Assembly: GCA_005889345.1 (NCBI GenBank)
Contig: VBFR01000190.1
Location: 1-46,740, forward strand
DNA from: Chloroflexota bacterium
GTDB taxonomy: Bacteria; Chloroflexota; Dormibacteria; CF-121
DNA length: 46,740 nt
Direction of reading: 5' to 3'
Shown here in pieces: positions 1 to 46,740 of the stretch; position 1 is the first letter of the stretch, and each line of letters opens with the position of its first letter. The position numbers and the translations under genes are program-made. The notes beneath the pieces were generated by a model. That model was not told where the DNA came from and searched no databases. It was given only the letters and a program-made list of their open reading frames with translations.

Positions 1-1
1 G

Positions 2-1435
2 AAGACCGGAACGGAAGTGTGGTCCAAGCAGATCGCTCCGCCGCTGCAGCAGATCAGCCAGCAGCTCACGGCGCACAGTAGCACCGTCTACGTGAGCACG
101 GTCGACTTCGAGACCAAGCAGCCGCAAGATGGGACGGGCAAAGGCACCATCCACGCGTTGGATGAGCGCACAGGCAATGACCTCTGGACCTTCGACACGA
201 TCAAGGATGGCAACCTCTGGGGGAATCCCCTGATCAACAGCGGCGGCGGAGCCTGGTACCCGCCGGCGATCGATACCGCCACTGGCACGACCTACTGGGG
301 AACGAACAACGCGGCACCCTGGCCGGGCATCAAGGGCTATCCCAACGGCTCGAGCCGCCCAGCCCCAAATCTCTACACCGAGTCCGAGATCGCCCTCGAC
401 CGTTCTGGAAACCTGCTCTGGTACAACCAGCCCAAGCCGTTTGACCTTTTCGACGCCGATTTTCAAATCTCACCAATCCTCACGACAGCGACGATTGGCG
501 GATCGTCGCGCAAGATCGTCATTGGCGCGGGCAAGGGCGGTTACGTCATCGCGTTCGATCGCGCAACCGGCAGCCAGATCTGGAAGACGCCCGTTGGCGT
601 GCATCAAAACGACGGCCTGACGGCCATCCCAGTCGGACAGACGGTGACCGTGCTTCCGGGAATCTTCGGTGGCGTGGAGACACCAATGGCATCCGCGAAC
701 GGCGTGGTCTACGTCCCCGTCGCCAACCTCCAGACCAATTTCACCGACACCGGCTACACCCTTCCAAACCCGAGCACGGGAACGGGCGAACTGGACGCCA
801 TCGACGTCAACACGGGACGGATCCTTTGGGCCTCGAAGCTCGACTCTGAGGACTTTGGCAGCGTCGTCGTGGCCGGCGACCTCGTCTTCACCTCGACCTT
901 CAATGGCAAGGTTCTGGCGTTCAACCGGACATCTGGCAAGCAGGTGTGGTCATGGCAGGCGCCAGGCGGAATCAATGGGTTCCTCGCGGCCGCGGGCGAC
1001 CGGTTGCTGGTGCCCGTCGGCCTCGGCGCCACGCCGATGCTCGTATCGCTCAAGCTCGGAGCGGCCGGGACGATTGCTAGCGCGACGGCGACGGTCACAC
1101 CCACCCTATCGTCTTCGTGCACGCCGTCGACGACCTCGCTCTGCATCAGCACGTCGAACCAGGGCAATGGCCTTTCCTTCAACGCGGATCAGCTGTCTGC
1201 GGCCGCCGGCGCGCACGTCACGCTCACATACACGAATGACAGCGCTATTCCCCACGACTGGCACCTCTTCGACGGGGCAGACGCCTCGGCAGCCTCGATC
1301 GCGAGTACCGGCATCAAAGCAGGCCCCAATGACGTGGAATCGGTTTCGTTCGCGGTGCCATCGACGCCGGGACGCTACTTCTTCCGTTGCGATGTGCACC
1401 CGACGCTGATGACGGGCTTTCTCGTGGTGAGGTAG
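2..1435 (+). CDS. PQQ-type beta-propeller protein with C-terminal cupredoxin domain (5' truncated by window edge)
   Basis: KTGTEVW / TGRILWASKL / TSGKQVWSW propeller repeats; C-terminal HDWH...FFRCDVHPTLM type-1 Cu-like motif; frame open to window start. Confidence 0.8.
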   Translation, partial: KTGTEVWSKQIAPPLQQISQQLTAHSSTVYVSTVDFETKQPQDGTGKGTIHALDERTGNDLWTFDTIKDGNLWGNPLINSGGGAWYPPAIDTATGTTYWGTNNAAPWPGIKGYPNGSSRPAPNLYTESEIALDRSGNLLWYNQPKPFDLFDADFQISPILTTATIGGSSRKIVIGAGKGGYVIAFDRATGSQIWKTPVGVHQNDGLTAIPVGQTVTVLPGIFGGVETPMASANGVVYVPVANLQTNFTDTGYTLPNPSTGTGELDAIDVNTGRILWASKLDSEDFGSVVVAGDLVFTSTFNGKVLAFNRTSGKQVWSWQAPGGINGFLAAAGDRLLVPVGLGATPMLVSLKLGAAGTIASATATVTPTLSSSCTPSTTSLCISTSNQGNGLSFNADQLSAAAGAHVTLTYTNDSAIPHDWHLFDGADASAASIASTGIKAGPNDVESVSFAVPSTPGRYFFRCDVHPTLMTGFLVVR

Positions 1436-1446
1436 GCGGAAATCAA

Positions 1447-1890
1447 ATGGTGAAGCACACGAGCGGACCACTCGGATCGGCCAACCAGGAGATCAGAGCT
1501 GCGATCGATGCGTTCGTCGAAGGGCGGCGCGCGAGCCGGCGCCTGCCCTCGCTCCTCAAACGAACGGACGCCATGCTGGCGGAGCTCGAGACGCTCAACC
1601 TGCTGCAGGTAAGACGCGCCCCCAAATCCTGGCAGTCCGAGCTGAGCGCGCTGGTTATCGACCTGCCGTTCGAATATGAGCCGCGCATCGCGCAACACCC
1701 GTCGCCCACAGCCGCCATCGACGTCGTTTTTGAGATCCAGCACGGTCTCTTCCGCTTGATGACCGGCGCGGAGTTCGAGGACGAGCTGCTCGAGGTGGCG
1801 AGTGACGATGGCGTCAGGAGCACGGAAGCGGCGTCGAATCTTACGGAGCTCGCTGGGCGCTTGAGCGCCTGGACTTCACAAAGGAGGTGA
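1447..1890 (+). CDS. hypothetical protein
   Basis: ORF MVKHTSGPLGSANQEIRAAIDAF... between same-strand genes. Confidence 0.55.
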   Translation: MVKHTSGPLGSANQEIRAAIDAFVEGRRASRRLPSLLKRTDAMLAELETLNLLQVRRAPKSWQSELSALVIDLPFEYEPRIAQHPSPTAAIDVVFEIQHGLFRLMTGAEFEDELLEVASDDGVRSTEAASNLTELAGRLSAWTSQRR

Positions 1891-1894
1891 CGTC

Positions 1895-2035
1895 ATGCCA
1901 GAGAAGTTGACGGTGGACGAATTCCTTGCGCTCTTCAGCCGCGCGCCAGGGGTCGACCGCTGGGTGAGCTCGGCCGACTCGGAGGAGTACCTCACGCTGA
2001 TCACGTATCTCGTTGGACGTCAATACCGTCTGTAG
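1895..2035 (+). CDS. small protein (46 aa), MPEKLTVDEFLALFSRAPGVDRWVSSADSEEYLTLITYLVGRQYRL
   Basis: Strong SD aaaggaggtga upstream of ATG; homologous to second small ORF at complement(10471..10620). Confidence 0.75.
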   Translation: MPEKLTVDEFLALFSRAPGVDRWVSSADSEEYLTLITYLVGRQYRL

Positions 2036-2038
2036 CAC

Positions 2039-2458
2039 ATGGCTGAGTCGAAGTTTCACGTCGTTAGCGACAACAACACCAGGAGGTTGATTGCGATGTC
2101 TGGAGAAATGCGTTGGCAGGACTGGATTAACGCGCTGTTGGGAGTGGTCCTCTTCATCACGCCGTTCGTCTTTGGGGACACCTCGCAGACGGCGGCAGCC
2201 TGGACGGCGTACGTCGGCGGCGTTTTGCTCTTCGTCTTCGGCGCCGGGTCGCTGCTGTTTCGGTGGAACCCGACCATCGAATACCTTCCGTTGATCGAGG
2301 GCGTCCTCTTGTTCCTGGCTCCATGGGTGCTTGGATTTAGCGGGATTACCGCGATGGCTTGGAGCGCTTGGGTCATTGGCGTTCTGGCATTCGTCAACGC
2401 GGGTTCGGTTCTGATCATGGGGGGTAACTTGACCGGCCGGTCGGCCGCCGCGCACTAG
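2039..2458 (+). CDS. SPW repeat family membrane protein (true start probably internal, 2096)
   Basis: MRWQDWINALLGVVLFITPFVFG and second repeat LFLAPWVLGFSG...AWSAWVIGVLAF. Confidence 0.75.
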   Translation: MAESKFHVVSDNNTRRLIAMSGEMRWQDWINALLGVVLFITPFVFGDTSQTAAAWTAYVGGVLLFVFGAGSLLFRWNPTIEYLPLIEGVLLFLAPWVLGFSGITAMAWSAWVIGVLAFVNAGSVLIMGGNLTGRSAAAH

Positions 2459-2477
2459 CCCTCCCTTCCCACATTTG

Positions 2478-2506
2478 CAGGCCCCTGTTGCCCGGGGGCC
2501 TGCACC
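2478..2506 (+). terminator. GC-rich hairpin, possible terminator
   Basis: TGCAGGCCCC ... GGGGCCTGCA inverted repeat after SPW gene; no strong T-run. Confidence 0.45.
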
Positions 2507-2549
2507 CAATTCGATCACGACGAAATCTGACATGCTCAAAGGAGCGCCA

Positions 2550-3041
2550 ATGAAGATCCTGTACACGGCGGAAGCGGTAGTCGAAGGGGGGCGACGCGGG
2601 CATGGCCGAAGCACTGACGGCCGCCTCCAGGTCGACTTATCGGTTCCCAAAGAGATGGACGGCGACGGCGGGCCCGGCACCAATCCGGAACAACTCTTCG
2701 CGCTTGGGTATGCGGCCTGCTTTCAGTCGGCCATGCTGGGCGTCGCGCGGAGTCGGAAGCTCGATGCATCCGAGTCGACCATCACGTCTCGGGTGGGTAT
2801 CGGCCCCACGGGACGCGGCGGCCTGGAATTATCCGTGGCCCTCGACCTCCACGCGCCGCATCTGTCGCGGGTCGACGCTGAGGAGCTGATGCTTCGTGCG
2901 CACGAACGCTGCCCCTATTCGAGGGCGACCCGGGGAAACATCGATGTCGCGCTGACGGTTGACGGCGCGGCGCTCGAGGCCCGCTGGTTGAAAACACCAG
3001 AGGCAAGGCCAGGCCTTCCCGAGGCTCACGCCGGATCGTGA
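2550..3041 (+). CDS. OsmC/Ohr family peroxiredoxin
   Basis: GTNPEQLFALGYAACFQSAM and HERCPYSRATRGNIDV motifs; SD aaaggag. Confidence 0.88.
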   Translation: MKILYTAEAVVEGGRRGHGRSTDGRLQVDLSVPKEMDGDGGPGTNPEQLFALGYAACFQSAMLGVARSRKLDASESTITSRVGIGPTGRGGLELSVALDLHAPHLSRVDAEELMLRAHERCPYSRATRGNIDVALTVDGAALEARWLKTPEARPGLPEAHAGS

Positions 3042-3135
3042 AGCGAGGGCTACGCGGCACCGCTCATCCTTCCAATCTGATCCTGCGGCGCCCAGATCAA
3101 CGAATATTCGCCGGGCGACCGCAAGAGGTCCGTAT

Positions 3136-5211
3136 ATGGATATGAGCGGCGAGATGGCGCACATGGGCCACGCGGGAATGTCTATGGAGGGAATGGTCCG
3201 CGACATGCGAAACCGTTTCCTGGTGGCCGCGATTTTTTCTATCCCCATCGTGCTCTGGTCGAGCATCGGTCGAACTGTCTTCCATTTCACCGTCCCCGCA
3301 CCTTTCAGCCTCCGCGATGATCTCTTTCAGCTGCTGCTGAGCCTGCCCGTTGTCTTCTACTCGGGGCGCGTCTTCTTCGAGGGCGCGGTTGGGGCGCTCC
3401 GCGCCCACACCCTCGACATGATGGTTCTGGTCTCGGTGGCCATCGGCTCGGGCTGGATCTATTCACTTGTCATAAGCCTGACGGGTGGGGGAGACGTTTT
3501 CTACGAAGCGTCGTCGCTCCTGGCGACGTTTGTGCTTCTGGGTCACTGGTTCGAGATGCGGGCGCGCGGGAGCGCCAACACCGCCATTCGCGCGCTGCTA
3601 TCGCTGGCCCCCCCAATGGCGCTCGTCATCCGTAGCGGCGAGCCGGTGGAAATTCCCACGGCAGAGGTCATGGTTGGCGACCTGTTGCTCATTCGGCCCG
3701 GGGGCAGGATCCCGGTCGATGCGACGGTCGAGGAAGGGGAAAGCGAGGTCGACGAGTCTGTCGTAACCGGGGAGAGCCTCCCTGTGTCCAAAGGGCCAGG
3801 CTCGGAGCTGATCGGTGGTTCGATCAACAAGAACGGGACGCTGCGGGCGCGGGCCACCCGGGTCGGGAGCGACACCGTGCTCGCCCAGATCGTCAATCTG
3901 GTGCAGGAGGCACAGAACTCGAAAGCTCCGTCGCAGGAACTCGCCGACCGGGCCGCCTTCTGGCTCGTCCTCGTCGCGCTCGTCGGCGGCACGGGCACGT
4001 TCGCTGTCTGGTTGCTGGTGAGCCGATCGGTGTCGGTCGCGATTCTCTATGCGATCAGCGTGGTTGTCATCACCTGTCCGGATGCCCTGGGCCTGGCAAC
4101 TCCGACCGCGATCATGGTCGGGACCGGGCTGGGCGCGAAGCGCGGCATCCTGTTCAAAAATGCCCTCGCCTTGGAGGCTGCCGCGGGTGTCCAGATGGCG
4201 GTCACGGATAAGACCGGCACGCTCACGAAGGGCGAGCCCGAGGTCACCCAGCTTGTCGTTGAGGGCCTTGGGGAAGCCGAGGTCTTGGCGCTGGCGGCCG
4301 CCGTGGAGCGCGAGTCGGAACATCCGCTCGCACAGGCGGTCGTCAAGTACGCGGACGTGCGCGGCGTGCGCCGGACGATGGCGGAGGACTTTGAGAACGT
4401 GCCGGGTCAAGGCGCCGTCGCCCGAGTTGATGGGAGGCGGGTGGCAGTGGGCAACACTCGGCTGATGGCCCGCGAAAAGATCTCCCTTGGCGCCCTCGAG
4501 ACGCGCCGGGCGGAGATCGCGGCAGAGGGTCGTACCATCGTCTGCGTGGCGGTCGATGGCCGTTCAGTTGCGCTGATCGCCATCGCCGACGCGCCACGAC
4601 CAACATCGGCTGCCGCGATTGCCACCCTGCGCGAGATGGGAGTAGAGGTCGTCATGTTGACCGGCGACAACGAGGCGACGGCCCGTCGCATTGCTCGCGA
4701 GCTCGGGATCGAGTCGGTGATCGCCGACGTGTTGCCAGCCGACAAAGCCAGCAAGGTCAAGGAGCTGCAGCAGAGCGGAAAGAAGGTGGCGATGGTCGGT
4801 GACGGCGTGAACGATGCGCCGGCGCTGGCCCAGGCCGACCTCGGGGTCGCGATCGGGGCCGGAACGGACGTCGCCATCGAGGCGGCTGGCGTCGTCCTGA
4901 TGCGCTCAGACGTGCTCGATGTCGCGACCGCCTTGACCATCGGACGCGGGACGTTGCGCAAGGAGCGGCAGAACCTCGCCTGGGCCGTCGGCTACAACAC
5001 GATCGCCATACCGCTCGCCGCCGGGATATTCGAGCCGCTCGGCATCGTCTTGCGGCCCGAGATTGCCGCCATCTCCATGTCGGGGTCGAGCCTCCTTGTG
5101 GCCGTCAACGCGTTGCTCCTCAGGCGGCTGCGCCTTCCGAACGCCGGGCTGCAGCGCTCGGTGGGAACAGGGTCAGCGTCCGGCAAACTGCGGGCCCAGA
5201 AGGCTGGCTAA
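3136..5211 (+). CDS. P1B-type heavy-metal-translocating ATPase
   Basis: TGES, TCPDALGLATP, DKTGTLTKGEP, HPLAQAV, MLTGDN, VGDGVNDAPALAQADLGVAIG motifs; His/Met-rich N-terminus. Confidence 0.95.
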   Translation: MDMSGEMAHMGHAGMSMEGMVRDMRNRFLVAAIFSIPIVLWSSIGRTVFHFTVPAPFSLRDDLFQLLLSLPVVFYSGRVFFEGAVGALRAHTLDMMVLVSVAIGSGWIYSLVISLTGGGDVFYEASSLLATFVLLGHWFEMRARGSANTAIRALLSLAPPMALVIRSGEPVEIPTAEVMVGDLLLIRPGGRIPVDATVEEGESEVDESVVTGESLPVSKGPGSELIGGSINKNGTLRARATRVGSDTVLAQIVNLVQEAQNSKAPSQELADRAAFWLVLVALVGGTGTFAVWLLVSRSVSVAILYAISVVVITCPDALGLATPTAIMVGTGLGAKRGILFKNALALEAAAGVQMAVTDKTGTLTKGEPEVTQLVVEGLGEAEVLALAAAVERESEHPLAQAVVKYADVRGVRRTMAEDFENVPGQGAVARVDGRRVAVGNTRLMAREKISLGALETRRAEIAAEGRTIVCVAVDGRSVALIAIADAPRPTSAAAIATLREMGVEVVMLTGDNEATARRIARELGIESVIADVLPADKASKVKELQQSGKKVAMVGDGVNDAPALAQADLGVAIGAGTDVAIEAAGVVLMRSDVLDVATALTIGRGTLRKERQNLAWAVGYNTIAIPLAAGIFEPLGIVLRPEIAAISMSGSSLLVAVNALLLRRLRLPNAGLQRSVGTGSASGKLRAQKAG

Positions 5212-5349
5212 GAGACTCAGTCAGGACTGCATCGCTCCGCAGAGTAGTTGGGGACCTGCAGCTTTCTCACGCTCGTCTTGCGCGGGTAACCCAACCTGAT
5301 GAAGCGGCCACCGGACCGGCAACATTCTCCGACGACCGCGGAGGTTCAC

Positions 5350-6084
5350 ATGGTTTCGAGCGGAATAGTTCCCGTCGTGATCACGACCTTTCTCGCCTCG
5401 GCGGTGGAGGCCGTTGAGATGGTCGCAATCGTCGTCGGGGTCGGTGCCACCCGAGGATGGCGATCGACGATCTTCGGCGCCTTCTCAGGGTTTGCCACAC
5501 TGGCCGTCGTCGTCCTGATCCTGGGGGCAGCGCTCAGTCGGATCCCGATCGGTCCGCTGCGCCTGGCCATAGGCTTCCTGCTGCTGGTGTTTGGCTTGCA
5601 GTGGTTTCGCAAGGGCATTGTGCGGGTCGCAGCCCGGGGCTTCGCCGGAATGGGGGCGGCCGACCCGAACGACTCCGCGGAACAGTGGTCGGGGCCGGGT
5701 GTGGACTGGACCGCCTGGTTCCTGGCCTGGAAAGGGGTGGTGCTCGAGGGACTGGAGATCGCGATCATTGTCGTGTCGTTCGGAGCAGCCGCCAACAACT
5801 ACGGGGCCGCGGTCCTGGGCGGCGCATCAGCGCTCGTCATCTTCCTCGCCGTCGGCTTCATCCTCCAGAGTCCACTTCGCTTGATTCCGCGCAGCTTCCT
5901 GCAGCTCGTCGTCGGTACCCTGCTGACGGCCTTCGGGACCTTCTGGTCTGTGGAGGGCCTGGGCGTCGATTGGCCTGCGAGTGACGCAGCGATCCTCGGG
6001 CTTCTCGTCGTCTATGCGGTCACGGCGATGCTTTACATCGCGCGGCAGCGCCATCAGAGAACCACACTTCGGGCAGTGGCATGA
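5350..6084 (+). CDS. multi-pass membrane protein (COG4280-like)
   Basis: FLASAVEAVEMVAIVVGVGATRGWRSTIFGA; multiple hydrophobic helices. Confidence 0.6.
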   Translation: MVSSGIVPVVITTFLASAVEAVEMVAIVVGVGATRGWRSTIFGAFSGFATLAVVVLILGAALSRIPIGPLRLAIGFLLLVFGLQWFRKGIVRVAARGFAGMGAADPNDSAEQWSGPGVDWTAWFLAWKGVVLEGLEIAIIVVSFGAAANNYGAAVLGGASALVIFLAVGFILQSPLRLIPRSFLQLVVGTLLTAFGTFWSVEGLGVDWPASDAAILGLLVVYAVTAMLYIARQRHQRTTLRAVA

Positions 6085-6302
6085 ACGGGCGCATCTGGTC
6101 GTGGATCATCGCTATCCCGCGTTTTCTGTACAACTTCATCGTCGGTGATGACTGGACCGTGGCCGTGGCGGTCCTCGCCGGGCTGATCGTGACCGCGATC
6201 CTGAATGCAAACCACATCGTGGCGTGGTGGCTGATGCCGATCATCGCCATCGTCGCGACCGGTGTCAGCATCGAACGGCATTACGTGCAGAGCCCCCGGT
6301 AA
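6081..6302 (+). CDS. small membrane protein
   Basis: ATGA-type overlap with upstream gene; two hydrophobic segments. Confidence 0.6.
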   Translation: MNGRIWSWIIAIPRFLYNFIVGDDWTVAVAVLAGLIVTAILNANHIVAWWLMPIIAIVATGVSIERHYVQSPR

Positions 6303-6377
6303 AGTTCGTCTAATCGAAGGATCAGAACGAGAGGGAAACGATGTTTCGCAGGCAGCGAAGGCTGAGGAGGTAGAGCA

Positions 6378-6992
6378 ATGGCTGGTCTGATCTCTCGCGG
6401 GTTTCTTGGACGGCGCCGCCCGGCGGAGGTCGAGAACCGCCTCCCGCCGGGGCAGTATCTCGTGACGGATTTTCCGGTTCTCTCGGCGGGGCCTACGCCC
6501 CACACACCGCTGGACAAGTGGTCGTTCACCATCGACGGCCTGGTGCGCAAACCGGTGACCTGGAGCTGGGGCGACTTTCAGAAGCTCCCCACGCAGAGCT
6601 ACACCGTCGACATCAGCTGCGTGACCAAGTGGACCAAGCTCGACACCAAGTGGCTCGGCGTCAGCGTCGATACACTGCTTGAGGCGGTCGAGGTTGAGCC
6701 TGCCGGCAGGTACGTGATGGCGTACAGCGACGGCGGGTACACGACCAATGTGCCGCTCGAGGAAATGACGAAGGGGCAGGCGTTCGTGGCCTATCAGTTC
6801 GGCGACAAGGCGCTCGAGCCTGTGCATGGAGGGCCGGCGCGGCTGGTCGTGCCTCATCTCTATTTCTGGAAGAGCGCCAAGTGGATCCGTGGCCTTCGCT
6901 TCATGGAGGAAGACGAGCCCGGGTTCTGGGAACAACTCGGCTATCACATCCATGGCGATCCCTGGAAAGAGGAGCGCTACAGCGGCGACTGA
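6378..6992 (+). CDS. sulfite oxidase-like molybdopterin-dependent oxidoreductase
   Basis: DISCVTKWTKLDTKWLGVSVDTLLE, YSDGGYTTNVPLEEM, GGPARLVVPHLYFWKSAKWIRGL. Confidence 0.88.
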   Translation: MAGLISRGFLGRRRPAEVENRLPPGQYLVTDFPVLSAGPTPHTPLDKWSFTIDGLVRKPVTWSWGDFQKLPTQSYTVDISCVTKWTKLDTKWLGVSVDTLLEAVEVEPAGRYVMAYSDGGYTTNVPLEEMTKGQAFVAYQFGDKALEPVHGGPARLVVPHLYFWKSAKWIRGLRFMEEDEPGFWEQLGYHIHGDPWKEERYSGD

Positions 6993-7735
6993 TGGCAGAG
7001 CCTGCTCTCGACTGGCAAGCGGGGACGGTCACTGCGATCCGGCCCGAAACCCGGCAGACGAAGAACTTCACGCTCGCGCTGCCTAAATGGATGGCCCACC
7101 GGCCGGGCATGCATTATGACGTTCGGCTGACGGCCCCGGACGGGTACCAGACGGAGCGCAGCTATTCCGTCGCGTCCGCGCCGGAGCGGGTGGGGACGAT
7201 CGATCTCACCGTCGAACGGATCGAGGACGGCGAGGTGTCGCCCTACCTCCACGACGTGGTCGCCACCGGCGATCAGGTCGAGGTCCGCGGGCCGATCGGC
7301 GGGTACTTCGTCTGGGAGGTGACGATGGGCGGTCCTCTCCTGTTGATCGGCGGCGGATCGGGGGTCGTGCCCCTGATGGCCATGCTGCGACATCGTGCTG
7401 CTCAGCACGCGACCATACCGGCGCGCATTCTCTACAGCAGCCGGACCGCCGACGATGTCATCTACCGCAGCGAGCTCGACGCGCTGGCCGCCAGCGACCG
7501 CGCTTTCGAGCCGTTCTTCACTTTCACCCGGCAGGCGCCGCCTGGCTGGGCCGGGTATCAACGGCGAATCGATGCCACGATGTTGAGTGAGGTGATCAGG
7601 CCGTTTGGAGCGCACGCTCGCGTCTACGTGTGTGGACCGACACTGCTGGTGGAAGCGGTCGCCAACGCCCTGGTGCAGATGGAGCTACCCATCGACCAGA
7701 TTCGCACGGAACGTTTTGGCCCGACCGGAGTCTGA
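6992..7735 (+). CDS. ferredoxin reductase-like FAD/NAD(P)-binding oxidoreductase
   Basis: RSYSVAS, LLLIGGGSGVVPLMAMLRHR, YVCGPTLLVEAV; overlaps upstream stop. Confidence 0.88.
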   Translation: MAEPALDWQAGTVTAIRPETRQTKNFTLALPKWMAHRPGMHYDVRLTAPDGYQTERSYSVASAPERVGTIDLTVERIEDGEVSPYLHDVVATGDQVEVRGPIGGYFVWEVTMGGPLLLIGGGSGVVPLMAMLRHRAAQHATIPARILYSSRTADDVIYRSELDALAASDRAFEPFFTFTRQAPPGWAGYQRRIDATMLSEVIRPFGAHARVYVCGPTLLVEAVANALVQMELPIDQIRTERFGPTGV

Positions 7736-7747
7736 GGAGGCGCAGTA

Positions 7748-8032
7748 ATGAACATGGATGACGCCGATATGAATACGGCCCTGATGGTCGACGGGAACGC
7801 GGTGGCAGGTCAACTCATGGACGTCTTTGGCCGCGACATGACGATCGCGGTGGCCCGCTGCGCCGGCTGCACCCGCGAGGCCGAGATGGGCGCGCTGATG
7901 GCGTTCACACGCGGTCCGGGAGTGGTGCTCCGCTGCCCGGCCTGCGAGGCCGCCATCGCGCGCATCGTCGAGACGCCGACGGCCATCTACGTCGAGGCGC
8001 GCGGCGCGTCGTTCCTACGCTTGCCTCGCTAA
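7748..8032 (+). CDS. DUF6510-like small zinc-ribbon protein
   Basis: CAGCTREAEMG...LRCPACEAA paired CxxC motifs; follows ferredoxin reductase. Confidence 0.6.
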   Translation: MNMDDADMNTALMVDGNAVAGQLMDVFGRDMTIAVARCAGCTREAEMGALMAFTRGPGVVLRCPACEAAIARIVETPTAIYVEARGASFLRLPR

Positions 8033-8043
8033 CCGCAATCAGA

Positions 8044-8077
8044 GAGGCCCCGGTGGGAGCACCCCACCAGGGCCCGT
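8044..8077 (+). terminator. GC-rich hairpin, likely transcription end
   Basis: ggccccggtgggagcaccccaccagggccc hairpin after DUF6510-like gene. Confidence 0.45.
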
Positions 8078-8748
8078 ATCCATGCTCCGTCAGCCCTTGT
8101 TGTTATCTCCACTTGTGATGGCAAAGTTCGCGGTCATGCTTCCGACCCTGGACCTGGTAGGCACCGGGCTCGACTTTCGGGCCTGGCTGCCATCAATGTC
8201 GCCCGGCGTCACGGCAAGTGCCGAAACGGGCACGACAGGTGAACCGTTTGCGATTGGCCGGGGTTTAGCGTCACCCGCGCAAACCCAACCAGCCGCTGTG
8301 ATGGCACCAGCACGTCGCTGGTCGGCTGGCGGACGTACTGGCGAACTTCGACCTGGCGGAATCTTCGCAATCGCTAGCGAGGCTCACTTCTGAACAGATC
8401 ACCAATCAAGGGTGATGACCAGGTCAACCGTGCTGTCGAAGGAAGTCCACGCGGCACAGTCGTAATGAGGTCGGCTATGGAGATGGAGCGCTGATGAAAC
8501 TCGGCGGCATTTTCGGGGCTGAGTTTGCCGCCGGTTGCGAGACCGAGCGGGGTAAACCTCAGGGACCGATCATCGGGATTAGTCAGCTCACCAAACTTGC
8601 GAGGTTCCAACGACTCTCCGGGACGGTCTCCTCAAACTAATCGGGTTGCTGTCAGGGTTGCTGTCAAACGCTGCTTGTGCGACGACAAGAATATCGCCTG
8701 GCACGCATATTAAGTGTGGAGGGTGTTGTCGAGTTCGAATTCAGAGAA

Positions 8749-8816
8749 TGGCGGGGGCGCGACGGGAACGATCCGTCCGTCGACATCGCCTAGGATGCCG
8801 ACCAGCGGTTTTGAAG
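8749..8816 (-). repeat. duplicated 3' part of tRNA-Sec (att-like repeat, distal copy)
   Basis: 67/68 identical to 17547..17614, the anticodon-loop-to-CCA portion of tRNA-Sec, same orientation. Confidence 0.9.
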
Positions 8817-8840
8817 TTCGCGGGCGCATCGTCCGCCGAC

Positions 8841-8956
8841 GTTCGCTACGGTTCGCCAGCGTTCATCTCGAAATTGACCGCCGTGGTCAATAGTTCGCAG
8901 TGGTTCGCTAGCGTTCGCCCTAGTTCGTCGGCGTTGCTGTCACCGTTGCTGTCAAA
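8841..8956 (+). repeat. 10-bp-phased GTTCG(C)-type repeats
   Basis: GTTCGCTACG GTTCGCCAGC GTTCATCTCG at 8841-8870; GTTCGCAGTG GTTCGCTAGC GTTCGCCCTA GTTCGTCGGC GTTGCTGTCA at 8893-8942. Confidence 0.8.
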
Positions 8957-9074
8957 ACGGACCCCAGGGCCAGCTGCTGTGCGGCGCGTCGAACAAGTGA
9001 TGAAGAGCGCCGGCACGGCCGGCGCATCTCATGCGGGGGAAGTCAGACCGCCGCGTTGAGCAGTCCAAGTGAAA

Positions 9075-9485
9075 CTAGGCAACCTGCGAGGTGATCGCGT
9101 TTCCTTTTGCGTCGAGAACGTACCAGACGTTGTTGTAGCCCTGGCCGGCCACATCGCCGGCGGTGCCGTCCTTGACGAAGTAATAGAGTGGGTGGCCGTT
9201 GAAGGTGACCATCGTTGTGCCGTCTGCCCGGGCCGAGATGCCGAGTTTGGTCCGGTCGATCCCGTCACCGCCGAGTGGCGTTCCCTCCGTCGTCAGAGGA
9301 GGCCAGTATTCGGCGCACCCCTCGTAGCACGTGGAGTTTGCGTCCTTGTCAGATGTGAACAGATAGAGCGTACGCCCCTCGGCGCCGACGAGGATGTCGC
9401 CAAGGCTCGTTTGCCGAAGGGAGACGATCGCTTGACCCGGATCTGCCGCGGTGACCTTGCTACCGCCTTCGTTGACTGTCTTCAT
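9075..9485 (-). CDS. COG4315-type repeat protein
   Basis: GRTLYLFTSDKDANSTCYEGCAEYWPPL and NGHPLYYFVKDGTAGDVAGQGYNNVWYVLDAKG motifs. Confidence 0.8.
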   Translation of the reverse strand: MKTVNEGGSKVTAADPGQAIVSLRQTSLGDILVGAEGRTLYLFTSDKDANSTCYEGCAEYWPPLTTEGTPLGGDGIDRTKLGISARADGTTMVTFNGHPLYYFVKDGTAGDVAGQGYNNVWYVLDAKGNAITSQVA

Positions 9486-9556
9486 TCCTGAACACCTCCA
9501 ATGGATTTTGTCTGCGACGCGCGACCGTTCGCACTCGGGCCCGGTTCCTTCGAAAG

Positions 9557-10620
<1,064 letters not shown>

Positions 10621-11032
10621 GTTTGCGATGTTATGCAGGTGGCGCCCGCCGCGAAACAGTCGAAGGGCCTGAGATTCCCTAAGACAACAGGCGTAGCGAC
10701 GCTAAGACATACATCGGATGACTTCACGGAGACGGTCAGGCCTGACCAGCGAGCTGGCGACGTCGACCGCTCGACGCTTAGAGGCCCAGCGCCTTGTGTT
10801 GGTTGACACGCCGATCGCGAACGGCATCGATCGCGTCAGCGAGTTGATGAACGATCGCGACGACCGCGATGTCGGACTCAACCTCCAGCTGCATTCGAAT
10901 CGAGACCGATCTGGGTATCGCTTGTAGCCGTCGTCGAGCCTCCTCCTTGGGCTCGTGCGGGTCAGTGTGAAAGCGCCCAAAGTGGTGCGCGCCCTAAGGC
11001 TTTAGTCCTACCGGCAACGATTTCGATCGACC

Positions 11033-11692
11033 TTATTGGCTTTTGAGTGATGCAAGTCCGGTGCGAATCGCATGTAATGCGGCCTGGGTCCGGCTGTGGA
11101 CGCCAAGTTTGGCAAAGACATTGTTCAGGTGGGCCTTGACGGTCTTTTCGGTGATCGACAAGCGCCGGGCGATCTCCTTGTTCGAAAGCCCGTCCGCGAC
11201 AGATTTCAAAATCTCGGTCTCTCGATCGGTTAGCCGTTCGACATGATCTGGGAATCGCAACTCCTTGGCGAGACGGGTCGCCGCCTCTGGCGACAGCTGC
11301 ACCTTTCCGTCCACCGCTGAGCGGATTGCCCGCAGCAGTTCCGCGCCGTTGGTGTCCTTTAGCAAGTAGCCGGTGGCTCCGGCCTGGATCGCCTGAGACA
11401 CGCTGTGATCTTGAAGGACGCTGGTCAGCGCAATGATCTCGACCTTCGGCATCTCAGCCTTGATGCGGGCGGTTGCCTCGATGCCGTCCATCTGCGGCAT
11501 GAGAATGTCCATGAGGATCACGTCGGGCTTCAGTTCGCGTGCCAGGGCAATCGCCTGGTTACCGTTGGAGGCCTCGCCAATCACCACCAACCCCGGCTCG
11601 TCCGTCAGGTATCTCCGCAATCCTTCGCGCACGACCCAATGGTCGTCAACGACCAAAACCCTGATGGCGAGGCTCGGGGTGGCATCGTTCAT
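11033..11692 (-). CDS. NarL/FixJ-type response regulator (REC + LuxR HTH)
   Basis: VLVVDDHWVVREGLRR, DVILMDILMPQMDG, LTDRETEILKSVADGLSNKEIARRLSITEKTVKAHLNNVFAKL. Confidence 0.95.
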   Translation of the reverse strand: MNDATPSLAIRVLVVDDHWVVREGLRRYLTDEPGLVVIGEASNGNQAIALARELKPDVILMDILMPQMDGIEATARIKAEMPKVEIIALTSVLQDHSVSQAIQAGATGYLLKDTNGAELLRAIRSAVDGKVQLSPEAATRLAKELRFPDHVERLTDRETEILKSVADGLSNKEIARRLSITEKTVKAHLNNVFAKLGVHSRTQAALHAIRTGLASLKSQ

Positions 11693-11725
11693 AGGAGACT
11701 ATGCTTAGGCTACAGGGGGGAAGCA

Positions 11726-12916
11726 GTGGCGGCTGTCATCAACGCATCGAGGAGCCGAGCACAGACTCGTACCTTGCTTGACCTTGCCGGGATCCTCGAG
11801 CGTGCGCTTGATGACTGCCTCGAATTGACTGGGTCAAACGTGGGATACGTCGACCTGCTGAATGCCGATGGCCACCGTGAGCTGGCGGCCGTCAAGGGCG
11901 CCGATGTGGACGGTGCCTTCGTGAAGTCGCTTAGCGGTTTGGCCGTGCATGCAAACCTTGCCAACGCCGTAATCCTCAAGCGGCAAATCAAGATCTCGAA
12001 TGACATTGCTGACGACCGCGACAGCGTCGGGGTTCCAATCGGCCATCCGCCGGTCAAGCGAGTCATGGGGGCCCCGCTTGTCGCGGGGGACGCTGTTCTG
12101 GGTATGGTGGTTGTCGCCAACAAACGCGGCGAATACACACCGAAGGATGCCGAGTTCCTTTCGATATTCGCAAATCAGTTGGCGGCGGCCATTGCGTACT
12201 CCCGCTTGTACGAGCAGCAGCTTCAGATAAACGCTGAGCTCGAGAGGCTCTCTACGGGGGCATCCGATCGCGCCGCCTCAGATGAGCGGCAACGGTTGGC
12301 GCGCGAGTTACACGATTCTGCCGCGCAATCTCTTTATGGCATCGCCCTTGCCACGCAAGCGGTCCGGCGCACCGTGGAAAGGGATCTCGGCATGGCGAGG
12401 TTAGCCGAGCCGCTCGACTATATTTTGCAGCTTGCCGAGGTCGCGCTAGCCGAGCTGCGAGCCCTGATCTTTGGCCTGCGGCCTGAGAGCCTGGCTGAAG
12501 AGGGCTTGATCGTAGGCCTGCAACGACTGACAGCGGCTGTTGCCGCCCGGCACAAACTGACGGTCGATCTCGTGGCAAACGCCGAGCCCGACCTTGACAT
12601 CCGAACCAAGGAGGCGCTCTATCGGATTGCCCAGGAAGCCATACAGAACGTTGTCAAGCACGCGTCGGCGCGGTCTGTCGAAGTGCAGTTGATAGCCGAC
12701 CGCCATGACGTCGAACTTCGGATCGCCGATGATGGCGTCGGCTTCGAGCCCGGAGCGGACTATCCGGGTCATATCGGGCTCAATAGCATGAAGGAGCGCG
12801 CCCACGCGCTGAACCTGGAACTGACTGTCGACAGCCACCCAGGAGCCGGGGTCCAGGTCAACGTGCGAACGCACGCTCTGCCTAGACATTCCGCGCGAGT
12901 CCTCCCGTGGAGCTGA
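11726..12916 (+). CDS. GAF-domain sensor histidine kinase (HisKA_3 type)
   Basis: GTG start; GAF region; RQRLARELHDSAAQSLYGIAL H-box; AQEAIQNVVKHASA; DDGVGFEPG; divergent from response regulator. Confidence 0.92.
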   Translation: MAAVINASRSRAQTRTLLDLAGILERALDDCLELTGSNVGYVDLLNADGHRELAAVKGADVDGAFVKSLSGLAVHANLANAVILKRQIKISNDIADDRDSVGVPIGHPPVKRVMGAPLVAGDAVLGMVVVANKRGEYTPKDAEFLSIFANQLAAAIAYSRLYEQQLQINAELERLSTGASDRAASDERQRLARELHDSAAQSLYGIALATQAVRRTVERDLGMARLAEPLDYILQLAEVALAELRALIFGLRPESLAEEGLIVGLQRLTAAVAARHKLTVDLVANAEPDLDIRTKEALYRIAQEAIQNVVKHASARSVEVQLIADRHDVELRIADDGVGFEPGADYPGHIGLNSMKERAHALNLELTVDSHPGAGVQVNVRTHALPRHSARVLPWS

Positions 12917-12949
12917 GACCCCTCGGAACTGCGATCTAGAGATCAACAG

Positions 12950-13933
12950 ATGCTTGAAACCGCGTTCACGCGCCTCGTCGGGTGCTCGGTGCCTATTCAG
13001 CTCGCTGGCATGGGGAGCATCAACGGTCCTGAGCTGACGGCCGCCGTGTCAGAGGCGGGCGCTTTCGGACAGATTACGTTTGCCGGGACGCTACCGAAGG
13101 ATGCCGAGGCCCGGATGAATCGTATCGAGGAACTGACGTCCAAACCATTCGGGGTCAATCTCATCATGCCGTTCTTCGATCCGGCGATCTTGCGGATGGT
13201 GATACCTCGGGCACGCGTGGTCGATTTCTTCTGGGGTGAGCCTGATGTCCGCCTGATCGACCAAGTACACGCGGGCGGCGCGCTGGCCTCGTGGCAAGTC
13301 GGGTCGATTCGCGAAGCCATCAACGCCGAGAAAGCGGGGTGCGACTTCATCATCGCGCAGGGGATCGAGGCCGGTGGCCACATTCGCGGTCGGCTGAGCC
13401 TGCTCCCACTTCTCAGCGCCGTTCTCGACGCGGTATCGGTACCGGTTCTCGCAGCGGGAGGCATCGGCACGGCCCGGAGTGTGGCGGCCGTTCTGTTTGC
13501 GGGTGCAGCGGGCGCCCGCGTCGGAACCCGGTTCATCGCAGCCGAGGAGTCAAACGCCCACCCGGAGTATGTCCGGGCGCTGATTGCAGCACGAGCCGAG
13601 GACGCGGTGGAAACGACGCGATTCGAGGTGGATTGCCCGATGTGTCCGTCGCAGCACCGCGTGCTTCGCTCAGCATTGGAGGCGGCAGAAGCCCTACCCG
13701 ACCGGCCACTGGGCGAAATCGATATCTCCGGCGAGCGCTATCCGATCGCCCGCTTCCAGGGAACAGTTGTATCCAAGCAAGTCGAGGGAAGGATCGATGC
13801 CATGGCGTGCTACGCCGGCCAATCGGTCGGCGGCGTGCGTCGCGTGCAGTCGGCCGGCGAGATCGTGGCGGAGCTGGCAGGCGGCGCCGAGGCGCTGCTG
13901 GCGCGATTGGCTGTCGCCCAGGTCGCTCCGTGA
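12950..13933 (+). CDS. nitronate monooxygenase / NAD(P)H-dependent flavin oxidoreductase
   Basis: GCSVPIQLAGMGSINGPELTAAVSEAGAFG, IIAQGIEAGGHIRG, VPVLAAGGIGTARSVAAVLFAGAAGARVGTRF. Confidence 0.93.
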   Translation: MLETAFTRLVGCSVPIQLAGMGSINGPELTAAVSEAGAFGQITFAGTLPKDAEARMNRIEELTSKPFGVNLIMPFFDPAILRMVIPRARVVDFFWGEPDVRLIDQVHAGGALASWQVGSIREAINAEKAGCDFIIAQGIEAGGHIRGRLSLLPLLSAVLDAVSVPVLAAGGIGTARSVAAVLFAGAAGARVGTRFIAAEESNAHPEYVRALIAARAEDAVETTRFEVDCPMCPSQHRVLRSALEAAEALPDRPLGEIDISGERYPIARFQGTVVSKQVEGRIDAMACYAGQSVGGVRRVQSAGEIVAELAGGAEALLARLAVAQVAP

Positions 13934-13948
13934 TTTTCGGCTCGGCCT

Positions 13949-13968
13949 CCTAGGACTTAGGTCCTAGG
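13949..13968. promoter_or_regulatory. 20-bp near-perfect palindrome CCTAGGACTTAGGTCCTAGG, candidate DosR/NarL-type operator
   Basis: 18/20 dyad-symmetric; core resembles GGACTWWAGTCC; upstream of DUF4331 gene. Confidence 0.4.
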
Positions 13969-14085
13969 TTTTGTCAATCCCTTAGCGCACCAGGTTCCCA
14001 ATCTTCGGCCCCTGTTCGCGCGCCTGGATCGCGTCGATGCTGTAAGCGAACTGGCTCAATCGATCAGGACAAAGGAGGACGCATC

Positions 14086-15090
14086 ATGTCTAACCACTTC
14101 AGTGCCGCCAACCTCAAGCATCCCGGCGACGACGCACGTCTCGACCTCACGGATCTGTTTGTGTTCGCAGCGCCCGATAACCCCGACCGGACCGTGCTGA
14201 TCATGGACTCGAACCCCTTCCTCGAAGGTGACGGGTTCCACCCGGACGCGGTCTACGGGTTCAACATTGACAGCAACGGGGATTCGTTGGCCGATGTGGC
14301 GTTCAGCTTCACTTTCTCAAAGCTGACAGACGGCCGGCAAAGCGCAACTGCCTTCTACGCCACCGGCCGTGAGGCCCAGATGCGTGAGCCGGGCGGTGCC
14401 GTGCTCATCGAGGCGATGCCGGTGGCCTTCGACGCTATGGCCGCCCCCGTCCAGGCTGGCTCCTGCCGTCTGTTTATCGGCAAACGCAGCGACCCGTTCT
14501 TCGCGGACGCTGATGGCGTCGTTCAGTGGTTGGTCGGGGGCCAAGCAGGAAACTTCGAGTGGAAGGGGAACGACACCTTCGGCGGCGCGAACATTCTCTC
14601 TATCGCGCTCGAGGTACCCAACGACATGCTGGGCTCCGGTCCGCGAATCGGAGTCTGGGTGACGATCAGCTTGCGCCGTGACGGCAAGCTCGTGCAGATG
14701 GACCGGGAAGGGAACCCGTCGTTCAACCCCATCCTGAACCCGGAAAACATCAAGGACGAGTTCAACTCGACGGACCCAGTCGACGACGTGAAGAACCACG
14801 TGAAGCCGTTGTCCGAAACGCTCCTGCGGCATGGCTACTCCGGCGACGAGGCGAAGGCGACGGCTCTCACGCTGCTTCCCGACATTCTTCACTACGACCG
14901 GACCAAGCCGGCCCACTACCCCAACGGCCGGGTGGTGACCGACGATGTGTTCTCGGCTCGCATGATCATGATGGTTCACGGGCAGGCACGCCCCCAGGAT
15001 GTCAAACCCCACAAGGATCTACTGCCTGAGTTCCCGTTCCTAGGGATTCCGCATCCTGTCAAAGCTGGTGCGGTCACGGCGAAGGTGTGA
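14086..15090 (+). CDS. DUF4331 family protein
   Basis: MSNHFSAANLKHPGDDARLDLTDLFVFAAPDNPDRTVLIMDSNPF; SD aaaggagga. Confidence 0.85.
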   Translation: MSNHFSAANLKHPGDDARLDLTDLFVFAAPDNPDRTVLIMDSNPFLEGDGFHPDAVYGFNIDSNGDSLADVAFSFTFSKLTDGRQSATAFYATGREAQMREPGGAVLIEAMPVAFDAMAAPVQAGSCRLFIGKRSDPFFADADGVVQWLVGGQAGNFEWKGNDTFGGANILSIALEVPNDMLGSGPRIGVWVTISLRRDGKLVQMDREGNPSFNPILNPENIKDEFNSTDPVDDVKNHVKPLSETLLRHGYSGDEAKATALTLLPDILHYDRTKPAHYPNGRVVTDDVFSARMIMMVHGQARPQDVKPHKDLLPEFPFLGIPHPVKAGAVTAKV

Positions 15091-15188
15091 TCTGTTTGGG
15101 TGGATTTACACAGTATCCGTCAGCCGCTCGACCGCGTAAGAGAAGTTGGAAGAGCCAGATCTGGCCACCTCATCAAGGGAGATCAAGC

Positions 15189-15854
15189 ATGAACATCGTC
15201 CGCCGACCCCACGCTCGGCGCCGCAGGGTAGCGCTCGCCATCGCGGGCTTCAGCGCCGTGTTTTCCGCGTTGTTCGTCGGAGGCTTCGCATTCGCCTCCG
15301 GTTCACCGTCGAACACGCTGCCCGTCTCCTCAGCTCAGACCCCCGCCTGGACTAACGGCAAGACCGTGACCGTCCAGTACGCGCAGGACTATTTCTGCGA
15401 TCGGACGGTAACCGCGGTTCCCCTTGCGGCGAGCGGCTGCGAGGTCGGGGCTGCGGCCAACGTCGGCCCGGTCGCCAACCCGGATCGCTCCACCATTTAC
15501 GTCGTGATTCCGCTCTTTGCCAACCCGAATCCACCCACCATGTGCCCGACCGCAACCGGACCCACCCCGCCGCTCAACTGTCCCAACCACCCCCAGGACA
15601 TCTATGTGCCGCTGGCGGGCTTCGGTGACATTCCGCTACCGGCGCACAGCCACATCCTCGATGGTCCTGCCGGCGGGTGGTGGGATGTTAAGGGAGTGGT
15701 CGTCCTCGACCAGGCGACCTGGGCCGAGCTGGCGGCTGGCAAGAGCCTGGGGACCCTGCTGAACATCGAGGCCCGGCCCGACGCCGCCAGCCACATCCTG
15801 TTCGGCACGAACGTTCCGACGAATCTGTTCCTCTTCTTCAATACCGTTCGATGA
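15189..15854 (+). CDS. secreted hypothetical protein
   Basis: N-terminal signal peptide MNIVRRPHARRRRVALAIAGFSAVFSALFVGGFAFASG. Confidence 0.65.
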   Translation: MNIVRRPHARRRRVALAIAGFSAVFSALFVGGFAFASGSPSNTLPVSSAQTPAWTNGKTVTVQYAQDYFCDRTVTAVPLAASGCEVGAAANVGPVANPDRSTIYVVIPLFANPNPPTMCPTATGPTPPLNCPNHPQDIYVPLAGFGDIPLPAHSHILDGPAGGWWDVKGVVVLDQATWAELAAGKSLGTLLNIEARPDAASHILFGTNVPTNLFLFFNTVR

Positions 15855-15925
15855 TCACCCAGCAGATTGGGGCCAGCACCGGGCTGGCCCCCCGTCACAC
15901 CGTCCCGCTCCCCGTTACCATCGCC
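15713..15925 (+). repeat. 213-bp inverted duplication, arm 1
   Basis: 212/213 identical to reverse complement of 17702..17914. Confidence 0.95.
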
Positions 15926-16714
15926 ACGCCCGCCATCATCGCCATCGTCGGCGCCATGATTACGCTGGTCGGCTCGGCCCTCCCGTGGGTCACGATCTTT
16001 CGGGGCACGCGGACCCTGACCGGATGGAACGGGAGCCCTCGCTACCTTGCCGGGCTGGCCGTGGCATCCGTCGCGCTCACGCTGCTCTTTCTGTGGGCGG
16101 GCCGGCTCTCTGCCTTTCGACGTCTGGCCGTGCTGACCGGATCGACGGCCGCGGTAGGTAGCGCCTTCGCCAGCTGGCAGGTCGCCGCCCTCGACTCATC
16201 GCATTCGGTCAGCGCGCGGATTCTCACCCCGGTCCTAGGGCCTGGTCCATTCGTCATGGTGGCCGGCACGCTGCTTCTGTTGGCCGTCGTGGCAATTCCC
16301 ACGTCCGCCGCCAGGGTTCCGGCCCCCCTGTGGCCACGAGTCATCCTGGCCGGCGCCCTTTTCACCGCCGGGTGGATCCATCTCGCCCTCACGCCCGAAC
16401 ATCTGGGCGAGGCGACCATCCTCGGCCTCGGCTTCCTGGCCGCCGGGCTCGCCCAGCTCGCCCTTGCCTCACTGATCATGGCCAGGCCCTCGGATCTCAC
16501 CTATTACGCGGTGGTCGGGCTGAGCGCGGCCCTGGTCGTGCTCTATGCGATCGCGGTGCTCAAGGGCCTCCCCTTTGGCGGTAATCACGATCACGCGAGC
16601 GGCCTTAAATTCGGCTCCGGCGAGCCGGTTGATCTCGAGGGGGCGGTCAGTAAGCTCGCCGAATTGTTCAGTCTGGCTACGGCGTTCGTCCTCGTGGGCC
16701 GGCACCCGGACTAG
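15851..16714 (+). CDS. multi-pass membrane protein
   Basis: overlaps upstream stop; many hydrophobic helices. Confidence 0.65.
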   Translation: MITQQIGASTGLAPRHTVPLPVTIATPAIIAIVGAMITLVGSALPWVTIFRGTRTLTGWNGSPRYLAGLAVASVALTLLFLWAGRLSAFRRLAVLTGSTAAVGSAFASWQVAALDSSHSVSARILTPVLGPGPFVMVAGTLLLLAVVAIPTSAARVPAPLWPRVILAGALFTAGWIHLALTPEHLGEATILGLGFLAAGLAQLALASLIMARPSDLTYYAVVGLSAALVVLYAIAVLKGLPFGGNHDHASGLKFGSGEPVDLEGAVSKLAELFSLATAFVLVGRHPD

Positions 16715-16784
16715 CGCAAGTCGGACCGATGGGCGTGTGACTGCGGACAGCCGTGCCGCTGGGGCCGGTTGGAAGGAGAACAAT

Positions 16785-17518
16785 ATGGAATTCCTAGTCG
16801 ACTTCAAGGTCAACGTACCGACTGGAGCTTCGGAATCTGAGGTCAAGGACCGCGAGAAGGCCGAGGCGTCCGCAACAGCCAAGCTTGCGGACGAAGGCCA
16901 TCTTGTCCGGCTCTGGAGGCGGACCGTCACGTCGGGCGATCGCCCGATCGTCGGCCTGTTCCGCGCCGACAGCGAAACCGAACTCGACAGCATCATCGGC
17001 GCTCTGCCGCTCTACGAGTGGTTGGATGTTAGCGTCACCCCGCTCAAGTCGCATGCCAACGATCCAGCCGACGCTACCGTCTCACGCCGGCCGGAGCCAC
17101 GGACGAGCACTTCGCTTCCCGATCCTCGCTTAACCAAGGTCTACCGCTTGGAGGCGACGCTCGGCCAGCCGCTCGACATCGGGGACGTGCCCGGAGGCCA
17201 CCGCTCGCAGGCGCCAGCGCCGATTGGCAGATCGGACTCCCGGACGGTACCACGCTTGGCGACATCCGCTACACGCTGCAGACCGACGCGGGCGATTTGC
17301 TCTATGCGCAATCACGCGGGGTGCGCCACGGCAGTGCCGAGGTCCTCGCACGTCTTGGGCGCGGTGAGGACGTTGACGCCAGCGAGTACACCTTCCGCAC
17401 CTCAACCCAGATCGAGACCGACGCCGCCGATCTCGCCTGGCTGAATAAGGGCGTCTTCGTCAGTGTCGGCGGCCGCCAAGCTGGAACCGTAATCTACGAG
17501 ACCTACCTCGTCGGATGA
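16785..17518 (+). pseudogene. muconolactone isomerase-like domain joined to an internally deleted, frameshifted DUF3237-like domain
   Basis: MEFLVDFKVNVPTGASESEVKDREKAEA... then LPDPRLTKVYRLEATLGQPLDIGDVPGGHR, frame change, ASADWQIGLPDGTTLGDIRYTLQTDAGDLLYAQSRGVRHG. Confidence 0.65.
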
Positions 17519-17546
17519 GTTGCGGCTGCGAGTTGAACACAAGAAC

Positions 17547-17646
17547 TGGCGGGGGCGCGACGGGAACGATCCGTCCGTCGACATCGCCAAGGATGCCGAC
17601 CAGCGGTTTTGAAGACCGTGGAGCCCACCTGAGCCCATGCACCCCC
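17547..17646 (-). tRNA. selC: tRNA-Sec (anticodon TCA)
   Basis: 8-bp acceptor GGGGGTGC/GCGCCCCC, 6-bp D stem GGGCTC-AGGT-GGGCTC, CTTCAAA anticodon loop, 9-bp variable-arm stem, 5-bp T stem, encoded GCCA. Confidence 0.9.
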
Positions 17647-17660
17647 GTCCCTGACGAAGG

Positions 17661-18003
17661 TTAAAGGACGGCGTCGATCTTCTGTTTGAGGTAGGCCTTC
17701 GGGCGATGGTAACGGGGAGCGGGACGGTGTGACGGGGGGCCAGCCCGGTGCTGGCCCCAATCTGCTGGGTGATCATCGAACCGTATTGAAGAAGAGGAAC
17801 AGATTCGTCGGAACGTTCGTGCCGAACAGGATGTGGCTGGCGGCGTCGGGCCGGGCCTCGATGTTCAGCAGGGTCCCCAGGCTCTTGCCAGCCGCCAGCT
17901 CGGCCCAGGTCGCCCAGAAATCAACCAGGACGAGCTGCGTCGAGGCGCCCACCGTGGTTTCGAAATTCTGATCGGTGACCTGGACGATGTTTTTTGTCGT
18001 CAT
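17661..18003 (-). pseudogene. thioredoxin with central portion replaced by foreign 213-bp segment
   Basis: N-term MTTKNIVQVTDQNFETTVGASTQLVLVDFWATW then foreign sequence; thioredoxin-like C-term PKAYLKQKIDAVL* at 17661..17700 in another frame. Confidence 0.75.
17702..17914 (-). repeat. 213-bp inverted duplication, arm 2 (inside thioredoxin locus)
   Basis: reverse complement of 15713..15925 with one mismatch. Confidence 0.95.
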
Positions 18004-18341
18004 GCGGCTCCTTCTTCAGTACTCCCTTTGGTATCAGTTTTAGCAGGTGGCGGCGCGGCGGGCTTAGCGCTGCCGGCGTCCGGGGTGGGCTTGGCCTTCG
18101 TCCCCGAATCAGTCTTGGTGTCGGTTTTGGCGCCGTCCGCCGGGGTGATGCTGCCGTCGCTGCTCGCGCCACGTGAGTCCGTCTTGTAGAACCCGCCGCC
18201 CTTGAAGATGATGCCAACCGGGTAAAAGACGCGGGTGACCGGCGCACCGCACTCCGGGCACTGCGCCAGTGGTGCCTCGGTGATGCGCTGTTGGATCTCG
18301 AAATGGTGACCGCGGCTGCAGCGGTATCCGTAGACGGGCAT
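18000..18341 (-). CDS. FmdB-family zinc ribbon protein
   Basis: MPVYGYRCSRGHHFEIQQRITEAPLAQCPECGAPVTRVFYPVGIIFKGGGFYKTD. Confidence 0.88.
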   Translation of the reverse strand: MPVYGYRCSRGHHFEIQQRITEAPLAQCPECGAPVTRVFYPVGIIFKGGGFYKTDSRGASSDGSITPADGAKTDTKTDSGTKAKPTPDAGSAKPAAPPPAKTDTKGSTEEGAA

Positions 18342-18405
18342 ATTGTGTCGACCTAACTTATACCCGGTTTGTGGCTTCGAGAAAACGCTCGGCGCCCGCC
18401 GGCTG

Positions 18406-18690
18406 TCAGTTGATCCAGAGCTTGCTTTTGGGCCGTGGTTCCTCGACCGCGGGATCGGCAAAGTCGCCCGGCTGGAGCAGGCCGCTTTGCATCATTTCGG
18501 CCACCCGGTCGAAAAAGGCTTCGTCGGGGCTGGGCGACTCGACGGTCGTCCGGCCCGTGCCATCGGCCAGGAACTGCTGGACGGCGGCGCAGATCAGTTC
18601 GCTGCGGCTGTGCGGTGAGGAGGCCGTGACCCGGTTGAGCGCATCGACGAGGGCGTCGGGCATGTAGATCACGATGCGCTTGGCGCTCAT
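18406..18690 (-). CDS. ribbon-helix-helix (CopG-like) protein
   Basis: MSAKRIVIYMPDALVDALNRVTASSPHSRSELICAAVQQFL; start approximate. Confidence 0.6.
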   Translation of the reverse strand: MSAKRIVIYMPDALVDALNRVTASSPHSRSELICAAVQQFLADGTGRTTVESPSPDEAFFDRVAEMMQSGLLQPGDFADPAVEEPRPKSKLWIN

Positions 18691-18788
18691 CAGTCCCAGC
18701 ATAGTAGCCAAGCCTCCAATCGCGGGCAAGCCAAATCGGCTCACGAAAATGAAACAAAGCAACCGATCAAATGCACTGCGCGGCGAGC

Positions 18789-20081
18789 TCAGGCAAGCCC
18801 GATCCGGATGCTCGCCGCGAGGGGATTGAAGACAATCCCAGAGGCCGGCTTTGGAAAGAAATACGTCGACTTCTGGGGCATGACCTGGCCCGCACCAGCG
18901 ACCGCGACTACGTCAGAAACCGCGGGCGGCCGCAGCAGGAAGGCCGCCTGGCCCGTCCCCGCCTGGAGGCGATCCAGGAGAAGGCCGATATCCCGCGAGT
19001 AGCTGAGGTAGCGCTCCGACTCCAGCTCGGCCGGGGCGAGGCCCAGCTCGCGCTGGAGGATCTCCCGGTGGAGGACCGACACGTCAAGTTGGGAAACCGG
19101 GTCGGCGGTGCCGGCCGGGGCGATGTCGACGGTGACACAGCGACGGGCAAGGGCGATGCCGATGCGGTGGTCCGGCGTGGGTTCCTGCATCGCCGCCAGC
19201 AGGGCGCGTTGGTCGGGTCGCTGAACGACGCGGTGGCGTTGGCCCAGCCTGTCGACCAACGCGGGATCGAACCGCCCAAAGTCGTGCAGCAGCCGGTGGG
19301 TTGGGAGGATCGCCAGCCCCGGGTCCGCCACATCCACGAGCAACATCAGCACATAGTTGAAGGCGGCATCGGGCGGCGCTTCGGGGTGGTCTGCCCGCTG
19401 CTTGTTGCGGAAATTCAGTGCGGTCTCGTACCGATGGTGGCCGTCGGCAATGTACAGCCGAGAGACGCGGAAGACCTCATCCAGTTTGCGAACGGGCTCC
19501 CTGCCACTGATAGACCAGACCGTGTGCTGATCGCGGTCCTCACCCGTGATCGACATCCGAGGTGACTGCGCCATCACCGGCGCGATGATGGGGTCAACCT
19601 GTGACTGTGGATCCTCATAGAGCGCGAAGACCGGGCTCAGGTTGGCGACGACCGCACGCGTGAGCGACAGCCGGTCCGCCTTGGCACGCGCGTGGGTTTG
19701 CTCGTGGGGAAGAACGCCCCGACCGAATGGTTCGAGTTCGACCACCCCGAGGATGCCACGCCGCTCCCGGGCCTCGCCACTGATGGGGTCGATAAATCGG
19801 TGGCGGTAGACATGGAGACTGGGGCTCGATTGCTGGCGCAGAGTGCCATCGGCCATCCACTGTTTGAAGAAAGCGGCGGCCCGCGTGTACTTGTTGTCCT
19901 CCGGCGTGTCAGTCGGATGCACCTCGCCCGCGATCAGCCGGACGACGTTGTGCGGATCCTGCTGGTAATAACGATGTTGGTCCGAGGGGCTGATGACGTC
20001 GTAGGGCGGCGCAACTACCCGGGACAGGTCAACCCGCTGCGGGTTGTAGAAAATCCCATGAAAGGGTCGGACCGTCGCCAC
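18789..20081 (-). CDS. DUF1015 family protein
   Basis: VRPFHGIFYNPQRVDLSRVVAPPYDVISPSDQHRYYQQDPHNVVRL; YIADGHHRYETALNF. Confidence 0.9.
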   Translation of the reverse strand: MATVRPFHGIFYNPQRVDLSRVVAPPYDVISPSDQHRYYQQDPHNVVRLIAGEVHPTDTPEDNKYTRAAAFFKQWMADGTLRQQSSPSLHVYRHRFIDPISGEARERRGILGVVELEPFGRGVLPHEQTHARAKADRLSLTRAVVANLSPVFALYEDPQSQVDPIIAPVMAQSPRMSITGEDRDQHTVWSISGREPVRKLDEVFRVSRLYIADGHHRYETALNFRNKQRADHPEAPPDAAFNYVLMLLVDVADPGLAILPTHRLLHDFGRFDPALVDRLGQRHRVVQRPDQRALLAAMQEPTPDHRIGIALARRCVTVDIAPAGTADPVSQLDVSVLHREILQRELGLAPAELESERYLSYSRDIGLLLDRLQAGTGQAAFLLRPPAVSDVVAVAGAGQVMPQKSTYFFPKPASGIVFNPLAASIRIGLA

Positions 20082-20087
20082 GGGGAA

Positions 20088-21662
20088 CTAGAGGCTGACG
20101 GAGAGCACGTCAGCCATACCGGGAATCCGGCGAATGTCCGCCAGGATCGACTCCGGGACCGGATCATCAACCGAAAGAATCATCACCGCGTCGCCGCGCG
20201 GACGGTCGCGGCCCACCTGCATGCTCGCAATGTTGATGTTGTTCTGTCCCAGGAAGGTGCCGATCGCGCCGATGATGCCCGGCCGGTCGGCATGCCAGCT
20301 CATCAAGAAGGTGCCCTGCGGCACCAGGTCGATGCGGAAATCATTGAAGGTCACGATGTGCGGTTCGTTCAGCAGCAGCGTGCCACCTACCCGGGTGGTG
20401 CCGTGCTCACCGACCGCCTGCAGACTGATGAGGTTGGCGAACTCGCTCGCCCGGGCGCCACGCTGCTCGACCACCGTGATGCCGTGAGCGGCCGCGACCG
20501 TCCGCGCGTTGACGGGGTTCACGCGCTCCGCGCTGAAGCGGCTCAAAAACGCGGTCAGCAGCGCGGCGGTCAGCACCGAGCAGTCGTAGTTGGCGATCTC
20601 GCCCGCGTAGTCGACGTGGATGCGAGATGCCGGCTGCCGCCCAACCTGTGAGTAGAACCGGCCGATGCCTTCGGCAACCGGGATGAAGGGCCGCAGGAAC
20701 GCCATGGCCTCGGGGAGGGCGACCGGGGCGTTCAGAGAGAAGCGGGGCAGACCGCCGTCGAGGACGGCGATCACCTGCTCGGTGATCTCGAGCGCCACGC
20801 TGATCTGCGCTTCCTCGGTCGAAGCACCGAGGTGGGGCGTGGTGATCACCTGGGGCATCGACAGCAGCGGGTTCTCACCGGGCGGTTCCTGTTCGAAGAC
20901 GTCGATCGCCGCGCCGGCGACCTGCCCATCCCGGAGCGCATCTCGGAGGGCTGATTCGTCGACGATCCCGCCCCGGGCGACGTTGATCAGGCGGACGCCC
21001 GGCTTCGCCAGAGCAAGAGCTCGGGCATCGACCAGGTGATGCGTTTCACGTGTCAATGGCACGTGAAGGGTGATCAGGTCAGCCTCGGACATCAGCTCGT
21101 TGAAGGGCACCAGCTTGACGTTGAGCTGGGAGGCCCGCTCCTCTGACAGGACGGGATCGGTCGCGATGACGCGCATCCCGAACGCCTGCGCCCGATGCGC
21201 GACTTCCCGGCCGATGCTGCCGAGGCCCACGACGCCAAGGATCTTGTCGCGAAGCTCGAAGCCCAGGAAACGGGACCGTTCCCACCGGCCGGCCTTGACC
21301 GCCTGGTCCGCCTGGGGGATGTGGCGCGCCAGCGCCAGCATCATGGCCATCGTGTGCTCGGTGGCGGCGATCGTGTTGCCGGAGGGGGCATTGACGACCA
21401 GGACACCGGCGCGGGTCGCGGCCTCGACGTCGATGTTGTCCACGCCGGCGCCCGCGCGGCCGATGACCTTGAGGCGGGTGCCAGCCTGAATCACGTTGGC
21501 ATCCACCCTCGTCTCGCTGCGCACGATGAGCGCGTCGTACTCGGGAATCCGCGCGACGAGCGAGGCCGGGCTCTGCTTCAACTGAACGTCAACCTCGGCG
21601 TGCTCGCGCAGCCGAGCGATCCCCGCCTCCGCGATCGGATCGGCGACGAGGACGCGCGGCAT
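20088..21662 (-). CDS. serA: D-3-phosphoglycerate dehydrogenase
   Basis: GRAGAGVDNIDVEAATRAGVLVVNAPSGNT, LGVVGLGSIGREVAHRAQAFGM, C-terminal ACT domain. Confidence 0.95.
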   Translation of the reverse strand: MPRVLVADPIAEAGIARLREHAEVDVQLKQSPASLVARIPEYDALIVRSETRVDANVIQAGTRLKVIGRAGAGVDNIDVEAATRAGVLVVNAPSGNTIAATEHTMAMMLALARHIPQADQAVKAGRWERSRFLGFELRDKILGVVGLGSIGREVAHRAQAFGMRVIATDPVLSEERASQLNVKLVPFNELMSEADLITLHVPLTRETHHLVDARALALAKPGVRLINVARGGIVDESALRDALRDGQVAGAAIDVFEQEPPGENPLLSMPQVITTPHLGASTEEAQISVALEITEQVIAVLDGGLPRFSLNAPVALPEAMAFLRPFIPVAEGIGRFYSQVGRQPASRIHVDYAGEIANYDCSVLTAALLTAFLSRFSAERVNPVNARTVAAAHGITVVEQRGARASEFANLISLQAVGEHGTTRVGGTLLLNEPHIVTFNDFRIDLVPQGTFLMSWHADRPGIIGAIGTFLGQNNINIASMQVGRDRPRGDAVMILSVDDPVPESILADIRRIPGMADVLSVSL

Positions 21663-21667
21663 CGGGC

Positions 21668-22840
21668 TCAGGCGACGAGGCTGGGCTCGGACGACTGCAG
21701 CGCGCGGCGGGCGGCGCTCAGCGCCGCGCCCCGGGTGACCGGGTGTCCGTGCGCCTCTAGGCCGCGTTCCAGCACTTCGACGGTGGCAACGACGTCCGGC
21801 TCATAGACCGCGCCGAGGTGGCCGATGCGGAAGATCTTTCCGGACAGCTTGCCCTGCCCTTCCCCGACAACCAGGCCGTGCTCCCGCCAGGTCTTGAACA
21901 CGGCTTCCGACTTCTCACCGGTGAGCGCGTCCGGAAAATACACCGCCGTGACCGTGGGCGACGCGACCTCCGGCGAGCTGGCGAGCAGGCGCAAGCCGAG
22001 CGCACCGGCGGCGGCGCGGAAAGCGGCGGCGACGCGCAGGTGCCGCTGAAAAATCGCCGGAAGGCCTTCCTCGCGCATCATCAGGAGCGCCTCGCGCAGT
22101 CCAAAGAGAATGCTGACGGCCGGCGTGGTGAAGGTCATGCCCTTGGCCTGCATCTTCCTGGCGCGGTCCCAATCGAAATAGAACCGCGGCGAGCGGGCCT
22201 TGGCTTGGCGCTCCCAGGCGGCCTTGCTCACGCTGAGCATCGTCACGCCGGGGGGAAGCATCCATCCCTTCTGCGACGCCGTGATGGCAACGTCGACGCC
22301 CCAACGATCAACGGGTAGATCGATCGATCCGATGGAGCTGACACCGTCGACCACCAGCAGGCGATTGTGTCGCTTCACGACCTCGGCCAGCGAGCGCAGT
22401 GGATTCGTCACGCCAGTCGACGTTTCGTTGTGGGTGATCAGCACGGTGGCGATGTCCGCCTCGCGGCCCAGCAGGGCGTCGAGGTCTTCCGGGTCGGCAG
22501 CCTCGCCCCAGGGCAGAGTCAACCGAGCGACCTCCGCGCCGAAGGCCTCGGCCAGATCGGCAAAGCGATCACCGAAGGCCCCAATCGTCACCGCGAGCAC
22601 CCGCTCGCCTGGCGAAACGACGTTGGCGACGGCGCTCTCCAGTCCGCCGGTACCGCTGGCGGGAAAGATCAGCATGTCGTTCTCGGTCTGGAACGCCCAG
22701 CGCAGACCGGCTTCCAGCTCGGGAAGGAGAGCCCTGAACTCCGGGCCACGGTGGTTGATCATGGGGGCGGCCATGGCCCGTTGCACGCGCTCGGGAACGG
22801 GGGTCGGCCCGGGAATCCGCAACTGTGGAGGCTGAATCAT
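21668..22840 (-). CDS. alanine-glyoxylate / serine-pyruvate aminotransferase family
   Basis: RIPGPTPVPERVQRAMAAPMINHRGPEFRALL; PLDOA-type fold with ITASQKGWMLPPG lysine. Confidence 0.92.
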   Translation of the reverse strand: MIQPPQLRIPGPTPVPERVQRAMAAPMINHRGPEFRALLPELEAGLRWAFQTENDMLIFPASGTGGLESAVANVVSPGERVLAVTIGAFGDRFADLAEAFGAEVARLTLPWGEAADPEDLDALLGREADIATVLITHNETSTGVTNPLRSLAEVVKRHNRLLVVDGVSSIGSIDLPVDRWGVDVAITASQKGWMLPPGVTMLSVSKAAWERQAKARSPRFYFDWDRARKMQAKGMTFTTPAVSILFGLREALLMMREEGLPAIFQRHLRVAAAFRAAAGALGLRLLASSPEVASPTVTAVYFPDALTGEKSEAVFKTWREHGLVVGEGQGKLSGKIFRIGHLGAVYEPDVVATVEVLERGLEAHGHPVTRGAALSAARRALQSSEPSLVA

Positions 22841-22879
22841 GCGCCCTAGCTTACCGTCCGGCCCTTGGATGGCGGCCGA

Positions 22880-23812
22880 TCAATGCCTTCGCGAGTCCGA
22901 CCGGCGCCGTCGATAGGTCCGCCGACGATAGGCCGGCGGTTCCGGCAGGCGCGACTGACGGCGGATCGCTGCCCGCATCACGACGAAGAGCACCAGAAGC
23001 CCACCGATGATGAGTCCCCACCGCGTCGCCGTCGCGACTCGTGTCGCGTCCGCTGAGGCGGCCTCCGTGGCCAGGCGCTGCGCGGTGGCGGCGGCCTCGG
23101 CGTGCGCAAGCTGCATTTTGGTCTGTTCAATTTCCGGATCGGCGGCCACCATCCCCTGAAAAACCCCCTTTGCGATGGCGTCGCGGAAGCCGTCCTGCAG
23201 CAGCAGGGTGCGCTCGCGCGGATTCGTCAGGTAGGCCGGCTCGACGGTAACGGTGGGGACATCGGTACGGACCCACAGTTCGGGCTTGATGGCCACGCCA
23301 TCGTCGGCAATCTGAAAGGGCTTGAGCGTCTGAGCGAGCCCCGCGTCAATCGCTTGGGCGAAGGAAAAGCTGTCGGGCTTTGGGTAGAAGACGGCCAGGC
23401 CGTTGATGGTGGGATCGCCATCGTAGGCATTGACGTGCAGGCTGACAAACATCCGGGCACCGGCCGCATGCGCCCGGTTCCATCGATCCGAGATCTCGAC
23501 GTACTCGTCGCTGCTGCGAGTCAGCACGACCTTGACGCGCTCGTGCTGCAGCAGCGTGCGCAGCCGCAGGGCCAGGTCGAGTGTGATGTCCTTCTCCATG
23601 ATGCTGCCGACCACAACGCCGGGATCCCAGAGCTGGGTGGGGTCGCTGGTGGCGCTGCCGCCGTGTCCCGGGTCGATCGCGACCACGTAGGCCGAGGGCG
23701 CAATGGAAGGCGCAACAAAGGTAGGCTCCGCAGCCGCTGCCCGAGCCGTTGGGATGGACGTGAGCAAGACGACCCCGGCCGCGAGCACGGCCGGGAGGCG
23801 CGGGAGACGCAA
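22880..23812 (-). CDS. N-acetylmuramoyl-L-alanine amidase
   Basis: VVAIDPGHGG...EKDITLDLALRLRTLL...LTRSSDEYVEISDRWNRAHAAGARMFVSLHVNAY. Confidence 0.92.
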   Translation of the reverse strand: MRLPRLPAVLAAGVVLLTSIPTARAAAAEPTFVAPSIAPSAYVVAIDPGHGGSATSDPTQLWDPGVVVGSIMEKDITLDLALRLRTLLQHERVKVVLTRSSDEYVEISDRWNRAHAAGARMFVSLHVNAYDGDPTINGLAVFYPKPDSFSFAQAIDAGLAQTLKPFQIADDGVAIKPELWVRTDVPTVTVEPAYLTNPRERTLLLQDGFRDAIAKGVFQGMVAADPEIEQTKMQLAHAEAAATAQRLATEAASADATRVATATRWGLIIGGLLVLFVVMRAAIRRQSRLPEPPAYRRRTYRRRRSDSRRH

Positions 23813-23837
23813 CTACCGCGCAGTATACGGCGTGAAA

Positions 23838-24083
23838 TTAGCGCTGGTCGGCGGTGTACGGAAGCAAGGCGACGTGACGGGCGCGCTTGAGCGCGACGGC
23901 GAGGCGCCGCTGGTGCCGAGCGCAGGTTCCGGTCACCCGCCGAGGCAGGATCTTGCCTCGCTCACTCACGAAGCGACGAAGGCGCGAGACCTCCTTGTAG
24001 TCGATGAGGTGAACCTTCTCGACACAGAAGTTGCAAACCTTCTTGTGCGGCTTGCGGTCTCGCTTATCGGTCGGTGGTGGCAT
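23838..24083 (-). CDS. rpsR: 30S ribosomal protein S18
   Basis: [60 protein letters not shown]. Confidence 0.97.
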
Positions 24084-24103
24084 GGTGTCTGATCAATCGC
24101 TCC

Positions 24104-24559
24104 TTAAAAGGGAATGTCTTCCGGATCGACGTCGCGCGATGGCTCCTCGTGGTGGCCGGGCGCCGCGACTGCGGCCGTCTCGACCGGCTCGGCCGCCGCT
24201 GCCTGCGGTTGCGACTGGCTGCGCGGCTCGAGGAACTGGATTTCGGTCGCGTTCACCTCGGTGGTCTTGCGCTTCTGGCCGTCCTGGCCTTCCCAGGAGC
24301 GAGTCTGCAAGCGCCCTTCGACGTACACGAGGCTTCCCTTGTGCAGGTATTGCCCGGCAATCTCGGCGAGGTTGCGCTTGCCGATGTTCCAAACGACCAC
24401 GTTGTGGTAGTCGGTGTACTCCTTCTTCTCACCGTCCGTGCCCTGACCGTAGCGGTTGGTCGCCAGCGAGAAGCTCGTCACCGGGGATCCGCTCGGCGTG
24501 TAGCGCATTTCGGGATCGCGGGTCAGGCGGCCGATGAGCATCACTTTGTTCAGGTTCAT
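24104..24559 (-). CDS. ssb: single-stranded DNA-binding protein
   Basis: MNLNKVMLIGRLTRDPEMRYTPSGSPVTSFSLATNR; acidic C-term DPEDIPF. Confidence 0.96.
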   Translation of the reverse strand: MNLNKVMLIGRLTRDPEMRYTPSGSPVTSFSLATNRYGQGTDGEKKEYTDYHNVVVWNIGKRNLAEIAGQYLHKGSLVYVEGRLQTRSWEGQDGQKRKTTEVNATEIQFLEPRSQSQPQAAAAEPVETAAVAAPGHHEEPSRDVDPEDIPF

Positions 24560-24858
24560 GATTTCCCCTCATCTTGTCGAACCAGTAAATGACGAAATAC
24601 GGAATCGGAAATCTTCAGAACGCGCTCGACCTCCTGGACTTTTTCCTGATCGAGGTCGAACTCGGCGACCACGTAATGCCCTTCCCGGTTGTCCTTGACG
24701 GTGTACGCCAGCCGGCGCTTACCCCACGGGGTCACCTTCTTGACCTGGCCCCCACTCGTCTGGATCAGCTGGCCGACTTTCTCGATCTCCTGCTGAACCG
24801 CTTGATCGTCAAGGTCTGGCTTGACGATGTACATGAGCTCGTACGCTGACAAACGCAA
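24556..24858 (-). CDS. rpsF: 30S ribosomal protein S6
   Basis: YELMYIVKPDLDDQAVQQEIEKVGQLI...GKRRLAYTVKDNREGHYVVAEFD. Confidence 0.95.
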   Translation of the reverse strand: MRLSAYELMYIVKPDLDDQAVQQEIEKVGQLIQTSGGQVKKVTPWGKRRLAYTVKDNREGHYVVAEFDLDQEKVQEVERVLKISDSVFRHLLVRQDEGKS

Positions 24859-24879
24859 TCTCCTTTCCTGTGGGATTTG

Positions 24880-24911
24880 CTCCGACTATGGCCTCAAGGG
24901 CGGCAGCGGAG
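24880..24911 (-). promoter_or_regulatory. candidate rpsF leader hairpin (S6:S18-type)
   Basis: CTCCG...CGGAG stem with an internal GCCG segment, just upstream of rpsF. Confidence 0.3.
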
Positions 24912-25149
24912 CAGGAAGGCGGTCGTAAGTCTACCAAACAATGCGCCCCTCCAAACGAAGCGGCCGCCCGAAGGCGGCCGCTCGCGGAGGGAAACCGACG
25001 CTGCCTGGTTCTTGACGACCTGGCCCCTGACTAGGTGTTTGCTGGGACTTTCTAATTTATACCACGACTATCCGGTTATCAAACCCTCTCGTTATCATGT
25101 GCGGCTGAGCCTGAGGCGCGCGCGAAGGGACGAGTTTGAGGTGGAAATT

Positions 25150-25222
25150 GGTCGGCGGGGGACTCGAACCCTCGACCTCTTGGATGTGAACCAAGCGCTC
25201 TAACCAGCTGAGCTAGCCGACC
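25150..25222 (-). tRNA. tRNA-Val (CAC)
   Basis: ggtcggctagctcagctggttagagcgcttggttcacatccaagaggtcgagggttcgagtcccccgccgacc cloverleaf. Confidence 0.95.
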
Positions 25223-25240
25223 GGTGCGGCAATTGTAAAT

Positions 25241-25624
25241 CTACCGGCGCGCGGCTTTTGCGAGTGCCCGGGTGACCGCCTCGGCGGCCTCCATCGGCAG
25301 GTACCGAATTGCCTCGTTCACCAGCTCCTCGGCCTCATCGGGCGGCAACTTCCGACGAACGACCTCGAGTTGCTGCTCAACCAGGTCACCCAGGACCTGC
25401 GACATCTCCGGCCGGCGCCGGCGTCGGAACAGCTCCTGCTGTGCGGGGTAACCGTTGCCGAACGTGACCGGGAAGCCCAGCCGCTGCAGCTCCGCCAGGT
25501 CCCGAAAAACGGTCCGGGAACTGACCTTTAGGGTCGCGGCGAGGTCGACCGCTCGGATCCCCGGGCGGGCCGTCGCCATGGAGAGGATCACCAGGAGCCG
25601 ATGCAAGCGCGCTGCCCGATTCAC
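25241..25624 (-). CDS. HTH (DeoR/HTH_11-like) regulator, start uncertain
   Basis: RLHRLLVILSMATARPGIRAVDLAATLKVSSRTVFRDLAELQRLGFPVTF. Confidence 0.65.
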   Translation of the reverse strand: MNRAARLHRLLVILSMATARPGIRAVDLAATLKVSSRTVFRDLAELQRLGFPVTFGNGYPAQQELFRRRRRPEMSQVLGDLVEQQLEVVRRKLPPDEAEELVNEAIRYLPMEAAEAVTRALAKAARR

Positions 25625-25796
25625 GTTGCTGACCGTAGCACTGCCTTCAAGGGTCTGCAATTCGACGACCCTGCCTGCAAATCGGCTGGCCAAGGAGACG
25701 TTTCTATTCACGATGGAACGGGTACAAGCTAGGCGCGAGGTGGCCCGTTTGAGCGTGTCCGCCTGAGTTCGATCCAGTGGTAAGGTGAAACATTCC

Positions 25797-26108
25797 ATGG
25801 CCAAAGAGACCAAAGACGGTAAGGCGAAAGTGGGCAAGGAACCTCAGGCCGAGGTCCTCTCGGAGGTCGCCACCGAAAACGGGGCGAGCGGCGCCACCAA
25901 GGCGCGCACCGCGATCGATGACGTGATCGCCGCCATCGAGGCCGCCCGCGACAAGGTCATGGCCGACGAGGTTAAGGCCCTCACCAAGCTCGGCATCCCA
26001 CGTGCCATGGCGTACCAGATGGTCGCGGCCCGTTTCCACCAGAACGTCGTCACCGACGGCGAGGGCGGCGGGCCCGAGTTCGAAAACAGTCACTGGAACG
26101 ATCGGTAA
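25797..26108 (+). CDS. hypothetical protein
   Basis: MAKETKDGKAKVGKEPQAE..., precedes moeA. Confidence 0.5.
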   Translation: MAKETKDGKAKVGKEPQAEVLSEVATENGASGATKARTAIDDVIAAIEAARDKVMADEVKALTKLGIPRAMAYQMVAARFHQNVVTDGEGGGPEFENSHWNDR

Positions 26109-27336
26109 CCCGCAGAAGCCTCCCCTCCTGACGGTCGCCCAGGCGCGCGACCGGATCCTTTCCCGCATCACGGTCCTCGACGCCCAGGACACCCCACTGG
26201 TGGAAGCCCGCGGGCGCGTGCTCGCCGACGACGTCGCCTCGGACCGCGACGTCCCCCCATTCACAAATTCGGCCATGGATGGCTACGCCGTTCGGGCGGT
26301 GGACACGCGCGCCGCATCGGACGCGAAGCCCGTCCTCCTGGAAGTGCTCGGCGAGATTCGCGCCGGCGTCGCACCGCCCACCTCGGTCCGCCCCGCCACC
26401 GCGCTGCGGATCATGACCGGCGCCGTAATGCCGGAGGGTGCGGACGCCGTTGTCCGCGTCGAGGACACCACCGAGCGCGACGGCCGCGTTGAAATCCGCG
26501 CCGCGATCGAACCCGACACCAGCGTGCGTCACGCCGGCAGCGATATCCGCCGCGGCGACACCGTTGCCAGACGAGGCCGGATCGTCACCCCGGGTCTGAT
26601 CGGCGTCCTGGCATCGACCGGGCGCACCACCGTCCGAACCGTCCGGCGTCCGCGCGTCACGGTGCTGACGACCGGCGATGAGTTGCGAGACGCCGGGGAG
26701 TCGCTCGGGCCCGGGCAGATCACGAACACCAATCGCTATACGCTGCGTGCGGCCATCGAGGAGGCGGGTGCCGAGGTCGTCGATGCCGGCGTGGCGCGCG
26801 ACGTCCGGGACGAACTCGCGGCCCGGCTCCAGCAAGCGGCGCAAACCGACCTGATCGTGAGCACGGGCGGCGTCTCGATGGGCGCCTACGACCTGGTTCG
26901 CGCGCTCCTCGAAGAGCAAGGCGCTGTCGACTTCTGGCAGGTGGCGCTCCGGCCGGGGAAGCCACTCATGGTCGGAAGGGTCGAGGGCCGGCCACTCATC
27001 GGATTACCCGGCAACCCCGTCTCGTCGCTCGTGGGCGTCGAGCTGTTCGTCCGGCCCGCGATTCTGAAGATGCAGGGCCGGACCGACCTCGAGCGGCCGC
27101 GACTGCCGGCCATCACCGACGACGCCTTGCAGAACCCCCCTCACCTCGAGCAGTACTTCCGCGGCATCGCGCGGCGCGATGGCGACCGGATCCGGGTCCG
27201 GCTGACCGGCGACCAGGGATCACATGTGCTTCGCTCGATGTCGGATGCCAATTGCCTCGTCGTCGTGCCCCAGGGCACGAGTGACGTCGGCGCCGGCGAG
27301 CCAGTCCAGATCATCCCGCTCGCACCGATCGACTAA
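26104..27336 (+). CDS. moeA: molybdopterin molybdenumtransferase MoeA (start uncertain)
   Basis: FTNSAMDGYAVRA, RIMTGAVMPEGADAVVRVEDT, DLIVSTGGVSMGAYD, GRPLIGLPGNPVSSLVGVELF. Confidence 0.93.
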   Translation, partial: GNPQKPPLLTVAQARDRILSRITVLDAQDTPLVEARGRVLADDVASDRDVPPFTNSAMDGYAVRAVDTRAASDAKPVLLEVLGEIRAGVAPPTSVRPATALRIMTGAVMPEGADAVVRVEDTTERDGRVEIRAAIEPDTSVRHAGSDIRRGDTVARRGRIVTPGLIGVLASTGRTTVRTVRRPRVTVLTTGDELRDAGESLGPGQITNTNRYTLRAAIEEAGAEVVDAGVARDVRDELAARLQQAAQTDLIVSTGGVSMGAYDLVRALLEEQGAVDFWQVALRPGKPLMVGRVEGRPLIGLPGNPVSSLVGVELFVRPAILKMQGRTDLERPRLPAITDDALQNPPHLEQYFRGIARRDGDRIRVRLTGDQGSHVLRSMSDANCLVVVPQGTSDVGAGEPVQIIPLAPID

Positions 27337-27377
27337 GCTCGCCCTTCGCTTTACACTCTCTTCTGAAGGGAGAAGCG

Positions 27378-29471
27378 ATGGCCAGAGTCGACCCGGAGAG
27401 GATCCGCAACGTCGCGCTGCTCGGGCACAGCCACGATGGCAAGACGAGCCTGGCCGAGGCGATGCTGTACGCGGGCGGGGCTGTCGACCGTCTGGGTCGA
27501 CCCGACGCGGGGAACACGACTTTCGACTTCGAGCCGGAAGAGATCAAGCGCAAGATCTCGATTGGCACCGCCATCGCGCATGTGACCTGGCACGACCACA
27601 AGATCAACCTGCTCGACACACCCGGCTTCCAGGACTTCGCCGGTGATGTCTACGGTGCGCTGCGCGCGGCCGAGAGCGCGCTGCTGGTAGTGGGGGCGGG
27701 CACCGGCGTGGTAGTGGGCACCGAGCTCGCCTGGCAGCAGCTCCGCAGCCGCGAGCTGCCGACCCTGATCGTCGTCAACAAGATGGACAAAGAGAACGCC
27801 GATTACTGGAAGGTGGTCGACGGCTTCAAGGAGTTTTCTCCGCGCCCGGTTTCCATCCAGGCCCCCATCGGGCACGAATCCGGCTTCAAGGGCGTGGTCG
27901 ACCTGCTCACCCGCAAGGCCTACGAATTCGATGCGCAGGGGCGGGCCAAAGAGGTCCCGGTCCCCAGCGAGCTGGCCGCCGAGGTCGAGTCGCGACGATC
28001 GCCGCTGGTGGAGGCGGCCGCCGAAACAGACGACACCTTGCTGGAGAAATACCTCGAGAGTGGCGAGCTGAGCGATGCCGAAGTCACGGGCGCCCTCGCC
28101 AAGGGCGTGGCCGCGGGAGCGATCGTCCCGGTCCTCTGCAGCGCCGCGGGCAAATCGATCGGCATCGGCAGCCTGCTGGATGCAATCGTGGCGCTCCTCC
28201 CGTCGCCCAGGCAGGCTCCGCCGGTGACGGCCGTGAATCCGCGTACCGACCAATCCGAGACCTTGACGCGCGAGCCGGCCGGCCCTCTGGGCGCCATCGT
28301 CTTCAAGACCACCGCCGACCCCTTCGTCGGCCGCATCAGTTATGTCAAGGTCGTGTCGGGCGTCCTGACGTCGAGCACGCCGCTGCTGAACGCGGCCAAG
28401 GACCAGCCGGAACGAGCCGGCACGATCGGCTACCCCAAAGGCAAGACGCTCGAGCCGGCGACCGAGGTGGTGGCCGGCGACATCGCGGGCATCAGCAAGC
28501 TGACGGTCACGGCGACCGGCGACACGCTCGCCAGCCGTGATCATCCCCTGCGGCTCCCGCCGATCGAGTATCCAGAGCTGACCTACAGCGCCGCCGTCGG
28601 CGCCAAGAACAAAGCCGACGAGGAAAAGGTGAACGCCGCGCTGGTCAAGCTGGTCGACGAAGATCCGACCCTGACGCTGGAGCACGAGCCCATCACGAAG
28701 GAGACGATCGTCCACGGCCTGGGCGATATCCATCTCGATGTCGTGCTCGAGAAAATGAAGCGCAAGTACGGCGTCGAGGGCACCCTGGCGGTGCCGCGCG
28801 TGCCCTACCAGGAAACGATCACCAGCAGCGCCAAGGCGGAGAAGAAATACAAGAAGCAGTCCGGCGGCGCCGGCCTCTACGGCCACTGCGTGATCGACAT
28901 CGCCCCGGTCCCGCGCGGCACCGGGTTCGTCTGGGAAGACAAGATCTTCGGGGGCTCGATCCCACAGAACTTCCGACCATCGGTCGAGAGGGGCGTACGG
29001 GAAACGATGGAGCAAGGGGTACTGACCGGCAACCCGCTGGTGGACATCAAGGTCCGTTTGCTGGATGGGTCTACGCACCAGGTCGACGGCAAGGACATCG
29101 CCTTCAAGCTGGCGGGCGCGATGGCGATGCGCCAGGCGGTCATGGATGCCAAGCCCGTGCTGCTGGAGCCGATCATGGAGGTCGAGGTGCTCGTCCCCGA
29201 GCGCAACATGGGCGACATCATCAGCGACCTCAACGGCAAGCGCGGCAAGATCGCCGGCATGGAACCCACGGGCGACCACATAGAAAAGGTGAAGGCGCAG
29301 GTCCCCCTCTCGTCCATGTACCGCTTCCCCATCGACCTTCGATCGATAACCCAGGGCCGGGGGAAGTACACGATGAAGTTCTCGCACTACGAAGAGGTCC
29401 CCGCCCACGCGGCCCAGCCGGTGATCGCCGCGTATCAGAAATCGAAGGGCGGCGAGGACGAGGAAGAGTAA
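27378..29471 (+). CDS. EF-G paralogue (FusA2-like translation GTPase)
   Basis: GHSHDGKTSL, DTPGFQDFAGDV, NKMD, EF-G domains III-V incl. YGHCVIDIAPV. Confidence 0.9.
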   Translation: MARVDPERIRNVALLGHSHDGKTSLAEAMLYAGGAVDRLGRPDAGNTTFDFEPEEIKRKISIGTAIAHVTWHDHKINLLDTPGFQDFAGDVYGALRAAESALLVVGAGTGVVVGTELAWQQLRSRELPTLIVVNKMDKENADYWKVVDGFKEFSPRPVSIQAPIGHESGFKGVVDLLTRKAYEFDAQGRAKEVPVPSELAAEVESRRSPLVEAAAETDDTLLEKYLESGELSDAEVTGALAKGVAAGAIVPVLCSAAGKSIGIGSLLDAIVALLPSPRQAPPVTAVNPRTDQSETLTREPAGPLGAIVFKTTADPFVGRISYVKVVSGVLTSSTPLLNAAKDQPERAGTIGYPKGKTLEPATEVVAGDIAGISKLTVTATGDTLASRDHPLRLPPIEYPELTYSAAVGAKNKADEEKVNAALVKLVDEDPTLTLEHEPITKETIVHGLGDIHLDVVLEKMKRKYGVEGTLAVPRVPYQETITSSAKAEKKYKKQSGGAGLYGHCVIDIAPVPRGTGFVWEDKIFGGSIPQNFRPSVERGVRETMEQGVLTGNPLVDIKVRLLDGSTHQVDGKDIAFKLAGAMAMRQAVMDAKPVLLEPIMEVEVLVPERNMGDIISDLNGKRGKIAGMEPTGDHIEKVKAQVPLSSMYRFPIDLRSITQGRGKYTMKFSHYEEVPAHAAQPVIAAYQKSKGGEDEEE

Positions 29472-29472
29472 G

Positions 29473-30018
29473 TCAGCGCTGGCTCGGCGCCGCCCAGAGC
29501 GGCACCCCCGCCCAGGCTAGCCCCAGAAGCGTCTTCGCGTCCAGGAGCTCCCCGCTCGAGCGCAGCACTTGCAGGTCGTGCGCGTCGAAGGGATTGACCT
29601 TGAAGGACTCGTCGAGCTCCGGATGCGAGTCGGTCGGCGAGAGGTCTTCGGCGAGGAAGAACGTCATTCGCTCGTCGCAATAGCCCGGCATCAGGTAGGC
29701 AGTGCCGAGCATCGTCCATCGCTGCGCCTTGAAGCCGGCTTCCTCCGCCAGCTCCCGGCGTGCCGCCGCCGGAATCTCCTCCCCCGGCTTGTCGAGCGTC
29801 CCGGCCGGGATCTCCCACAACTCGCGGCCGGCCACGTAGCGGAACTGGCGAACCAGGACGATGCGACCACTGGCGTCACGCGGGATGATGCCGACCGAAC
29901 CGGGGTGCCGGACGATCTCCCGTGCGGTCAGCTGGCCGCTTCCGAGTCGAACTCGGTCCCGGTACACCTGGAAGAGCTTGCCGCCATAGACTTCTTGGCT
30001 CTCGACCAATTCCTCCAT
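29473..30018 (-). CDS. NUDIX hydrolase (ADP-ribose pyrophosphatase-like)
   Basis: ELWEIPAGTLDKPGEEIPAAARRELAEEAGF Nudix box. Confidence 0.92.
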   Translation of the reverse strand: MEELVESQEVYGGKLFQVYRDRVRLGSGQLTAREIVRHPGSVGIIPRDASGRIVLVRQFRYVAGRELWEIPAGTLDKPGEEIPAAARRELAEEAGFKAQRWTMLGTAYLMPGYCDERMTFFLAEDLSPTDSHPELDESFKVNPFDAHDLQVLRSSGELLDAKTLLGLAWAGVPLWAAPSQR

Positions 30019-30045
30019 ACCGGGATTATCATGGCTGCTTAGGTC

Positions 30046-30393
30046 ATGATCGAGCGCACAGTTCTCGAGATCGCGCAGCACCGCTTCTGGGCATGGCAGC
30101 GCCGCCACCGGCCGACACCGCGCAGCCAGCTACGCGAAACCGATCAACTGCTGGGTGCGATCGAAGAATGCCGCGTCCACGAGCTGAAGTTGATCCCGAC
30201 CGATATCTGGCGTCGCATCGTCCACCTGCTGGGTCAGCTGGACGGCGGCTACACCGAAAAGCTTGGTATCGACCGGTCGCTCGACGGCACGGCGGAGGTC
30301 TTGTTCGAGGCTCAGGAAGCTCTCATGGTCGCGGCGCAAAGCCGCTGGCGTGGCCGGCCGGGCAACATCGTCCCCCTGTTCCGTCGACCCTAA
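30046..30393 (+). CDS. hypothetical protein
   Basis: intact ORF divergent from Nudix gene. Confidence 0.55.
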   Translation: MIERTVLEIAQHRFWAWQRRHRPTPRSQLRETDQLLGAIEECRVHELKLIPTDIWRRIVHLLGQLDGGYTEKLGIDRSLDGTAEVLFEAQEALMVAAQSRWRGRPGNIVPLFRRP

Positions 30394-30400
30394 CTGCCTA

Positions 30401-30414
30401 CGAACATACGTTTG
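30401..30414 (+). promoter_or_regulatory. LexA/DinR-like box CGAACATACGTTTG overlapping a candidate -35
   Basis: matches CGAACRNRYGTTYC except the final base; -35 TTGCTT (30412) and -10 TAGCCT (30435) follow. Confidence 0.4.
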
Positions 30415-30446
30415 CTTTTCGTCGCGGTTTGTGCTAGCCTCGTCCC

Positions 30447-30908
30447 ATGGGCGAGATGGCGACACTGGTCCAAGGCACGCCTGGAAGCCGGCCGGTAACC
30501 GATGTGACGACCGTTCCGCTGCTGCGGCGCGTGGTCGAGAGTCTCGCGACCATGCGTCCGGGACGCTATACCGTCTACCTCGGCCGGCCAGACCCCGCCG
30601 CGGTCCGCGCCGAATGGGACCAGGAAGTTGCGCTCCTTCGCAGCGCGCGACGTGCTGTCGTGACCACGCCGGACACGACGCCGCTTCCTCAGGAGGCCGA
30701 CCGTCGCGACCCAGGCCTCGGCTGGCTGGCGCGCATCTGGTTTAGCGCGGTCATGGGTGACGACACGGCGATGGCCGTCATCTGCCGGCCCGACGCCGAA
30801 CACCCCGAGGAAGCGTGGCTGCTCACCGACCCGACTGCGGTGCGCCGCTTCGTCGCCGCCGTCGAGGGTGAGTTGGCGCGGCCGGACCCGCAGCTGCTCG
30901 CGGTATAA
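30447..30908 (+). CDS. hypothetical protein
   Basis: intact ORF with promoter-like sequence immediately upstream. Confidence 0.6.
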   Translation: MGEMATLVQGTPGSRPVTDVTTVPLLRRVVESLATMRPGRYTVYLGRPDPAAVRAEWDQEVALLRSARRAVVTTPDTTPLPQEADRRDPGLGWLARIWFSAVMGDDTAMAVICRPDAEHPEEAWLLTDPTAVRRFVAAVEGELARPDPQLLAV

Positions 30909-30932
30909 AGCCCTCCGTACAATTGGGACCTC

Positions 30933-31859
30933 GTGACGCCCCCTCATCAACCGTGGCCGTTGCTGGTCGCGGGCACCATCACGCGCGACGACGTGCGCAC
31001 ACCCATGGGTGCCAACACGGATGGCCTGGGCGGGTCGGCTACCTACTTCACGCTGGCGGCGCGCCTCTTCGCGCCGGTGTCCGTCGTCGGCACCGCAGGC
31101 CCGGACTTCATGCACGCCTTCCATGCCGCCATGAAGGGCACCGGAGCAGACCTGCGTAGCACGGTGACCTCCGACCTTCCGACCTACCGCTGGTTCGCCG
31201 AGCACGATTACGAGACCGGCACCACTCGCAATGAGCGCTCCGATCAAGGCGCCTACCGTGGCTTTACACCGGTCCTCACCGCCGACCAGCGCAAGGCCCG
31301 TATCGTGTTCCTCGGCAGCATGGAGCCGCGCCATCAAATGCGTGTGCTCGAGCAGCTCGATGCTCCCTGGCTGGTTGCCGGCGACACGATGAAGCTCTAC
31401 ATTCGCGAGCAGCCCGAGGCGCTGGAACCGGTGCTGCAGCGGCTCGACTACCTCTTCCTCAACGCCTCCGAGGCGATGGCGCTCGCGAAGGTCGCAACGA
31501 TCGAGGAAGCGTCGGAACAATTGCGCCATCGCTTCACCTTGCGCGGCCTCGTCATCAAGGAGGGGCCGAAAGGCGCGACGCTCTACCGCCACGGCGACGA
31601 CATCCACCTTCCTGCCCTGCCGGTCGATCCGCCGATCGACCCAACCGGCGCCGGCGACGCGGTTGCCGCCGGATTCCTCGGGTGCCTCGCCGAGCAGCAG
31701 GTGGAGACCGACGACTCGGTGCGCCTGGCCCTTGGCTACGCCATGGTGATGGCGTCCTTCACCATCCAGCACTTCAGCGTGCGCGGACTGCAGCCCATCA
31801 CCCGTTCGGACGTCGAGACCCGCATGGCGTCGATGGCCTGGCTTCCCTCGATGACATGA
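30933..31859 (+). CDS. PfkB-family carbohydrate kinase
   Basis: GGSATYFTLAARLFAPVSVVGTAGPDF; DPTGAGDAVAAGFL. Confidence 0.92.
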   Translation: MTPPHQPWPLLVAGTITRDDVRTPMGANTDGLGGSATYFTLAARLFAPVSVVGTAGPDFMHAFHAAMKGTGADLRSTVTSDLPTYRWFAEHDYETGTTRNERSDQGAYRGFTPVLTADQRKARIVFLGSMEPRHQMRVLEQLDAPWLVAGDTMKLYIREQPEALEPVLQRLDYLFLNASEAMALAKVATIEEASEQLRHRFTLRGLVIKEGPKGATLYRHGDDIHLPALPVDPPIDPTGAGDAVAAGFLGCLAEQQVETDDSVRLALGYAMVMASFTIQHFSVRGLQPITRSDVETRMASMAWLPSMT

Positions 31860-32440
31860 GCTGGCCGACCGGGAGCCTCACGGTCGAGGTCTTGCAGGGC
31901 GACCTGACGCAGCAAGATGTCGACGCCATCGTCAACGCGGCGAACAACGACCTGGAGTTAGGAGGCGGCGTCGCGGGCGCGATCGCGCGCGCTGGTGGGC
32001 CGCAGATCCAGGCTGAGTGCCGCACGATCGGCCCGATCGAGGTCGGTGATGCCGCCATCACCGGCGGGGGTGCTCTGCAGGCTCGCTACGTCATCCATGC
32101 CGCGAGCATGCGATTGGGCGGACGCACCAGCGCCGAGAGTCTGCGCGGCTCGACACGCCGCAGCCTCGAGATCGCGAACGAGCGCGGTCTGCGGTCGATC
32201 GCGTTCCCCGCTGTCGGCACCGGGATCGCGCATTTCCCGATGGACGAGTGCGCCCGGATCATGCTCGAGGAGGTGGTGGCCCACAGCAGGAATCCTTCGA
32301 GCATCCGCGAGGTTCGCTTCGTCCTCTTCGGTGCGGATGCCGACGCGGCGTTCCGGGCTGAAGCAGACCGCCAGTTAGCGGCCACCGAACAATCCGGGAA
32401 CGAAGATCGAGGCGAGGAACGCCAGCGTCACGGTTGTTAG
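31856..32440 (+). CDS. macro domain protein
   Basis: VLQGDLTQQDVDAIVNAANNDLELGGGVAGAIARAGGPQIQ; AFPAVGTGIAHFP. Confidence 0.92.
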   Translation: MSWPTGSLTVEVLQGDLTQQDVDAIVNAANNDLELGGGVAGAIARAGGPQIQAECRTIGPIEVGDAAITGGGALQARYVIHAASMRLGGRTSAESLRGSTRRSLEIANERGLRSIAFPAVGTGIAHFPMDECARIMLEEVVAHSRNPSSIREVRFVLFGADADAAFRAEADRQLAATEQSGNEDRGEERQRHGC

Positions 32441-33682
32441 GAACACCATCACCGCCCCGCTGAAGACGTTGAAGAGCGGCGAATTCGCGTAGCGGCCCAT
32501 GATCCGCTTGTCGTTGGCCAGCAGGATGAGCAGCGGCAACAGGAGGGGCAGGAGCATCCCGTTGATGATGTTTGGGAGGTTGGTGATCAAGACCAGGGGA
32601 GCGCCCGGGAACATGGCGATGCCCGCCCCAATCACGATCGTGGCCGTGTAAATCGTGAGGAATGCCGGCGCCTCGCGGAAGGACTTGTCGATGCCACGTT
32701 CGAGCCCAAAGGCCTCGGTGATCGCGTAGGTGGTGGAGAGGGGCAACACCGACGCGGCCATCAGCGAGGCGTTCAACAGCCCGATCGCAAAGAGCTGTTC
32801 CGCATACTGGCCGGCCAGGGGCTTGAGCGCCAGGGCAATCTTCGAGAACGCGGAGGGGTCTGAAGGGTTCACGGTGACATGGGCCGCGTAGATCGTGGCT
32901 CCGGTGGCGACGATGATGAAGAAGGCCACGACGTTCAGCATCAGGATGCCGGCGACGGTGTCAATCCGCTCGTACTTGAGATCATCTGGATGCAGCCCTT
33001 TGTCGGCGACATTGGACTGCTGAAAAAACGCCATCCATGGTGTGATCGTGGTTCCGACGATCGTGATGAAGATGAGGATGAAGGACGGCGTGAAGTGGAA
33101 GGTCGGGACCACCGTGTGGTGAATCACATCGCCCCATTTGGGGTGAGCGAGGAACGCCGACACGATGTAGCCGAGGTAGACCAGGGTGAGGAGTAGCAGG
33201 ACGCGCTCGACGACGCGAAAGGATCCCCGCAGAACCAGGAACCAAACCAGCACGGCCGCGACCGGGATCGCGGCGTAGCGAGCGACGTCGCCGAACAAGA
33301 GCTGGGCCGCCCCACCGACGCCGGCGAATTCCGCGACGGTCGTGGCCGCGTTGGCGAAGAAGAGGAAGATCATCACCCAGAGCGTCGGCGCGATGCCAAA
33401 GCGCTCACGAATCAGGTCCGACAACCCCTTGCCGGTGACGGTGCCCATGCGGGCGACCATCGACTGGATCGCGACCAGGCAGATGGCGGTGATGATCAAC
33501 AACCAGAGGAGCTCGTAGCCGAACTGCGAGCCGGCCAGGGCGTAGCCCGTGATCCCGGTTGCATCGTTGTCGACATTGCCGGTGATGATGCCTGGGCCGA
33601 CCACCGCCAGCAGCATCACGAGCCGCGCTCGCCGGCTGCGGAGGAGACCGAACGGCCGGGCCAGCGCGCTCGGCGGGCCCAA
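32375..33682 (-). CDS. Nramp/SLC11-family transporter, atypical metal-site motifs
   Basis: GPGIITGNVDNDATGITGYALAGSQFGYELLW; TTITPWMAFFQQSNVADKG. Confidence 0.9.
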   Translation of the reverse strand: MGPPSALARPFGLLRSRRARLVMLLAVVGPGIITGNVDNDATGITGYALAGSQFGYELLWLLIITAICLVAIQSMVARMGTVTGKGLSDLIRERFGIAPTLWVMIFLFFANAATTVAEFAGVGGAAQLLFGDVARYAAIPVAAVLVWFLVLRGSFRVVERVLLLLTLVYLGYIVSAFLAHPKWGDVIHHTVVPTFHFTPSFILIFITIVGTTITPWMAFFQQSNVADKGLHPDDLKYERIDTVAGILMLNVVAFFIIVATGATIYAAHVTVNPSDPSAFSKIALALKPLAGQYAEQLFAIGLLNASLMAASVLPLSTTYAITEAFGLERGIDKSFREAPAFLTIYTATIVIGAGIAMFPGAPLVLITNLPNIINGMLLPLLLPLLILLANDKRIMGRYANSPLFNVFSGAVMVFLTTVTLAFLASIFVPGLFGGR

Positions 33683-33687
33683 AACGG

Positions 33688-34941
33688 TTAGAAGATGCGG
33701 CGGCGGCGCCCACCGGCCCGCGCCGGCATGACCCGCTCCATAACGTCGTCGACCGTGACGATGCCGTGGATCCGGTTGTGCTCGTCCACCACCGGGACCG
33801 CCAGCAGGTTGTACTTCGAGGTGACCTCGGCAACCTCGCGCGGCCCCGCGTCGAGGCGCACGGAAATCACGTTCTTGATCATGAAGTCACGGATCTTGGT
33901 TTCGGGCTTGGCCACGATCAGGTCACGCAGCGAAAGGACTCCCAGCAGATGCTCCTCCTCATCCGTGACATAGACGTAGTAGACGCTTTCGGCATCCGGT
34001 TCGAGCTCGCGCAACCGTTCGATCGCCTCGGCAGCCGTCAGCGTGTGGAGCACGGCGACGTACTCGGTCGTCATCAGGCCACCGGCGGTGTCCTCACGAT
34101 AGGCGAGGAGCTCCTCGACATCGCCCGCCTCGTCTTCCTCCATCTTCTGCAGCAGCTGTTGCGCCCGCTCGCGTGGCATATCGGCGAGCAAGTCGGCCAC
34201 TTCGTCGGGAGCCATCGCCTCGAGGATGTCTGACGCGCGCTCGACATCCAGGCGCTCGAGGATGGAGGCCTGCATCTGCGGCTCGTCGATCTCTTCCAGC
34301 GTATCGGCGGCTTTCTCGTCATCGAGGGCGGCGAAGACGGCACTCCGGTCGTCGGGGCTGAGCTCGTTGACGATATCCGCAATGTCGGCTGGGTGCAGCT
34401 TGGCGAGCTTGGTGTGGGCGATCCGCAGCTTGACCGAGCTGACGTCGGTCTTCACCGGGTCGACGGCCTCCCACGAGATGAGCTTTTGCGGCCAGTCCAG
34501 TCCAAGCGCCGCCGTGATGCGGCGGCCCAGCCCTTCGAGCCCGACCCGCCGCGCCAGGCCACGGCTACCGATATCGACACCGATGACGAGCGTCGAGCCC
34601 TCGACCTGGTTGAGCTGCAGGTCGTTCACCCGCACCACGCGGCGGCCGTCCATGTCGACGATCTGCTTGTCGAGGATCTGCCGTGCCAGCCAGAGCTCGG
34701 TATCGGCGCGACTGTGCGGCTGCAAGCTGCCGGCGTCCACCTTGAGGCTGAGCTCCTTGTTGTCCCAGCTGCGGACCATCGACCAGTCGAGCGAGCGCAC
34801 CTTCCGGTTGTTCTTCAGGATGACGCCGGTGACCTTGGGGAAGGGCTCGCTCATCACCACGACCAGGTCGCGAACCCGCCCGACGCGGTGCTGTCGAACG
34901 TCGACCACCTCAGCATTGAGGAAATCGCTGAGGAAGATCAA
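33688..34941 (-). CDS. MgtE N-terminal domain + CBS pair + PRC-barrel protein without MgtE channel domain
   Basis: LHPADIADIVNELSPDDRSAVFAALDDEKAADTLEEID; CBS TAGGLMTTEYVAV...; ends after second CBS. Confidence 0.88.
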   Translation of the reverse strand: MIFLSDFLNAEVVDVRQHRVGRVRDLVVVMSEPFPKVTGVILKNNRKVRSLDWSMVRSWDNKELSLKVDAGSLQPHSRADTELWLARQILDKQIVDMDGRRVVRVNDLQLNQVEGSTLVIGVDIGSRGLARRVGLEGLGRRITAALGLDWPQKLISWEAVDPVKTDVSSVKLRIAHTKLAKLHPADIADIVNELSPDDRSAVFAALDDEKAADTLEEIDEPQMQASILERLDVERASDILEAMAPDEVADLLADMPRERAQQLLQKMEEDEAGDVEELLAYREDTAGGLMTTEYVAVLHTLTAAEAIERLRELEPDAESVYYVYVTDEEEHLLGVLSLRDLIVAKPETKIRDFMIKNVISVRLDAGPREVAEVTSKYNLLAVPVVDEHNRIHGIVTVDDVMERVMPARAGGRRRRIF

Positions 34942-34945
34942 ACGG

Positions 34946-36193
34946 CTAGCCTCGGAATTGCTTGAAGAGCAATGACGCGTTGTGCCCGCCGAAGCCGAAC
35001 GAGTTGGATAGCGCCAGCTTGATATCCAGCTCGCGCGCGCCCTCCGGGATGTAATCGAGGTCACATTGCGGGTCGGGGTGCTCCAGATTGATGGTGGGGG
35101 GAGCAACACCTTCCTCGATGGCTTTCACCGAGATGACCGCTTCCACCGACCCTGCGGCACCCAGCAGATGGCCCATCATCGATTTGGTCGAGCTGATCGG
35201 GATCCGGTAGGCGGCCTCACCGAAGATGTCCTTGAACGCCAGCGTTTCGGCCACGTCACCCAGTTGGGTGGCGGTCCCGTGCGCATTGATGTAGCTCACG
35301 TCCTGTGGTGCGACCCGCGCCTTGGCCAGGGTGCGCTTCATGGCCTGGGCCGCGCCGGCGCCAACCGGGTCTGGCGCCGTGATGTGGCTGGCATCGGCCG
35401 TCGCTCCGTAGCCAATGATCTCGGCGATGATCGGGGCGCCACGCTTGCGCGCCGAATCGAGCTGCTCGAGGATCAAGATTCCGGCCCCCTCCCCCATGAC
35501 GAAGCCGTCTCGTTCCAGGTCGAAGGGACGGCTCGCCAGCTGCGGCTCGACCTGGCGTGTCGAGACAGCACGCGAGGCGCAGAATGCCGCCAGCGCCAGC
35601 GGCGTAACGCAGGCCTCGCTTCCACCCGCGATCATGGCCGTCGCATCGCCACGGCGGATGGTCTCGAAGGCCTCACCAATCGCGTGCGCACCCGAGCTGC
35701 ACGCCGAAACCGTGCAGTAGTTCGGGCCTCGCGCCCCGACCGCGATCGAGATCATCCCAGCGCCCATGTCCGCGATCATCATGGGCACGGTAAACGGACT
35801 GATGCGAGAGGGTCCCCGATCCTTGAGGATGGTCAGCGCCTCCTCGATCTGCTCCAGCCCACCGATGGCGCTTCCCACGATGACACCGACCTGGTCGCGG
35901 TTCGCCTCGGTGATCTGCAGTCCCGACCCCTCGAGGGCCTCACGGGTGGCGACCATCGCGAACTGGACGAATCGCGACATGCGGCGCGCCTCCTTGCGGT
36001 CGAGCCTGGTCTCGGGCTTGAAGTCCACGACCTCGCTCGCCACCTGACTCGGCATCCCAGACGGATCGAACGCCTGCACCCGACGCACACCCGAGCGACC
36101 GGCCTTGACCGACTCCCACGTTTCGCGTGTGGTATGTCCCAGCGAAGTGATGGCGCCGGTGCCGGTAACGACGACCCGCGAGCCGTTTACCAT
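34946..36193 (-). CDS. fabF: 3-oxoacyl-ACP synthase II
   Basis: TVSACSSGAHAIGEAFE, INAHGTATQLGD, STKSMMGHLLGAAGSVEAV. Confidence 0.95.
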   Translation of the reverse strand: MVNGSRVVVTGTGAITSLGHTTRETWESVKAGRSGVRRVQAFDPSGMPSQVASEVVDFKPETRLDRKEARRMSRFVQFAMVATREALEGSGLQITEANRDQVGVIVGSAIGGLEQIEEALTILKDRGPSRISPFTVPMMIADMGAGMISIAVGARGPNYCTVSACSSGAHAIGEAFETIRRGDATAMIAGGSEACVTPLALAAFCASRAVSTRQVEPQLASRPFDLERDGFVMGEGAGILILEQLDSARKRGAPIIAEIIGYGATADASHITAPDPVGAGAAQAMKRTLAKARVAPQDVSYINAHGTATQLGDVAETLAFKDIFGEAAYRIPISSTKSMMGHLLGAAGSVEAVISVKAIEEGVAPPTINLEHPDPQCDLDYIPEGARELDIKLALSNSFGFGGHNASLLFKQFRG

Positions 36194-36194
36194 T

Positions 36195-36291
36195 TCACGC
36201 TCGCCTTTCCACACCGGGGCTCGCTGTTCACGCTCGCCTTTCCACACCGGGGCTCGCTGTTCACGCTCGCCTTTCCACACCGGGGCTCGCT
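36195..36291. repeat. 33-bp tandem repeat, ~2.9 units
   Basis: tcacgctcgcctttccacaccggggctcgctgt x3 (third unit partial). Confidence 0.97.
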
Positions 36292-37223
36292 TCTGCGATC
36301 CCTCCACCGCCCCAGCGAAGACAGGCGGCCGCCCAGCTCGGGCCGGTGCCGCAGGAGAGCAAGAGCGCGGTCATCCCGTTTTTCAGGCGCCCCGTCTTGA
36401 CGGCGTCATACAGCGCAGTCAATGGCGCAGCGGCCAGCAACGATCCATAGCGCGTTTCATCCAGCAGGATCCGGCTCGACGCGACACCGGCCAACCGGGC
36501 CCACGCCTGTGTGATCTCCGGCGCCGACTGCTCGCCGATCACCAGGTCGATCTCCGAGATCGCCAGGTTCGCTCTCTGTAGACATTCTGCGGCCGCCTCG
36601 GTCAACCCTCGCACCAGCGTTCGGTCCTGGGCATCGCCGTTGCCGTCGGGTTGGCCCGCCCCGCCCGCCGTCGTCGACAGCACCCCACCCTCGTCACCCG
36701 CCTGGGTTAGCACTGCGGCTGCCGCACCGCGGCTGCGAACCCGCCCTCCCTGGCCCGGCAGATCGACCAGTTGGTTATCCGACTCGGCGCCGATCAGCAA
36801 CACGGCCCGCGCGCCGGCCGCGACGTAGCGGATTCCGACGTTGAGTGCGGACAGCAGGCTGGTCTCGGCCGCGTAGAGGTCGAAGCTCGCCACCATCGGC
36901 AACGTCAGCTCGGTCTGCACCAGGCAGGCGGTCGTCGGCCAGAGGACGTCTGGCGTCGTGGTGCCGACGATAATCATCTCGATGTCGGACGTGGCCACGT
37001 CCGCCGCGCCCAAGGCGGCGCGTGCCGCGACGGCCGCCACGGCCGGCGTGGACACGCCCTGGTCGGGGTGGACCCGGTAGGACACGCCCGTCAAGTCGGC
37101 GCCCGTGACACGCCGCGCCAGCGGAGCATCGGCGGATGGGCGGTACACCCCCAGGCCGGCGATCGCCCCGAGGGCCAATCCGCGGCGTGCCTGGGCAAGC
37201 GAAGGCATCGAGGCCGAGGTCAC
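36261..37223 (-). CDS. FabH-like thiolase-fold protein lacking canonical catalytic residues
   Basis: IIVGTTTPDVLWPTTACLVQTEL; FDLYAAETSLLSAL at active-site position; C-term CGTGPSWAAACLRW. Confidence 0.8.
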   Translation of the reverse strand: MTSASMPSLAQARRGLALGAIAGLGVYRPSADAPLARRVTGADLTGVSYRVHPDQGVSTPAVAAVAARAALGAADVATSDIEMIIVGTTTPDVLWPTTACLVQTELTLPMVASFDLYAAETSLLSALNVGIRYVAAGARAVLLIGAESDNQLVDLPGQGGRVRSRGAAAAVLTQAGDEGGVLSTTAGGAGQPDGNGDAQDRTLVRGLTEAAAECLQRANLAISEIDLVIGEQSAPEITQAWARLAGVASSRILLDETRYGSLLAAAPLTALYDAVKTGRLKNGMTALLLSCGTGPSWAAACLRWGGGGIAEASPGVERRA

Positions 37224-37419
37224 GCCTCATTTTAAGTCCGGCTTTTGCGCATCGTTACGATTGGGCTGAATCGGACCGTAACCAAGAGCCACCTAAGGGG
37301 ATACATCTCCGGCGGGCCAGCCCGGGTATTCGCGCTCCCGCTCGCGGTTCGCTATTGTATAGACCAAATTTGGGCTTAAGACCGTGCCCGGCAACTTCGA
37401 GAACGAGTAGGAGGGAAGG

Positions 37420-37665
37420 ATGGCCGAAGCGAATTTCGACAAGTTCCGCGGCATCATCGCGGAGCAGCTAGGCGTCGACGTCGAGAAGGTGACCCCGGAA
37501 GCCTCCTTCACCGATGACCTGCAGGCCGACTCGCTGGACCTGGTCGAGCTGATCATGGCCTTCGAGGAGGAGTACGGGATGGAAATCTCGGATGAAGACG
37601 CCCAGAAGCTTCGCACCGTAGGCGAGGCCTGGAATTACGTCAAAGGGAAGGTGTCCGTCGCCTGA
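37420..37665 (+). CDS. acpP: acyl carrier protein
   Basis: [37 protein letters not shown]. Confidence 0.97.
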
Positions 37666-37679
37666 CGCCAAACCTCCCG

Positions 37680-38651
37680 ATGTCCGTCCCCTATGGGGCT
37701 GGCCCCGTTGCGTTCGTCTTCCCGGGCCAGGGTTCGCAATACGTCGGGATGGGCAAGGCGCTCTTTGAGGTCTCCGAGACCGCGCGCCAGGTTTTCCGGC
37801 GGGCGGACGAGATCCTCGGCTTCGCGCTGACCCGCCTGTGCTTCGAGGGACCCGAACAGGATCTCAACGACACGATCAATGCCCAGCCGGCCATCCTCAC
37901 CGTGAGCGTCGCCTGTCTGAATGTGCTGCGCGAGCGCTGGCAGGCCATGGGCCAGGTGATCGCGCCGCAATACGTCGCCGGACATAGCCTCGGCGAGTTC
38001 ACCGCGCTGGTCGCGGCCGACGTCATCGACTTCGAGAACGCCCTGGTGCTGGTCCGCGAACGCGGTCGGCTGATGAAAGAGAATGGCAGCCTGCGGCCCG
38101 GAGGAATGCTTGCCGTGCTGGGCCTCGATAAAGACGTGCTCGAAGAGGTCGTCGCCGAGGCCAGCGCCCTCGGCATCATTACCGTGGCCAATGCCAACTC
38201 CCCTGGACAGATCGTGCTCTCTGGCGAAGGCCCGGCGCTGGATCGCGCCACCGAGCTCGCCCGTGCTCGCGGCGCCAGCCGGGTCGTTCGGCTGCCGATC
38301 AGCATCGCCTCGCATTCACCACTCATGGCGAGGGCCGCGGCGCAATTTGGCGAAATCGTCGCCCGGCTCCCGCTGCGTCAGCCGCGGATTCCGGTCGTCG
38401 CCAACATCACCGGCACGATCCTGACGAGTGCCGATGACATCCGAAAGGAGCTGGCCGACCACATCCTGAAGCCGGTCCAGTGGACGGCTTCCGTCGTCGA
38501 GATGGTCGCTCGGGGCAGTGCGGAATTTCTCGAAATCGGGCCCGGTCAGGTCCTGTCCGGACTGATCCGGCGAATCAGCCAGGACGCCCATGTCGTCACC
38601 CTCAACGACCGCGAGGTCGCCCGGGTCCTCACCCCTTCGCCATCAGCATGA
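37680..38651 (+). CDS. fabD: malonyl-CoA ACP transacylase
   Basis: FPGQGSQYVGMGK; AGHSLGEFTALVAA. Confidence 0.96.
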   Translation: MSVPYGAGPVAFVFPGQGSQYVGMGKALFEVSETARQVFRRADEILGFALTRLCFEGPEQDLNDTINAQPAILTVSVACLNVLRERWQAMGQVIAPQYVAGHSLGEFTALVAADVIDFENALVLVRERGRLMKENGSLRPGGMLAVLGLDKDVLEEVVAEASALGIITVANANSPGQIVLSGEGPALDRATELARARGASRVVRLPISIASHSPLMARAAAQFGEIVARLPLRQPRIPVVANITGTILTSADDIRKELADHILKPVQWTASVVEMVARGSAEFLEIGPGQVLSGLIRRISQDAHVVTLNDREVARVLTPSPSA

Positions 38652-39877
38652 AACGCGTCGTCGTGACCGGCGTGGGGGCGGTGACGCCGGTTGGTCTCGA
38701 TGCGGCCAGCACCTGGGCCGCCATGCTGGAAGGCCAATCCGGAGTGGGCAAGGTGACGCTCTTCGACGCCAGCGAGTTTCCCGTTCAGATCGCCGGTGAG
38801 GTGAAGGGCTTCGACGCGACCGGCCGGATCGAGCCCAAGGAGCTCCGGCGGATGGACCGCTATTGCCAGCTCGGGCTGGTCGCCGCCCAGGAGGCCTTCG
38901 CCGATGCCGGGCTGGAGAAGAATGGCCTGCGCGACGAGTTCGGCGTGATCTTCGGGAGCGCGGCGGGCGGACTTGGGGTCTTCCTCGAACAGCAACGCAT
39001 CCTCCAGGAGCGTGGCCTCAAGCGGGTCAGCCCGACCTTCATCCAGAACATGCTGACCGATACCGCCTCGGGCCACATCGCGATCGCCCTTGGCCTGCGC
39101 GGTCCGAATATGGCGGTGGTCTCCGCCTGCGCCACCGGGAGCGGCGCCGTCGGGGAGGCGTTCGAGACGATCCGTCGCGGCGATGCCGACGCGATCGTCA
39201 CCGGCGGTTCCGAGGCGGTCCTTGTTCCGGTCGTATACGCGGGGTTCTGCGCCATGCGGGCGCTCGCCCAGCACGACGATCCGGCGCAGGCGTCACGGCC
39301 ATTCGACAAGGAGCGGAATGGCTTCGTCATCTCGGAGGGCGCCGGAGCCCTGCTACTCGAGGAGTTGGAGCATGCCCGCCACCGTGGGGCGCGCATCTAC
39401 GCGGAAGTGATCGGCTATGGCTCCAGCAACGATGCCTTCGATATGGCCGCGCCCGCGGAGGGTGAAGGCGCCGTGCTCACCATGCAGCGCGCCCTTCGCA
39501 GGGCCGAGATCGAGCCCGAGCGGGTCGACTACATCAACGCGCATGGGACCGGGACACCCTTGAACGACAAATTCGAGACGGACGCCATCCATCGGGTGTT
39601 CGGCAAGCACGCCGACCGGCTGGCGGTGAGCAGCACGAAGTCGATGACGGGTCACATGATGGGGGCCTCGGGCGCGGTTGAGGCCGTCGTGCTGGCACTG
39701 ACTATCCGCGACCAGGTGATCGCGCCGACGATCAACCTGCAAACGCCGGATCCCGAGTGTGACCTCGACTATGTCCCGATGCAGGCGCGGCGCGCGAACG
39801 TCGGCATCGCGCTGTCGAACTCCTTCGGCCTTGGCGGCCACAACGCGAGCGTGATCTTCTCGCGCTACGCGGCGTAG
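38648..39877 (+). CDS. fabF: 3-oxoacyl-ACP synthase II
   Basis: VVSACATGSGAVGEAFE, INAHGTGTPLND, STKSMTGHMMGASGAVEAV. Confidence 0.95.
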   Translation: MKRVVVTGVGAVTPVGLDAASTWAAMLEGQSGVGKVTLFDASEFPVQIAGEVKGFDATGRIEPKELRRMDRYCQLGLVAAQEAFADAGLEKNGLRDEFGVIFGSAAGGLGVFLEQQRILQERGLKRVSPTFIQNMLTDTASGHIAIALGLRGPNMAVVSACATGSGAVGEAFETIRRGDADAIVTGGSEAVLVPVVYAGFCAMRALAQHDDPAQASRPFDKERNGFVISEGAGALLLEELEHARHRGARIYAEVIGYGSSNDAFDMAAPAEGEGAVLTMQRALRRAEIEPERVDYINAHGTGTPLNDKFETDAIHRVFGKHADRLAVSSTKSMTGHMMGASGAVEAVVLALTIRDQVIAPTINLQTPDPECDLDYVPMQARRANVGIALSNSFGLGGHNASVIFSRYAA

Positions 39878-39999
39878 ACCTGACCGGGGCCGGTTTTTCG
39901 CGTTTTTTTCGAATACGAGTCGAATTCGGGGGTTGTGCTATCATCAGGCCGATTTTGGGGGCGCCACGGGGCGTTCCGTAGCCAGCAAAGGAGAGTGTT

Positions 40000-40146
40000 A
40001 TGGCGGTTACCGGTTATTGCCTGAAGTGCAAGAAGAAGGTCGACATCAAGGACCCCGTCCACATCACGATGAAGAACGGGAAGCCCGCCACCACGGGATC
40101 CTGCCCGACCTGCGGCACAAAGATCTACAAGATCGGCAAAGCGTAA
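40000..40146 (+). CDS. DUF5679-like small zinc-ribbon protein
   Basis: MAVTGYCLKCKKKVDIKDPVHITMKNGKPATTGSCPTCGTKIYKIGKA; SD aaaggaga. Confidence 0.8.
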   Translation: MAVTGYCLKCKKKVDIKDPVHITMKNGKPATTGSCPTCGTKIYKIGKA

Positions 40147-40168
40147 CGCAGCGTTAAGTCGAACTGAA

Positions 40169-40198
40169 CAGCCGGTGATGAGCCGGCTCTTTTCTTTT
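40169..40198 (+). terminator. rho-independent terminator
   Basis: AGCCGG-tgatgag-CCGGCT followed by cttttctttt. Confidence 0.75.
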
Positions 40199-40244
40199 CG
40201 GGGCCAAATTCCCTCCCGCCTCTGGGGAGGGCAGGGGTAGGGCC

Positions 40245-40679
40245 TTAGCCCTGCGTAGCCGAGCGGCTGGCCGTTTCCTTGCTAGCCAACTCCGACTCGA
40301 TCAGATCGAGGAGGACCTCGGTGGCGCTCAGGGCGACGTCGACCCCCAGCGTCTTGAAGATGCGGACGTTGGCCGGGTTATTCACCCGGGCGACGGTTTT
40401 GGGAACGTTGAACTTCCGCTTTGCCAGCTGGCAGGTCACGAGGTTGTCCTCGTCGTCCCCGGTCACCGCTACGACCACGTCCGCGCGTTCCATCCCCGTC
40501 GTGGCCAGAAAGGCCATCTCGTCGCCGTCACCGACCATGACGATCTCGCCAAGCGTCGAGTTCAGCACCTCGGCCCGGCGGGGATCCTTCTCGATCAGCG
40601 TGACTTCGTAGCCACGCTCGAGCAGGTGCTTGCTCAGGTAGTACCCGACCTTGCCGCCGCCGACCACGATCACATACAT
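40245..40679 (-). CDS. TrkA-N domain potassium uptake regulator
   Basis: MYVIVVGGGKVGYYLSKHLLERGYEVTLIEKD. Confidence 0.92.
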   Translation of the reverse strand: MYVIVVGGGKVGYYLSKHLLERGYEVTLIEKDPRRAEVLNSTLGEIVMVGDGDEMAFLATTGMERADVVVAVTGDDEDNLVTCQLAKRKFNVPKTVARVNNPANVRIFKTLGVDVALSATEVLLDLIESELASKETASRSATQG

Positions 40680-40686
40680 ACGGAGC

Positions 40687-41085
40687 TCACCCCTTCAGCA
40701 TCGCATGGATCTGCCTTGCCCCGGTAAGTGTCGGGCAAAGCGTATTCAAGCCGAGCTCGCGGTAGACATCCTCGCGCATCGGGTCGTAGATGCGGGTGAT
40801 GACGCGCGGCACTTTGAAGATCTCGCGGGCGATCTGGGCCGCCATGATGTTCCGGTTGTCGCCGTTGGTCAGGGAGGCGAAGCCGTCCGCCGATTCGATC
40901 CCTGCCTGGCGAAGCACGTCCTCGTCGATCCCGTTGCCGAGCACCATCTCGCCCGCGAAGTTATCACCGAGCCGGTCGAACGCCCGGCGGTTGCTGTCGA
41001 TGACGGTAACCTGGTGTCCGGCTTTGGAGAGGGCGATGGCGGCCATGGCGCCTACCCGGCCGCAACCAACGATGACGAGCTTCAT
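40687..41085 (-). CDS. TrkA-N domain potassium uptake regulator
   Basis: MKLVIVGCGRVGAMAAIALSKAGHQVTVIDSN. Confidence 0.92.
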   Translation of the reverse strand: MKLVIVGCGRVGAMAAIALSKAGHQVTVIDSNRRAFDRLGDNFAGEMVLGNGIDEDVLRQAGIESADGFASLTNGDNRNIMAAQIAREIFKVPRVITRIYDPMREDVYRELGLNTLCPTLTGARQIHAMLKG

Positions 41086-41108
41086 GAATTGAAGCCCCAT
41101 TTTAGGTC

Positions 41109-41819
41109 CTACCGGCCGAGCGCCAACCGCGCAGCCTCGACCTCAGGCAACCCCGCCGCCAGGATCTTGGCCTGGGTGGTCACGATGTCGTAGGGGACAC
41201 GCCCGAAACACACCGCGGGCCGGCTCAGGTCCACGGTGGCGAAGGCCGCCTCCGGGTTGCCGTCGCGAGGCTGGCCGACGCTTCCGGGATTGATGAGCGC
41301 GGCGGCCGGGAGCGTGATCCATTCACCCGGCTTGGGAATGTCCTCACCCTCTGCCGTGAAGATCCGGGGCAGGTGCGTGTGGCCGAAGAAACAGAGGCGC
41401 GGGCCGAGCCGCACCAGGATCTCGAGTGCTTGGAGATCGTCAAGGATGTACTCCCAGAGGTAGGGTTTGCGCGGGCTGCCGTGCACGTAGCGGTGCGGAC
41501 CCAGCCGCCCGAACTTGGGCAAGCTCGCGAGGTAGCTCCGGCTCTCGGGCGTAAGGACAGTCCGGGTCCAGCGGGCAGCAGCGGCCGCGTGCGGATTGAA
41601 CCAGTCGAGCAGGGACGGAGCGAGCATCGCCGCGTCGTGGTTGCCCATCACGGCCCGCGCCCGCGCGGAGCGGAGCCGAGTGATCACCCCATTCGGATCG
41701 GGCCCATAGCCGACGATGTCGCCCAGCACGATGATGCGGTCGACCTCGGGAAGAGCGTCGAGAACCGCGACCAGCGCCTCGAGATTGCTGTGAATATCGG
41801 ACAGCAGGGCAAGCTTCAC
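41109..41819 (-). CDS. metallophosphoesterase (YfcE-like)
   Basis: LLSDIHSNLEALVAVLDAL, IIVLGDIVGYGPDP, VMGNHDAAM, FFGHTHLP. Confidence 0.93.
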   Translation of the reverse strand: MKLALLSDIHSNLEALVAVLDALPEVDRIIVLGDIVGYGPDPNGVITRLRSARARAVMGNHDAAMLAPSLLDWFNPHAAAAARWTRTVLTPESRSYLASLPKFGRLGPHRYVHGSPRKPYLWEYILDDLQALEILVRLGPRLCFFGHTHLPRIFTAEGEDIPKPGEWITLPAAALINPGSVGQPRDGNPEAAFATVDLSRPAVCFGRVPYDIVTTQAKILAAGLPEVEAARLALGR

Positions 41820-41867
41820 GGCACTAATTTTCCCTCCACCTCTGGGGGAGGGCAGGGTGGGGGACGC

Positions 41868-42971
41868 TCAGGCGTAGACGCGTTCGTGGGCGTAGATGAA
41901 GAGAATGCGCAGTGTGGCCGCGACCGGAACCGCGACGAACAGTCCGAGGATCCCTCCCAGATAGCCCCCCACCACAAACGCGATGATGATCAGCATCGGG
42001 CTCAGGTGGACAGCATCGCCGAAGACTTTCGGTGAGATGAAGTTGTAGACGACGTTGGAGATGACGAAGTAGAGGACCAGCACCAGGACAACCTTGCCCG
42101 ATGACTGCGACACGAAAGCGGCGACGGCGACCGCAGGCAGGGCTCCCAGGAACGGACCGATGAACGGAATGAAGGCGGTCACGCCGGCGACGATCCCCAG
42201 CGCCAGTGAGTAGGGAACACCGACGATCCACAGCGCAATGCCGGTGACCAATCCGATGAGCGCGCAGATCACCAACTCGCCGCGCATGTAGGCACCCAGC
42301 ATGCGGTAGACATCGGCGGCGACCTCATGCGCGTCGGTGCGGTAACCCTGCGGCACCAGGCCGCGGAAGAACCGCCGGATGGAGTGCGCGTCCTTCATGA
42401 GGAAGAACGCCACCAGGAGCACCAGGATCGTTTGGAAGATCCAGTTGACCAGCATGAATACGTTCTCGACGACCGACGATAAGTGACCGGCGAGCAACGC
42501 CGGCAGGTTGCGAACCGCGTCCATGTAGGCCTGCCGGAGATCGATCGGAATGCCGAGGATGGAAACGACGTGGTCCTTGTCGGCGAGGTCCTGGAAATAG
42601 CTCGCGATGGCCGGGCCTTGCGCGACGAGCGAGGTGAACTCCTGCGTCACGATGGGCGCGAGGAAGAAGACCGCGGCCGCCAGCACCGCGGCGATGATGC
42701 TGTAGAGCGCGAGAACGGCGGCCAGCCTGGGCACGCGGCGCCGCTCGGCTGCGTTAACGACCGGGTTCAACATCATGGCCAGGACCCCGGCGAGGATGAA
42801 CGGCCCCAGGATGCCGCGGATGGCGAACGCCAGGATCAGGGCCAGGGCGGCCAGGACGCCAAGGAAGATCAGGGCGCGGAAGTCCCGGCTCCGCCACAGC
42901 TCATCCACCCGGCGACGCTGGATCATCGCGGCATTACCCACCTGTTGAAACGAGGAATCCGAGCCTCGCAT
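41868..42971 (-). CDS. AI-2E family transporter
   Basis: multi-TM; YSLALGIVAGVTAFIPFIGPFLGALPAVAVA; SPKVFGDAVHLSPMLIIIAFVVGGYLGGILGLFVAVPVAA. Confidence 0.92.
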   Translation of the reverse strand: MRGSDSSFQQVGNAAMIQRRRVDELWRSRDFRALIFLGVLAALALILAFAIRGILGPFILAGVLAMMLNPVVNAAERRRVPRLAAVLALYSIIAAVLAAAVFFLAPIVTQEFTSLVAQGPAIASYFQDLADKDHVVSILGIPIDLRQAYMDAVRNLPALLAGHLSSVVENVFMLVNWIFQTILVLLVAFFLMKDAHSIRRFFRGLVPQGYRTDAHEVAADVYRMLGAYMRGELVICALIGLVTGIALWIVGVPYSLALGIVAGVTAFIPFIGPFLGALPAVAVAAFVSQSSGKVVLVLVLYFVISNVVYNFISPKVFGDAVHLSPMLIIIAFVVGGYLGGILGLFVAVPVAATLRILFIYAHERVYA

Positions 42972-42992
42972 GCGCCTAACGTCGCCGTCTCG

Positions 42993-43580
42993 TTACCGAG
43001 AGGGGCTCGAGCCATACGCCGGCTGGAGATCACGACCGCGCTGGCTGCAGCGAATGATGAGCCAGGCGACCCCGGCTGCCATCAGGAGGTCGCCGATGCT
43101 GACCAGCGACGAGTGGCCACCGATGCTGGGAATATTGAAGATATCGCCGATGAACCAGAGACCCTGGGGATGCTGGAGGGGGACGTGTAGCGGGTCCAGC
43201 CCACCCCGCAGCAGGGCCAGGATCGGAGAGTTCGGGTCCGCATCGCGGGGCAACAGCACCGGCATGCGACCGCCGAAGGCCAGGATGACAATCAGGTTTA
43301 ACGTCAACCCTGCAGCGAATAGAAGGGCGCCGGGGATTCGCCGGTTGAACCAGACGACGACCAGCAGCAGGACGGCCCCGATGACGTTGAGGGGCCGGGC
43401 GGCGGTGACGGCGATCGATGAGTGCGCTGTGCCGAGCAGTGCTACCGCGACCTTGGTGGCAAACGCCGCCAGCAGCACTTCGAGATGCCGGATCCGCAGC
43501 TGGCTCAGCCGGCGAACATCGCCGCCAATGATGACGGCAATCGCCAACGCGGCGGCGATGACCGCGAAGAAAAGGAACAC
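42993..43580 (-). CDS. DUF5317-like membrane protein
   Basis: GGDVRRLSQLRIRHLEVLLAAFATKVAVALLG; multi-TM. Confidence 0.65.
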   Translation of the reverse strand: MFLFFAVIAAALAIAVIIGGDVRRLSQLRIRHLEVLLAAFATKVAVALLGTAHSSIAVTAARPLNVIGAVLLLVVVWFNRRIPGALLFAAGLTLNLIVILAFGGRMPVLLPRDADPNSPILALLRGGLDPLHVPLQHPQGLWFIGDIFNIPSIGGHSSLVSIGDLLMAAGVAWLIIRCSQRGRDLQPAYGSSPSR

Positions 43581-46138
43581 TAGCTAGCCGAAGCGGCTGC
43601 TTTCAGCGGTTCGGAGACGGGGACCTTGCGCATCGTCGCGTTTCTCAGATCCGGGAAGGCGAAGCCAACGGCGGCTGCGCACACAAGGAGGAAGCCTGCC
43701 GTGACGAACACGATCGGCGCTCCCAATCGATCGGTCAAGGGCCCCGAGAGCCCCATCCCAGCCAGCAGACCCAGCTGTACCAGGAGGAAACGCGTCGACA
43801 TTACCCGGCCTCGAAGCCGATCAGGCGCCTCGGCCTGAGTTACGGAAATCAGTGAGACGTAGTAGATCGTATTGGCCACTCCGCTGAGAAACAGGAAGAC
43901 GGCGGCCGTCGGAACACTCCGGGAAAATCCGGTAAGAGCGGCGGCGAGGCCGGTTCCGCCAACACCCGCAAGGATCAGAGCGCCTGCCGGCCAACGGTTC
44001 ATCACCCCCGGTGCGGCGAGAGCACCAACGATGGCGCCGGCGCCAATGGCGGCCTCGAGGACGCCGTATCCGAAGGCGCCACCGCCCAGAGGTCCAAACG
44101 CCATCACCACAAGGATTGGGACTGTCAAGCTGCCGAAGATTACCGCGACAAACGTCAGTCCCATCGTCGACCGCAACGTCCGGTTGTTCAAGACGAAACG
44201 GCTCCCTTCCCTGATGTCGTCCAGCAACCGAACGGTACGGGCCTGGATTCGAGTCCGGTCCGCAACTCCGAGCAGGGTGATGGCGGATACGATGAAAGTG
44301 GCTGCGTCGACGATAAAGAGTGGCTGCCACGATGCTAATGCTGCGATCAGTCCGGCCAATGAAAAGCCCAACAGCTCCATCGTCTTCTCGGACGACGATA
44401 TGAGGCTGTTGGCCTTCACGAGGAACTCGGCCGGCACCAGGTTTGGCAGAATCGCCTGCTTTGCGGGGTTGAATAGTGTGCTGGCTGTCGCGACCAGGAA
44501 GACGACGATAAAGACCCCCGGCAGCCATGTAAGAGCCAAGAAGGGGATCGTCACTGTCATGACGGCACGTGCGATATCGCTCAGAATCATGACCCTCTGC
44601 CGATTGAAGCGATCAACAAGCGCCCCCGCGATCAACCCAAATAAGACGGTTGGCGCGGCTTTCGCGATAAGGCCGAGGGCCACGACGGACGGCGAGTGAG
44701 TAACCAGGAACAGCATGATGGCCAGCCCGGTTGTATTCATCATGTCGCCGAAGTAGGAAATGGCCTGGCCGATCCAGAGGAGTCGGAAGGGTCTTATTGC
44801 GAGGACTTCTCGGAAGCTAATTGATCGTGCGGCTGGAGCTAGCGGCCCCTCAAGGTGGACACCCCAACGCTCGGCGACAATCTTTTCGAGAGCGGCGATT
44901 ACTTTCGGGTCGTACCAGGTCCCGGCAAGGCCGTGCAACTCACGAATCGCTTCCTCTGGCGTCTTGACCGTTGGTCGAAAGACCCGGGCCTGGGTGATGG
45001 TATCGAAGGCGTCGCACGCGTTGACGATTCGAGAGCCGATCGGTATCTCTTCACCCTTGATAGCGTCGGGATAACCTGCCCCATCCCACCTCTCATGGTG
45101 ATGATGCAGGATTTGAGAGACCTCTCTTTGCTCTGGATGCTCGGCGAGGATTTGGGCGCCCTCAACCGGATGGGTCTTGATGATTTCGTATTCTTCCGGG
45201 GTTAGCTTTCCAGGTTTCAGCAGGATCGAATCGGGAATTGCAATTTTCCCGAGATCGTGCAGAATGCCGCCGACCCTAATCGTGTTGGAAGCCTCCTCGT
45301 TCATACCCAGCAGCCGCGCCACCGCCTCGCTTAGCTCACCGACGCGCTGGGAGTGACCAAATGTCTGGCCATCACGCTTGTCAACGACGCGGCTCTGCAT
45401 GATGTACGAGTCACGCAACCACGTATCGAGCTGACGCTGTTTCTGCATGCTCGCCCGATAAATCAGAAGCGGTGCGTATAGCAAGAAAACCACCAGGCGG
45501 TCGGTAAAGCGAGGCCCCGTCACCAGATGGGCGACAAGCACGCCCGTTAATGGAAGTGCCAAGTAGGTAAGCGCATTGCCCGCGAGCGCACCCTGAATGG
45601 TGGCGATCAATCCCGAACCCCTAAGCAGGCTGATTGAAGTGGCCATCAATGTCGTGTTCAGAGCAATGCTGACTAGGGCTGCCAGGAACAAGAGGAATGG
45701 CGTTGTGGTTGGGCTATGTCTCAGGGCATCCGAAACCAGGAGACTTGGGATGCCATACGAGAGAATCCACATCCCGCGGTTGAAGGCAAATCGGTTCCAC
45801 GGAATCTGTTTTCCGGGAACCCGGAGGTCGATGGTACCGAGCGCCGCCGCGGTCATCACTGCCCAAGGGGGCAGCGGCAAGGCTACGGCGCCGAAGAGCG
45901 GGGCCAGGGTCACCGACAGCGTTCCTCCGCCGCGAGTCTCAATAGGGGAAAGCCCGGAGAGAAACGTAAGCACAACCAGAACCAGTAGCTCCTGATAGGT
46001 GCTATCGGTAAGGAAGTTTGCGCCGCTCCGCCACGGTGCGGCATCCACCAGGGTCCAGATCCAGAGTGCCAGACCACTGACTGCAACGAGCCAGATGTAA
46101 CGAGGGGCGAGCCAACTACGGCGCATCCAAGAGCCCAC
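43580..46138 (-). CDS. TM sensor region + HD-GYP + MFS transporter fusion
   Basis: continuous 852-aa ORF: HDLGKIAIPDSILLKPGKLT, HHHHERWDGAGYPDAIKGEEIP, then 12-TM-like region with GALVDRFNRQRVMILSD. Confidence 0.88.
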   Translation of the reverse strand: MGSWMRRSWLAPRYIWLVAVSGLALWIWTLVDAAPWRSGANFLTDSTYQELLVLVVLTFLSGLSPIETRGGGTLSVTLAPLFGAVALPLPPWAVMTAAALGTIDLRVPGKQIPWNRFAFNRGMWILSYGIPSLLVSDALRHSPTTTPFLLFLAALVSIALNTTLMATSISLLRGSGLIATIQGALAGNALTYLALPLTGVLVAHLVTGPRFTDRLVVFLLYAPLLIYRASMQKQRQLDTWLRDSYIMQSRVVDKRDGQTFGHSQRVGELSEAVARLLGMNEEASNTIRVGGILHDLGKIAIPDSILLKPGKLTPEEYEIIKTHPVEGAQILAEHPEQREVSQILHHHHERWDGAGYPDAIKGEEIPIGSRIVNACDAFDTITQARVFRPTVKTPEEAIRELHGLAGTWYDPKVIAALEKIVAERWGVHLEGPLAPAARSISFREVLAIRPFRLLWIGQAISYFGDMMNTTGLAIMLFLVTHSPSVVALGLIAKAAPTVLFGLIAGALVDRFNRQRVMILSDIARAVMTVTIPFLALTWLPGVFIVVFLVATASTLFNPAKQAILPNLVPAEFLVKANSLISSSEKTMELLGFSLAGLIAALASWQPLFIVDAATFIVSAITLLGVADRTRIQARTVRLLDDIREGSRFVLNNRTLRSTMGLTFVAVIFGSLTVPILVVMAFGPLGGGAFGYGVLEAAIGAGAIVGALAAPGVMNRWPAGALILAGVGGTGLAAALTGFSRSVPTAAVFLFLSGVANTIYYVSLISVTQAEAPDRLRGRVMSTRFLLVQLGLLAGMGLSGPLTDRLGAPIVFVTAGFLLVCAAAVGFAFPDLRNATMRKVPVSEPLKAAASAS

Positions 46139-46185
46139 AGTACCCTAAGGGATAACTCGTGTACCGACGCTTTCTGGCCGCAAAA

Positions 46186-46213
46186 AAAAGCCCGGGCTAT
46201 TGCCCGGGCTTCT
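46186..46213. terminator. bidirectional rho-independent terminator
   Basis: aaaaaaaagcccgggc-tatt-gcccgggcttctttat. Confidence 0.85.
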
Positions 46214-46226
46214 TTATATCAACGAG

Positions 46227-46301
46227 CTACCAGCCCCAGCCTGCGCCGCCGGCCAATATGGCACAAAGCAGGCCCACGACCACGACAATCATCTTCTTCA
46301 T
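46227..46301 (-). CDS. 24-aa membrane micropeptide candidate MKKMIVVVVGLLCAILAGGAGWGW
   Basis: ATG to TAG ORF on minus strand ending just before terminator; single hydrophobic helix. Confidence 0.5.
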   Translation of the reverse strand: MKKMIVVVVGLLCAILAGGAGWGW

Positions 46302-46442
46302 CGCGACCACCCCCACGTTGTGAAATTCCCGGAAAGCCGCGCAGAGGACTCTCTTGGTTTCACCACGGTAGTCCCCTCTGGTGGTGCCGTAAATCTATCC
46401 CCAGGGCGACCGACTGCCCTTTTGATAGCGAACGGATGTTTG

Positions 46443-46740
46443 CTAAATGTCGAGTTGGACCGCGTGGGCGGCCGCTTCGGCGCGTGTTCGCACCTGCAGT
46501 TTGCGGTAGATGTTGCGCAGGTGGGACTTGATCGTCCCCTCCCCGAGGCTCAGCCGGCTGGCGATCGCTTTGTTGCTCATGCCCTCTACGACCATCCGGA
46601 CGATCTGGGTCTCCCGTTCGGTGAGCGGATCGGCCAGCGGCCGGCGAGATCGCTTTAGGGCTGAACCCAACCGCACGATCACTCGGCGCGTGAGGGCATC
46701 ATCGAGCTGGAACCGGCCCGCGTGGGCGTCCTGGATACTC
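46443..46740 (-). CDS. LuxR-type HTH regulator, C-terminal part (runs past window)
   Basis: LTERETQIVRMVVEGMSNKAIASRLSLGEGTIKSHLRNIYRKL; frame open to window end. Confidence 0.88.
   Translation of the reverse strand, partial: SIQDAHAGRFQLDDALTRRVIVRLGSALKRSRRPLADPLTERETQIVRMVVEGMSNKAIASRLSLGEGTIKSHLRNIYRKLQVRTRAEAAAHAVQLDI

Follow-up and report, generated by a model that had tools for sequence, protein, structure and literature searches.

The window (the whole stretch of 46,740 nucleotides analysed here) is an entire contig of a 3.23-Mb MAG from a soil Chloroflexota bacterium. On its minus strand, at 43580..46138, lies a gene that, on the evidence of the ORF, of Pfam and of relatives, encodes a MASE9-like membrane domain, an HD-GYP domain and an MFS transporter in one polypeptide (the fusion). 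The frame is open for 852 codons from a GTG without interruption, and as similarity to relatives begins only at about residue 5 the start is likely to be the ATG at 46126, which gives a protein of 848 aa. Pfam matches were HD_5 (PF13487) at residues 248–413 (E 1.3e-42), MFS_3 (PF05977) at 447–829 (E 1.7e-35) and MFS_1 (PF07690) at 454–794 (E 5.2e-33). An AlphaFold2 model (mean pLDDT 76) has N-terminal membrane helices, the HD-GYP domain and the MFS helices, with a single long helix (residues 216–255) running into the HD-GYP domain and a linker at 430–439 with pLDDT below 50. All on the minus strand, the parts are an N-terminal multi-helix membrane domain of divergent MASE9 type (aa 5–215, 45494..46126; profile score and model helices), a long helix connecting it to the HD-GYP domain (aa 216–250, 45389..45493; model and 84% mean pairwise identity), the HD-GYP domain itself (aa 251–425, 44864..45388; PF13487, metal ligands and GYP motif, structural matches), a variable linker (aa 426–446, 44801..44863; 39% mean identity and low pLDDT) and an MFS_3/DHA1-like transporter domain (aa 447–832, 43643..44800; profiles, motif A and Foldseek). 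The original prediction was of a single ORF joining a membrane sensor, HD-GYP and MFS, and the motifs that it quoted are found here; Pfam, the model and homologues across two families all agree with it. Its three-part polypeptide, multi-TM N-terminus and complete HD-GYP domain therefore stand, while it had left out the minus strand, the overlapping DUF5317 gene, the separate-gene arrangements found elsewhere, the MASE9-type identity of the N-terminus and the change of E185 to Q described below. Its suggestion of an exporter and of signalling coupled directly to transport is hypothetical.

The next gene on the minus strand (42993..43580) encodes a DUF5317 membrane protein (PF17248, 6.1e-28; 98.2 bits against a Pfam cut-off of 25) and begins with a GTG that overlaps the fusion stop codon. 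It is followed by a gene for an AI-2E family transporter (41868..42971, minus; PF01594, 2.1e-64), which by synteny is a conserved downstream neighbour both in the window's family (f1) and in a second family of the same class (f3), and by a calcineurin-like metallophosphoesterase gene (41109..41819, minus; PF12850), also a conserved neighbour by synteny. Upstream, at the contig end, lies the C-terminal part of a LuxR-type regulator (46443..46740, minus), recognized by reading the sequence and by its conserved upstream position. Between the regulator and the fusion is an ORF for a 24-aa hydrophobic peptide (46227..46301, minus), found at 11 of the 11 f1 loci checked, with differences by codon position of 197/94/471, a strong third-position bias; at the f3 loci checked this region holds a different conserved peptide, basic and of about 23 aa. 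A terminator-like hairpin (46188..46211, no strand assigned; one found, 0.7 expected in shuffles) separates the peptide ORF from the fusion gene and similar hairpins occur in the upstream sequence of relatives. Right before the fusion start (46126-46180, minus) the f1 relatives conserve a GTTAT...TTAAGATAC-like stretch, a possible promoter; a sigma-70 scan found none.

Counting the fusion across genomes, as the original prediction had proposed, placed it in 14 of the 18 genomes of f1 (relatives recorded as Chloroflexi soil MAGs, CF_ isolates; three of these copies incomplete, at contig ends or broken) and in 15 of 21 genomes of f3 (some at contig ends, one broken), in a class that we take to be GTDB Dormibacteria. 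None of 22 genomes from the families f2 and f4 carried it, it was not found outside the class in 400 Chloroflexota genomes (about two matches per genome scored), and no HD-GYP/MFS fusion was seen in 199 Actinomycetota genomes. Homologues are full-length in both families (60–75% identity within f1, 31–34% in f3), which argues that the fusion is not due to chance. In all computable pairs dN/dS was 0.00–0.15 in the N-terminal domain, the helix, HD-GYP and both MFS halves, indicating that every domain of the fusion is under purifying selection. Averaged over the pairs of 11 f1 fusions, identity was 50% for the N-terminal domain, 84% for the helix, 87% for HD-GYP, 39% for the linker and 76% and 64% for the N- and C-terminal halves of the MFS domain, and that of DUF5317 was 81% (n = 9, f1). 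Gene order is shared between the f1 and f3 loci, which run from the LuxR-type gene through the fusion and the AI-2E transporter to the metallophosphoesterase; in the HD tree a branch supported at 99% sets the f1 and f3 fusions apart and the MFS tree groups them with 93%, so that synteny and trees together point to one fusion event in the f1/f3 ancestor. Among the incomplete copies, two (G010 and G006) run into contig ends, and those of G007 and G033 break within HD-GYP and not at the HD-GYP/MFS junction, for which reason the latter pair was rejected as proof of separate genes. In this pair (L019 and L036) about 30–38 residues around the HD diad are missing in addition to a frameshift; either repeated HD-GYP sequence was collapsed during assembly or the gene is truly inactivated.

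The N-terminal 215 aa of the fusion gave no Pfam match over threshold. The best match was to MASE9 (PF20972; 15.7 bits, cut-off 24.3), and as five homologous partners from Bacillota, retrieved with the same local profile, score 20–38 bits (four of them 26–38, one 20), we read the window N-terminus as a divergent MASE9. The f3 loci L139–L143, L145 and L146 have, upstream of the fusion and divergent from it, a MASE9-like gene; that of L140 is a histidine kinase by Pfam and that of L139 looks similar.

In the HD-GYP domain H262, H294, D295, H323, H347, H348 and D376 are retained in all the f1 and f3 fusions compared, and the GYP motif (G355-Y356-P357) is invariant among them. The fusion has equivalents of PmGH H189, H221, D222, H250, H276, H277, D305, K225 and D183 (PMC4159591). 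The position of the third-metal ligand E185 of PmGH is taken by Q258 in f1 and by Tyr in f3 as well as in almost every Bacillota member; the fusion thus lacks the glutamate that marks the trinuclear subclass and its site is probably dinuclear. In PmGH the E185A change lowers activity but does not abolish it. Dinuclear HD-GYPs are presumed to halt after one hydrolysis step (PMC8177086), and with Q258 in place of the glutamate a linear-dinucleotide product, or another dinucleotide substrate, is possible. Foldseek matched the domain to the structures of PmGH, PA4781 and DvhD, and by sequence its nearest solved relative is a 3'3'-cGAMP phosphodiesterase. The substrate of an HD-GYP is not predictable from sequence; the fusion is predicted to hydrolyse a cyclic dinucleotide, c-di-GMP being plausible because the genome carries 15 GGDEF domains and cGAMP being possible.

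The fused MFS copies keep motif A (GALVDRFNRQR) and the acidic residue of a Gly-Asp in TM1, and Foldseek matched the domain to MdfA, NorA and VMAT. By fold and motif A it is assigned to the major facilitator superfamily; none of the named exporter models (TIGR00900, NCBIfam) reached its cut-off against it. The motif-C region in TM5 reads GFSLAG in the window, as against the GPALGG type in L127.

A DUF5317 gene adjoins the fusion in the f1 fusion loci examined. In f3 the fusion occurs without an adjacent DUF5317, so the two are not strictly tied. Other Chloroflexota families have the same parts in other arrangements, either as overlapping genes in the order MASE9-HD-GYP, DUF5317, MFS (L080, L081, L082, L086 and L093) or as a MASE9-HD-GYP gene followed by a DUF5317-MFS fusion (17 DUF5317-MFS ORFs, three of them partial duplicates of others). 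As the latter fall at two separate positions in the HD tree, the DUF5317-MFS fusion probably arose twice. The extra N-terminal part of separate MFS genes, considered as a cNMP-binding domain, proved to be DUF5317. Separate genes with an intact stop in relatives had been named in the original prediction as the sign of a local fusion or sequencing error; they do exist in other Chloroflexota families but not in the window's family, and their keeping the same parts as neighbours argues that the module is real. One in-frame TAG, directly before the HD motif, was seen in the MASE9-HD-GYP gene of G204 (L079).

The association of DUF5317 with HD-GYP extends beyond the phylum. With adjacency defined as an HD-GYP ORF on the same strand no more than 600 bases away, 30 of 31 sampled Bacillota DUF5317 loci have such an ORF (28–29 minus weak or partial matches), usually MASE9-HD-GYP, and no MFS was seen at these 31 loci. 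Among the best 30 Chloroflexota DUF5317 matches 18 adjoin an HD-GYP and a 19th (G011) has one in the wider stretch; adjacency by chance would be about 1–2%, as estimated from HD-GYP density (about 14 genes/3.2 Mb). The domain occurs in 84/301 Chloroflexota and 63/200 Bacillota genomes, and some of its genes have no HD-GYP alongside. At a second f1 locus a MASE9-like domain is fused directly to DUF5317 (hhalign 92.6%, P 4.5e-7; controls <1%); this MASE9-like-DUF5317 fusion, without HD-GYP, was seen at L127, L128, L129, L130 and L132; in the genome to which the window belongs it lies on contig C14. In family f21 second DUF5317 genes (L166, L178) overlap or follow GGDEF-EAL genes. The AlphaFold2 model of DUF5317 is weak (mean pLDDT 63.7), and neither Foldseek with this low-confidence model nor a PDB sequence search gave a credible match. 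A literature search found no paper naming DUF5317, and one on HD-GYP with MFS fusion and on MASE9 found nothing relevant; the HD-GYP-MFS architecture is real and conserved, and apparently undescribed. MASE9-HD-GYP and DUF5317 probably form an old membrane signalling pair, itself undescribed, with the MFS as a later addition. The HD and MFS trees are compatible with the pair being older, without proving the order; a single recruitment of the MFS was neither shown by the trees nor rejected by the AU test (p 0.6 and 0.33).

Our preferred interpretation, held with moderate confidence, is a three-part membrane signalling module in which MASE9-type domain and DUF5317 sense, HD-GYP hydrolyses and the MFS is tethered. 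The MASE9-type domain, probably together with DUF5317 in a physical complex that we infer, would sense a membrane or extracytoplasmic cue, the conserved helix would relay it to HD-GYP, and HD-GYP would then hydrolyse a cyclic dinucleotide, with c-di-GMP the likeliest. The MFS would be a working transporter tied to the sensor, most simply moving the sensed compound, and its tethering would co-localize signal and transport at 1:1. The conserved sensor helix and the variable MFS linker suggest MASE9 as the side at which the signal comes in. Fusion of the HD-GYP gene with the MFS gene would have taken place in the lineage of the window, DUF5317 remaining as the overlapping next gene.

The signal might instead come from the transporter, with HD-GYP gated directly when the MFS binds or moves its substrate, by analogy with CbrA, in which a histidine transporter (SLC5) is joined to a kinase (PMC7096432) and whose transporter is bound by the small peptide CbrX (PMC13022988). 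That precedent for transport and signalling in one chain (PMC7096432, PMC13022988), the upstream ORF for a conserved small peptide, comparable to CbrX in the case of CbrA, and the apparent retention of the fusion since the f1/f3 common ancestor (99% in the HD tree, syntenic loci) make this possible, though distinctly less probable than the tethered arrangement, because the linker joining HD-GYP to the MFS varies and has low confidence in the model, in contrast to the helix from sensor to HD-GYP, and MASE9-HD-GYP is common without an MFS. Somewhat more doubtful still is its fullest form, an undescribed machine in which the MFS directly gates second-messenger hydrolysis, built on an ancient MASE9-HD-GYP/DUF5317 pair and possibly with a CbrX-like micropeptide. 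The dependence could also run the other way, with HD-GYP acting chiefly as a regulator of the MFS that responds to or hydrolyses c-di-GMP, or the MFS exporting the cyclic dinucleotide or its product. In Listeria c-di-AMP is exported by MFS proteins, and in the fusion HD-GYP has its active-site residues intact and directly precedes the MFS; such control would, however, make the N-terminal sensor superfluous, and MASE9-HD-GYP exists without MFS, so we consider it improbable. That three neighbours co-expressed for unrelated reasons were fused with no functional coupling would fit the differing arrangements between families and the f3 fusions without adjacent DUF5317, but is very unlikely given the three or more arrangements that link the same parts in different families, the probable double origin of DUF5317-MFS fusions and an HD-GYP/DUF5317 pairing that crosses phyla. 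An assembly or frameshift artefact or local fusion, which the single MAG contig and the broken copies in two relatives might suggest, is ruled out for practical purposes by the assemblies of about 25 species from two families, which show the same architecture without interruption, and by dN/dS values that are everywhere well below 1.

Signalling proteins linked to a transporter are rare, and the examples known here are kinases; if the module functions as proposed, an HD-GYP version would link transport with the turnover of cyclic dinucleotides. From the comparison DUF5317 also gains a first functional context, as a membrane partner of MASE9-HD-GYP proteins, and this partnership is testable in cultivable Bacillota without a transporter in the way. 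Taken part by part, the fusion resembles known systems. EntS/MFS_3 and MdfA-like exporters share the fold, motif A and TM1 acidic residue of its MFS domain, which differs from them in being joined to HD-GYP and in falling under the NCBIfam named-exporter cut-offs. PmGH (PDB 4MCW, a trinuclear c-di-GMP phosphodiesterase) shares all metal ligands but one, D183/K225 and GYP, whereas the fusion has Q258 for E185, is probably dinuclear and carries a transporter that PmGH lacks. The MASE9 + HD-GYP membrane phosphodiesterases, widespread without any MFS and represented by the Bacillota and Chloroflexota relatives, have the same N-terminal membrane domain, connecting helix and intact HD-GYP; the window fusion adds the C-terminal MFS, and its MASE9 is under the Pfam cut-off. 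With CbrA (SLC5-STAC-histidine kinase) the components differ, the window having MFS and not SLC5, HD-GYP and not a kinase, and its transporter at the C-terminus; no SLC5, STAC or histidine kinase domain was detected in the fusion, for which Pfam gives HD-GYP and MFS only, and the 24-aa peptide ORF is set apart from the fusion gene by the hairpin. What the fusion has in common with CbrA is the design, a transporter and a signalling enzyme in one polypeptide with a small peptide gene upstream.
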